Part shown: piece after piece, positions 1 through 64,000 of the stretch
Position numbering within the stretch: the first letter of the stretch is position 1
How the letters are laid out: every line of letters starts with the position of its first letter
From: Porpolomopsis calyptriformis
Taxonomy: Eukaryota > Basidiomycota > Agaricomycetes > Agaricales > Hygrophoraceae
Length of the DNA stretch: 64,000 bases
NCBI GenBank assembly: GCA_951640195.1
Contig: OX621170.1
Coordinates: 558,001-622,000 of the forward strand
Reading direction: 5' to 3'
Position numbers and translations under genes: made by a program
The notes under the pieces: model-generated
Told to the model about the DNA's origin: nothing
Seen by the model: only the letters and a program-made list of their open reading frames with translations
Databases searched by the model: none

Positions 1-1362
1 CATAATTCGACAATGAGGCAACCTGGTCCTGAAAGCTGACCCCACCTTGTAAATCCCAGACCAGTCAACAATCAATGCGTTGGTGATGACAAGATCTAGA
101 GCGTCCGATGCTGATCGATTCGTTGCTTGGCCCATACCTTCACGGATCGTCTTCCCTGAATGGAAAGGATCATGATTATAAGAAATTAGAATGTATCGAG
201 TCATACCTCCACCGAATTTTACCTCATCCCCGTAGACGGTCTAATCCCCGGAAAATAAATGGGTTTAGAAGATCAGGAGGTCAAGGACATACCTCATCTT
301 TTTCTACTTCGATCCAAAGTCCCGTGTCCCCTAAACGGACCTTATCACCCACTGTAGGACCGTACATAGAGATGTACGCTTCCCTGCCGATGTCAGTATC
401 CACATTGACCTCCAGTGCCCCTGGCTCGGGGACATGCCCGAAGCCCTTTTGGACCAGGCCTTTTACGATGTCATCAGCCCTCTTAAGATCCACCACGCCA
501 GAAGCAAGACCATTCCCTCCTGATATAAATTTTGCACCGCCAATGACGCAAAGTGTCACGGTCCGAACATCTCCAGGTTCGAACCGAACGGCAGTTCCGG
601 ATGGAATATCGAGTCGCTTGCCGTAAGCCTTGCGGCGATCAAACGACAGAGCACGGTTTGTTTCAATGAAATGATAATGAGATCCTATCTGTACAGAGAT
701 CCAGTCTCAGTCGATGTAAGAGAAGAAGAATCAACACATACTTGGATCGGGCGATCACCAGTGTTGGTAACTTTCAGCTTGATGCGTTCTCTACCGCGAT
801 TGATGACGATCCTTTCATGTTTGGCTATGATCGCGCCAGGCAACCTTTCACGATCGTATTCTGATGTGTCGACGACCGGGAATAGGTTCTGGGATGGAAT
901 AGGTAGGAATGAACCGTAGAGAGCTGCTTCGAGGTTTCCTGACTCGGTGCAGATGGGATCGTGGACGGTCACAAGAAAAACGCTAGTGTTGATGTGTTAG
1001 AAAGTTCGCTAATTTCCAAAAGGGTCGTTGACCATACCCATCATGGAATGTCCCTTCCACTTGAATTTGGTGAAGCAGGCTAGGGACGGATGGCAGGACA
1101 TGCCGTCGACCTAGCAGCGTTTTCCCGTGCTGCATCAATTCGGCGACGGTATGGTAGCCATCGCGAATACGTTCTTGCAGCTGCGAGGCGATTAAAGCAA
1201 TCGCTTCGGTCTGGTTGAGTTTCAGTCCTCGCGCGAGACGTTTCTGAGCGAGAAATCCAGCCTGTTGGACTACATGTGAACGGTCTAGCCACCAAGGCAG
1301 TTTGGGGGGTATGGAACCTGATGAAGGAGAAGTTTGGTTTCCTCTCGAGGAAGGAGGTGCAT
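1..1362 (-). CDS. URE1: Urease, 5' part (gamma-beta-start of alpha fusion)
   Basis: Urease hydrolyses urea to ammonia and carbamate in the cytosol with a nickel centre. Fungal ureases fuse the bacterial gamma, beta and alpha chains. The first 350 residues can be read from six exons: 1362-1318, 1261-1038, 982-742, 688-293, 240-207 and 155-46. All phases fit. The start ATG gives MHLLPRE, the usual urease N-terminus. Gamma-chain blocks ([30 protein letters not shown]) are followed by the beta block ([28 protein letters not shown]) and the start of alpha ([25 protein letters not shown]). The nickel ligands and the rest of alpha lie left of position 1. A decayed urease 3' fragment lies near 23.2-24.2 kb on the same strand. 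The family assignment is secure. Splice sites are inferred from family alignment. Confidence 0.96.
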
Positions 1363-1612
1363 TCTTGGAGGTTTGGTTTGTCACCTTGTGTGATTCTCCA
1401 GAGTTCTCAGGAAGTTTATCATGGGCAAAGTGACTTTGGTGCTCGACACCATGAGAACAACCGTCGAAGCAAACTAATTACAGTGCGTTCGTATGGAGCA
1501 AGTTCAAAACGACGCTATGCACCATTCCCACAACTCGCTTAAGAATTGTGTACTCACGTAGGTTGGGCAATGGCAACGTCCAAGCAACTTTCCATCTCGT
1601 CACAAGTCAACT

Positions 1613-2928
1613 TCACCTGTACCCACCCCATGGCCAGAAAACAGGCACAGTTCTAGAGTGAACACTGTCAGACCCCAACGAAATAAATAAAAAAAGCATG
1701 CCAAGTCACCTTTTATACTCCTGCCATTTGGAATCACCGCCGAACCTCTTATCCCCAGCTTTCTCAAGCGGAGGCACGCCTGAGAGCTAAAGAGTCCAAA
1801 ACCATTCGATACACGATCTCTTGATAGCCGAGCAACTCACTTTCCGAACCAACAACCACGTGAAAAGCGGGCTCACAGCAGCCAGAGCCACGGTCCCTGA
1901 CGGGAAGTACGCAGTTTGTAGCGTTGGAGTAGACAATGCCCATATTGCAGTCCAAACACCAACCTCACCGAGGTAACTATGTGGTAGAGAGAGTAGTATG
2001 AGATGTAGCCAATGAGAATTGCGGGGAATGTCAGGCCTACTTGGGGTGCCGGCTAAGACTCCAGAGCCCACTCGTGATGAATTTCTCATCATGAAGCTTG
2101 TCGTCTCTTGCTCTTCTCCACGCCGACTTTTGACAATCGGCAACAGTTTCAAGTAGGAACGAGCCGCAGAAGAGGGCGAGAGAGGTGTAATCGCGGACAT
2201 TGAGGGGAGGATGGGCAGTAGGAGGGCTGGCATTCGCCTTGAGAGACGGTTAGATGAGCAGCCGGAAATCTGACCTAAAACATACCAAGTAAACAGGAAG
2301 ACCAACTATAGATATCCATGTAGCTTGTCACAGGCTCTTGGTCAGATGGGTGGAAAAGCATGTTTTGCGCTTAATGGCGGAATATACCTTGAAGAATCCA
2401 CAAAGACGAGAATTCGAAAGGGCGATGTCGTACATCATCGAATCGCGAGTCCCTACCAGCTTTAATAGCCCTCTGAAAACCACAGTACACGTCAGTGAGA
2501 TGGGACTGGCCCGCAAAGATATGGATAAGCTTGTGGGACCAGTGCGGGCCCGAGAAATGCGAACTTGTGGGGGCATACTCACTCGTGCCAGGAAAAACCC
2601 CAAGCGGAAGCTCCACACGGCGAGGGCGGCACTCAGAAGCAACTGCCTCGGCGCAAAGTCTGTCAAGGCAGGAAGCGATCCGTATTTACCGTCCCAGAAC
2701 CTCAGCTTGAGAGACGGGAAGTACAGTGATATAGCCGTTGTCGAAAGGAAGCCAATGGCTCCCCCTAGATCGAAGAATTTCTCATTGGCTTGTGGGACGA
2801 ATATGAGTGCGAGAACTGGAAGTCGTTTAGCGGTGAGGTTAAGAGTTTGACAGCAAATACTTACGCGTCTGCAGGGCGTAGGCGCCGGCTAGCGAAGGAA
2901 GAAGGAGGGAAAAGACTCCTCCCGACAT
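1613..2928 (-). CDS. DUF1295 / steroid-5-alpha-reductase-like membrane protein
   Basis: Eight exons can be joined into a multi-pass membrane protein of about 310 residues. Exon 1 starts MSGGVFSLLLPSLAGAYALQ. Hydrophobic segments follow. The C-terminal third has the family signature: LWSLSRHPNYLGEV, then AVSPLFTWLLVRK, GVPPLEKAGDKRFGG and W-QEYKR, ending VPVFWPWGGYR before TGA at 1613-1615. The family is related to NADPH-dependent lipid and sterol reductases, but the substrate of fungal DUF1295 proteins is not established, so I give none. The 3' end is about 250 bp upstream of the urease start, on the same strand. The start is divergent from the next gene, with about 205 bp between ATGs. Introns are short and GT-AG. 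Confidence 0.9.
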
Positions 2929-3133
2929 CGTCACAACCGGGGTTAGTCCCTAGTGTCATGACCGCTCAGCCTTGCGTTCGTTCTTGTTGGTGCAGGCTAT
3001 CAAGGCGAACTGACACCGCCCAAGTACACAGCCCTAGACTATTGACAGGAAACTCTCTCCAGCTCAGTCACCATAGTGAGTACCACAGCCAATTCCTTTG
3101 CCCACCCTTAAACACCAGTAAATCTATTTGTAG

Positions 3134-4512
3134 ATGGCGAACGGTTTCAAAGTCGTCAACCGCTCTCTGTTCTCGATATTCTGCGCTATCTCCAATAGCA
3201 CCAACCCTTCTGGGCAAGCCGGGTGGTTTGAAATCCACTCGGGTGCGAGCGACACCTGGGGCAGGTCGGGTTGGGAGGACGTCCAGTTCAAAAACTCGGA
3301 CAACACCCGACAGAAGTCGCTACGGATCAACCGCGGCAACCCTGCGTTGGTGTACTTTGACGGCTTCGACAAGGATATCGTCGTTTACAACGAGTATAAA
3401 CCAGAGGGAAGCTTTCTCGTCCATAACCGCTCAAACGTAGCAGTACATTGTTGGATATCTACCACCTCTGGGGGGAGCGGTGAGTGGTATCAAATCATGC
3501 CAGGCGAGAATAGCACCTGGCAACGGAAAGGCTGGGAAACGGTAGCGTTCCGAGATTCGAACGATACCCAACGGAAAGGAATCTACGCAAACAACCAAGG
3601 CACGCGGGCAACAGTGGATTTCCACGGCTTCGACAAGGATATAACCATCGATCACGTTCCGGACAACTTCCTGTTAGATGAACACTTTGCGGAAGCGAAC
3701 CGCCTTGCCGATCGCTGCCACGAATCTCAAAGTTCGAGGGCTTCAGACCCAGGGGGTCTCACCGCTTCGATCTATAAGATTGACACACTGGAACGTATCT
3801 GCACCGGTCAGTCACCGTACCCGTTTGTCTCTCCTTTCTTTTTTTTTTTTTTTTTTTTTTTTTTTCCGCTGCCATCGCAGATCCGTGACGACAGCTTGCA
3901 GGGAAAACGTCCAGCCTCGCAGACCACAACCAGATCTACGCCCTGTCCTGGCTCATCGACCACCTCAAATACGGCCTAGCCGAGCCCGCGATCGTCGTCT
4001 CCGTCACTCCCGAATGGGTCAAAGTGGCCGCCTACACTTGCGAGTTCGACACGATCGTCGTGCTCGGGTTCCCGATGGACGCCATCGAGCTCGTCGCCCC
4101 CAAAAAGCAGTGCCCGGGGATTGGACAGCGCCTGCTCATCGTTTCACTGTTCACCCGCCGGGATATCCTCAAGCCATACGTTCAGGCAGATATCACGATG
4201 GGTCCCAGGACACTCAGTGAGCTCGGTTTCACCCCTTTGTGCACGTTTACCAGTTCTCTAACCCCCATCGCAGATAAATGGTACAACTTCCAGCCGCTCG
4301 TTGCGCAATTCACGACGGATGACGTCTATGCTCCGATCTGGGAGGAACGTCTGGCTCGGGTTAGTGAAGATTTGTGGGGAGACATATGGGAAGGTTGGCT
4401 TGCGTGGAAAGCCAGACATGGAGAGGGCTATTTCCGTCTTGGAGCCCCGTCAACGGCGCAGGCCATGGCCACACCTCATACCAGCAGTGACCCTCCCGGT
4501 TACTCCCAATAA
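3134..4512 (+). CDS. Unrecognised protein with duplicated N-terminal beta-rich domain
   Basis: I do not recognise this family. Three exons (3134-3806, 3902-4216, 4274-4512) give 408 residues in a consistent frame. The first ~180 residues are an internal duplication: each half carries W-[FY]-x-I, TW-x-R-x-GWE-x-V-x-F, an N/D-S-x-x-T-x-[RQ]-K turn and F-[DH]-GFDKDI. Copy 1 covers about residues 3-85 and copy 2 about 90-175. This suggests two small beta-sandwich or lectin-like modules. The remaining ~230 residues look globular, with an ALSWLIDHL helix, a W-rich stretch and a low-complexity end. There is no convincing signal peptide. The first intron contains a run of about 27 T just before its polypyrimidine tract. 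The function is unknown. The tandem modules could bind sugar or lipid, but that is a guess. Confidence 0.8.
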
Positions 4513-4738
4513 CGGACAAAGTCTTGTATTTCATGGGTGATCGCACCCAATTCGATCAGGGCTGATGGCTGGGACTCCAATGTGCTTACAAGCTAACTTG
4601 GTTGCAATCATACTGTAAGCGAAAAGAAAGGTCCTTTGTTAAAATACAGAGATAAAGGAAGATGTAGATAAATATGCAAAAGGACCAAGAAAGGAAATAT
4701 CAACGAGCATACGGAAAAAGAAAATTAGAATAGAACCA

Positions 4739-5704
4739 TCAATGGCAATGAGAAACCACGCTGGACTTCTCGAACGGCAGAATAGCCGCAGCTGCTTCAG
4801 GACACTGGGCGGAAGTACCGCAGGCAGCCAGTTTCTTGAATATCTGATAAGAATAAGAATGAGTAAAAAAATGCCAAAGAATCCCATCAACCAACCTGAA
4901 TGTAAACTTCCGATCGCTGGCCGCCCGTGACAGCCCATTTCCCATCAATGATTGTCACGGGAACGCCAGTGATTCCATTGTCGCGTGCTTCGTCTGCCAG
5001 TTGTTTAACTTCCTCCTCCAGCTCATCTGATTCGAGGAATCTGATGGCCTGTGATGGAGTATGAGTGTATCTGTTTCCGATATAGCACGGGACAGTTACC
5101 TCATCCTTGCTCATCAGTCCGACGTCTTCCGAGAACTGAGCCAAAAGTTGCAGATCCCCTATGTCTTTTTGCTCTACGGCGTAAGCTTTGAAGATCGCGT
5201 TGAGGAATGGAAGTTGCATGTACTGGCCGCCGGTCTTGTACGCCTTGCGGGAGAGCCGATGAGCCCGAGTTGTTTGGCTTACAACGCCACTGAACGACCT
5301 ATTTTGACCCATCACCGGGATCACCTTAATTTTTTGTTTTTGGGTCTCGGGTGTTCAAGGACACGCACATAGGGATCCCCCTCTCCTCCATCCACCTCCC
5401 AACCACCTTCTCAATACGAGACCATTTCTCCTCGCCCAATTTCGCGGTATAAAACGATTTTTTGTCCACGGTCGTATCCTCGCAAAGGCAGCTGCTGCTG
5501 ATCAACCTGAACGGGCGGTACTCGACTTCAAACACGACAGGAAGGGGGAGTTCCGTGACGACCGACATGGCGTCGAGGAGCTCGCGATGGCCGATGAAAC
5601 AGTACGGGCATACCTATGAGAGAGTGAGCGGCGATTGGAGTAGATGGAGCGAGGAAGCGTACGATGTCATTGATCACAGTGAGACGGATCACTCTGGGGG
5701 ACAT
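4739..5704 (-). CDS. DsbA/FrnE-family thiol oxidoreductase
   Basis: This is a thioredoxin-fold protein of the DsbA-like (FrnE / 2-hydroxychromene-2-carboxylate isomerase) superfamily. Exon 1 begins MSPRVIRLTVINDIV and is spliced to CPYCFIGHRELLDA, which gives the CPYC active site at about residues 16-19. Further blocks are KSFYTAKLGEEKW, VSQTTRAHRLSRKAY, LPFLNAIFKAYAVEQKDIGD, AIRFLESDELEEEV and the cis-proline loop GITGVPVTIIDGKWAVTGGQ. The last exon ends SSVVSHCH. Four short introns separate the five exons. The likely role is thiol-disulfide exchange, with unknown substrate. No signal peptide is seen, so cytosolic or mitochondrial location is more likely than ER. An upstream in-frame ATG at 5755 exists but only adds a non-conserved stretch. 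Confidence 0.93.
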
Positions 5705-6260
5705 GGCGGTCGAAGCGGGAAGATAGCTCCGGTTGCTGTGCAAGATGAGGATCACAAATGGCGGTTAAAAAGAGGGAGGGCAGATGTGGGTCGGGGGATG
5801 GTGGTGGAAGGTAAACTAGAGCATTGGAGTGAAAGGAACGGATTACAGAGCCTTTTAAACTGTCCCCGCCATTTCAGATTACCAAAAAACGTGACAGATC
5901 AGTCAGACTCGTCACATCACCATGTCACACTTGGTTCCGCTCCGAAATGGGTGAATTAGGGAAAGCAACTAATGATTGAACTGCAATAATACAATGGGGG
6001 AAGGACAGTAGCAAACTAATTTTTGCCTGAGAAGCAGGGAATTGCCGAGTAGAGTCTGTAAGTAGTAGGGAATGTGGGATATGGTTATTGAAGGTAAACG
6101 ATAAGGAAGTTCGAGAGTGGCAAACGCTCGTGAATGCATCCACCTGCAGCATCAGTCAGCAAAGCACGAACGGGAACGAGCGAAGAACACCCACAAGGAA
6201 TCATATACGTCTTGAAAGCGTACCCAGCACGCAAATAATAAATCCGCCGGTGAAACGTTT

Positions 6261-8897
6261 CTATGCCAGGCAACAGAAGATACTAAGCAGTCCCCTCCTC
6301 CGACCGCCATGTCCACCATCTTCATCCTCTCTTCTCATCTGGCGCCCCTGGTCCGGATCGTAGACCTTCATCCCCCTCACTCTACCAAGGCCGGCAAACG
6401 GATTGTTGGCGGTACCCTCCCTTGATGTCGTCCCATTCTTGCCATGCTGCCCTTGGGCGCCATACAAGAACGACTCAGACCCGTTCGGATGGCCCAGGCC
6501 CGTAGCCGAACCATTCACCGCAGTATGGGAACCAGGCAGAAAAGCTGATGGTCGCTCATACGGCCCACCAGCCGTCGCGCGATATGGGGTGGAAGCATAC
6601 GGGTGAGGCGCCGACAATCCACCGGGAGACCCGATCTGTTGTTGGCTCGACCGCCTTGGGGTAGGAGCCAGGGGCTGGACGCTGGCATCCCTTTGGGCCG
6701 CTCGTTCCCTTTCTGGATTGCGGTTGTTACCCTTGACACGCGCCGGTGAAGGGGTAAGCACGAGGGCTGCTGGCGGCGTAGAGCCGCGGCGATGCCCTTC
6801 TGGTTCCCGCTCTTTTTTCTGTTCGCGGTGGGGAGTATGAGGGGTGGAGTTGGCGTTGGTTTGGCTCTGTTCAAGTGTCCGGCATGAGAACGACAGAATG
6901 CTGCCATCACCAATTGTAAACGTACGCTGCCAGCTTCCCAGCCCTTCCCGCCGTTGAGAAGCATCCAATCGTAGATACCATCTTCAGAGTCTCCAAGAGT
7001 ATTGAGCACTTTGGTAAACAAGTCACGTAGGAAATCGTAATCAGGCGTCTCTTCGTAACCAAGCTTGCGGACATAGTTCATGTAAATCCCGAATTCCTCT
7101 GGTCGAAAAGAATAGGATTGATCATGGAGCCGTAATCGCATAACAACCCAACACACCTGGGAATCCTTCGCAGAGTTCGCGAATCGGCGTGGACTGTTTC
7201 TTCTCGCCGATCTTTTCATACTTCTGCTTGTTGGTCGCGGCCCGCAACCCCTGCCAGGGGAGACCGCCACGCAGAAAGTACATGAATACATGTCCCAACG
7301 ATTCGAGGTCATCCCTCCGAGACTGTTCACGACCCAAATGCGTGTTGATTGACATATACCGGGCGGTCCCAGATAGGGACTTTCGTTCACGGTATGGTAT
7401 GTGAATCTTTGTCTTCGGATCACGGTAATGTTTTGCCATGCCAAAGTCTAGATCACGAAATTAGTCATGACATCATTAATAAGTGATCACACGCTGCGGC
7501 CAATGACCACAACATCTTCAGGGTAATGCCCAGACCATGTAGCAGACAGTCAACCCAAACCGACGGCTACTTCATGTGAAAGCAGCTAACGGCACAAATA
7601 AAGAGTCAACGCAACTCGGCCAGCGAGCGCGCGTAGGGCTGCGAGCAAACATGCCGCATCCGCCTGGCGAAAAAGAAGTTCGAGCATCCACTAACCAATG
7701 ATATGTATAACGTTTGCATTTTTTGTACCCGGGACACCAATTAGGAAATTGTCGGGTTTGATGTCTCGATAAATCAATGATCTTTCGTGGATGGACTGCA
7801 CGCGGGTGACCTGGGGTGGAAAGCACAAGTAAATAACAAGACATGCGAGGTGGATTAGCTAGTGGTGGAGGCGGCATGGCAGGGAGTAATATGTGCCAAG
7901 ACGTCAAGGGTTGTGATGCCCTTGGCTGCGCCGGATATCGCGGCAACCTAAGAACGATGAATACGCTTACCATTTGTTTGGCAGCCATGCAAACTGTCTT
8001 GATTGTGAATTTCCGCCCGCACATGTCAAAAAGGTCCTCTAAGTTTGGGCCAAGGAGATCGATTACGAGAACATTATGGAGGCCTTCTTGACCAAAGTGG
8101 TGAACTTGAGGCACCCCAGCTATATCCGCAAGAGAGGGAAATGACCGACCCATCAGTTCAGTGGGGGGTAAGGAACTTTTGTGAAACCAGACATACCTGT
8201 GCGCCTTAGGATTCTATAAGATCGAAACTCGTCCCGTAATTGGGGTGCATCCGACTTTCGAGGCTCCTATAGGGGATGTAAAAGATGACTGGGAATTTAT
8301 TGAGATAGTCTCTCACAAATTTAATAGCAACAGGGATGTTGGAGATTACGTTGGAGCCTGAAAGGAAACTTCATGTTAGCAAGACTCGTGTATGAGTATT
8401 AGAAGCAGGTGTTGCTTGTGTTCGGCCCCAAACCATGAGCAGAACATGGGTGTTCCGTACATGTTTGAAACGGGGTTAGCCTGCGTACGGGGCAATCAAT
8501 GACTGCCCGCACTAGGCGGAGATTGTTTGGAAGCGAAGCGCAGTATTACATATGCAAAGTCAAGCATTCTTTGCATGGTTTGCCAAAGTCGCTCATGAAG
8601 CAGCTGGCACTGCAAGTGAGGACCATCTACCTCACGATGCAGTACAGAAAACAGGCTTTAAAACACGAGGACTGCATAGCCATGCTGAGCGCTTACTCAG
8701 ATAGAGGGGGGTCCTCAATTCCGGAGGCAGAAGGTGACTGAAGGAGTGAGAAGAGCTGGAAACTCACCTTCGAAAACGACGCCAAAAGAACCTTCACCGA
8801 TTTTCTTTCCTACACGGAATTGTGAGCCAACAAGTCCGCTGAGAACGTTGGAAGGTGGATGGCCGGAAGAAGAAGCGATGACATGAGGTGTGGTCAT
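6261..8897 (-). CDS. YCK1: Casein kinase I, plasma-membrane Yck type
   Basis: This is a serine/threonine kinase of the CK1 family. Exon 1 has the glycine loop ([15 protein letters not shown]). Exon 2 has VAIKF with the catalytic Lys. Then come [34 protein letters not shown], the catalytic loop [12 protein letters not shown] and [10 protein letters not shown]. The CK1 substrate loop [16 protein letters not shown] precedes [11 protein letters not shown]. After the kinase domain is a ~200-residue Ser/Pro/Gly-rich tail ending LLSIFCCLA. The terminal Cys pair fits palmitoylation as in Yck1/Yck2 and points to plasma-membrane signalling. The gene is unusual in having long introns: the one after exon 1 is 410 nt (8358-8767) and the one before DFG is about 250 nt, against about 55 nt elsewhere. 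Small ORFs inside these introns look like chance. Confidence 0.95.
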
Positions 8898-9129
8898 ACT
8901 GAGAGCTGGTCGTCAGACACCAGTCCAACGAGAAAAGTCTGGTATTGGACTGGCCCGACAAAATATTCGGGGTAAAAAGGAAACCAAAACTGATTTATTA
9001 AATTTCAAAGTCCGAATATACTCGTACCACGTGGCATTTACCGACTTCCTTTTTCGGAACCGTGGAAAACTTCCGAATTCTCTTAATCCCGCTCACCCGC
9101 GTCATAGCCGTTCATTCCCCTCCTTCATC

Positions 9130-9501
9130 ATGACCTTCATCTTTCGCTCGCTCGCAACCCCCATCACCGCATCAATATCACTCTCTCGCGTCGGACACGC
9201 GCGTTCTTTCCACTCTCCCTTCTCTGCCCTCCTCACTCCTCATTCCTCCGCATCCCCTCCCGTGAACCCGATTCATACCCCGTACGAAAAACAGACAGAC
9301 CACTCGCCGGATCCGCAACAGTCACCCTTGGGCACACACACATACGTGGTCTCTGAGCCAGATCCCACGCACGCTCCTTATGCGGTTCCCTCTGGTGCCT
9401 ATTCTGTCACAACGCCATTTACCCACCAGATCCAATCGGACCCGCCGGCTGATTCATCCAACGGAGTTGGGAACAAGATAGAGACCGCCGCGAAACCGTG
9501 A
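9130..9501 (+). CDS. Small hypothetical protein, possible mitochondrial presequence
   Basis: A single-exon ORF of 123 residues. The N-terminus (MTFIFRSLATPITASISLSR, then VGHARSFHSPF) is rich in Arg, Ser and hydrophobics and lacks acidic residues, as mitochondrial targeting peptides do. The rest is Pro/Ser/Thr-rich with no recognised domain. It starts 232 bp from the divergent CK1 start, and the shared upstream region contains CACGTG near 9030. It may be a real small gene or a chance ORF. The support is the clean ATG context (ATCATGA), the presequence-like end and its position between two clear genes. Confidence 0.5.
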   Translation: MTFIFRSLATPITASISLSRVGHARSFHSPFSALLTPHSSASPPVNPIHTPYEKQTDHSPDPQQSPLGTHTYVVSEPDPTHAPYAVPSGAYSVTTPFTHQIQSDPPADSSNGVGNKIETAAKP

Positions 9502-9790
9502 GGTTAGGTTAGTGACCACAATTCAAAATGGACGGGCAGCCCTGAAAGATTTTGTTACAAGCCTGAAAGATCGCACACGTAGTTTGCTTTGTTCAATGAT
9601 GTTGAATTTCTGTTATGATAATATATCTCACCAATCCTAACGGCATAACCGCCACTGACGCGCGGCGATAACGTACTCGATCAGGGACGGACCCACGACA
9701 TAAGCCAAATGACTCAGCACGCATAGTACGTATAATTGGGGTCTTATATATCTCACTGAGTCAGCCAACCGCTCTTTCTGACCTCCCACC

Positions 9791-15496
<5,706 letters not shown>

Positions 15497-15659
15497 CGGA
15501 ACGGGTTTTACTCTGATGATACTTGACGAATGCATTGAATGATAGATTTCAAATGAGATAATGATCAGCTACGGACTACCAAACTAAGTATTCTCTCACG
15601 CCACCCTAACGATACTGGCAGACGCACCGTCGCATAAACTGACTCGGATCAGCTTTGCG

Positions 15660-17754
15660 ATGACTGTCTTCGTCCCCCTCGAGGCTCCATTGCCCTTCCC
15701 ATCGTCTCCCTCTTTTCTGGTATCATGTCCGGACCCAGCTTCCCAGGTCATCGAAGTCATCAAGGCCATCATGAAAGCCAGGAGGATCGTAGTCGTTTGT
15801 GGTCAGATTTTGATTCTCTCCATAAAGTGAATATAAACGCTGAACAGCCTTGCGAACCGTCAGGTGCGGGAATATCTGTACAAGCAGGGATACCCGACTT
15901 CCGGTCTCCCGATGGGCTTTTTAAAACGTTGAAACGAGAGAACCCTCGGGAAGCGTTGTCTTCAGGGAGGGACTTGTTTGATGCGTCTGTGTTCAATGTG
16001 CGTATTCCTTTCGCAATCTCCTACTCGAGGCATTTTATTTTCGGGTCCCCCTCGTGTTTTCTTCTATTTCTATCTCCTTTCGACCTGCATGTGATGCGCA
16101 GGGCTGAATCCGAGGAGAAGATATCTCTCACTCGGCGAGTTAGTTGGATCGAGAGTCTCAACTCCAACCCTGCCTCGAAGAATCGTTTCATTTGACATCC
16201 CCCTAATCGAGGTGTTACATCACTTGCTGACATTTATCATTTTCTCAGTCCGAGCATACCACGTCTCTTTTCTTTCAAATGATAGCCCGCCTTTCGGAGC
16301 TGTCAAAGGCCGCTGAGCCCACCCCCTTTCACCACGTCCTTCACGCTCTGGACAAACGCGGGAAGCTCCTCCGAGTTTACACTCAAAATATAGACGCTAT
16401 TGAATCCAAATGCGGCCTTTCATTTGGTGTGCCAGATCTTGAGGGTCGGCGATACAAATCTCGGCCCAAGGAGAAAGTGCGGGTGCGCGCACCAGTGCCT
16501 TGTACGCCTGTCAGAGGACATGCTACAACCGACCGACTTCCTTCACCCCCTGCTGAAATTCCGCGGTGCATACCATTACACGGGACATTACAGAGTTTAC
16601 GCTGTCAAAGTTGCACCCAAACATTCCCTTTGGAAGACCATCTGCCTTTGATGACATTGGGAGTCACCCCTCAATGCCCAGAGTGTATCACTATGGAAGA
16701 TTTGAGACAGCTCGTGGGCAAACGTGCTCGGGGAGTCGGTAAACTCAGGCCGGCTGTGGTATTATATAACGAAGCGCACAAAGATGGCGAAGGGGTTGGC
16801 GAGGTCGTTCGGAAGGACTTGATGGGTGGGTCGAAGGGGAAGGGTAGCCGCGGAGCAGATTTGTTACTAGTGGTGGGTACCAGTCTTCGGGTACCCGGCA
16901 CTAAAAGGATCGTGCGCGAATTCGCGAAAGCCGTGCGCTCGCGTTCTTCGGGCTCCCTCAAGGACGCTTCTGGTTCGGGGTTGTTCACCCCCTTGCCATC
17001 GCCTCGCCGCTCCCCGGCCACGGACATTAAACCTCCTGTAAAGGCCGTTTACCTGAATTTCGACTTCCCGCTTCCCACGAGAGAGTGGGAAGGTGTGTTT
17101 GATGTTTGGTTGCAAGGTGATGCCCAGACATTTGCTAAGATGTTGCAGAAGGAAATTCAGAAGGAGGTGAACGCAAAGGAGGTTTCCAACGAGAGGAAGA
17201 GAAAGCGAGAAAAGGATTCTGTTGCAGAAACCTCTGCTTCGAAGAGATCGCCTCTACCAACCCCGCCCAAATCCGCGAAACGGCGGAAGATTGATTCCTC
17301 AAGGTCGGCTCAACCAAACCGTAGGTCAACACTAAAGACCAAGACAACGACGCCATCAAAATCTCGCTCTATTCAGACTAGTCGATCAAACTTCGTCATC
17401 CGCATCCCGGCTCGTCCTAAGGCTTCCTCTCCACCCACACGAAAGTTTGTGGTTCCTGATGTCTATATACAAACACCACCGCCCTCTGGAAGGAAAGTAA
17501 TTCAACCTACTATGCCATCTACTCCCACACAACCCGCTCGATCTCGCCGCCGGAAAGCGCCAGCGACGAAAACCAACACAACACGTTCGACAAAACGAAG
17601 TCCTCGCGTGAAAGAGAAAGACAAACGTCCACCTCCCGTCCCGTCGCGTATCGACCCTGACCCGGGAGATGAAAGTTCGGAGCTTAGCGAGGCCTCCGAC
17701 GAGTTGCCTACTTCGTTCCTGCGCACCGTTCAGTATGGCCTGCGCGGTGGATGA
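15660..17754 (+). CDS. HST3: Sirtuin, HST3/HST4-like NAD-dependent histone deacetylase
   Basis: Three exons start at MTVFVPLEAPLPF. The sirtuin core shows VVCGAGIS, GIPDFRSPDGLF, LFDASVFN spliced to SEHTTSLF, then YTQNIDAIE. The catalytic His is in IPLHGTL, and a zinc ribbon has C-x2-C pairs in RCQSC and QCPEC. LLLVVGTSLRVPGTKR follows, and then the substrate-side end. The SGRDLFDASVFN plus SEHTTSLF pattern fits the HST3/HST4 subgroup, which removes H3K56 acetylation in yeasts; that role here is inference. The ~300 residues after the catalytic domain are Lys/Arg/Ser/Pro-rich and probably disordered and nuclear. The second intron is long (about 250 nt, 15998-16248). A ~45-residue insert after TQNIDAIESKCG replaces the usual short loop. 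Confidence 0.93.
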
Positions 17755-17900
17755 CTCGGACAACTGGCCCATGCATGTACTTTATTCGTTTTTTATTTGA
17801 TTGACGCCTGTATGTATGTTAGATTGAACCCGTAATAAACCTCTTCCGAGTCTTCGAGCCTCCGCTATAGAAATCACCTTGCGAGAAAAGGCTAAATTTT

Positions 17901-19710
17901 TCACTGATCTTTCCTGCGGCGAGTCCAATTGTATGCAGCATTCGGCCAGGATAATGGTATGACTACAGCCAGTCCTGGTTCCTTTTCCTCGTAGTCCACC
18001 ACCTCGATGTACTTCTCCAGCGAGAGAAGGTCTTCGGCTAGCTTGGGAACGTCGTCGTCATCATGATCCTCTTCGGCCTCATCATCCTTGTCCCACGAGG
18101 TGATGGAGAGCTTCTGGAGAGGGGACTGGAACGCGGCGCGCTCCTCCACCAGATTGACGAGCATGAGCACCGGAAGCGCCGGGTCGTCCTCGATCCGTAA
18201 CGTGCGCAGGAGAGGGCAGGGGAGAATGCGCTTCCCATCCCCCTGGCTCTCCCGTGGGCGGAGGGCGGTAAGGATGGCGCGGGTGTTGCGGGGGGAGTTC
18301 CAGCTGAAGACGCTGAGGGTGTGGATGGAGGGCACGGCGTCTAAGAACGTTTTCCAGGTTTCCAATGGGAGCCGGTTTGGATATTTATAATTGTCTCTGA
18401 TACGTAGGTGCTCTATGGCGTCCAGAGGGTAGCCACGGAATAGGGCGGGTTCGACTTGTAGAGGTTGAAAGGAGCCATACATGTACAGGACAGAGTCTAC
18501 GACGGCAACCAAAGGGATGCTTAGATGGAGTGTCGTTTGGCGGATAAAATATAGGCCCTTGACGGCGTGGAGGTTTGCCAAATGGGAAGAGTTGGCAGGA
18601 ATTAGGGAGGCAAGGTCCTCGTTGTCAAACAGTAAACGGTCGCCCCAAAGGTACATGTCAGTCTCGCGGGGAAGAACCAAATGGGAAAGAAACCGAGAAA
18701 CCAGCGATGCGGACGGCCAATCGCCGATGCTGAGTTCGCGAAGCTTGGTTAGATTGATGAGGCGGTCGAATGGGGGGGGCGGGAAGTCATTTACTTCTTC
18801 GATCGTAGGTCCGGCTTGAACCAAGACTAGTTCCTCCAGACATGGTGATGATTCTAGAACATCGAGGAACTGCGCGGTGGTCGGCCGCCCCTCCTCAGAT
18901 TGGTCAAATAAGCACAGGTGGGTAAGAGAGTTGAATTGATTTCCCGGCCACGAGGTAAAGTGTTCCAAAGTGAGTTGCCTTAGAAGCGGTGTCCGGCCGC
19001 CGAAGAGCGTGGGCAATGTAGGCGGCACACCAAATTTGTTATCTGTTACAATAGTCAAGCTTTCTAAAATGGGCGCTGGAAAATTGAGTTTCTGGAGCAA
19101 GGCAAACGGGGGATTACAAGTTTGGACATTGATGTGGAATTGTTGGATCCTGAAAGTATGAGAGACGAGGTTGTCGACCACATTTCTTGGGATGAGGGGT
19201 TGTCGAATCCCGAGATAGACTGTCAAAGGTGCTGTTAATGAGCGCTCCAGGCAGGTTTCTGCGGAAACAGAGTTGTCGATGGTAGCCCAGAGCGGAGGAT
19301 ATGAAATGGCCACGTCCCGCCAATTTCGGCAAATGTGAAGGAGAGTGTGCCATTCGCGATAACTATCGCAGTAAGAGCTCGAGGGTACAGGCATAAAACT
19401 CGGGATGGGTCTCTGGATCTGGGTGAATATGAGAACGAGCACCTCGGGTGGGAGGCGATTGATTGGGACAGAGAGATTTTGGAGGGTTCGAACGGAGGAG
19501 ATCGCATCCAAGAGTTTGGATTCCAATTGTTTGAGCTGGGATGAACTATAGGTCTGAGGCGTACCCGTGCTCGACGACGGGCTTTGGCCAGCATGTCAAA
19601 AAGGCGGGCTGGATTAACAGTATGATGGACACACACCCGTCGCCCTTCACGTTCAACTTTAAAAGGAAAGAATCGATCAGACTTGAGGTGTCTAATTCTG
19701 AGCTAGACAT
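17901..19710 (-). CDS. F-box-like protein (expanded Agaricomycete family)
   Basis: The main exon (17901 to about 19555) encodes a short F-box-like segment, VPINRLPPEVLVLIFTQIQ, then WHTLLHICRNWRDVAISYPPLWATI. It is followed by ~400 residues of irregular leucine-rich repeats (LTHLCLFD, CLEELVLVQAG, LRELSIGDW, IEHLRIRDN) and an acidic end. F-box proteins recruit substrates to SCF ubiquitin ligases; the target is unknown. The long frame has no ATG near its start. A consistent solution is an ATG at 19708-19710 (MSSSELDTSSLIDSFLLKLN) with a 55-nt GT-AG intron joining to the main exon. I consider this start likely but not certain. Confidence 0.85.
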
Positions 19711-19980
19711 CGCGCTCTTCTATGGGTCCACCTTGGCACACGGGAAATACGTCGAAGCTGACCGTTTCGACCCGAATGTTGAATGTTGGACGAACCAAAG
19801 GTGGTTGGTGCGGTGAGATCCGAGAAAACCGTTGTGCTGTAAAACATTGCCAAAACGAGCGTAGGAGCTCTTCCTTCAAGCGTTGCCCAGGTCGTTTCTA
19901 TGTCATCTACACCGCTTACTTTGGTCGAAAAGAAACGCATTTCTCAATGCAACGGTGAAGATGGACGTGAAACTGAGAGT

Positions 19981-20025
19981 GGGATACAGACTGGGATACA
20001 GACTGAGATACAGACTGAGATACAG
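19981..20025. repeat. 12-bp minisatellite, 3.75 copies
   Basis: The unit is GGGATACAGACT twice, then GAGATACAGACT, then a partial copy. It lies between the F-box gene start and the 3' end of the NB-ARC gene. Apart from this array I see nothing coding in 19711-20211. Confidence 0.85.
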
Positions 20026-20211
20026 TATATCTGAATACCTGTCAATCTGGGAGAATCAGACCAATCGAGCCACGGTCAAGTGGAATTTATTCATTCAGTG
20101 AATCATCCAACCTATCTGACGAATGAACAGTGATATTAAAAGTCATCAGGTAAACGAAGGGCGCGTCTGTCACCGAGAACAAGTTACCAAGCTAACGACT
20201 CTGATCACTAA

Positions 20212-22954
20212 CTAACCACTTGGGAGAGATTCTTCGTCCTGGTTCGCATTCTCCTCACTGGCTTGGTACCGCAACAGATTCGTAAGGTTGTTGGCGACCG
20301 TCTGTGTGCGTGGGTGACTGCTCCCGAGACACTTCTCCAGACCGGATAAGGCCGCTTTGTAAAATGCAGCTGCTTCGTCGTACCGTTCTTTCCGCTGATA
20401 CATAGTCGCGAGATTGTCCATCGAGGCGAGCGTGTCTGGGTGATTGGCGCCTATAATCTTTTCCCGGTTTGCCAATACCTGTTTATAAAGCACCTCTGCC
20501 TCATCGTACCGACTTTGAGAAACATAAACCCAGGCAAGATTGTCCATTGAGATGAGCGTGTGTGGGTGATTGGCCCCTATAACCTTCTCCTGATTTGTCA
20601 ACACCTGCTTAAGAAGTGTCTCTGCCTCATCGTACCGTCCTTGAGACCAAAATAGGGATGCAAGATTGTGCCTCGAGGAGAGCGTGTCGGGGTGATTGGT
20701 CCCTAGAAGTTTCTCCAAGCTGGCTAACGTCTGCTTAGAAAGCACTTCTGCCTCTTCATAGCGTTCTTGCGACACATACACTAGTGCAAGATTGTGCATC
20801 GAGGTAAGTGTGGATAGGTGATTGGACCCTAGAAGCTTCTTCGTGCTGGTCAACTCCTGCTTATAAAGTGTCTCTGCCTCGTCGTACCGTCCTTGATGCC
20901 TATATACCAATGCAAGATTGTGCATCGAGGTGAGCGTGTCCAAGTGATCGGTTCCTAGATCCTTCTTCCTCTCTTCAAGCACTTGATTGCACAGCTCCTC
21001 GGCCTCATCGTATCGTCCACGGCGCCATAGGTAGACCGCCATAGTTGCCTTGGCCTCGGTCAGTTCACTGTTCATGCCGTACGCGTCATCCCATGCTTCA
21101 TTCAAAGATCGAATGTGTGGCATGAACTTCTCATATTCAGGCCATGACTGGGGTAATTCGTGGGCTTCGATATCCTCGAACGCACCACAGGCAAGCGACA
21201 CAGATAATTGGAGCCACTCTCGGTAGCTTTCTTCTGTTCTCGCTGACTCCTGCATCATGAATTGGATCAAATCATGCATCCACAACAAGGAGTCTCCGAT
21301 CGTCGGTAGATGTTCAACGAGAGACAGGCTGTTGAGTTTTCGTATGGCTTTTTGAAATTCGATCGGTGACAGGATGAGAGAAATAAGTGACTGGGATTCC
21401 GAAGATATCCGAGGTGTCAGTGTGATGTAGCCTGCCTGGGTTCCCACACCCTGGTCCTTGGGTCGACGACGCTTGCTCCATTCCATCAGCTTTTGTAATG
21501 GGGTACGTTTGGGTACTGACAGTGGCAATGGCGAAGAGGGCATCGAGGAACGAGACGATTCCGAGAGAGTAGCATTAAGCGGTGACGGGTTGAGAAGTAG
21601 CCCTTGGTTCGCCTGTTGGCGCGACAGCTGTTGGGCCCCTTGAACAATCATCTCCACAGGTATACTTTCCGGGTCAAGGAATGAGAGAACTTTCAGGAGA
21701 TTGCTGATATCCTGAGATTCTTCGTTCAATTGGTTGAATTGATTGGCAAACGTAGCCGCAACAGATCGCTCCTCGTAGGAATTTAAATCATTCTCCCATT
21801 GAATTACCTGTCAGTATATGTAAACACGTGCATTCAACAGAAGGGGCAGAAAGATAAACCTACTTCTAATTTGTGTTCGCTGTTATACAACTTGAGCATG
21901 TTACCAAGAGTGGTCCCCGTTTCTTTCATGAACGATGCTGTGTGAACAACAGCAAGAGGCAAACGACCGACACATTTCACTAGTTCTTCGGCTTCCTTTA
22001 TTAAAGATGGCGTCGCGGCATCTGAATCGATACCTGCATCGTTGACAAGAAGGTTTGTCGCCTCTTTCACGTCCAGCGCCTGAAGTCTGAGTATTGGATA
22101 TCGTACTCCCGCTGAATTCACTAACGCCTCGGCAATTCCAACCGTTCGTGTCGTAAACAGAATGTTTCCTTTGGGATTTTGGCGGGGTAGATGCGAGCGA
22201 AGGAAATCCAGTGTGTCTTGGTGAACATTGTCAATGATCAGAAGCCAATTCGTATGATCGTCTCCATGCGATCCTTCTAACCAAAGTCTAGCTGAAGTCA
22301 GTTTTGCGTTTTGCTCTCGAAGGAAGCGATCACGATCATCAACGAGATCGAGGATTTTCGCGAATCCTTGGGTTAGCTTGTCGACATTCGTAGCCGATGA
22401 CCAGAATATATGCGAATACGAGCGGTTGTCGAACAATACTTTAGCGTACCACAAAAGTAGCTGCGTCTTCCCTACGCCTGGCATGCCGTATATAGCGCAA
22501 CGACTTGGTAGATCGCCTAGGCGTTTATTCAACGCTGCCTTTAAAAACTCGAATTCTTTTTCTCTTCCGGTGAAATGTACCGAAAGACGGTCGATAGGAG
22601 CATCGTTAATGCGTTGAGGTCCTCCTGGCCGGCGGCTCGTATTCTCTCCTAGAAGTTACAAGAAAAGTTAGAATGGATATTAACAAGTTTTTATATGCGA
22701 AGCAGATGGCAGACTGAAGATCAGCTAGAAGACATCTTCCGTGCAACATTTGACTTGGGCAAGCACAAAAGAGTAGTCACCCGCCAAATCAAATGACATC
22801 TGCACCACATTGGAAGGTCGAGTCACTGACCTGGCGAGGGCGTAGAAGGGAGGTGATAATAGGTTTGATCGTGTCCGACCAAGTTGACTGTACCCTGCAA
22901 GTTGACACTCTGAATATTTACGTTAACGGTGGGGGCCAACGAATTGCTTGTCAT
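20212..22954 (-). CDS. NB-ARC-TPR STAND receptor (fungal NLR-like)
   Basis: This is a signal-transduction ATPase with C-terminal tetratricopeptide repeats, the architecture of fungal NLR-like receptors implicated in non-self recognition and cell death. The start at 22954 gives MTSNSLAPTVNVNIQS followed by GTVNLVGHDQTYYH, a short Asn/Gln/Tyr-rich segment. It is then spliced across an intron of about 180 nt. VHFTGREKEFEFL leads into the NB-ARC: P-loop YGMPGVGKTQLLL, Walker B WLLIIDNV, sensor ILFTTR and the GLPLA-like GRLPLAVVH. A ~57-nt intron follows KLE. The C-terminal half has about six 42-residue TPRs of the NPDTLxSMxNLAxVYxxQxRYDEAE type. No catalytic effector domain is present at the N-terminus. 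The short motif there may be the signalling part (see findings). The frame is open throughout, so it is probably functional. Confidence 0.92.
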
Positions 22955-23219
22955 AACGAGGATGATGGTAGAGTGAAAGAGATCAGCCAATAAGCGCCCA
23001 ATCACAGCCTTTTTGCGACCCACGCCGGAGTCCCTTATCCAGATTTGGGTATCACTTAACCTAACCTATAGAAAGAAACATCAAAACCATCGCCACTCGA
23101 GGTCATTCAGTTCAAATACAGATTGCTGCTGAAACCACATACATTTTCCGTGCGTAGAGCAAAAATGACAGTCATTGGTTGACCGTTGCAGATTGAGTGT
23201 AAAAAGGGAGCGGAGAAGA
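22955..23219. other. Intergenic, no feature seen
   Basis: Upstream region of the NB-ARC gene. No open frame with recognisable content, RNA gene or repeat was found here. Confidence 0.5.
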
Positions 23220-24165
23220 CTAAATGAAAACTAGAAAATATTATACATGTGAGCAAGGGAAGCCTTTCCGCAGGCGCAACGTCTGCAAGGACACCGTCCA
23301 CACGCACAACATAGCTCTCTGGGTTAACACTCATCTTTGGTGTTATGTGGTTCCACCTCACATCATCCTTTGTCACCTTACGACAGCGTCGCACAGCTTG
23401 CGCTTGGAGAGATTGTAAGCGGGAATAGTCCAGAGGAGAGATTCGAGAAACAAAAGAAGCAGAGTTCAGCGATGCAGGGTCCGCTTCGGAGCTCCACATA
23501 GGTTTGGAGGAGGGTTGGATGATGCGTTCGTGTCGCCCAACCAAGAAAACCGATTATCCTCTCACTGTGGAGAAAGAAAGTACTTGTGCCAAGACAATAA
23601 CACCCGATTTCAAAATCATCTCAGGTTTTGCGCTGGCAGTCTTGGGCTTCCGAAGTACGCACCGCCAAATGGCTGATTTTTCATGTATTTCCGCGCTAAA
23701 CAGGGTGAGTTCTAGCCTAGGTAAAAGTGAGAAACTCAACGAAGCTTACGGATTTATGGTATATACCGTTTGACTTGCATGCTGTCCGGCTTTTCAAAGC
23801 CACCCAAAGGGGACAAGAGATCAGGGCTGCCTCATTTTGCTGACTGTTCTCCAAGTCCGGCTAACAACTTCGCGACCCATTGCTTGAAAATATGAGGTAA
23901 TCACAGAAATAGCGGCTGTCGTCAAGGGAGTCCTCGGCTGGTATGATTTCTGCACGTTTACGAGATTCAGTAAAGGTAAGATCTTCGGGGATGCTTTGCT
24001 CAGGTAGTGACAAACCATGGGCATCTTGTAAAATAATGAACATAAGGATTTGAATAATCAAGGATTATCCTATCATTTGGCGGATTGGTGGACCAAGGGA
24101 GAACATTGTTCGTCCGCAACCAACAACAATGTCAGGCGCCGCCTGAGAAGGTATTGGTTTTAGAG
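23220..24165 (-). pseudogene. Decayed urease, C-terminal part of the alpha domain
   Basis: Conserved urease-alpha blocks appear in the correct order on the minus strand but in shifting frames. They are GGAPDIVV (~24150), NVLPWSTNP (~24100), MVCHYLSK then IPEDLTFTESRKRAE and IPAEDSLDD (~24020-23915), AMGREVVSRTWRTVSKMR (~23885-23825), AKPEMILKSGVIV (~23640-23595), KPMWSSEADPASLNSASFVS (~23500-23440), and CRKVTKDDVRWN, TPKMSVNPESY and RVDGVLADVAPAERLP (~23385-23250). In intact ureases these run from the active-site region to the C-terminus. At least three frame changes break it, one just before the terminal residues. The first ~550 residues are absent. A full-length urease with introns could not explain the gaps. 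It is an old partial copy, about 22 kb from the urease 5' part in the same orientation. Confidence 0.85.
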
Positions 24166-24339
24166 CTAGTGAGATTTCAAAACACTCGACGGCACCTTCA
24201 GTGTAACCCCGCTAGCGATAACCCCACGCGCCCTTTTCGCTTGAAAGTCACGAACGTAAGCCAACCGCAGATTGTCCATCACTCGCGGGTACAACAACAA
24301 GACAGCCGAGCCCCACCCTCCCCCAACGCCGAACGAACG

Positions 24340-24939
24340 CTATATCTCCTCCAAATAATGCTGCACGATTAAATGCTCGATATCCGCCCTCCGCACCATG
24401 AACCGATGGCCCTTCCTAAAATCGATGCTCCCCAACTCGGTCTGGATGACCCCGCAGTCGCGCACGACGCGGACGAGGACGTGCAGGTCCCGGGGCGGGT
24501 GCGTGATACTCGCCGTGATATCCAGCTCGTGCGAGAACTCGGCACGGAACGACATCACGGACGCGTTGTACTGCCGCAGGTAGTCGACCTCGTGCGGCGA
24601 GAGCCGGCTGCGGACGTCCTGATCGGACAGGATGTGCGGCAGCGCCCCGCCCACGTCCCAGTACATGTCCTTCAGGCGGTCGATACGGTGCGCGTGGTAG
24701 GCCAGAAGACACCGCTTGTTCCGCGCGATCGCGGTCTGGTACACGAAGAGCGCCGGCGGCGGCGGGTTCTCGTGCACCAGCAAGTTGGCGGCCTTCTCGA
24801 GGTCGCGTTGCTCCCGGATGATGGAACGAATCAGGGTGTCGTTGTACTTGAGCAATGTATCGGCGGACGTCGACCGCTTAGACTCCATCACAAGCTGTGT
24901 GCCCAGTTCACCGAATTGACGCGACGTCTCGTTGCTCAT
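24340..24939 (-). CDS. PSF1: GINS complex subunit Psf1
   Basis: An intronless gene of 199 residues, the usual Psf1 length. GINS (Sld5-Psf1-Psf2-Psf3) joins Cdc45 and Mcm2-7 to form the replicative CMG helicase in the nucleus. Family marks are the N-terminal helices (FGELGTQLVMESKRS, YNDTLIRSIIREQRDLE), the ARNKRCLLAYHAHRIDRLKDMYWD core, LSPHEVDYLRQYN, and a C-terminal beta-rich B domain (LHVLVRVVRDCG, TELGSIDFRKGHRF, ADIEHLIVQHYLEEI). It is head-to-head with SEM1, with 112 bp between ATGs. Third positions are strongly G/C-rich compared with flanking DNA. Confidence 0.96.
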   Translation of the reverse strand: MSNETSRQFGELGTQLVMESKRSTSADTLLKYNDTLIRSIIREQRDLEKAANLLVHENPPPPALFVYQTAIARNKRCLLAYHAHRIDRLKDMYWDVGGALPHILSDQDVRSRLSPHEVDYLRQYNASVMSFRAEFSHELDITASITHPPRDLHVLVRVVRDCGVIQTELGSIDFRKGHRFMVRRADIEHLIVQHYLEEI

Positions 24940-25051
24940 CGTTGATGATGATCGTCAAAAAATAAAAAAATATTGAGGTAAGGTCACGTGCTTCATCCCC
25001 TCTTCTCTCTTCTTCGTGGCTTTGGCTGGGCTACATCAAAAAGTATTCAAC
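24940..25051. promoter_or_regulatory. PSF1/SEM1 bidirectional promoter with TCACGTGC
   Basis: Only 112 bp separate the two start codons. The interval contains TCACGTGC (24984-24991), a core for bHLH factors such as Cbf1, next to an A/T-rich stretch. The same octamer occurs in the SWD2/RPB5 promoter. Confidence 0.6.
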
Positions 25052-25522
25052 ATGTCATCACCCGCCCCCGCATCGACCTCCAAGTCTACTGCAGACATCA
25101 CCAAAAAGTCCACCGACGCGAAAGAAGAAGAAACCCAACCACACCTTGGCGTACTCGAAGAGGATGACGAATTTGAAGAGTTCCCAACCGCAGGTCTGTT
25201 GACTTATTTGATGTTAACGTCACCGGACACGCACACATCCTCTCTCTCTCTCCGGCAGATTGGGACGACTCGCAGACCTCTTTGGCCCATCTCGGAGGCG
25301 CAACGCCTGGCGCTGCCAAATCAGGCGGGGACAAGCTCTGGGAGGATAACTGGGACGATGATGATATCGAAGAAGAGTTTAGCGTGCAGTTAAGGTATAT
25401 AAACAAGCCTCAAATATTATCCGTGTTTTCAATTCTTATCTCTACCCTACAGGAATGAACTGGCCAAAACGGCAGCTGCAGCAACGGCCGTTGCAACATC
25501 CGAGGACGCGATGGTGCAGTAA
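25052..25522 (+). CDS. SEM1: 26S proteasome subunit Sem1/Dss1
   Basis: A small, very acidic protein of about 113 residues from three exons. The diagnostic segments are GVLEEDDEFEEFPTA spliced to DWDD, then LWEDNWDDDDIEEEFSVQLR and the C-terminal helix NELAKTAAA. Sem1 is a lid subunit of the proteasome and also part of TREX-2 and, in many eukaryotes, BRCA2 complexes. The N-terminal Ser/Thr/Lys-rich stretch is longer than in yeast, as is common in basidiomycetes. The stop TAA is at 25520-25522. Confidence 0.96.
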
Positions 25523-25739
25523 TATGTATCAAAGCCAAGATTCTCGGGTCATGCATGAAGTATCTAGATACAAGGGATCATCATCGTCATCGCCACCGAT
25601 TGATATCATCCCAATACCATACTTATACAACTTCAGGGACATGCTACGTAAATGGCAAAAAAAAGAAAAATATGCCCGTCCGAAGGTAATACTATCATTA
25701 TGCCTTGATTCAAGAATCGTCCAAGAGAAGAAAGAAAAA

Positions 25740-28722
25740 TCAAGCAACTTGCTTCTCGTCCACTACTGCTGATGCCTTCTCTGTTTGCACGATAGAGAAC
25801 GACGACTCTTCGAGGAGACCCATTTGGGAGGTGTCGTAGCCATTAGCCTCGAGGTATTCACGAAACTGGTCCGAAGGGCACCAATAAGCACAACAGAAGA
25901 AGAGGAGAATACGAAGACAGACCTCTCTATCTTCCTCCCGCATACCATCATGAGACAATGGCTTGATGAACAAGAATGTGATCAGAGCGCTGAGAATGGC
26001 CAGACCTGTCATAAGAATATCAACCAGTACTTTCACAATGCAGGGAAACCCTACGTACCACTTCCAAACCAGAACGGCCCAGTATTACCCCTGACAGTAG
26101 AATCGCCTCCAAAATCTGTTGTGTTCCAGGTCAACGTAGTCATTCGGAATCTACAGAAACAATCCTTATCCCATCCGCTCCCTTGACTTACCATCAATCA
26201 TAAGAGGGAAGGCTGTCATTCGAGAATCATGTCGTATCTCTTATCAAGGTGGCGAAGCAGGGGGAGGACTCACTCCATGTACCAATAAACGCTCCAACTT
26301 TACCGATAGCAGCAGCCAGGCCGTAGAATTGACCACGGACGGCCGTGCAGCTACTTTTGCTGGCCAACAGGCCGATGCAATTGCCAGGGCCTGAATGGGA
26401 GGGGGGGATAAGCAAAATGGAAATCGGGACAATCTAAAAAAGAAAAAACGCACCGACTTCTCCCATAGTCAAGAAGATCCCATAGATGACCTATTGTGTA
26501 TATCAATCAAATAAAAATACTTGTGGTGGTGAAGAACAGAAGACTCACGGCAAAGGCAGCAATGTGTTTTGTCAATCTGTCGGACGCATGCATGAGGGCA
26601 GACGCACAAATCAAAATAAACAAGAGGAACATACGGAACATAAGCTCCACTCATGATGAAGCCAATGACAGCTTGGGCTAAAAGGCCGAGAATCTATCAA
26701 AGACGGGTTATGCCAGAAACAGACCGCAGGATGAGACACGTATTCACCATGGTGTTCTTAGGGCCGAGGTAATCTACAAAGAAGGCACCACCGACGGCTC
26801 CTGTTGTCAGGGAGAGGCGTTGAGTTGTGAAAGGACTTGTGTTTTTTGGATGTGGGTTGCGTTACCTGGTATATAAAACAAGCTGAGGGAAAGATGTTGA
26901 GAGAGAGCGTGAAGGAGTGGTCGAAGGAATGACACACGTACTTGATGATAACGTTCCATCCGAAAACGATGCTCAAGGCCGTGGAGTTTCCAGTGATACT
27001 GTGAGCATTAACGATGAGCAAGAGGATACTGGAGACGAAAGGTATGCATACTTATTCACGACAGTGGAAGAGTAGATTCCGAACTCGAGGATGGTTAGAA
27101 TACTTGTTGTGATAAGGTCGAAGAATAACTAACGGGGTAACTGTCACATGCCAAAAGATACCATGAGGGATTGGAAACGCAGTCAATACGAAAATCAACC
27201 TACGTGATGAAATCATATATAAACCTGGGGACTTTATTTGACAAGCAGCGTTAAGGTGTAACAAAAAAATGCGTACCATGTAGCCGAAATTGCAAAAAGT
27301 CTCAAGCCGTAACGGCGGAAGATGAGCCTGTAAGGTATCTTGGCACGTTTCATCGAATCTGCCTTGAATCGATCGGGCTCTTCCATTCTCAGACGCCATA
27401 TGAAGACGGCTAAAGCTGGGAATACGCCAAGAGCGAGCGATCCGCGCCAAACGGCTCGGAGGTGATTGGGGCCGAAGCTGTGGATGATGGTTATGGAGAG
27501 GGGGTATTTGAACGTTCTCGGATCGCTTACATCCAGTAGAGTAGCAAGGGAGTGAAGGCGGAGATGACAAAGCCCAAATCGATCATGGCATCTGTGACGA
27601 GATCAGATGGGGACAGGTGAAGGAGGGGGGAAACGGAACGGACTGGTGGCGAGGACGAACCACCGGTGTTGTGCGTTTCTCTTGATGCCGGGTTCTTCGG
27701 ATTGTTCAGAAGCAGAGACTGAGCCGCAAGGATACTCGGCGCCCACGCCGATTCCGAGAAGGAAACTGCCACGAGGGGTTGGTTATGAACTAGAGGATTG
27801 AACGGAGAGATAGGTACCGGCAAGCGCTGAGCATGGCCAAAAGTCCACCGATACTTCCATGGGCACCTTGGGAGCAAGCGGACAAGAAGGAGAATAGGGC
27901 GACGATTCCGGTGGCAGACATCTGAGGAAGGAAGAGAGATTAAGAGAAGAATGTGATCGGGGAGGAGGAGGGAGATACCATTCCGAACTTGCGGCCGACT
28001 TTATCGGAAAGATAACCGAATGAAAGCATGCCGACTACGGTTCCGGCAAAGCCAAGACTGGTCAAGGTCTTGCTGTAGTTGTGAGATTTGAGAGCATCTT
28101 TCCCATAGACGCGAGTGAGAACTATGAAAAGAGTGTGAGGGTGAGTTTTTGAAAGGTTGGAGATGTGCGAACGAGTGTTGACTTCGTGAAAAGAGGTTGG
28201 TTCGTGAGATGCAGAGGGAGATGATATGAGACGTACCACTTCCAATGACACCGTTGGCATAACCTGGAAAGAGGATTAACGGATGGAAGGATATAAAATC
28301 AGAACAAAATAAATACCGTCTGAAAAGAGGGCGGTACCGCAACTATGGAAGAAGGGGTGAGCGAAAAGATACAAGAAAATAAGGAAAACAAACGCGAAGA
28401 TGAGGGACACGCTTGAAAGACCTGTTTTCGTTGCCATAAGAAAAACGGTGAGAGTGAGGGAAGACTTACTGGAAGGAATCAGTGGGGCTTCTTATGAAGC
28501 TTCTTGACGAATGGAATTTCGGGTATTTCAAGATCGGAACGGGAATTGATGGGGAACATACGGTATCTGACAGAAGGAAGACAAAATCAACGAACGTGTG
28601 TTGAACAAGCATGGAACTGACCATTTGCCGATGCCTCGCAGACGACCTGTGGAGGGACATTCAATCATATATCACCACAACTCACCAGTCCGTTTAATCG
28701 GTTGAAAATCCTCAAAGAGCAT
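25740..28722 (-). CDS. GIT1: MFS permease, GIT1 / phosphate-symporter group
   Basis: A 12-helix major facilitator with many very short exons. Recognisable blocks in order are [44 protein letters not shown] (MFS motif A), [19 protein letters not shown], a central loop with [12 protein letters not shown], then [47 protein letters not shown] and [23 protein letters not shown]. The last exon has DGMREEDRE spliced to [16 protein letters not shown]. This matches the Git1-type glycerophosphodiester/phosphate:H+ symporter group, so plasma-membrane uptake of phosphate compounds is likely. The first exons are unclear. The start at 28722 ([13 protein letters not shown]) is a best guess, and one junction near 28575 does not resolve cleanly. 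Confidence 0.85.
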
Positions 28723-29992
28723 CTGAATTCCACCTTCACTCACTTTTCCATGAGACCATCACGTTCAAGCAACGGACAGAACTTTTATTTCAAGTAACAA
28801 AAACATTTGGTTGTCACGGCCATCAATCGAAGACGACAAGTCGACCCTGATCGCACGTTTCCACCATGAAAACTGTGGACTCGAGACGAGTGCAGCGATC
28901 GGTGGATGATTGAAACTCCGGTCTGTATTTACTTGTAGTTAAAAAGAATGGATAGGATCAGATGGGCACCATACTTTCTCTTTCTGTTGTCTCGTACTCT
29001 GTCCGTGCGTAGAAGAGAGAAGAGGCGTTGTTAAGGGGTGGAAGAATGTGTATCTACGCGTCGTGTTCAGAAACAGTCCTTACACGAATCGAAATTCGAA
29101 ATCAAACAAGGCGACCAGAAACGGATAGAGCGCCAAATGTCGTTAACATCCTATGCGTATGGGTTCGGTTCTCCGTATCAAAGGTGGGTTGGAACCGCCG
29201 CCAAGCATGATGCCGCCGGTGAGCACCGTGGTCTTCCCACTGTCTTCAACCAGTCAACAAACGCACGAGCCCGTCTTGTCTGTTTCCTCCGAGACATTTT
29301 GGACAGCGAGGGCTGGAAAGTGGGATGAGGGAGGGTAGGACTCGGGAGAGCTTGGGGTAGAAGAGGACACGCATATGTCCGAGAAGGAAGGAACAAATCT
29401 GGCCGAGATCAGGAACGTTGGAGATACTCTCCACGAATTAAGGGAGGAAAGGGAAGCGGACGAGGGGATGACAATTTCGTCTACCGCCACGGAAAATAGA
29501 TGTCCTTCCTCCGTGTCTTGTTTCAAGATCAATTACGCGAGAGGGTGCGATCAGTATTTACGGAAAGGTGATTTCATTTGGGGGAACAAAGCCAACTCCG
29601 TCTGACCAGACGGACGACAACTTTCTTACCGTAACGGACGGAAGATCGACAAAGATATACTAACGACCGCCAAATAAGGAGATTGGTGGCAAGACAGGAT
29701 AATGGAAGAGGGAGGGTGTGTTTGACAAGGACCAGGCACAGCAACTTGAACCATGAAGCAGATCGTCTACGGGGTGTGGGAACACGGAGAAGCCGGCTTC
29801 GAGAATGAGACCGAGGATGGGATGTCGGATTGTGATAGAAGATGGGTGGACAGATGAGATAGCTGATGGCATGATAGATGGTGATGCGGAGTCCAACTGA
29901 AGTCGGTAATCACAGCACCGATGTAATTTGGGTGTCTGTTTCTGAGGTACTTCATTGATGACCGAGATGTCTTTGATGAAGGATTGAAATCC
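28723..29992. other. 1.3-kb gap without a recognisable gene
   Basis: There are several short open frames on both strands. None has a recognised domain, codon pattern or plausible splicing partner. It separates the GIT1-like gene start from the NACHT-ankyrin 3' end and may hold an unrecognised small gene or regulatory sequence. Confidence 0.4.
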
Positions 29993-32900
29993 TCAACCAC
30001 TCCTTTTGCTTTTAGTCAGCAGCTTCACAATGCCCTTGTACCCTTTCGAAGCTGCATACGAAAGGGGGGTTCGATCAAACTTGTCCTTCGAGTCTGCGTC
30101 GACATCATCAAGTGCAGCCAGCAACTTCACGACGCCCTCGTTCCCATTCGAAGCTGCATATGAAAGTGGGGTTCGACCCCTTGAGTCCTTCAAATCTAAG
30201 TTAACATCATCGCGCACAACCAGCAGCTTCACGACACCCTCGTGCCTAGGCCTGGGGATAGAAAAGTTGTGCGGGAAATTGAACAGGCCACCTGCAGCTG
30301 CATACGAAAGCGGGGTTCGACCACACTTGTCCTTCGAATCTGCGTTGACATCATCAAGCGCAGCCAACAGCTTCACGATGCCCTCGTGCCCATTCGCAGC
30401 TGCATATGAAAGTGGGGTTTGACCAAACTTGTCCTTCGAATCTGCGTCGACATCATCAAGCGCAGCCAGCAGCTTCGCGATGCCCTCATGCCCATTCGAA
30501 GCTGCATACAAAAGTGGGGTTCGACCAGACTTGTCCTTCGAATCTGCGTCAACATCATCAAGCGCAGCCAGCAGCTTCACGATGCCCTCGTGCCCATTCT
30601 TAGCTGCATACGAAAGTGGGGTTTGACCAAACTTGTCCTTCGAATCTGCGTCGACATCATCAAGTGCAGCCAGCAGCTTCACGACATCCTCGTGTCCATT
30701 CTCAGCTGCATACGAAAGTGGGGTTCGACCCCTTGAGTCCTTCAAATCCGAGTCAACATCATCAAGTGCAGCCAGCAGCTTCACGGCATCCTCGTGTCCA
30801 TTCTCAGCTGCATACGAAAGTGGGGTTCGACCCCTTGAGTCCTTCAAATCCGAGTCAACATCATCACGCGCAACCAGCAGCTTCGGGACATCGTCGGGCC
30901 GAGCCCTAGGGGCAAAAGACACAGGCGGAAACAGGCTGCATGCGGCTGCATAAGAAAGTGGTGTTCGACCCTTTGAGTTCTTTGAATCTGGGTCAACATC
31001 ATCGCGCGCGAGCAGCGGTTCAACAACACCCTTGCGTCTAGACGAAGCTGCATACGAAAGTGGTGTTCGACCAAACTCGTCCTTCGAATCTGCGTCGACA
31101 TCATCAAGCGCAGCCAGCAGCTTCACTGCATCCTCGCATCCCTCCCTAGCTGCAATATGGAGAGGCGTTTGATGATGGCTGTCGATTGAATTTGCTGTTG
31201 CACCATTTTGCAGTTGATAATGGACAATCTGGTCCAGGTTAAAAAATGCAGCAATATGGACACCAGAGAAATTCTTTGGAAAGACTTGATGGCCTTGGGG
31301 CGACTCTGAGTGAGATACCAGCATAACTTGGCTGACGCATGCAACCTTTGAATCATCTTGAAAAAAATCCATTGCCAAGTCTTTGACAGTCTCTTGATGA
31401 AGACGAGCATGATGACCCCAGTGCACAGCAGCATAACAAAGGAATGGGTTGTTTCCCAAAAAGGATTCGAGCTTGCCCTGACCAGTGAGGTAGCCACGCG
31501 CAAATACGTCAAGTGAAAAGTATCGGAGGCATGTTGCTGCAATATCAGCCTCGGCATTCGGAAATCGGATTTCACGTTGATTTTCAAAATACTGTTGAGT
31601 TGTATAGTCTGTATGGATTGTATCCTGAATATATTATTTAAATAATGCGTGTTCCACTCACGAGCAAGGCGAATGGTATTTTGACCATCAACAACAACTA
31701 ATCCAGCGCAGACCGAAGTCAGTTGGGTGTCGAAGATGAAATCGTCAGGGTCCATCTCGGTCATATCAGGTGAAACGGCAAAAGCATACTGTAGCTCTTC
31801 GACAGTTAGTGGTCGACGAGCATAAGTGATCCATGAAAGAACCCGTTTGCCTAGTTCTTTGTCAGCCTCGGGTTGGTGTTCGATTCGATCCAAAGCTTGA
31901 TCGTAAATCGCGTTTATATCGCTTGGTAAATGATCAAGGGCTTTCTTGACACCTTTAATACTCCTCTGTTGCGTCAGCATGTTCATGTGCAGGCGTGCCA
32001 CTAAAAACCTTGTCAGGGGGATCAGAAATAACACTAGCTGAATTTGGGTAACATATACTTACATGCCTTTCACATTCTCAACGATCTTCGTTATGATTGT
32101 CTCTTGCAGTCTAATCAGATGAGGATACTTGACAAGCTGGGTTTGAATGAACTTGGTCACGTCCTCGTCGGTCGCACGAATATCGAGACGCAATGCTTCT
32201 TGAAAATGTTGCTCGATCGAAGGTAAGTTTCGCGAGGTGACCATAATGTTGATAGGTCCAGTCAAAGATCGAAGGGAGGTCAGAAGGTTCGTCCGCGATT
32301 CATCGCTTTCAGAGCATTCGTCCAAGCCGTCGACAACAATGAATACCTTGGCGTACGTTTTAATTTCCGTCTCTAAAGTAGTGGTAACCTCGTGCAGGGT
32401 GGGGAAAGTGGATTTCTTTTGATGGGAACGATAGAACGTTTTGATGTGGTCAGATATTGCCAGACTATCTTGTACCAGTTGCTTAAGCAGACTCGCGATA
32501 AGGTTCGCGGCCGTCTGCATCGTCTGTTCCTTATAATTGCAATAGATGCATGTGACACCAACGTTGTCATCCGTAAAAGAGGTCTGCAGGTGGTTTACGA
32601 CGATGGATCTGGTGAATGACTGTAATCAGTCTTGATCGACGAGCGATTCAGGCAATACTATTACGAAAGGAAAGTCTTTCCACCACCGGCTGTTCAAATG
32701 ATAAGATCGATGTCACCATTGCAGATAAGCTCTTACGATTTCCAGGACACCACAATGTCTGCGACATCCCATTCTGCCAATTCTGAAATGTTTCAGATTC
32801 AAGCAGCCAATGACCAGTACCCTTTTCACTCCTGTCAAAAAGATTACTCTGGGTTGCCGAGAAGTTAAGTTTTGAGAGCCAGTCCGTGATGTTGCGACAT

Positions 32901-33042
32901 TCTTGATCTTATCATGAGCACATCAGTAAATGCACTCTTGAAGAAGATTCAGCAACTTACCTGGATCGACGTTGTAGTAAACATTCGTCTGATCCCTCCC
33001 AGCGACGTTGACTTTCGACCCCACTATAGATGTCGTCGCCAT
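29993..33042 (-). CDS. NACHT-ankyrin STAND receptor (fungal NLR-like)
   Basis: The start at 33042 gives MATTSIVGSKVNVAGRDQTN then VYYNV, spliced to QECRNITDWLSKLNFSATQS. The fungal pre-NACHT motif GTGHWLLESETFQNW and TLWCPGN leads across an intron into the P-loop PGGGKTFLSSIVV. Walker B is VFIVVDGLDEC and the sensor is NIMVTSRNLP. A winged-helix-like region (RVLSWITYARRPLTVEELQYA) follows. The C-terminal half has about 11 ankyrin repeats of the GRTPLSYAAxNGHEGIVKLL type, two with ~20-residue insertions. Introns fall after GMREE-type turns near 32040 and after LARE near 31670. The architecture is that of non-self recognition/heterokaryon-incompatibility NLRs. No effector enzyme precedes the NACHT domain. 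Frame and splice sites are intact. Confidence 0.92.
30010..31170 (-). repeat. Ankyrin-coding 102-bp tandem DNA repeats
   Basis: The ankyrin array is repetitive at DNA level. Motifs such as AGCTGCATACGAAAGTGGGG recur at a strict 102-bp step (about 30398, 30500, 30602, 30704, 30806), with only a few changes between neighbours. Two units carry insertions, near 30240-30295 and 30890-30950. Similarity this high implies recent duplication or gene conversion. Confidence 0.9.
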
Positions 33043-33120
33043 TAACGATCAAGTGAGGCGTGTGAATTTATGACATAATTCGGCCATCTCGATTTGACTC
33101 GTTCATCGACATCGACCATC
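33043..33120. promoter_or_regulatory. 78-bp bidirectional promoter, NACHT-ankyrin / RAE1
   Basis: The divergent start codons are only 78 bp apart. No TATA box is evident. The interval is ordinary A/T-mixed sequence. Confidence 0.5.
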
Positions 33121-34641
33121 ATGGCGTTCTTCAATACTGCCGCCTCCACCGCCGTCAGCTCGAGCGCGGACAAGGACGTCGAGGTCACAGACCCACCAGG
33201 AGACTCCATTTCCTCTCTTGCTTTTTCTTCGCAAGGAGACTATCTTGCCGTCGGCAGCTGGGACAACAATGTACGTGTCCCTACTTGTGTATCCTACTGT
33301 CATCTCACCCATTGACAGGTTCGGATCTACGAAGTCGGGAACAACGGGCAGACTCAAGGCAAGGCCATGTATGCACATCAGGGACCGGTCCTGAGCGTTT
33401 GTTGGAACAAGGTACGCTGCCATCAACCAACGCCATGGCTGACAACTCAATTTTCTTTTCTTAGGACGGCAACAAAGTCATCTCGGGCGGTGCTGACAAC
33501 GCCGCACGGACGTTTGACGTCACCACCGGGCAGGTCCAACAAGTCGCCCAGCACGAGGCGCCTATCAAGGTCGTGAAGTGGATAGACACTCCCCAAGCGG
33601 GCATACTCGCCACCGGGAGCTGGGACAAAACCATCAAAGTAAAAAAATTAAAAAATTAAAGCTTCTGATTCATGTTAAATCCCCTTTCGCGGTTGACGCA
33701 CCACACGGACAGTATTGGGACCTCCGATCTTCTAACCCTGTCTCTACGGTTCAACTGCCAGAACGCTGTTATAGCTTTGACGTCCAATTCCCTCTCATGG
33801 TCGTCGGAACCGCCGAACGCCACGTCCAGATATTCAACCTCACCAATCCGACGACAGCGTATAAAGTGCGGTTTTTTCTTTCTCCGTCCTGTTATACAAC
33901 TAATCCTCGGTTCTTATCAGACCATCCAGTCCCCTCTCAAATGGCAGACGCGCATCATTTCCTGTTTTTCATCCACCTCAAGTAGCGGTTTCGCCGTGGG
34001 CAGTATCGAAGGCCGGGTGGCAATCCAGTCAGAATTATTATATATCCTCTCTGGTTCCAACTCACGCCATTTTTTTCCAGATACGTGGACGATAAAGACA
34101 GCTCGTGAGTGGGAAGAACTGCCTCTTTTTACACCCATCTCATTGTCTTGTTTTCGCTTTGCGCCAGTGACAATTTCTCATTCAAGTGCCATCGGCGGGA
34201 TTCGGGCCCGAATACAAAAGACCAGGCGTTGGTGTACGCCGTAAATGATATATCTTTCCACCCTGTCCACGGCACATTTTCGACTTGCGGTGGGTGATCA
34301 TTCCTTTTTTTTATTCCACTCAACTTCTCATCCTCATCCTCAGGTTCGGATGGCGTCATACACTTTTGGGATAAGGACGCGCGTACGCGCCTAAAAAGTG
34401 CGTTCTACAGTTGCCTTGATCTGAAATAGATGTCATAACCTTCTTTTCTTGATTGACAGCCTTTGAGCGTGCTCCGGGTCCGATTACGGCAACGACGTTC
34501 AACCGCAACGGGTCGATTTTTGCCTACTCGGTATCGTATGACTGGTCCAAGGGCCACTCAGGGATGACACCCGGCCATCCTAACAAAGTGATGTTACATG
34601 CGTGCAAGGATGAGGAAACCAAAAAGAGGGCTCGCAAGTGA
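33121..34641 (+). CDS. RAE1: mRNA export factor Rae1/Gle2
   Basis: A WD40 beta-propeller that binds the Nup98 GLEBS motif and supports mRNA export at the nuclear pore. Blocks are [21 protein letters not shown] spliced to [50 protein letters not shown] spliced to [73 protein letters not shown] and the end [12 protein letters not shown]. This is the typical Rae1 order, including the CHR box. At least seven introns interrupt it. The C-terminus KKRARK is basic. Confidence 0.96.
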
Positions 34642-34814
34642 GGTTATTCGTTGGATGCGCTTGCTTTTTTGTGTATCATATCAAAAGCATAAACTGTTTT
34701 GAATTCCAAAGCTATGAACATTAGCTGTGTGGGGTTGTATATAAACTAAAGTGGAAGCAAATATCCAGTCCATGCTGAATAGTGATAGTCTTTTTTTTTC
34801 TTCTTTTTTTGTTG

Positions 34815-35917
34815 CTAAGAAGACTGCTCACGAGCTTCATTAACAACATCCACCTCGGCGACCCCAAACTCGACGTGGGGGATATCCTCCTCCTCTTCCC
34901 CATACGCGCTTCGACTCCCGGATGGCGCCGGGGCCTGCGGCGGCGCGGGCATCGCGATCAGGACCGCTACGCGGAGGGTGGAGGAAGAAGAAGAGGAGGG
35001 TGGGTCTATGGGCAAGCCTGGGGATGGTGGGGAGGGTGTGGGCGCCGCGGGGGTCGCGGCGCCGTTTGGAGGTGAGGGGGAGAATGGAGACGGCGGGCTT
35101 GCCGTGCGCGCGGATACGGGTGGTGGAAGGAGCGCAGTGGGCGTGCGTGGCGCTACACGGCGGAGAGCGGATGCGAAGGTCGCTATCCGACGGGGTGTGG
35201 ATGTTGTGATATTAGGGGGGGCAGTGCCTGTCGAGGTCATGTTTGACTTGCCGTCCTCGGTTTTGTCGGAATGTGGGTGAACATAGGTCGCTGAGAAGGG
35301 CTGGGTGGGGGAGGTGAGGGGTGGTATGTAGTGGCCTTTTAGAGGGCACGTACCATAATATCTTGCCAATCGACTTCTTTCTCGCCAGAATTCTTCTCAG
35401 GGTTCTCGCCCTTCGAACCGGCAACGAAGGCCTCGAAAAGGGCAGGCTTCTCGCCCACGGGGGGCGGGGCTGTAGGGTTTTGGAACCATGTTCCGTTAGC
35501 GATCGCCTCTGCGATAAGACGGCCGTTCCGTCGGCGCAAGATAAGCGAGCGGACGACGATAGCTGACGAGACGCTGAGGAGGAGAACGAGGGTAGCTGTT
35601 CTATGGTTAGAGGAGGAATGCTGTTTATTAGGGGATTGACCAACCCAGAAAGGTGTATACTGGAGAGGGTGATATCAGAGTTGGTAGGGAAGGAAAACAT
35701 TGGACATACGATAGAGTGCGCCTGAGCTGGCAGGATCACCGCCGCCTTGATCCGACGATCCATTGGATGACTGCGAGGGGGATGATAAAGGTGGGGTTGA
35801 GAACGTGGAGGATGGTGTGGTAGATGAAGAGGATAGGGTAGCGATAACGGCTGTGGGTGTTGGTACGGCGGATGCGGAAATTAGTGAGGAATGGAGTTTG
35901 GTGAGTGATGAAGACAT
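34815..35917 (-). CDS. Single-pass membrane protein, unrecognised
   Basis: The start MSSSLTKLHSSLISA opens a ~70-residue Ser/Thr/Pro-rich stretch (likely outside the membrane and O-glycosylated). It is spliced to one strong membrane segment, ATLVLLLSVSSAIVVRSLIL, followed by RRRNGRL. This is the positive-inside end, which predicts a type I/III topology. The tail contains WFQNPTAPPP and EVDWQDIMP, then a long Pro/Ser/Thr-rich region and an acidic end (EEEEDIPHVEFG). It resembles Ser/Thr-rich one-pass proteins common in Agaricomycetes, but no named family is recognised. Three or more exons are needed. Confidence 0.75.
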
Positions 35918-36164
35918 GATCCTCTAGCAAAGTCGTTAGCGAGAAAATAGGAGAGGAGAGAGGGGATGGCACTGCCAGCAGCGTGAGGGAGGAGGAAGGG
36001 GGGAATATAGAGAATGGTTTAGCGTTGCACCGCCTTCATCATTGCACTCAACGTGGGAACCATCAAAATTGACCTTTCTCGGTAGCTCTTTTCTTGCTAA
36101 ACCTCTTTCAATCCAACGCCCATCGCCAGTGTCTCTTCCAGCATCGCCGTCGTCGTCGTCGGCT

Positions 36165-37170
36165 ATGGCGGTGGAATGGTCAAATCACGTGACAATACCT
36201 GACGATGATGAGCTCGAGCGCGTCGACGATCTGTGGTTCGAGGATGGCACTCTCGTCTTGAGGGCAGATACCAGTTTATTCAAGATTTACAAGAGCATTT
36301 TATCCATAAAATCGCCCGTACTTCGCGGCATTTTTTCTCAACCTCACACCGAGACCTTCGAGGACTGCCCTCTCGTTCCATTGGACGACCCCGCGCAGGA
36401 CTTGACTTACTTCCTCAAAGCCATTTACAACCCAGAGTAACGTCCTCTTCTTCTCGCTCAATCACCCGATCTCATTCTTCACTCCGCTTCGCAGTTTCTT
36501 TGAGAAGGCGGCCGAAACAGAGTACCCCGTCCTCGCTGGCGTTCTCCGACTCAGCACGAAATACAACGTAAAATACCTCCGCCAGCTCTCCCTCCCCCAC
36601 CTCACCAACATTTACCCAACCACCCTCGAAGCATGGGAACAGCGCGAGTCAGCCCGGACCATCGCAGGCGAGGAAGACCCCTCCCCCTTTGCCGTGCTCC
36701 AGCTCGCGCGAGAGACGAACGTGCAGGGCATACTCCCCGCCGTCATGTACGCCCTCACCACCCACTCCGTCGAAGACATCTTTGACGGCACCACCTGGAA
36801 CGGGACCTCCTTCCGCGCCGGCGACGCCGACAGGCGCACCTGCCTCCTCGCCCGCCAGACCCTCATCACCGCCAAGCGCCGCTCCGTCGCTGCCTTCCTC
36901 CGCGCCTCGTCCGACGTCTCGGCCTGCATCACCCATGATGCGTGCAACTCCGGTCGCCTCCGTGCGGTCTTTACGAACCAGGACGGCGTCGACGGATGCG
37001 ACCCGCTCTGGGATCGCTTCGATTGGGAGGAGTATGCGTCTGATGTGTGCTCGGCGTGTCTTGGGGCGTCAAAGACGAGCTATAAGAATGCGAGGATGGC
37101 GATGTGGGCTGATTTGCCGGCTATCTTTAATCTTCCCACTTGGGCCAAGCTCAAGGCTTCTGTTCGTTGA
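36165..37170 (+). CDS. BTB/POZ domain protein
   Basis: Two exons. The BTB fold is marked by DLWFEDGTLVLRADTSLFKIYKSIL, SPVLRGIFSQP and DLTYFLKAIYNPE, spliced to EYPVLAGVLRLSTKYNVKYLR. A C-terminal region of ~200 residues with LARETNVQGILPAVMYAL and a Cys-containing stretch (C-x8-C, SDVCSACLG) follows. This is the typical architecture of the large Agaricomycete BTB family. BTB domains often act as Cul3 adaptors or dimerisation modules; the partner is unknown. The first ATG in frame with good context is at 36165. Confidence 0.9.
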
Positions 37171-37780
37171 ACGTATCGCTTCGGCGCTGTGCACATCCCG
37201 TTGGATATCATCTCATCGTCTCCCCATCTGTATCGTGCTCATCCATACCAGATATTGTAGAGTGAGTAAATTATAATCCAAGAGTGTATTGTTTAGATCG
37301 GTGATAATCATCTGCACACTTGGGGTCGCATCTGAGAGCAGGAGTGGGAGTAAAAGTCATGATGGCCACTCCCACCCCAACATAACCTACAAGAGAGATT
37401 CATCATGGTACGATTTGGAGTCCTCTCCCCGAGGATGCCAAAGCGTACTACGATAATCCCCCTCGCCATGCATAATCACCAGCTACCGTCCAAAGCAAAC
37501 AGCTTCCATTGCCGTAGCTGGTCTTTTGGAACGGATGGCTTTTGGAAGTTGTTGCTGGAATGTCTTGCAAGTCTGGGCAGAGGCAGGCTTTTGGTTGAGC
37601 ACACAATTAGACAGAAAACCGAAACATTCCTTTGTGTTACCTCATCACACACGGTGCTCCCGTGCCTGGTAGTGATCTCACCACCTCGGTTGCATGATCC
37701 ATGATAATACTTGGTGCATATCTGATCCTGGTAATCCAGCTTAGGGTCTAGGTTGTGTGTCACCCAACAGGTACTGTATG
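37171..37780. other. Intergenic, nothing coding recognised
   Basis: 3' flank of the BTB gene and non-coding DNA up to a foldback element. The open frames here have no recognisable content. Confidence 0.5.
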
Positions 37781-37878
37781 AGGGACCAAACTGGACAAAA
37801 ACCTGCAGGATAGTGCCTTTTTGATGATTTTAGACAAGCCTAATTCATAACTTTTGGTTTTTGTCCAGTTTGGTCCCT
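37781..37878. mobile_element. 98-bp foldback / MITE-like element
   Basis: Perfect 23-bp terminal inverted repeats start AGGGACCAAACTGGAC (left arm 37781-37803, right arm 37856-37878) around a 52-bp centre. The flanks allow a 3-bp duplication TGA if the outermost A/T is excluded. No coding capacity. Confidence 0.7.
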
Positions 37879-37899
37879 GATAGTGATAGACACTGACCA

Positions 37900-38060
37900 T
37901 GAGTCGGCCCGTCTCCCTGCCTCTAACCAGCGAGTGAATCAAGAATAGCCTTTCTGGCACCAGCCATCCAAGCGAGGTTAGTGTGCAAAGTCTCGCGATT
38001 CCCGGGACACCATAATGTCAGCAACGTGCCATCGCGCTTGAGATTTGCTTAGCGTCTATA
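37900..38060 (-). pseudogene. Scrap of a NACHT-type receptor gene
   Basis: The minus strand near 38030-38000 reads DGTLLTLWCPGN, the pre-P-loop motif of fungal NACHT proteins (compare TLWCPGN in the receptor at 29993-33042). A little downstream, AGARKAILDSL resembles a damaged P-loop. No open frame joins them, and the foldback element lies just beside it. The call rests on one short motif, so it is tentative. Confidence 0.4.
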
Positions 38061-38161
38061 GAGATTCGCACTCCCACCTGCAGCTCTATGCTGGTTTACT
38101 TGATCGTGGGGTGAGATCACGTGCACTCACCACTGTTCTTCTACGTGTCTCTGCAATCGAT

Positions 38162-39309
38162 ATGCGTTTGACATATCTCTGGTTTCCTTTGGCAGCAGCA
38201 TTCCTTTGCGTGTATGCATGTTCGTTGCCCACGTCTTTATTTACCATCAGAAGCTGACTTGGTCTTCAATTTAGCAATTGACAAAGTAGAGCCAGACGTA
38301 CAAGTTGTTACATCTTTCCCAGATAATAATCCATTTGGCCGTACGTTCCACATCGAATATTATATCCTTGTCATTCAGGATGATTTTAGATGTTGTCAAC
38401 GGAGAGAGGAATGAAATGTTCCTGAATGTCACCAACAAGTCCAGCCGTAATGTGACTCTGTTGAACGTTGGCGGATCGTTTCACCACCCAGAAACGCATG
38501 CCCTAGTCAAGAATGTATGCCTATGTATCCTCAATTTGTTCTCAGCCCTGCTGACTCTCCTCTCAGATTTCAACCACAAAATATAATCTTGAGTTACCCA
38601 ATGGAAGTAGAGTTTCACTCCCTTATAAGTTCTATAGCGAGTGAGTGAATATCCCGTTACATTCTGCTTCGCTCTTATTATTTTGGTCGCGCTCGCATTC
38701 CAAAGGTTCAAGGTACAGTCCCATGTCTGAATTCAACACTAGTGCTTCAACTGCAACTTTCTAGCCCGGTGATATCCGACTCAATCTTTGGCTTGAACAT
38801 AAAACCGATGTGAGTATAATTTCAGTATCATTCAGGATTCAGTCTTTTAAGAGACCCATTGGCAGAACGAGACCTATCGTATTGCGGCTTATGACTCGAT
38901 AGTGACTGTCGTTGAACCCGAAGCTTCCATCTTCGACTTCAAACTGTTCGTTTTACTCGCTGTATCATCCTGGCCGTCCCCCCACTAAACGATTTCTCCT
39001 TGCAGTATTTCGACCTATCTCGTCTTAGCCCTTATATTTGGTGCACTTGCCTACTTTGTCGTGATTTCTTTGGTGCCTCAATCAAGGAAAACACGACCCA
39101 AAAAGCCTGTTGCCTCGACTGCTCATGTTGCAGACAGCGCGGCGACGGCTACGGATGTGAGCGGATACCAACCGGAATGGATTCCAGAACACCACATGAA
39201 AAAAACCAAGGCAGGGAAAAAGAAGAGTGGGACTGCTACCAGCGGAGAGGAGCAGAGTGGTCCTGACACCAGTGGGACTGAAGGCAAGGTTCGGAGGGGC
39301 AAGAGGTAG
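38162..39309 (+). CDS. IRC22: Translocon-associated protein alpha (TRAP-alpha / Irc22-like)
   Basis: An ER membrane protein next to the Sec61 translocon. It has an N-terminal signal peptide, MRLTYLWFPLAAAFLC. The luminal domain shows VVTSFPDNNPFG, LDVVNGERNEMFLNVTNKS, RNVTLLNVGGSFHHPET, PYKFYSE, FKPGDIRLNLWLEH and YRIAAYDSIVTVVEPE then SIFDFKL. One membrane segment (STYLVLALIFGALAYFVVI) and a Lys/Gly-rich cytosolic tail ending VRRGKR follow. The order matches TRAP-alpha. About five short introns are present; the exact splice near 38215-38260 has alternatives. Confidence 0.92.
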
Positions 39310-39365
39310 TGGCGTTACCGTACACCCAGACTAGTTCGGATTTATTTGTTACTTACCGTTTTGCG

Positions 39366-41483
39366 ATGGAGAACGTCTCAACATCACCACCCTCAACCCT
39401 TCCGTCGTTTCCTCTACCCATCGCGCCTGATCCTCCTCCAAAATCCCTTCTTGCTCTTCAAGGTCTTGACCAAGCACTAGCAGATGCTGAGATAGTAAAT
39501 TCCGCGGCATCACTCCCCATTTCGTTCGATGAAGGTGAGACCGAGACCGGACTGAGTGAAAAGACGAAAAAACGCTTGTTAGAGTTGGGGATCACAGAGT
39601 TATTTGCTGGTTAGTTCTTCGTCTTCCCTCTATTCGCCGTAGTCTATCTCCGAATATCCAGTGCAAACGAGACTTTTACCGTTCCTCCTTCCCACCAACC
39701 CTCTTCACAGATCATTGTATCTTCCTTACGACCCTCCCCGTGATGTTTGTGTGTCAGCCCCTACGGGAAGTGGTAAGACCTTGGCATACGTGTTACCCAT
39801 TGTCGAGGTAAGTATAGTTCTCATCAGCTCTGTATCATATTGACTTCGATCAGATCCTGTCCTCTCGTATTATCACCCGTCTTCGGGCACTAGTCGTTCT
39901 CCCCACGCGCGATCTCGTCACCCAAGTTCGAGAAACATTCGAAGCTGTAGGAAAGGGACGTGGTCTAAAAGTGAGCCGATCTTTTTCCCTTTGGTGGTTC
40001 ACTGAATTTGAAAAGATAGGGACCGCGACTGGCCAACACTCCTTTGCACACGAACAGAATCAACTCGTGGCGGACAAGTCTCCCTAGTCAGCCGTATTCA
40101 ACCGGACACGGAATCATGTGTGATGCTAATCGAGACTCGCAGTCTTCAAGGTGGCTCCAGCAAAGTCGATATTCTCATATGTACGCCTGGGCGGTTGATC
40201 GACCACTTGAACGGGACGCCGAATTTCTCCCTTCAGCATCTCCGTTTTCTAGTACGCGTTTCGTTCAATCAGTGTGACATGTTAGTTTCAATTTCGTTAA
40301 CGAAGGTGATTGACGAAGCCGATCGTTTACTTGCTCAATCTTTTCAAGACTGGCTAGCTCAAGTCCTAGCCGTTACCCGGCCACCAACCACAAGTGCTGT
40401 TTCTTCTACGACTCCCAAGAACGTCGTCACACCAAGCATACCCTACGCGGATGCTGTCTCGCCTGCTTTCTGTCACCTCATCTACCCCCCCTCACCCTAC
40501 TATTCTGAGCAAAAGCAGTCGTCGTGTCAAAAGCTTCTGTTCTCGGCTACGCTCACTCACGATCCTGGGAAAATTGCAGCTCTCGAACTGAGAGATCCAA
40601 AGTATTTCGTTATTCAGGAAAGCGAGGAAGGAATTATTGGCGTGGCAATGGACAAGTTCAGTATGCCTTCTACACTAACCGTGCGTTTTCTGTTTGGTTC
40701 GCATTCGAGATCCTCATGTTCAATTCTTAATCCTGGATTAGGAACATATGATCATCTGTGAATCATCCCAAAAGCCGCTCATGCTCTTCTACCTCGTACA
40801 CACACGCCATGTGCAAAACGCCCTGGTGTTCACTAAATCCGCCGAGTCTACGACTCGTCTTGTGCGGCTCTTCGATTTTTTTCAGGACGCTTTGGCAAAT
40901 GACAAGAAGAGTGAAGGTCACCGGCCCATCGTTCTCCGTGCATACTCCAGCGATCTCGCGGCAAGCGAACGGAAATCCGTTCTGGACAAATTCAGAGCGC
41001 AAGAAATACAAATGTCTATCTTCTCCTTTTGCTCCGTCATCCGTTGAGACACTGAGATTTCCAGACAGGCTTGTTTGTTCCGACCTGATATCGCGCGGGA
41101 TAGACATAAGCCATGTATCGCATGTGGTTAGCTACGATGCCCCGGTCGACATGCGAAAATACGTGCATCGGGTGGGCAGGACAGCACGTGCCGGTAGGGC
41201 TGGAGATGCTTGGACGCTTGTTGAGGAGCAAGAGGCACGTTGGCGTTTATTTGTCTGGAAATATTTTTCGTACCAAACTCTTGGCCTTGCAGGCACGGTA
41301 TTTCAAGGCGATACTGACATCGGCGGATCATCTGAAGAAAGTTAAGAGGACGAGGGTTTCGGAGAAGGATATTGCTCCTTTCCTTCCTTATTACGAGGTC
41401 AGAATTTTTCGTCTGTTTGGTTTGCGCTATTTACTGTGTGTCAGGTCGCTCTTGGCCAACTTAAGGAAGTGTATGGACGATGA
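39366..41483 (+). CDS. DBP6: DEAD-box RNA helicase Dbp6/DDX51
   Basis: An ATP-dependent helicase of early 60S ribosome assembly in the nucleolus. Motifs in order are [77 protein letters not shown] and [13 protein letters not shown] ~30-residue insert after [15 protein letters not shown] and the end [16 protein letters not shown] fit the Dbp6/DDX51 subgroup rather than generic DEAD proteins. The last exon stops at 41481-41483. The intron at 41235-41292 restores [12 protein letters not shown] only if it uses a GC donor. A GT donor 12 nt earlier would drop VEEQE. Confidence 0.94.
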
Positions 41484-41652
41484 CGCGACACATTCGCCAA
41501 ATATACGATTGATGAGCGAATGGCGGCTCTCAGCGAGCCATTTATTGAAAAGTTTACATCACAGTTAGGGGACGAGGTATCTGCAGAGCGACAGCACCAC
41601 ATTCTGTGATATGATTTCAAAATAGGGGGAAAAGATAAATAAAATTAAAAAA

Positions 41653-41724
41653 CGATAGGCCTGGGACTCGAACCCAGAATCTCTAGCTCCGGAAACTAGC
41701 GCGTTGCCATTACGCCAACCCACC
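41653..41724 (-). tRNA. tRNA-Arg (anticodon CCG)
   Basis: A 72-nt cloverleaf can be folded by eye. The acceptor GGTGGGT pairs with GCCTATC (three G-U pairs). The D stem is GCGT/ACGC. The anticodon stem CTAGT/GCTAG has the loop TTCCGGA, giving CCG. The T arm is CTGGG-TTCGAGT-CCCAG, the discriminator base is G and a T run (pol III terminator) follows. No intron. CCG reads the Arg codon CGG. Confidence 0.9.
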
Positions 41725-41835
41725 AGCAAATGAAAACCTCCATAGTGATCTCCTTGACCAATCGGAATGCAGATCTATATACTTTTCTGACTCAAAAGTC
41801 GCCGGCGTCACGAACGCCAACACGATCATCAAACT

Positions 41836-42801
41836 ATGGGCAAATTCTACGACGAGATACCTGGCTTTCTTATAACGTGGATTGAGAAGCAGGAAATGTT
41901 TTGGGTGGCATCAGCACCGCTAGCAGCTGACGGTCATGTAAATGTTTCACCCAAAGGCCTCGCTGGTTCCTTTCACATCCTGGACTCGCGCAAAGTGTGG
42001 TACGAAGACTGCACCGGCAGTGGTGAGAACGTGAAACAAAAATAATAATCCATAAGCCGATCATAAAATTAAATTATAGGGATCGAGACGATATCTCATT
42101 TACGCGAGAATGGGAGGATAACCGTTTTGTTCAATGCCCTTGAGGGTCCCCCAAGAATTGCGAGATTTTTCGGGAAAGGTCGGCGGTATTGACCACGTCG
42201 AGAGAGAGAGAGAGAGGGATGACACGCTGTATCTTCTTGAATAGGAACGGTCCACGAATTTGGCACTCCCGGATACAATGCCCTCTTACCTGCTGGAGAG
42301 CGCAAACCAGGGTCTCGCGCTGCCATCGTGATTGATGTGCACAAGGTCGGGACAGTGAGTTTTTTTTTTAATCCATAATCACAGTTGTTCGCGCGACTAA
42401 CGACAGACCCTGTTAACTTGTCAAATGTGTGGTTTCAGTCCTGCGGATTTGCCGTCCCACTGTTCAAGTTTGAACGTCAAAGGACCCAGCTCGCCGCCTT
42501 ATCGAACACACTTGAGGCCATGGACGATGCCGAGACCACATCTGATGCGGACAAGGGCTTAAAGGGATATTGGGCTACTAAAAACATCAAAAGCATTGAT
42601 GGCCTTCCTGGACTGAGGGAAGCGTTCGAATCTCCCCAAAAATTTCAAAGTAGGAACATGGTCCCCGAGACAAAGAGTGAGTCGATTCAATTCAAGGCAT
42701 GGTTAAACACTGTGGTTCGTGGAAACAACGGGTGGGTAGATCTTAAATCGTTCCTTTCGTTTGTTGTAGGTGTTCTCGTAACCGCTTTGTATTTTAGATA
42801 G
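41836..42801 (+). CDS. Pyridoxamine-5'-phosphate-oxidase-fold protein with tail anchor
   Basis: The split-barrel flavin-binding fold is shown by MGKFYDEIPGFLITWIEKQ, MFWVASAPLAADGHVNVSPKG, ETISHLRENGRITVLFNALEG PPRI, RFFGKG then EFGTPGY, and SCGFAVPLF. These match fungal PPOX-family proteins whose substrate is not established. The C-terminal ~25 residues (LKSFLSFVVGVLVTALYF) form a hydrophobic helix before Arg, which suggests a tail-anchored membrane location. Three introns of about 50-100 nt are present. Confidence 0.92.
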
Positions 42802-43083
42802 CTGGACCTTAAACGCGATAAATTTTTTTAATGATCGAATGCACGCAGTCACGTGATTACGATCACTATTGCCAGGAAAGGACACCACCAACGTGTATGA
42901 CCTCTCCTCAAGTACTGTTGACACACTCGCCCGTCCAAGACACACCTTTCTTCATACCATCTTTGTCCCTTTAGTATCTTGGGGAAAAAATTTTGATTGT
43001 ACAGAGAATTATGGATGTCCAGTAAGTATTTATATTCGCGTAAACATACAGCAAAACCACAAATTTTCGACCCGCATCACTCC

Positions 43084-44501
43084 TCAAGATAAATTGAGCT
43101 CTTGATCCAACCGCCTCGCCAATTCCAAATCTTCCTCTTCCTGCCGTTTCCGCCTCGCCGCCTCTTCCTCTGCGCGAAGCAACGCTTGTTTCCGAGATTC
43201 CAATTCAGGGTTAATCAGCGTACGACCGCGCGGTGGAGAAGACTCCGGCAACGGGAAGGGTGTCGTGTATCGGACTTGGAGATAAGGGTCTGGGAGATCA
43301 GGTTCGGGGACACGCGCAGCGTAGGGCGCCTTGGCGGGAGGTGTGTCGTGTTGATAAGGAGTGTAGTTTGTACTTACAGACGCTTGCGGCACAGGAAACG
43401 AGAGTCCCCTTGAGTATTCGTCAGTGCCCCATGGGTCAGGAAGAGGATATGCGCCTGGCATCGGCACTGAATAGTATCCGGGATTTGGCGAGCGAGAGGG
43501 GGTGCTTGTGGTGTAGTGGGGTTGTGAAGGAGGGTCGGGAGAGGGCGATTGGTTTCGTGAACCAGTTGGTCTTCCCGGACGGAGGATAGATGGGAGTTCG
43601 GGTGGGGGCAGAGGCTGAGACTGAGTGTGATGTTGAGGCTGCTGTCTCTGTACGCCCGCGCCGGGGGTTAGCGTGGTTGGAATGCTGGGGCGAACCACGG
43701 GTGTTTCGTTGGGTATTTTCGGGAGGGGACTTTCCCGGCGCTGTGGGGATGAAGAAGAAGACGATGTACGGGAGGATGGAGGCGAGGTCGAGGGCGGTGC
43801 AAGATAATTTCCTCCTTGAGATGGGGAGTAGTCTCGTCGGGCGAGTCCCGGTGGTGCTGGACTGTGAGAGGGGGATGAGGAAGGGGATGTTCTGGGAGGA
43901 GTAATTGGAGCAGGACGCCAGAGTCTTTCGGATGGATGAAGTTTGGAAGGACGTCTAGTCAGGCCGGCATTGGTCGGTGCGGCGAGGGATGATTTCTTGG
44001 CTGGCCCGTGGGCATAGAAGGTCATTTCAAGGTAAACGTCTCCACGACGGACAGCGTTAGTCTCTAGGGGCACCCAATCTGTGAAGACATCAGGATGGGA
44101 AGAATGAATAACGAGGGAATTGGACAGACCATCAAACTCGCCGGTTCTCAATGTCTCTGAGATGTCCACCTTTCCTTTACCTAAAGGAAGATTGTGAACG
44201 ATAGCTCCTGGATGAAACTTATGCACTCCGCACCTAAATTTTCATCTGTCCTGTGCTCTTTTGCCCAGCATGAGACTTGAAGGTTTCTGTACTTCTCTCC
44301 GGAATCTTTCATGATAGGAAATCGAAGCTCGGCATCCCAGACAGGGTGCTGACCGCCCTTCACATCGACGGGTGTACGCTGAGTGAGTCCGTTCAGTAAA
44401 ACCTGGGCATAGACATCTTGCTTGTAGAAATGATTGTCGTTGAGATCTCGAGCTTTGAGGACGACGACGACGAGAGTACCTAGTTCGAGCTCTGCGGTCA
44501 T
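43084..44501 (-). CDS. C2-domain protein with long proline-rich tail (Inn1/Fic1-like)
   Basis: Two exons, with a 52-nt intron after DENLG. The N-terminal C2 domain (residues ~1-130) has LGTLVVVVLKARDLNDNHFY, KQDVYAQVLL, HPVWDAELRFPIM and a last strand EMTFYAHG. The following ~300 residues are Pro/Ser-rich with many PPxxP-type stretches. The end is a charged helix (RKQALLRAEEEAARRKRQEE). This architecture resembles the cytokinesis proteins Inn1 and Fic1, which bring a C2 domain and SH3-binding prolines to the division site. That function is inference from architecture. Confidence 0.85.
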
Positions 44502-44936
44502 GGTTACTCTTACAGACCAAGCGTGATCTTATTATACTGGCGACAAAGCTGTGGGAGCACGACCAACAATTAGTCATGTGACGTACCTTTGCAATCGCTG
44601 ACAGGGGCTTTACAGTTGGCAGTGTTCAAATACGCTGCGGTTAACCTACGGGATCAAATCGCAACCAATTCCTATGCCAATTCCGTACCGTAAGAATATG
44701 GATGGCGGTGCGTGACTGCCTTGCTTCTATTCCGTCAAGTTTCGAATAGAGTCAAGGCAGTAAACAAGGAATGCTTGGCTGGGACCGGGCAGTTTCACAA
44801 GTGCAAGCAGCATTCAGCGGTGTCGCTTACTTGTCTTCATTGCTGTATTGCTGAGTCAACCAAAGTGCGTCTCCTAATCTCTCCCCCTTCTGATTTACTC
44901 CTTTCGTGTTCTCCTCCCCCAGTATGTACTACCGCC

Positions 44937-46592
44937 ATGTCATCTGACAACCACTCCAAGTCCACTTTCATCCTTCACAACACCGTCCCTGACGAGCCCA
45001 ACAATGCTCCCTACGTTCCGTCCGAGGTCGAGGCGAAGTATTACCTCTATGGCCTGCCCTCCAACGCTCGCCTCATCGCTCGCTCCAGCCCCGACGTCTG
45101 GATGAGTCCGACGGGGCCTGAGGCTTACCTCGATCCCAAGGAGCTCTCTCCTCTCGGCACGCATGATCTCACCAGCGTCGTCTGGGAGGGCACTGTGGGC
45201 CCTGCGATGGAAGAGTACTTGCGCGAGAAGCACGTGAAGTGCTCGTTCATGAACCCCCTCCGCATTGGCATAGCTGGCCAGCCTTCCCCTTCCGCCGTCA
45301 TCTTGGTCGGTGTCGACCCTGGCACTCTCGCTGCTGAAGTTGGCATCGAGTACGCTCTCCATTGCCGCTCTATTCTTGTCCAGAATAATATCAACGACAT
45401 GCACGTCATCATGTACGAATCCAAGTCTTCCCCCTCTGCAATGATGTACAAGCCCGCCATGAGCTCCAACCCCGCCGCCATCATCCGCGAGCCCTTCGCT
45501 ACCACCGTTGGCATCCCCATTTGCAACGCCAATACCCCTAACTTTGAGGGCACCGGCGGCTTCTTCTTTATCGACACTGCCAAGCCCGGCATCCTCTACC
45601 TCCTCACCGCGAGACACGTCCTCTTCCATCCCGACAACGAGAAGAACGAGCTCTACCGGTTCCGCGAAAACAGCGGTCAGCCCAAGAGGCATGTCTTGCT
45701 AATGGGAGAGGCCGCCTTTGCGACTCGTTGCAAGGCTATCGAGACTGCGATTGGTGCGAAGCAGATTATCATCGCTCAGCTCAACAGGCGTTTGGAGTTT
45801 GCTGACAGCATGGAGGACGGGGACGATGCCGCCTTGGAGCGGCAGGAGGTCAAGCACGAGATGGAGAAGGCGACTAAGGCGATCCCAGCTTTCGAGAAGG
45901 TGCTCGCTGATGTCACCAGGGATTGGGCGGAGGAAAAGAATCGGGTTATTGGCCACGTTACCCTGTCTCCCCCTATCGGTCTCGCCTTTGGCGAAGATGG
46001 CTTCACCGACGATTGGGCCGTCGTCCAGATCTACCCCTCGATGATCGCTAAAATCAACTTCATCGGTAACGCCATCGACCTCGGCTCCATTAAGGTCGAT
46101 GAACTTACTGCCTGGATGTACCCCAATCCCGCTAATCAGAGCTCGTTCAAGTACCCAGGAAGCCGTCTCCTTCAGTTCTCCGGCACCGTCTCCGACCAGG
46201 AGATGTACAGGCCTGACCCGAGGAACAAAGATCACGACAACGACCCAGTCATCATGGTATTGAAGAACGGGAATACGTCCGACCTCACTGTCGGCCGCCT
46301 CAACACCATTCGCGCTTTCTCTCGTGTATACTTCGAAGGCGAGGCCGGTAAGATGTCGAAGGAGGTCAGCGTGTTGCCTCGCAACTCGAGGTCCGGTCCC
46401 TTCTCCCTCCGCGGAGACTCTGGGTCCGTCGTTGTCGATGGGACTGGCAGGGTGTGCGGTATTGTTACTGGCGGGGACGGGGCCACCGACGTCTCCGACT
46501 GCACTTTCGTTACGTCTATCAACTTCCTCATCAAGCGCTTGGCCGACTACAGCATCCGTGCTAACATCTTCCCCTCGCCCGCCAACCTCTAA
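44937..46592 (+). CDS. Trypsin-fold serine-protease-like protein
   Basis: An intronless gene of 551 residues. A chymotrypsin-like triad can be placed: His in LLTARHVLFHP (~residue 225), Asp in FTDDWAVVQIYP (~358) and Ser in LRGDSGSVVVDGTG (~496), followed by GIVTGGDG. About 180 N-terminal residues precede the domain (YVPSEVEAKYYLYGLPS, LVGVDPGTL). A ~60-residue charged helix is inserted between His and Asp. This fits the intracellular trypsin-like family expanded in Agaricomycetes. No signal peptide is seen. Codon use is strongly C/G-ending, unlike most neighbours, which suggests high expression. I chose the ATG at 44937 because the frame upstream has no good start and lies in a pyrimidine-rich leader. 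Confidence 0.88.
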   Translation: MSSDNHSKSTFILHNTVPDEPNNAPYVPSEVEAKYYLYGLPSNARLIARSSPDVWMSPTGPEAYLDPKELSPLGTHDLTSVVWEGTVGPAMEEYLREKHVKCSFMNPLRIGIAGQPSPSAVILVGVDPGTLAAEVGIEYALHCRSILVQNNINDMHVIMYESKSSPSAMMYKPAMSSNPAAIIREPFATTVGIPICNANTPNFEGTGGFFFIDTAKPGILYLLTARHVLFHPDNEKNELYRFRENSGQPKRHVLLMGEAAFATRCKAIETAIGAKQIIIAQLNRRLEFADSMEDGDDAALERQEVKHEMEKATKAIPAFEKVLADVTRDWAEEKNRVIGHVTLSPPIGLAFGEDGFTDDWAVVQIYPSMIAKINFIGNAIDLGSIKVDELTAWMYPNPANQSSFKYPGSRLLQFSGTVSDQEMYRPDPRNKDHDNDPVIMVLKNGNTSDLTVGRLNTIRAFSRVYFEGEAGKMSKEVSVLPRNSRSGPFSLRGDSGSVVVDGTGRVCGIVTGGDGATDVSDCTFVTSINFLIKRLADYSIRANIFPSPANL

Positions 46593-46945
46593 ACGCCACG
46601 ACCGCTCGTCCCTTCTGTACGCCCCCTTTTTATCTATCTTCTCTCTCCGTCCCCCCACTTGTTCCTTCCCCTTCCACGACCCCGCTCTTTTTCTTTACTC
46701 TCCTTGTTCCACGGACTTGTCGTCAGTTTGACTAGGTACCGCTCAGTTCCTTCGTATGGTACTCTGGCTCGTGCTGGTCAAGACGTGGCTTCTTACTCGC
46801 TCCGATATTCCTCATCAGCAAAAGTGCAGAAACATTGACTGACAATGTAATGTCAGGTAAGGTCGACAAGGTCAACAAGGTCAACCTTGTTCACCAGGTT
46901 AGAGACCTACCTTACCATACAATGTCATATATATATATATATATA
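46593..46945. other. 3' flank with (AT)n run and short inverted repeats
   Basis: Pyrimidine-rich 3' UTR-like sequence is followed near 46855-46915 by an imperfect inverted repeat (GGTAAGGT ... ACCTTACC) containing copies of CAAGGTCAA. An (AT)n run then abuts the perfect hairpin. No gene seen. Confidence 0.6.
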
Positions 46946-47021
46946 GAACTTTCTCCAATGTCTCCCTGTGCCGAGATATAGCTGCGCATATCTCGGCACA
47001 GGGAGACATTGGAGAAAGTTC
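46946..47021. repeat. Perfect hairpin, 34-bp arms, 8-nt loop
   Basis: Arm 46946-46979 (GAACTTTCTCCAATGTCTCC...) is the exact reverse complement of 46988-47021, around the loop AGCTGCGC. It follows directly on an (AT)n run and lies between the convergent 3' ends of the trypsin-fold gene and SWD2. Confidence 0.95.
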
Positions 47022-47158
47022 GAAGAAAAGACCACTGGGATTGGTCTTGCTAGGATTGATCGTTCTGAGACGCCGCAAAGCTACAAAGCTAATATTTTGA
47101 GAATTGAGCAGACGTACGATAACTGATCGAATATATCGAAACGAGGGATAACAGCGAG

Positions 47159-48541
47159 TTATGCCCCGGGAGCTCTTTTTCTCAACAACTCTCGCGCGAT
47201 CTCTTCGTTGTCCCCACTTTGGTCAGGCAACCAGAATGCCTACAGAACGAATGGTTAAGATATTAGGGCGGAAGAGAGTGAACACACCCACCAAATCAGC
47301 ACCAGCGGTGCACATCATAGCAAATCGCGGATTGAACCTGACACATCTTGACGGTCCGGGATGGCCGTCCAAAACTGAGAGGGGCTGGATTCGCATTGGG
47401 TGTAGCTTTGGATCGATCACACCACTCCGTAGTGGCAGATTTTGCACATCCCACACCATAATCTTGCCATCCAGGCTCCCTCCAACAACGTATTTGCTGT
47501 CCGGAGTCCAGGCTATTTCTTCTCCGCTACTCCCTCTGACTGGCTCTATGCCAAGCGCGGCACCCATTTTCCGCCGTTCCAATCCCACGTGCCCTTCTAG
47601 TTTTGCCAAGAGATGGCCTTCGAAAGAGTCCAGGATATAGTGAGCATCACCCGAACAGCCGACTAGCAGATATTTTCCATTTGAGGAGAATGACATGGAT
47701 GTCATAAAGATGGGACGAGGAGGATAGCTCACAAGGGAAAGCGTCGGGTCTTCGAGGGCGACGACGAGGAACGGTGCTTTATCAAAGTTTGCCTGGTCGT
47801 ATAGAAGGATACGGGAATAATGGTTGACAGCAACAGCAAAAACGACACCAGTAGCGTCATATGCCACGATGGGGAACGAAGGGAGATTCAAAAGCCCTCG
47901 GCAGGCCGTTGAACGTAGATCCCAAAGACGGACTGTCTTGTCCATAGCTCCAGACATGAATCCGTCGTCAACTGGGGACACCTCCAGAGATATAACTCTC
48001 GCTTTGTGGCCTTTGAAATACTGCAAATATCTGTTGTCGTGCAACGAGTGATATCTGATGGTGTCATCTTCCTTGGTGGACGCATGGACAATGGTAGTAT
48101 TCTTGTGGGTGAACCGAGGAAGGTCCACCCCGTATTTCTTAGAGTAGAGTGTCTTCAAGGACCTATGCCGCAAATAATTTAGGGTTCGTGGAGACAAATT
48201 AGGTGACAGGAAAAACTTGCTTGCCAGTTTTGCAGTTGTACAATCGGAAAGTCTCGTCTTCTGCTGCCGTCACAATTTGGTCTCCTCTGTCGTCAAAGCT
48301 GATCCCTGTGATATGTCGAGGACCAGCGTGTTGCGATCTCTGAGAGTAGCTTCCGGGAGTCGGGGGAGGTTGAGGCTCGACGGCGCCTTTGAGGATCTTT
48401 GCAGGTTTGAACTTGCTCTGAAACCGATGCTTTTGTCACGAATGTGAACTCGACGATAAATTTAATATTTACCATGAACGAGTTCGACAGCGACAACGTA
48501 GCCGCTGCCGTGTTCCCATTTCCGCTTCCCAGTGGGGGCAT
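47159..48541 (-). CDS. SWD2: Swd2/WDR82, COMPASS and CPF WD40 subunit
   Basis: A WD40 propeller shared by the H3K4 methyltransferase complex COMPASS and the cleavage/polyadenylation factor. Start MPPLGSGNGNTAAATLSLSN. Blocks are ITGISFDDRGDQIVTAAEDET, SLKTLYSKKYGVDLPRFTH, VHASTKEDDTIRYHSLHDN, YFKGHKARVISLEVSPVDDG, GAMDKTVRLWDLRS, PTLSLVSYPPRPIFMTSMSF and VGGSLDGKIMVWDV. The last exon gives FWLPDQSGDNEEIAREL and stops at 47159-47161. The GHKxRVxSLxxSP plus KTVRLWDLR signature is characteristic of this family. Three short introns. Confidence 0.95.
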
Positions 48542-48625
48542 GAGGTGCGGTGAAGAGATCGTGTCACGTGCGTTAAATTTATAGATGTCGGAGTATTACG
48601 CGGAGTTTGAACAAGTGTTGCGATA
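48542..48625. promoter_or_regulatory. SWD2/RPB5 bidirectional promoter with TCACGTGC
   Basis: 84 bp separate the two start codons. TCACGTGC lies at 48564-48571 and a TTTATAG stretch follows. The octamer is the same as in the PSF1/SEM1 promoter. Confidence 0.6.
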
Positions 48626-49517
48626 ATGCAGCCAGAGGAAGAGTCAGCCAGACTATGGAAGGTCAACAGGACCATTCACGAACTTGTGTGGGACCGGGTT
48701 AGAAATTCATCACGGTGTATTACCTTTGCTGTTCTTATTCTTGCCATTTCCAGGGATTTCAAGTTTCTGACGATGAAATTCATATGGATCTTGTCCAATT
48801 CCGTTCTCTCTACGCAAACAGCAGCGGAAATGTGGAGTAAGTCTCAGCGTACATCCCTTGAGACCAACCAACCCATGACGTTACGCAGCCGAAATCAGCT
48901 GAATTTCTTCACAAATTCACGCCACAATCCATCAGATCAAATCTTCGTGTTCTTTTCGGACGAAAGGAGTGTCGGCGTGAAAACTATGAGAAAGTGCGTG
49001 CTCGTCTTATATCTTGTCAACGCATCGGACCCTTACACCGCTCAGACTTCTGAGTATCCTGGAAGAAAAAGGCATTCAGCGTGGAATCATTGTCTTTCCC
49101 GGAAACATGACACCCTCCGCGCGGAATGTAAGTCCTCCGAGACTCTCATCTTTGTTTCCCCGCATAGTCTGCCACAGGTCATTACCGCCATGAACACTCA
49201 ATATAAACTTGAAGAATTCTCGGAAGCTGACCTGCTTGTCAACATCACACACCACACGCTCGTACCCAGACACGAAGTTTTGTCGGCTGAAGAAAAGAAA
49301 TTTCTTCTCGAAAAATAGTTTGTCTTCTCATGAACTCTTGTCTAAATCCATTCCGATCGGCCGCCATAACAGCCGCTTAAAGGAAACACAACTTCCGCGT
49401 ATCCAGCTCGCAGACCCCGTCGCTCGCTACTACGGACTTCGCCGAGGACAGGTTGTCAAGATCACAAGACCAAGTGAGACCAGCGGACGTTACGCCAGTT
49501 ATCGTATATGTTTCTAA
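48626..49517 (+). CDS. RPB5: RNA polymerase I/II/III shared subunit Rpb5 (RPABC1)
   Basis: Six exons. The jaw domain has [18 protein letters not shown] spliced to [13 protein letters not shown] and VQFRSLYAN. The central part is [20 protein letters not shown] and VGVKTMRK, then [22 protein letters not shown]. The assembly domain is [38 protein letters not shown] and [20 protein letters not shown]. The last part is the archaeal RpoH-like C-terminal signature, the most conserved piece of Rpb5. Length and order are typical. Confidence 0.96.
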
Positions 49518-50653
49518 ATGGTTCCCTTTTGTTTGTCCTTGGTATAAAAGTACATTAACGATTCACTAGCGTACCACAGATTCACTAGCGTACCACAAAT
49601 CCGTGATTGTATCCTTGGTACTTTAGGAGCTTGTGCACGGTAAGTCGATCAACTGCCATAACTTTTCTGCCTATCAACCCTAAGCGATATGGCGATTAGC
49701 ATATTTATGAGCAATCGATAGACTTGATTGCTCGCCCTGTCACGTTGAAAACGCAGATGGCCTAAATATGATTGGGGGGCATCAACTCAGAGGTTTCCTC
49801 CCCCAGTTGCACTACACAGACGGTAGCAACTATTGCTGTGGGTGTCACCACAATTTAATCGACGCTGGCTTTTGAGAAAACCATTATGTCCCGGCACTAA
49901 TGCTTGAGCAGACCCAATGAAAGTTCTGGCTGCCACTGTACCGCTGTGATGAAGGTCAGGTCTTTCATAGCGTGGAGCACCACGGGCAGCATTCTGTGAT
50001 GTCTTATCATGTTGTAGCTGCAAGCCAACGCCTGACCCCTTTCGGATGAATGATCCAAGTTACTCCAAGGGGACAGAGATACGGCTCCTGAATGCTTCAT
50101 GTTGGCATGTTGGATGTATGCCGAAATCGGCGGGCTTACTTGCTAAACCTTAGTAGCTACGGCGCACATTTGTACCATCAGCAAAAAAGATAGAGTCATG
50201 CATGACCTAGTAAAAGTAAAAGGCGATGTAAGGTGAATAAAATACTGTTTTCACACTTAAATGCTTCGTAGGAGTCTTTTAGGTAGAGATTAGTCTAGTA
50301 TCACTTATACTAGGCCTCACGAGATGGGCAGGAGGCATACAAGTCAGGTATCTGTCATGCTATCAAAATGACAGACTGCTTTTCCTCATATAGGATCAAC
50401 CATGACTAGGGAAGTTGAATGGTACATACAATGTCATTGGAAGAATTGCAGGTGCCTTACAGCATATAAAACAGACTTTTAAGACAGCATGTAAGGTATT
50501 TGCCAGACCAAGGAGATTGAGCCGGACATACAATGTTATTGCGAGACTCGGGAATCCCTTTCATCGACAAAACAGACTTCGAAATGACATGTAAGGTATT
50601 CACAAGTCTAGTTTGGCATAAAGGTAATGAAAGGTATATAAGACGGTGTCTAC
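49518..50653. repeat. 1.1-kb gap with tandem duplications
   Basis: No gene recognised. It holds an exact 19-bp tandem duplication, GATTCACTAGCGTACCACA (49560-49597). It also holds two diverged ~102-bp units, beginning ACATACAATGTCATTG at 50424 and ACATACAATGTTATTG at 50526, each containing AAACAGACTT and CATGTAAGGTATT. The latter lie just outside the transposase 3' end and could be subterminal repeats of that element. Confidence 0.6.
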
Positions 50654-53600
50654 CTACAACTCTGCAAAGCCAAGGAGCCCAACTTCATCCTCCGCACACT
50701 CCCCATCCTCGGCACCAAGTGCGTCATCATCTGCATCACCATCATCTTCATCTAAATCCTCCTCCGCGTCCGCATCCAGTTCTTGGATCTCCAGGCTGGT
50801 GTATCCAAAATCTTCTTCATCCTCACGTACTCCGTCATTGAAATCATCGCCTGCATCTCCAAGTCCGTCAGCCCCATCTCCGTCCTGTTCCAAATCATCC
50901 CCCTCCCTCAACTTCTCTTGTTCTTCCCCAGCGTCTTGTCCTCGGCGCCGAATCCAGTCCAAGCGATCTCGGTTGCTAAGAAACTGGTTTGATGCCTCTC
51001 ATATTGCGGTGTGGCCAACACCACCCCCACAGAAATGCATAACCATATCACGATCAACAAACCTGAGTGCAAAGAGTACAATTCCGTTAGTTCAAATATC
51101 AGAAAGATAGGGAAACAATGTCACAACTTACATAGAAACATAATAATATGTCCAGTCTTCATCATTTTCTGAGGGCAGTCGAGCGATTGATGGCAGTAAT
51201 AAGTCGTTTGTGTGGCCAAAAGTGAATGCGGGAATCAAATGGACACCGCGGATCACGAATTTTGGGTCTAGAAATCCAAATGCCACAGGATCTTCACTAT
51301 TCACGAAGCCCACTCGATGCAGGCGCTTTGCCTTCCATCCAGATTGGTAGGTCAAGTCCCAGCCAAACCATCTAACCCATAAAAATTCCATCTCATGCAC
51401 TCCAGGTTCGATAGTCGGGTGCGACGGAAGCCCATTGAATTGTACTCTCGCATGAAAGACACCGATGATGCGAGCATACCAATATGGATGCGCAGAGTCA
51501 CCATCTTCTTGAGACAGGAGCATCACATCTGCGTGTGTACGTGGATTGAGTGAGTCTTGTTCCCGTCGAAGATCGTACGTAGTGTAGTTTACATGAAAAA
51601 CCTTGTGTCGATAGATCCGATTGTTGATAAAGACAATCGTATTCCGTTCCGCAGATGTGAAGTCGATCTCGTCGCCATCATAATTCAGTCCAAGGATTCG
51701 TCCAAGGAGATGGTTTTTGAGATGAGGCAAAAAATCCTTGATATATATAAGTTACCATGTATGCAGTAAATATGTAATAATCACTTACCTGAAGGGCTGG
51801 GTCCTCTTCATGGTCCCCAAGCCATTCAGATAGATTGACTTTATGATGAACATCAGCTGATATATGGTGATAAGCATTCGGCGTGCTGGATGGGAGGGAC
51901 TTGGGCTCGTCGAAACGGATGGAAGGGTTTCCGGGAGTTGGTGGTATGGCTTGGCCACGCTTCCTTTTGAGTGTTGCAGTCCCATCTCTTCTGTGGGATT
52001 GCATCATCCTGTGCAGGATGCGCTCGCGGCATTGCTGCTTGCCAATGCTGCAGGCAACCTGGCCTTTGTGTGCTTGGGGGTAAAACCGCTTCACACGTCG
52101 GTGCTCCAGTTCTCCCTAAGTGGTTATAAGCATGTCATCTAGCAAGGATATACAGAGAAATACCCCACCGTTTGAGTTGAATAGTTGTCTGTTGTACTGT
52201 ACATACAGATTGCCTCTACATATCCGCCAAGTGCGTGAGTCTTGTATGTGTTCATGTTGAATCGTTTGAGCTTGCTGGGTTACTCGTTGCCGACTGCTTT
52301 GCTTTTCTGTTTGGTGATCGGACCTTTTGCTGCAAGGGCAGCTTTTCATCGTCCTCGTGCAGCTTCCTCAGAAGGGAGCTCACGGGTCTCATATGCGTCG
52401 CAAGTTGTAGAGGAAAACTGTCGCAGTAGCTTTCCTAACCAAGTTGTCGAGTTGTCGAGGCTGTCTAGTGTTGATTCAGTGTGGAGCCTGAGTTTGGCAA
52501 ATCCGTGCCAAGTCGCAAGTTCGAAGATGAGATCCATGACAATCTTGTTGTGCGGTTCAGGCAGGAGGCCTTCAAAAACAGGAAGGGCGCACTATTTAGA
52601 GATCAAATATTAATAAGTTATGAAATAGAACGAGAACAGACCTGAAGAAGATCCTCAAAGTCCCTTGCGGCTAGTTTCTTCATACCCGACGCATTGCTGT
52701 TGAATTTACGGATCGTATCATGCCCAAAAGTTGGAACTTGTCAGTACCTGACAGAAGGTTAGGAAGAGAAAGTTTATAAGAAGTAAACTCACCTTTGGTT
52801 CAATGTCTGAATCAAATCACCGCTATTTGCATATAGTATGCGCATGAGGTGCGTGAACGTTGCCTTCCATACACCTAGCTCAAACTCATGGAGGAGGTCA
52901 GGCACGAACATTCCATAGAAATTGAAATCGAATGGCAAGAGCCATATAGAGAAGGCGCTCTTAAGGGAATCAATCAGTGAATGCACACAATCAACTGTAG
53001 TCATTGTAGAACTCACCTGCGTTGGGACTAGGGACTGATGTCCCAATACTTGGTTAATATGTACGCTTGTAATATTCTTACCACCTTCATAGATCCATCT
53101 TCTGACATGTTGAACCTTATCCCGAAGTCTTGTGTCATCCAAACATTTATTTTCATTGCGTACGAGGCAGTCGCGTGCTGATCCAAGAAGTGATATCTTC
53201 GATTTCTCCACTAGGCATCGGGGACACGGATAAGTGCCGAGGAACTTGATGCAAGCAAGAAGAATTCTGAAAAGAACATTAGTATAGGAGTATTATGATA
53301 GAAAATGCTTACTTTTCAGGGTAATCAGCAGAGTAAGTGAAAAAGCGAGGGAAAACCCGTCGCTTTATCCCATCCAGAAATTCCATGACAATTCCATGGT
53401 GATATGCCTCCATAAAATCATCGTCGAGGATTAACAGCCAGACAGCTTGCATAAGCTCTCAGCGGCAGTGTTTAAGAACATCTGCTGTTGCTGCCTTGCC
53501 AAAAGTAAGCCGATACCAATCTTGAAATTGATCGTCAAGCTACTCAATATGTAAGAACCCAAGAGCTGATGAAAAAGAAACAATGTACCTTCGGTAGATA

Positions 53601-54976
53601 AGCAAGATGATGCGCTGCGAAAGCGGAGGGTTTTCCACGCATATACTTTGATTGGTTTCCAAGAAAAACATATATTGGCCAGAGAGATGCATTCCCAAAG
53701 CTTGTAAGGTGGGTTGAATCAGACCAAAGCATGATTGCCGCAACCACCGTCTCAAGCTCGCATCCATCGCTGCAGGCCTGCGACTGGACCTTCTCATGCT
53801 CATTGGCGAATGCATTGGCGGTATAAAGCTCTGAAAAAAATCGTTCTGGTTTTGAATCCGGCTCGGTTCTCCAATGAGATTGAAAGGGCGAGAGATGGAA
53901 ATGTTGTGTGGCAGGTTCATTGAATGCAGCCTTGATAACCTCAAGGAGGCGTCGGTAAAATAGCTTAGGGACACTGTATTGAGGCGTATCTGTTTCTGAC
54001 AGATGTTTGACATTCTCGGCGGGAACAGAAATATTAACTGAGGTTTCAATCCATCCATCCTGGACTGAAAATGAGGTACCAGGTTCATCCTCCCACTGAT
54101 CTAGACGCTCAGCCTCACGAGCAGCGCAAAATCCTTGCAAGTCTTTGGTCTTGAAGTCGGGAGCTAGTAAGACATCACTCACTAAGCGATTGAGCTCAGA
54201 GAGTGATTTCTGATTGGAGCTGCTGTAAAACCAACTCATGAGGCGGAAGACTGTCGCATTGAGGAAAGGTGTGAAGAAATTTTGTTTGACAGCGCGGAAT
54301 GAGCCAAATGATGACCACCAGGGACGGATATCAGACTGCAACTTGTTTTGATTGAAATTTGAGGAATCGGATACATCTTGTAGTGTATGTAGTTCATCAG
54401 GGGTATATGACGGGGGCCCTCCAGGATAAGTATAATACACGCTGTAGTTATTTGTTTCTGTTTCATAGACCTGTGGAACAGGCTCTTCATCTGCATTGGT
54501 GGGGATTTGATGGCAATCTTGTAGCCCCTCGTCTGGCATTTCTTGTACTGGTGTTTTAGGAGGAGGTAGTGGTGGGGGAGGAGGTAAGTCATCACGAAAG
54601 CGGGCGGGCATTCATGTACGACGACGTGGAAGACTGGAAGGTCTGTACTCTTGTAGTGGTGTTGGATCTCGCTATTTGATTCCAGGATATGTATAAGGAT
54701 ATAGAGCATCAAACACGAAGATATGCTTACCTCTGGTTGAATGATTATTTGATCAAAGTCTAGTCCCTCGTCGGTCAAGACCCCCTGTAGCTCCTCACAT
54801 TCTTGAGCATCCGTATTCTCCCGCCCAAGTCCCTGAAGCTGAGTCCGCCGTTTTTCAAGTTGTATCTTCACCGCTGCTGCAAGCTTATCTCTGCAGGCTT
54901 GTTTGTGTGCGGAGAGGGCAGCATTTGACTTGAATTGCCGTCCGCAGTCTTGACCAGGGCAGGTGAACTTGGCCAT
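50654..54976 (-). pseudogene. Plavaka-type DDE transposase, interrupted by two stops
   Basis: Coding remains of a Plavaka (CACTA-like) DNA transposon. The start MAKFTCPGQDCGRQFKSNAA gives a C2H2-like finger at the N-terminus. Acidic and proline-rich DDLPPPPPLPPPK follows. The transposase core reads AIMLWSDSTHLTSFGNASLWPIY, GNQSKYMRGKPSAFAAHHLA, then RRVFPRFFTYSADYPEK, IKFLGTYPCPRCLVEK, and FYGMFVPDLLHEFELGVWK. A chromatin-reader-like or SH3-like region (HPYWYARIIGVFH, EFLWVRWFGWD) and FVDRDMVMHFCGGGVGH come next. The end is a ~100-residue Asp/Glu-rich tail. In-frame TGA codons break it at 53459-53461 (HCR-stop-ELMQA) and at 50999-51001 (HTAI-stop-EASN). Family copies suggest Arg there. Terminal inverted repeats were not identified. 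Confidence 0.85.
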
Positions 54977-55151
54977 AAGGTATAGGAGAAGAATAAATAT
55001 AAAAAAGCTAGTTGGTAGCTTGAAAGCGTTCATCTATGAGTGGTATTCGCGTGACTTCAAGTTACATCCCATATTGGGAGGTATATGATGTCATTCGAAC
55101 TTAGCGACTCTTCTTCAACATTCAACTCTTCCCCCCCCTCCCTTCATCACC

Positions 55152-55776
55152 ATGTCCTCTGAAACTGACCCTGACGACAACCCATTGATTGCTAGCATCT
55201 TCCAAGCATGTATAACATCGAAGAAAAACATGTACGTGAATTTTGTATCTTGTATTGGATCGCTGATATTAGTCTATACAGCCCGCATATCCTGAAGCCA
55301 TACCACCTCGCAGCAAGATGGATACCCCTTTCCCTCAACCCGTTTATTGGCCTAACATGAATTATCCATGCTGGGCTGGAGCCTGATGATGCAAACGCTG
55401 CGTATGTTCCTTCTTATATTATTCCGACACTATTACGTCTTACCTGGGTAGATACACTATCGAGGAGATTGATCTCCACGAAAAACTCATGGACCTCATC
55501 CCTGGATTTCGAGATACGATCACGCAGTTTTATGAAAACCCTGAACAGCTCGACATTTTCATCAATATGGTATGTTATTTTACACATATCACGATTTCAT
55601 TTCAGTACTTACATGATAAAAAAAGCTGAATAAATAGGCCAATGAGGTGCAACACGAGGATACTGGGAGTATCAAGTATTCCGGCCTTGAATATATTCCA
55701 CGCAACCCGACGGCTGATTCTGTCGACCCACCAATCACCAGAGGCCAAGGAAAAAGTGTGCGCGGCTTCAATCACC
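55152..55776 (+). pseudogene. DUF6698-type gene, stop codon and retroelement insertion
   Basis: It is divergent from the Plavaka gene (175 bp between ATGs). Exons give MSSETDPDDNPLIASIFQA, HILKPYHLAARWIPLSLNPF, a TGA at 55358-55360, YTIEEIDLHEKLMDLIPGF, and HEDTGSIKYSGLEYIPRNP then SVRGFNH. These match the DUF6698 family common in Agaricomycete transposon-rich regions. The gene stops abruptly after GFNH, where a retroelement LTR begins (55777). The rest, if present, lies beyond the right edge. Its function is unknown, and a link to the neighbouring transposon is possible but unproven. Confidence 0.75.
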
Positions 55777-56135
55777 TGTCAGAGATATATTTTTTCTTTT
55801 TCCTTTGCTCGTCTATCTCTATTTACATCAGATAGTTTACATCAATAACCGCTTAGCCACCCAAGCTCCGCTTAGTAATAGAAGGTGACCAAGCCATATC
55901 TATATTCAGTCTACCATCACTCTCCTTATCTACATGACTTATCCATAGTCGTTACGACTCACACGTAGTCAGCATGACTCATACTTGGCTAGTATATAAA
56001 GCTAGCAGTAGGTAGACTTAGGATAAGTCTGTTTCTTTCGTTAACACCCCAATCAGTAGTCTTCCAACCCTTTGAAACCCTACACCCAGAGCCTGAAGTA
56101 AAACCTTGCGATCAACCCTAGACTGCCGTCTAACA
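55777..56135 (+). repeat. Outer element 5' LTR
   Basis: Starts TGTCAGAG directly after the truncated DUF6698 frame and ends GTCTAACA. It contains TATATAAA at 55993-56000. The predicted RNA start, AAGTCTGTTTCTT, is at 56025-56037, 32 nt downstream. Confidence 0.8.
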
Positions 56136-56147
56136 AGAAACAGACTT
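56135..56147 (+). promoter_or_regulatory. Self-complementary primer-binding site, outer element
   Basis: AAGAAACAGACTT, immediately at the 3' end of the 5' LTR, is the exact reverse complement of AAGTCTGTTTCTT at the predicted RNA 5' end (56025-56037). Confidence 0.7.
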
Positions 56148-56720
56148 CCTTCTTGCTCACTCCACGCTATACAACCCCTACTCTGTCTGGCCAGTGCTGA
56201 AGGTCTTCACCCATGAGATCAATTTCACCACCCAGACATTAACATCGATTAGGCTTGCTCTCTCCCCTTGTATTCCCGTCAAGCCCCCCAATATCCAACT
56301 GCCACCGTTCCACCAATGGTTTTGACTCGTTCATCATCCACTATCCCTCACCCTGCTATCCCTCTCTCCCAGGAAGGCTCTCTCCCTCCTGCCCCAGCTC
56401 CCATCCCCGACGAGACAGTTGACCCTGCCCAAGAAGAAGAAGAACAAGAACAAGAAGAACAAGCGGGTCCCTCTCACTCAAAAGGGAAAGGTCGAGCTGA
56501 GGACAATGATGAGGATGAAGAAGATGATCCACATGTAGCCTTCGAGATCATGAAGCAGGATTATCAGCAATTGCTGCAGGTCCAACAAGACCAAGCGCAA
56601 GCGAGTCATAGAATCGAACAACAACTCCAAGTATTGATGGCCAACCTCATAGGCCCCCAACCTGTCCCTGCCCCTCTTGGGCCATTTCCCCAACCCTTCC
56701 AAGCACCCCCAGTATTCCCC

Positions 56721-56725
56721 CAACC
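56721..56725. repeat. Target-site duplication CAACC (left copy)
   Basis: CAACC occurs directly before the left LTR and again at 63434-63438 directly after the right LTR, the 5-bp duplication expected of Ty3/gypsy integration. Confidence 0.95.
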
Positions 56726-57107
56726 TGTTATGTTTCGGTAGTCGAAGGGTTTTACTTCTCACATTGGAGGGGCTGATGAGGGAAATGGAATTCGACTAAA
56801 GAGTGGGGGAGCTAACTAGGAATCGAACTTAACCTACTGACTAGAGGTCAGGCTTTATATACTAACTACCTGAGTCGCCATGAGTCAGTTGTATGTACGA
56901 TTACAAAGTGGAATCCGGAATGTGACTAGTGAAGAGTCACAAAAGGAATAACGGAAACGGAATGTGACTCGTGAAAGAGTCGGAAGGAAGGTACATGTGA
57001 TCAGTCTCTATATATAAAACGGTAAAGCGGAAGGATGAACGGAAAGGAGACTAATCAAGTATGACTAAAAGGAAAAAGAAAAAGTGTCCGTGAAAGTGTC
57101 CGTGATA
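56726..57107 (-). repeat. Inner element 3' LTR
   Basis: 382 bp. Compared with the right copy it has differences only at 56737, 56761, 57020 and 57106. In sense orientation it begins TATCACGG (the usual TGTCA altered at the second position) and ends ATAACA. Confidence 0.95.
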
Positions 57108-57187
57108 TACACCCACACTAAAAGGAATTTCGTCTCGAAATTCGAGGCGGCTTCGAGAGTGTTGACGGGTGCGGAGGAGGGGAAGGA

Positions 57188-57766
57188 CTAGATTAAGTCC
57201 TTGTCGGAGATGGCGGTCGACAGGGAAATAATGTCGGCCAGGGAAGTATCGTTGTCGTCGGGGATGGTGATGGGGTTCGACGACGAACCGGGGGGAACGA
57301 CGAGCGGACCTGGGAAAACAGGAGGAACCGGGGAATCAAGATGGGGAAGTACCTTTACGACTTCCTCGTATTTCGTCTCCCAGTGTTTGGCCTGTTCTCG
57401 CCAATACTCACTCGCTCTTCTCTTTCCATCCAAGCTCATTCCTTGATTATACAATTCCTTGTTCAATCTCGCGATTTCGTTTTTGTAATATTCGACGTCC
57501 TTCTGTAACGACTCGATGATTTGCTCGGGTGGGATGGGTGGCGCGACGATTTCTTCTGGCCATATGGGAAGGTCCCGGTTACGCGCGCGACGGTTATGTT
57601 GCCAGAGTTGTCCGGCGAGCTCAGCTTCACCGTAGGCAGAGGAGGTGGAAGCGAGTGGAGGGAGAGCGCGGCGAGGGGGTTGTCCTCCAGTGGACATATG
57701 AGGAGCGCGGGGTGGACGACCACCAGTAGACTTGCGAGCAGTTTGGTGTGAGCGTTCTGCGGGCAT
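57188..57766 (-). CDS. Chromovirus accessory ORF with histone H3 tail mimic
   Basis: A 192-residue ORF between the pol stop (57889) and the 3' LTR, with its own ATG. The N-terminus is MPAERSH followed by QTARKSTGG (residues 8-16), identical to histone H3 residues 5-13, then RPPR where H3 has KAPR. A second degenerate unit, MSTGGQPPRRAL, follows at residues 24-35. The middle contains RRARNRDLPIWPEEI and a long helix with heptad character (IIESLQKDVEYYKNEIARLNKEL, then ASEYWREQAKHWETKYEEVVKVL), likely a coiled coil. The C-terminus is Pro-rich, then acidic. Unlike gag and pol of the same element, this ORF has no stop codon. I know of no established function. Binding of the element's or the host's chromodomain proteins is inference. 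Confidence 0.85.
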   Translation of the reverse strand: MPAERSHQTARKSTGGRPPRAPHMSTGGQPPRRALPPLASTSSAYGEAELAGQLWQHNRRARNRDLPIWPEEIVAPPIPPEQIIESLQKDVEYYKNEIARLNKELYNQGMSLDGKRRASEYWREQAKHWETKYEEVVKVLPHLDSPVPPVFPGPLVVPPGSSSNPITIPDDNDTSLADIISLSTAISDKDLI

Positions 57767-57888
57767 AGCGATGTCGATTTTTGAGAGTGAAAGATGGAGA
57801 CGAAAGAGATTATAAGGATGGGTCGGAGTTTGGAAAGGTGACAAAAGTGAAAATATAAACGAGGGGAGTTGATACCGTGAAAGAATGA

Positions 57889-60800
57889 TTAGGTCGCTGT
57901 TTGAATTGAGTGTTCGTATTCTAGAATTCGTTCTTTCGCATGGAGGAGGTTCTTCTTCGGCTCCCAGGTTGCTTCTTCAATGGGATAGCCAACCCATTTG
58001 ACCAAATATGTACGACGTCGGGTAGACCCGTGGTGTTGGAGAATTTGTTCGACCTCGTATTCTTCTTTCTCTTGAATGACATCCGGAGGTGGACGGAGAT
58101 TATCATCTACTTCCTCTGGATGGAGATCGGAGTTAATGTTAGCGGGTCTCAGGAGTGAAATGTGAAAGACGTTGTGTATTTTCCATGATAAGGGAAGGGC
58201 CAGGCGATAAGAGACTTTTCCAATTTTTTCTAGAACTTTGAATGGTCCAGTGCGTCGGACATCAAGCTTGAGAGTTGGACGACCTGTTTTTAAGTTACGG
58301 GTATCAAGATAAACGAATTGACCTATTTGGAGTTGGGTATCTTTCCGTTTACGATCTGCGAAGCGTTTCATAGTTTCGGCCGTTGTTTCTAGAGCTTTTG
58401 TGGCTTCTTTACGGGCTTCTGTGAGATGATCGTGAAAGGCATCTGCTGCGGGATTGGAAGTAGGGATCGCAGGGATAGATGGGACGAAGGGATGTTGGCC
58501 AGTGTCAAGGTAGAAGGGAGTGTGTTTCGTCAAGGAGTGCTGTCGGTTATTATACGCAAATTCAGCTGGGGATAGCCAGTTGGACCAATCGTCTTGCATA
58601 AAGTTTGTATATAAACGAAGGTATTGTTCAAGTTCTTGATTGGTGCGTTCCGTTTGACCATCAGTTTGGGGGTGATAAGCAGTGGATAAACCAGAGATGA
58701 TTCCCAAATGAGTATTGAGAGCTTTCGCGAATTTGGAAGCGAATTGAGTTCCTCGATTGGTTATGATCTTCTTTGGCTAGCCGTGGTGTTTCCATACGTT
58801 GTCCCTGAAGAGTTTTGCGACTCCTTCTGCAGAAATATTCGATGTCGTCGGGACGAAATGAGCGCGTTTGGTAAAGCGATCGACAACAACTAAAACAGCA
58901 TCGTAGCCAGATGATTGGGGGAGTTCCACGATTAGATCGGCGGTGATTTCTTCCCAAGGTCGAGACGAAGGGGGAATGGGTTCCAGGAGACCTGCAGGTT
59001 TAGAGGGATAGAGCTTGACTTGTTGGCAGGTCAGACAGGATGATACGAATACACGGATGTCAGGGGCAGCACTACTCCAGGTGTAGTTCCGCAACACAAG
59101 CTCACGTGTCTTCTCGATTCCGGGATGGCCTCCATGGGGTAGGGAGTGGGTCAATCGAATTATCTCTGTGCGTAGCGATACATCTGCTGGCACGACAATA
59201 CGATCTCCTGCATCTCTCACAATTCCGTCAGTGAAGGAGTAGCCGGAAGAGGGATCAGATAATTTGATGCGAATGTCCTCTGGGATTTGGTTGAAGTCGG
59301 GGAAGCGAAGTCTTGACATGAAAGAGGGTTCGGACATGGAAATGATAGCATTGATGAAACGTTCAGGAGGGAGGAGGGCTTGGCCTTCTAATTCTTCTTT
59401 TTCTGTACGACGGTGGTCGGGTCGGTGAGAGAGTCCATCAGCTTTGTTCTTGACTCCAGGAGAATACTCGATCTTGAAGTCGAATCTGCCTAAGAATTCC
59501 ATCCAACGTGCTTGTCGTCTGGAGAGGGATCTGTTCTGCATGAAATACTTCAGTGCTAAATTGTCTGTTTTTATCAATACAGTATCCCTTGCGCCCTCTA
59601 AAAGATAGCGCCAATATTTGAGGGAAGTGACAATCGCAAGCATCTCCAGGTCATGGGTAGGATAGTTGTACTCGGCAGGGAGTAAGGACTTCGAGAAAAA
59701 GCCAACAGGGTGCCAACCATTGTCGTGTTTTTGAGATAAGACCGCGCCAATACCGAAATCGGAGGCATTGGTCTCCAGGAGGTAAGGAAGGTCTGGCCGC
59801 GGGGTAAGAAGGACAGGGGCTGTAGTGACGAGATATTTGAGTTGTTCAAAGGCTTTTTGACACAAAGGAGACCAATCCCAAGGTTGGTCTTTCCGCAAAA
59901 GTCCACAGAGGGGACGAATGACTGAGGAGAAACTTTTGATATAACGACGCCAGAAGTTGGTGGTGCCAAGGAAGGACTGGAGGTCTCGCAGTTTTTGGGG
60001 TGTCGGCCAATTGATAATGGCGTCTACCTTTTTTGGATTGATAGCGAGTTGACCTTTACTGATGATTGTACCAAGATATGTAACAGAGGTCTTCTCCATT
60101 TGGCATTTGACAGGTTTGGCGGACAGTTGATTCTTCTCCATGAGTTTAAGGGTTTCGTCGGTCCAGTGGCGGATTTCTTCGGGGGTGTCACCCATAATAA
60201 GAATGTCGTCAATATAGATATGAACACAGCCAGAGTCCAGAACAGGTTTAAAGAGAACGTCTATCATTCGTTGAAAGGATGCTGGGGAGTTTCGTAGTCC
60301 AAAGAACATAACGGTCAGTTCAAAGAGCCCTCGATTGGTGATGAAAGCTGCCTTCCATTCGTCGCCTTCCTTGAGTCGTATGTTGTTAAATCCCCATCGA
60401 ATATCGATAACAGTAAAAAGTGAAGCAGTAGCAAGCTTCGGTACTTGGAGGATTTCCGATAGAAGGGGGAGGGGATAACGATCAGGAATGGTTTTCGAGT
60501 TGATGTAGCGATAGTCCTGGATGGGATGTAGACCAGCACTGAGACCTTTGGCATTGATCTCTTCAGCCTTTTTCGCAAAGAAGAAAGGAGCAGCTTGTGG
60601 TGATTTCGATGGACGTATTCGACCTGTTCTGAGATTTTCATCAATAAACTTATTAAGTTCCACCTGTTCATAGGGGGAAAGGGGATAGAGTTTTCCGACT
60701 TGAAATTTGGTGTTCGGGTAGAGGTTGATCGCATGATCAAAGGGACGTCGAGGAGGAAGTTTGTCGAATTCTGCGGTATGGAAAACATGCCAGAAATTGT

Positions 60801-61509
60801 GATAACGACTGGGAATGAAGGATTTGATGTCCTCCTCGATGGAAACTGGTCGGGAGTGGTCAACTCCGACCAAACGGATAAAGGAGTCATGTTTCAGACT
60901 CGAATCAAAGACGTAGAGTTCTTCCTGTGGGGGCAACACTCCGACTCGCATACTACTGAACAGCATGTCACCAGACGCAAAGGTTAAGGTGCCTTTTGTC
61001 CAATTGATGGTGGGGTTGTGTCGCAAGAGCCATGGGAAGCCGAGGATGACCTGTTGCTTTCTTCCTAAGTTGGTGACCTCCAACCGGATTCGTTCTCGAA
61101 AAGATAGATCTGGTGCCTCGATAAACAGGTCTGTGTCGTGCGTGATGGGACCTCCTCGGTTCTCAGAACCATCAGCGTTTCGTACCGGTACAACCTCATC
61201 CAACGGATAGGTCGATATCTCCATTTGACGAACGAATGCTTCGTCAATAAAATTCCCTGAGGCGCCAGAGTCAATGAGTGCTATGATAGCCACTCATCGA
61301 AGATTGTCGGCACTCGTGATCCAAAGATAGAATTCGAGAGCGCCTTTGCCCTGTTCAAGTGTGCCAAGAAAACGAAAACTTTTCATAGATGGTGGTACAC
61401 ATACATGGGACACAGCCAAAGTGCTCGGGCATTTAGCACTTGGCCGGATTAAAAATCCTTTTGCTCTTTTAACGCTCGAGCTAGCGCAGCCCGTCTCTCC
61501 TTGTCCCAA
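57889..61509 (-). pseudogene. Inner element pol (PR-RT-RNaseH-IN-chromodomain), interrupted
   Basis: Protease: ALIDSGASGNFID. RT: LHPIQDYRYINSKT, FTVIDIRWGFNNIRL, FFGLRNSPASFQRM and YIDDILIMG (YxDD intact). RNase H: LLETNASDFGIGAVLSQ, where the expected catalytic Asp is Asn (codon 59767-59769). Integrase: an HHCC zinc region (HGGHPGIEKTRE ... CLTCQQVK), first Asp in ITADLIVELP, second Asp replaced in IITNRGTQF, Glu in TNQELEQYL. The end is a chromodomain, EEYEVEQIL ... TYLVKWVGYPIEEATWEP, with the Tyr-Trp-Tyr cage retained. TGA at 61294-61296 precedes the protease and TAG at 58777-58779 splits the integrase (KHHG-stop-PKKII). Pol is in the -1 frame relative to gag. Confidence 0.93.
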
Positions 61510-62876
61510 TTCGCGATTCCCATATCCTTCAAGTCGTCTTTTGCCGTCCTTTTCTCTTTTTCGTCATCCTCTGGTACTTCCTCTATCCGCGCTTCCGATT
61601 CTTCTGTATTAACCCGATTGATCATTCGGACATTTCGTCCTTTGCCTCGACCGCGATTTCCTCCTTTTCCTCAAGTAGAAGTTGAGGATTCTTGACGTGC
61701 TGGAACGTCTTCAGCACGTGGGCTTCGACATTCGTTGGCGTAATGTCCCTTTTTGCCACAGTTGTAGCAAGTGATGGAGGAGTTGTCTCGTTTCACTGTC
61801 TTGAGAGAGGCTTCTCTTGATTCTTGTTTGATTGGGGATGAAGTGGTGGTGGTGGTGGAGGTGGAGCGGGAAGGGTTTCCTCAGGGATTCGATTTGGCTT
61901 CAGACTTCTTTCCTTTTTGGTCTCGACTTGACCACAACGCTTGTTCGGCTCGTTGCTCCTGGTACTGTTCCTCGAACTGGGCTGCTTTCGTCGTCCAGTC
62001 TAGCAAGGTCGATGGCATGTTGTCCATCGAATAAATCCGCATTCAGATTGGCTAGGGGAGTCCGGCTTTGTAGAACTGAAGTAGAGCGGTCTCGTTGTAC
62101 TCAGTTCTTGCTGCGTGTTGCATGAACCGAAGGTTGTAGTCTTCTATCGTTCCTGTCATTTTCACTTTTTCTAGCTCGATCCGCGCCTTCGCTGCTGGGT
62201 TAATCCTTCCGAAAGCTTCCCTGAAATCGTCCAAGAATGTTGCGTAGTCCCATATGAAATTCCTCGTTCTATCAACTCCTTCCGTGAACAGTCGTCCCCA
62301 AGCCCGTGGGTTGCCGTCACTGAGATAAGAGAGCATGTAGATGATTTTCTGTTTGTCGTTGTAGTCCTTGACCACAAAATTGAGTCGACATTGGTGAATG
62401 AAATCTTCAAGCTTCTCGGAAGTTCCATCGTATTCAGTTGGATCAGCGATTTTGATTTTGGTGGGGGCTGGAAGTGTAGGGGGAGCAGTTGTCTGGGTAG
62501 GTAGTTGAGTGGGAAAGGTTGATGGGAGAGGAGGTTGGACGGATTCGGTTCTTCTTGCAGGGTAAATGAAAGGATTCGAGGGGGAAAGTCCAGGTCCCTG
62601 AAGTACAGATCGTCGTCGTGGGGGAGGGGTGGTTGGTTCTGAGTCTTCTCGTCGACTTTCTTTGAGAGCTTTTAATTCCTTTCGGAGTTCGTCATTGACG
62701 TCGACTTCGTTGTAGTACTAGCCACGGAACTGGTCAATTTGTGCTCTTAGATCTCTGAGCTCTTGTTCGATGTTGAGTGGGACGACGACTTCTTCTTCTT
62801 CTTGAATGGTAGGGGGGATGTTGCTGGGTCCGGGTGTGGGAACGCTCTGATCGGCTTCATATTCTTGTTGAGACAT
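61449..62876 (-). pseudogene. Inner element gag, five stop codons
   Basis: The frame opens at 62876 (MSQQEYEADQSVPTPGPSN). It has an acidic N-terminus, a capsid domain (ADPTEYDGTSEKLEDFIHQC, LSYLSDGNPRAWGR, LDDFREAFGRINPAAKAR, DYNLRFMQHAARTEYNE) and a zinc knuckle CYNCGKKGHYANEC, followed by a Gly/Arg-rich stretch. Stops occur at 62718-62720, 62052-62054, 62043-62045, 61881-61883 and 61671-61673. Each sits in otherwise continuous homology. The final stop, TAA at 61449-61451, is near the switch to the pol frame. Confidence 0.9.
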
Positions 62877-63039
62877 TGATGTTAGTGATGATGATGAGGG
62901 GGAAAGGGGGATGATGGATTGTGCAGGGGTTTGGAATACTATGGGTTGAAAGGGAGTATCTGAATCTGCGGATGAGAAGATTGACCTTGTTAAGTCTTCG
63001 GTAAGATCCAGAGTGGAGGTAGTTTGATGCGCAAGAAGG

Positions 63040-63051
63040 AAGTTCGATTCT
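63040..63051 (-). promoter_or_regulatory. Self-complementary primer-binding site, inner element
   Basis: Directly inside the 5' LTR the sense strand reads AGAATCGAACTT. Its GAATCGAACTT is the exact complement of AAGTTCGATTC at 63156-63146, which starts 31 nt after TATATAA (63187) in the same LTR. Confidence 0.7.
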
Positions 63052-63433
63052 TGTTATGTTTCAGTAGTCGAAGGGTTTTACTTCTCGCATTGGAGGGGCT
63101 GATGAGGGAAATGGAATTCGACTAAAGAGTGGGGGAGCTAACTAGGAATCGAACTTAACCTACTGACTAGAGGTCAGGCTTTATATACTAACTACCTGAG
63201 TCGCCATGAGTCAGTTGTATGTACGATTACAAAGTGGAATCCGGAATGTGACTAGTGAAGAGTCACAAAAGGAATAACGGAAACGGAATGTGACTCGTGA
63301 AAGAGTCGGAAGGAAGGTACATGTGATCAGTCTCTATATATAAAATGGTAAAGCGGAAGGATGAACGGAAAGGAGACTAATCAAGTATGACTAAAAGGAA
63401 AAAGAAAAAGTGTCCGTGAAAGTGTCCGTGACA
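63052..63433 (-). repeat. Inner element 5' LTR (promoter LTR)
   Basis: 382 bp. In sense orientation it runs TGTCACGG...ATAACA. It carries TATATAA (63187-63181) and the predicted RNA start at 63156. A 5-bp CAACC duplication follows at 63434-63438. Confidence 0.95.
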
Positions 63434-64000
63434 CAACCTGTCCCTGCCCCTGCCCCTGCCCCTGCCCCTGCCAAGATCAAAATGAACCCTCCTGATGAAT
63501 TCTCTGGTGATCCCACCAAGCTTCGCAATTTCCTGCGTCAAGTGAAGCTGAATCATTTGGGACGACAAGGAATCTCAGAGGCCGACAAGATTATCTATGC
63601 CTTGTCATTTATGATCGGAGGAAATGCAGAACCATGGGCTGAGCGTCAAGTAGACGCTTACACAATGTTGAACTGGGTTGGTGCCGATTGGGCTGTCTTT
63701 GAACAAGCCCTTACCCGAGACTTTGGAGACTTGGACCCCAAGTCAACTGCTCAACTGAAGATCAAGGACGTCAAGCAGTTCAACAAGAGTGCAGAGGAGT
63801 ATAACATTAATTTCAATCGATGGGCCCATGATACTGGATACGGACAAGAAGCTTCGACAACTTTATATAAAGATGGACTCAACCCCTCCCTTTTGCGACA
63901 GATCTACCTTTCAGATCGTCAACCCACCACCCTCTTTGAATGGCAGTCTCGTGCTGCTGAACTTGACAGACGACATCGAGAATTTTTGGCTAGAACATCT

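Follow-up and report, generated by a model that had tools for sequence, protein, structure and literature searches.

The window analysed here, a stretch of 64,000 nucleotides from the agaric Porpolomopsis calyptriformis, carries a retrotransposon open reading frame, ORF3, whose N-terminus reads like the tail of histone H3 around Lys9. Is this likeness a matter of chance, a relic of a captured host exon, or a counterfeit histone tail kept by selection, and, if the last, on which proteins might it act?

The element and its open reading frames

The features of the element, all on the reverse strand, are:

56726..63433 (-): whole LTR element of the chromodomain Ty3/gypsy type, with an LTR pair and a 5-bp target duplication CAACC (56721-56725 and 63434-63438; flanks read by eye)
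63052..63433 (-): 5' LTR in element orientation, from comparison of the LTR pair
62052..63053 (-): gag-like open pieces, interrupted by stops
57889..61293 (-): protease/RT/RNase H/integrase polyprotein (pol), interrupted in frame by a single stop, 58777-58779
57913..58059 (-): chromodomain at the C-terminus of the integrase (Pfam PF00385, E 1.5e-13), with Y, W and Y at the group I cage positions
57188..57766 (-): ORF3, 192 aa from ATG to stop, post-pol, with the H3-like tail and two predicted helices
57707..57745 (-): H3-tail-like peptide QTARKSTGGRPPR, equal to H3 5-17 with K14R and A15P
57731..57733 (-): codon for Lys12, the equivalent of H3 Lys9 and sole lysine of residues 1-75 in 56 of 60 intact copies
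57671..57697 (-): MSTGGQPPR, the degenerate repeat, under weak constraint
57338..57529 (-): region of the two predicted helices (residues 80-107 and 112-143), with strong conservation; the post-pol ORF of a sister element is its homologue
56726..57107 (-): 3' LTR in element orientation, from comparison of the LTR pair (last two bases read by eye)

The LTRs, the order RT-RNase H-integrase and the chromodomain at the C-terminal end of the integrase identify a Ty3/gypsy chromovirus. Its two LTRs show 3 differences in 380 aligned bases, all of them transitions; a further difference, read by eye, lies in the last two bases. A first-pass annotation, made from the letters of the window, had described gag and pol as carrying many stops; gag is indeed broken at several places, but pol has only the single in-frame stop. 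The best eight relatives of pol in the protein database are 48-58% identical to it. At its C-terminal end, pol has a Tf2-type SH3 domain and then the chromodomain, which aligns with the chromodomains of HP1, SUV39H1 and CDYL (PDB matches). The aromatic residues Y, W and Y typical of group I are present at the aligned positions, which we take to be those of the cage. The aromatic cage positions of group I chromodomains are in part described in PMC3350952.

The element appears to have inserted into the gag-like frame of another element, given the CAACC duplication and a proline-rich, coding-like stretch that resumes at 63434. On the forward strand, positions 56316-56741 hold an open frame of 141 aa, parts of which are acidic or rich in proline, that terminates within the LTR.

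ORF3 starts at 57766, 122 bases past the end of pol, and lies, as had been noted, downstream of pol, between the chromodomain integrase and the 3' LTR. Its N-terminus is MPAERSHQTARKSTGGRPPR. The nine residues QTARKSTGG (residues 8-16, 57719-57745) are identical to H3 5-13, exactly as the first-pass annotation had reported, and the following RPPR (residues 17-20) stands opposite H3 KAPR in the alignment. When the whole of ORF3 was compared with PDB sequences by phmmer, the top matches were H3 tail peptides, from E 0.13 upward (alignment RSHQTARKSTGGRPPRAP / RTKQTARKSTGGKAPRKQ). The degenerate repeat STGGQPPR, also described earlier, is found at residues 25-32. In the window copy there are 10 arginines up to residue 75. 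ORF3 has no Pfam domain (SlyX, at E 0.16, is far below the cut-off), and with regard to a histone fold no Pfam histone model matched at E 1 or better. In single-sequence AlphaFold2 models the tail has no confident fold; the ten-residue blocks of the predicted helices 80-107 and 112-143 reach pLDDT 72-89, and confidence is low elsewhere (mean 55). These predicted helices support the helical part of the coiled coil that had been proposed.

Conservation and selection

A search with ORF3 as query gave 128 places, including split copies and a second, distant family. The copy set used below comprises 98 sequences (97 fetched and the window copy), with the fragmentary copies C13:317284-317858, C9:698633-699134, C4:389110-389421 and C4:397137-397716 left out; in all, the host genome of 33.5 Mb has about 100 copies of the ORF3 family.

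According to the first-pass annotation, the likeness would have to be regarded as chance if homologous elements lacked the ORF, or if the ARKS segment were not conserved in other copies. Homologous copies do have the ORF. All nine residues are exact in 67 of the 98 copies, with one change in 19, two in 7 and more in 5, and the Lys9 equivalent is lysine in 93 of the 96 alignable copies. The H3 tail itself has several lysines; in ORF3 the Lys9 equivalent is the only one among the first 75 residues of 56 of the 60 intact copies.

The comparison of dN/dS across copies that had been proposed earlier was carried out on 60 of the 98 copies, full-length and stop-free, after exclusion of 31 in which a stop or frameshift precedes codon 185, and of 7 without a start or N-terminus. 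Ratios were calculated from pooled pairwise comparisons and are descriptive, since the pairs are not independent. dN/dS is 0.04 over the nine codons of QTARKSTGG (pS 0.30, pN 0.016), 0.11 over QTARKSTGGRPPR and 0.52 in the 13 codons that follow, which include the degenerate repeat. For the remainder of ORF3 the values are 0.10 in the middle, 0.06 in the helical part and 0.37 at the C-terminus, and the overall value is 0.17. With CpG transitions ignored, the tail has a pN/pS of 0.02. Among 184 nine-codon segments it ranks 2 (counting from the lowest) by pN and 15 by pN/pS; by pN/pS the tightest constraint falls on segments in the helical part and just upstream of it. In the window's family, the H3-like peptide is conserved and under purifying selection.

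That ORF3 has stayed open had been said to fit selection or simply fewer mutable codons. The strong purifying selection agrees with the former. The latter alone does not account for it, because 38 of the 98 copies are broken or partial, yet the intact copies are strongly constrained.

The 26 non-exact copies that remain when the 67 exact copies and the 5 with fewer than six of the nine residues are set aside carry 33 residue changes in total. CpG-type changes account for 22 of them and others for 11, so that these decayed copies look like targets of DNA methylation. One copy (L154) has 369-bp LTRs without any difference and, between them, three long open frames of 474, 1165 and 192 codons, which indicates that the family was recently active.

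Synonymous divergence is two to three times higher in the helical part (pS 0.60) than in the tail (0.30) and the C-terminus (0.21). Recombination between subfamilies may have contributed to this.

Identity to H3 and the chance background

A degenerate DNA pattern for QTARKSTGG has 70 matches in the host genome, against 0 for a reversed control; 67 of these are ORF3 copies and 3 are host H3 genes. The shorter pattern ARKSTGG returned the same 70, with 2 for its control. Outside the host, the nine-residue pattern was found at 24 loci, 3 in IMG/VR and 21 in a prokaryote genome collection (84,980 species). The exact peptide is encoded at 10 of the 24, in 7 cases by eukaryotic-type H3 (contamination) and in 3 by short frames.

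The motif is short and the phmmer E value only 0.13, both of which could speak for an accidental resemblance. We give this explanation next to no credence, as 70 genomic matches stand against none for the control and against 3 exact non-H3 peptides in the prokaryote and viral collections, and as the peptide recurs in a second retrotransposon family and in a metagenome protein (see below). A chance match was rejected on the pattern and control counts and on the prokaryote and IMG/VR background. The identity of the ORF3 tail to that of H3, Lys9 included, is beyond chance, and the peptide is in this sense an H3 tail mimic.

Other chromodomain elements of the host

The region after the chromodomain was inspected in six other elements of the host genome. 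In one of them, L188, which represents the second family, the post-pol ORF begins MPRQVLYARKSTGRRPPRGNP, with an H3-like start MPRQVLYARKSTGRRPPR (read from one copy, which is broken). In a single comparison, the tails of the L188 ORF and ORF3 match at E 1e-5, and two later pieces of the second-family ORF have no similarity to ORF3. A search with the first 45 residues of L188 gave 112 places, 17 of them in a stop-free frame of 243 aa and 3 in one of 255 aa; with the middle segment of the ORF, identical frame lengths were obtained at those 20 open-frame sites.

The pattern ARKS-x4-PP occurs 144 times in the host genome, against 9 for the control. Among 100 of these places, the 81 with letters were assigned by eye to the first family (41), the second family (26) or other sequences (14). 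All 26 second-family places listed retain T11, G12 and R13, and 21 of them also retain R14. On contigs C1-C9, the exact pattern is present at 36 of 84 second-family places, and at only 4 of the 11 whose frame is open throughout; the remaining places have some change among A7, R8, K9, S10, P15 and P16. In the second family, the H3-like peptide exists and is common, and its conservation is incomplete; as the motif is exact at only 36 of 84 places, our claim is limited to existence and frequency and does not extend to selection.

Seven of the 11 open-frame copies on C1-C9 have an altered ARKS-x4-PP, and one of these is 98% identical over the 45-residue N-terminus. Such copies may belong to a subfamily in which a change in the mimic has become fixed, or may reflect CpG decay.

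Another of the inspected elements, L186 (C2:508320-509700), has a chromodomain and a post-pol ORF of 161 aa (MPATRSTRSPSPQVAIRRSG...) without ARKS. The other four (L184, L185, L187 and L189) look like one chromodomain family, with MDDFFGI[DN]DRLYDPITDS after the chromodomain, in 3 of the 4 in the same open frame; no ARKS start was seen after the chromodomain in any of them.

A sister gypsy-type element (L152, L079) encodes a post-pol ORF of 173 aa that shares homology, at 33% identity, with the helical part of ORF3. This ORF has no H3-like tail, and no chromodomain was detected at the end of the sister element's integrase. One copy of it lies at C1:522529-523047, and a further 13 were found at 97% or more.

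At five sites (C1, C4, C5, C9 and C11) the start of the sister element and an ORF3 of the first family are some 1.7 kb apart, which suggests that the two form a nested unit that spread together.

Across families, tail and chromodomain occur together in two and are both missing in one. One more (L186) combines a chromodomain with a post-pol ORF that lacks the tail, and in one (L184 and its kin) the chromodomain is present and no such ORF was seen. This tally is suggestive at most of a tail that tracks the chromodomain.

Relatives outside the host genome

A protein search with the single ORF3 sequence gave 193 candidates, none at E 10, and no ORF3 relative was found in IMG/VR. With a profile built from the ORF3 alignment, one metagenome protein of 186 aa (P0121) was found at E 1.1. 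It contains the peptide three times (QTARKSTGGRPP, QTARKSTGRRPP and QTARKSTGGRPPRA), the last being identical to ORF3 at 14 of 14 positions. The three repeats conform to QTARKSTG[GR]RPP, the rest of the sequence is unrelated, and P0121 has no Pfam domain. Compared with the host genome, it matches ORF3 tails only (32 places, best E 0.03). To judge by these repeats, P0121 is possibly a multivalent H3 mimic.

Origin of the tail

All three host H3 genes (L147, L148 and L149) have an intron right after the G13 codon, and L147 has a second intron just before Q5, so that QTARKSTGG corresponds to one small exon (splice sites by eye). One codon variant of the first family differs from a host H3 gene at 1 of 26 bases. 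The coincidence with a single L147 exon hints at exon capture as the source of the tail. RPPR resembles the KAPR of the next exon, and the match to H3 may equally be set by function.

The exon coincidence and the codon variant could also be taken to mean that a captured H3 exon spread recently and has no present function. This we regard as highly improbable, in view of pS 0.30 against pN 0.016 in intact copies and of the core's presence in a second family whose N-terminus and codons are different. A non-functional captured exon was rejected on the dN/dS contrast; the exon coincidence itself stands.

Proposed function of the tail

The window's family keeps Q5-G13 and L188 keeps A7-G12. The shared core, ARKSTG, contains R8-G12, and position 14 is Arg in both families; in L188 so is position 13. 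In vitro, the Neurospora methyltransferase DIM-5 needs only R8-G12 of H3 (PMC3248561). RKST with its flanking residues is read by SUV39H enzymes (PMC8303541), and HP1-type chromodomains bind methylated ARKS/T in non-histone peptides such as that of G9a (PMC3325965). In the host genome there are one Pre-SET match, at C14:899559-899870, and six DNA_methylase matches; a search for HP1 with a chromo-shadow model gave no match, the control was also unmatched, and intron-split genes are invisible to this search. Taken together, the R8-G12 core, Arg14, the precedents among readers and writers and the host enzymes lead us to infer a methylatable, single-lysine decoy or ligand.

The reading that we tentatively prefer, with somewhat less than even confidence, is that ORF3 is a selected single-lysine H3K9 mimic that would act on H3K9 writers or readers, probably against silencing. 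The mimic tail would be displayed on a helical, probably self-associating, accessory protein of a chromodomain retrotransposon. A host H3K9 methyltransferase of the SUV39/Clr4/DIM-5 type would bind the tail and methylate its single lysine, and the methylated tail would then occupy methyl-Lys9 readers, either host HP1 or the chromodomain of the enzyme itself; the integrase chromodomain of the element is possibly among the readers so occupied. The likeliest net effect would be that silencing directed by H3K9 methylation, including DNA methylation, is diverted or poisoned near newly transcribed or integrating copies. As H3 should far outnumber a transposon protein, a soluble decoy would require high affinity, clustering or local action.

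A rather unlikely proposal is that the tail is a natural dominant negative evolved by chromodomain retrotransposons of fungi, in which a K14R-like single-lysine mimic would titrate or jam the H3K9 methyltransferase/HP1 pathway, one element thus encoding both a reader and a counterfeit substrate. In Neurospora, H3 K14R impairs silencing semi-dominantly, an effect measured on H3 itself and not on a free tail, and for which a downstream cause is suggested by the authors (PMC3248561); the argument from K14R to anti-silencing is one by analogy. Against a decoy in general are the frequent alteration of the motif in the second family and the chromodomain element L186 with its post-pol ORF without ARKS. 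Neurospora H3 with G13M is slightly less active in vitro, and changes of G13 are lethal in vivo; by analogy, the Arg13 of L188, at a position where changes of Neurospora H3 were harmful, would also speak against a decoy.

The chromodomain footprint on H3 stops short of T11-G12. The conservation of these two residues in ORF3 bears on a further reading, possible but in our view doubtful, in which the integrase chromodomain of the element itself binds the tail as its ligand. ORF3, once methylated by the host enzyme, would cap or bridge this chromodomain in the particle or the pre-integration complex, regulating integration or heterochromatin targeting. A partner from the same element would be favoured by stoichiometry, the integrase chromodomain has the group I aromatics and aligns with HP1, SUV39H1 and CDYL, and the sister element lacks both a detectable chromodomain and the tail. 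HP1-type chromodomains are also known to accept non-histone ARKS/T, for example in G9a (PMC3325965). Against such a ligand, T11-G12 is conserved beyond the footprint, L188 lacks Q5-T6, and in L186 a chromodomain goes with a post-pol ORF that has no ARKS. The same chromodomain-ligand logic would apply if host HP1 served the tail as an anchor, tethering ORF3 or the integration complex to heterochromatin for safe insertion and leaving silencing unopposed, and the MAGGY chromodomain does direct to heterochromatin (PMC3350952). This is improbable, since the integrase chromodomain is already capable of tethering and a second tether seems redundant.

Very unlikely is a role in nuclear import, or as a basic peptide of some other kind, with the Lys9 resemblance as a by-product. 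The tail is Arg-rich (10 arginines up to residue 75 in the window copy), and importins are among the partners of H3 tails; however, 56 of the 60 intact copies have no lysine but Lys9 in this stretch, and ARKSTG is kept and recurs in the second family, whereas a generic basic signal would not hold S10-T11-G12.

Comparison with known systems

To our knowledge, the known histone mimics come mostly from animal viruses and have short motifs. Influenza NS1, with ARSK, is one such viral mimic of the H3 tail, and one study (PMC10611923) reportedly deals with human candidates for H3K9 mimicry. The transposon-encoded VANC protein of Arabidopsis relieves silencing and binds DNA sequence-specifically; ORF3 would work likewise against silencing, by the proposed histone mimicry instead of DNA binding.

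Further viral H3-tail mimics are ARKS of SARS-CoV-2 ORF8 and AKKRS of adenovirus protein VII (PMC10208167). These, like ORF3, are foreign proteins with an H3 Lys9-like motif, and theirs act on chromatin enzymes (PMC10208167). The viral motifs have about 4-5 residues, whereas ORF3 has nine identical residues plus RPPR, at the N-terminus, in about 100 retrotransposon copies and with measured selection. G9a/GLP share with ORF3 a non-histone ARK[ST]; their automethylated ARKT is methylated by an H3K9 enzyme and bound by chromodomains and HP1 (PMC9768651, PMC3325965). That motif is the host enzyme's own and is followed by MSKP, while the motif of ORF3 belongs to a transposon product and is followed by TGGRPPR. 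Group I chromoviruses of the MAGGY type have the same Ty3/gypsy order and Y/W/Y integrase chromodomain as the window's element (PMC3350952), but the latter has an extra post-pol ORF and so a copy of the mark's substrate besides its reader. The H3 K14R of Neurospora is a full-length histone made in the laboratory; ORF3 is a natural protein of a selfish element.

The first-pass annotation knew of no established description of such mimicry in fungal chromoviruses, and none was found in the open-licence literature. Across the open-licence papers searched, no H3 tail mimic of a transposable element was described, and a search of open-licence papers by the letters of the peptide gave no match. The text of a review on viral mimicry contains no words beginning with 'transpos' or 'fung' (PMC10208167). 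Histone mimicry is already known; an H3 Lys9 tail mimic in a retrotransposon is new within the literature searched.

The finding opens the question of whether transposable elements use a counterfeit histone tail to counter H3K9 silencing or to guide their own integrase. The natural change of Lys14 to Arg, in a setting nearly free of lysine, is a ready structure-function series for H3K9 methyltransferases. The roughly 100 natural copies in one genome amount to an evolutionary test, in which an H3 Lys9 peptide proves to be one of the more tightly constrained segments in a transposon protein.
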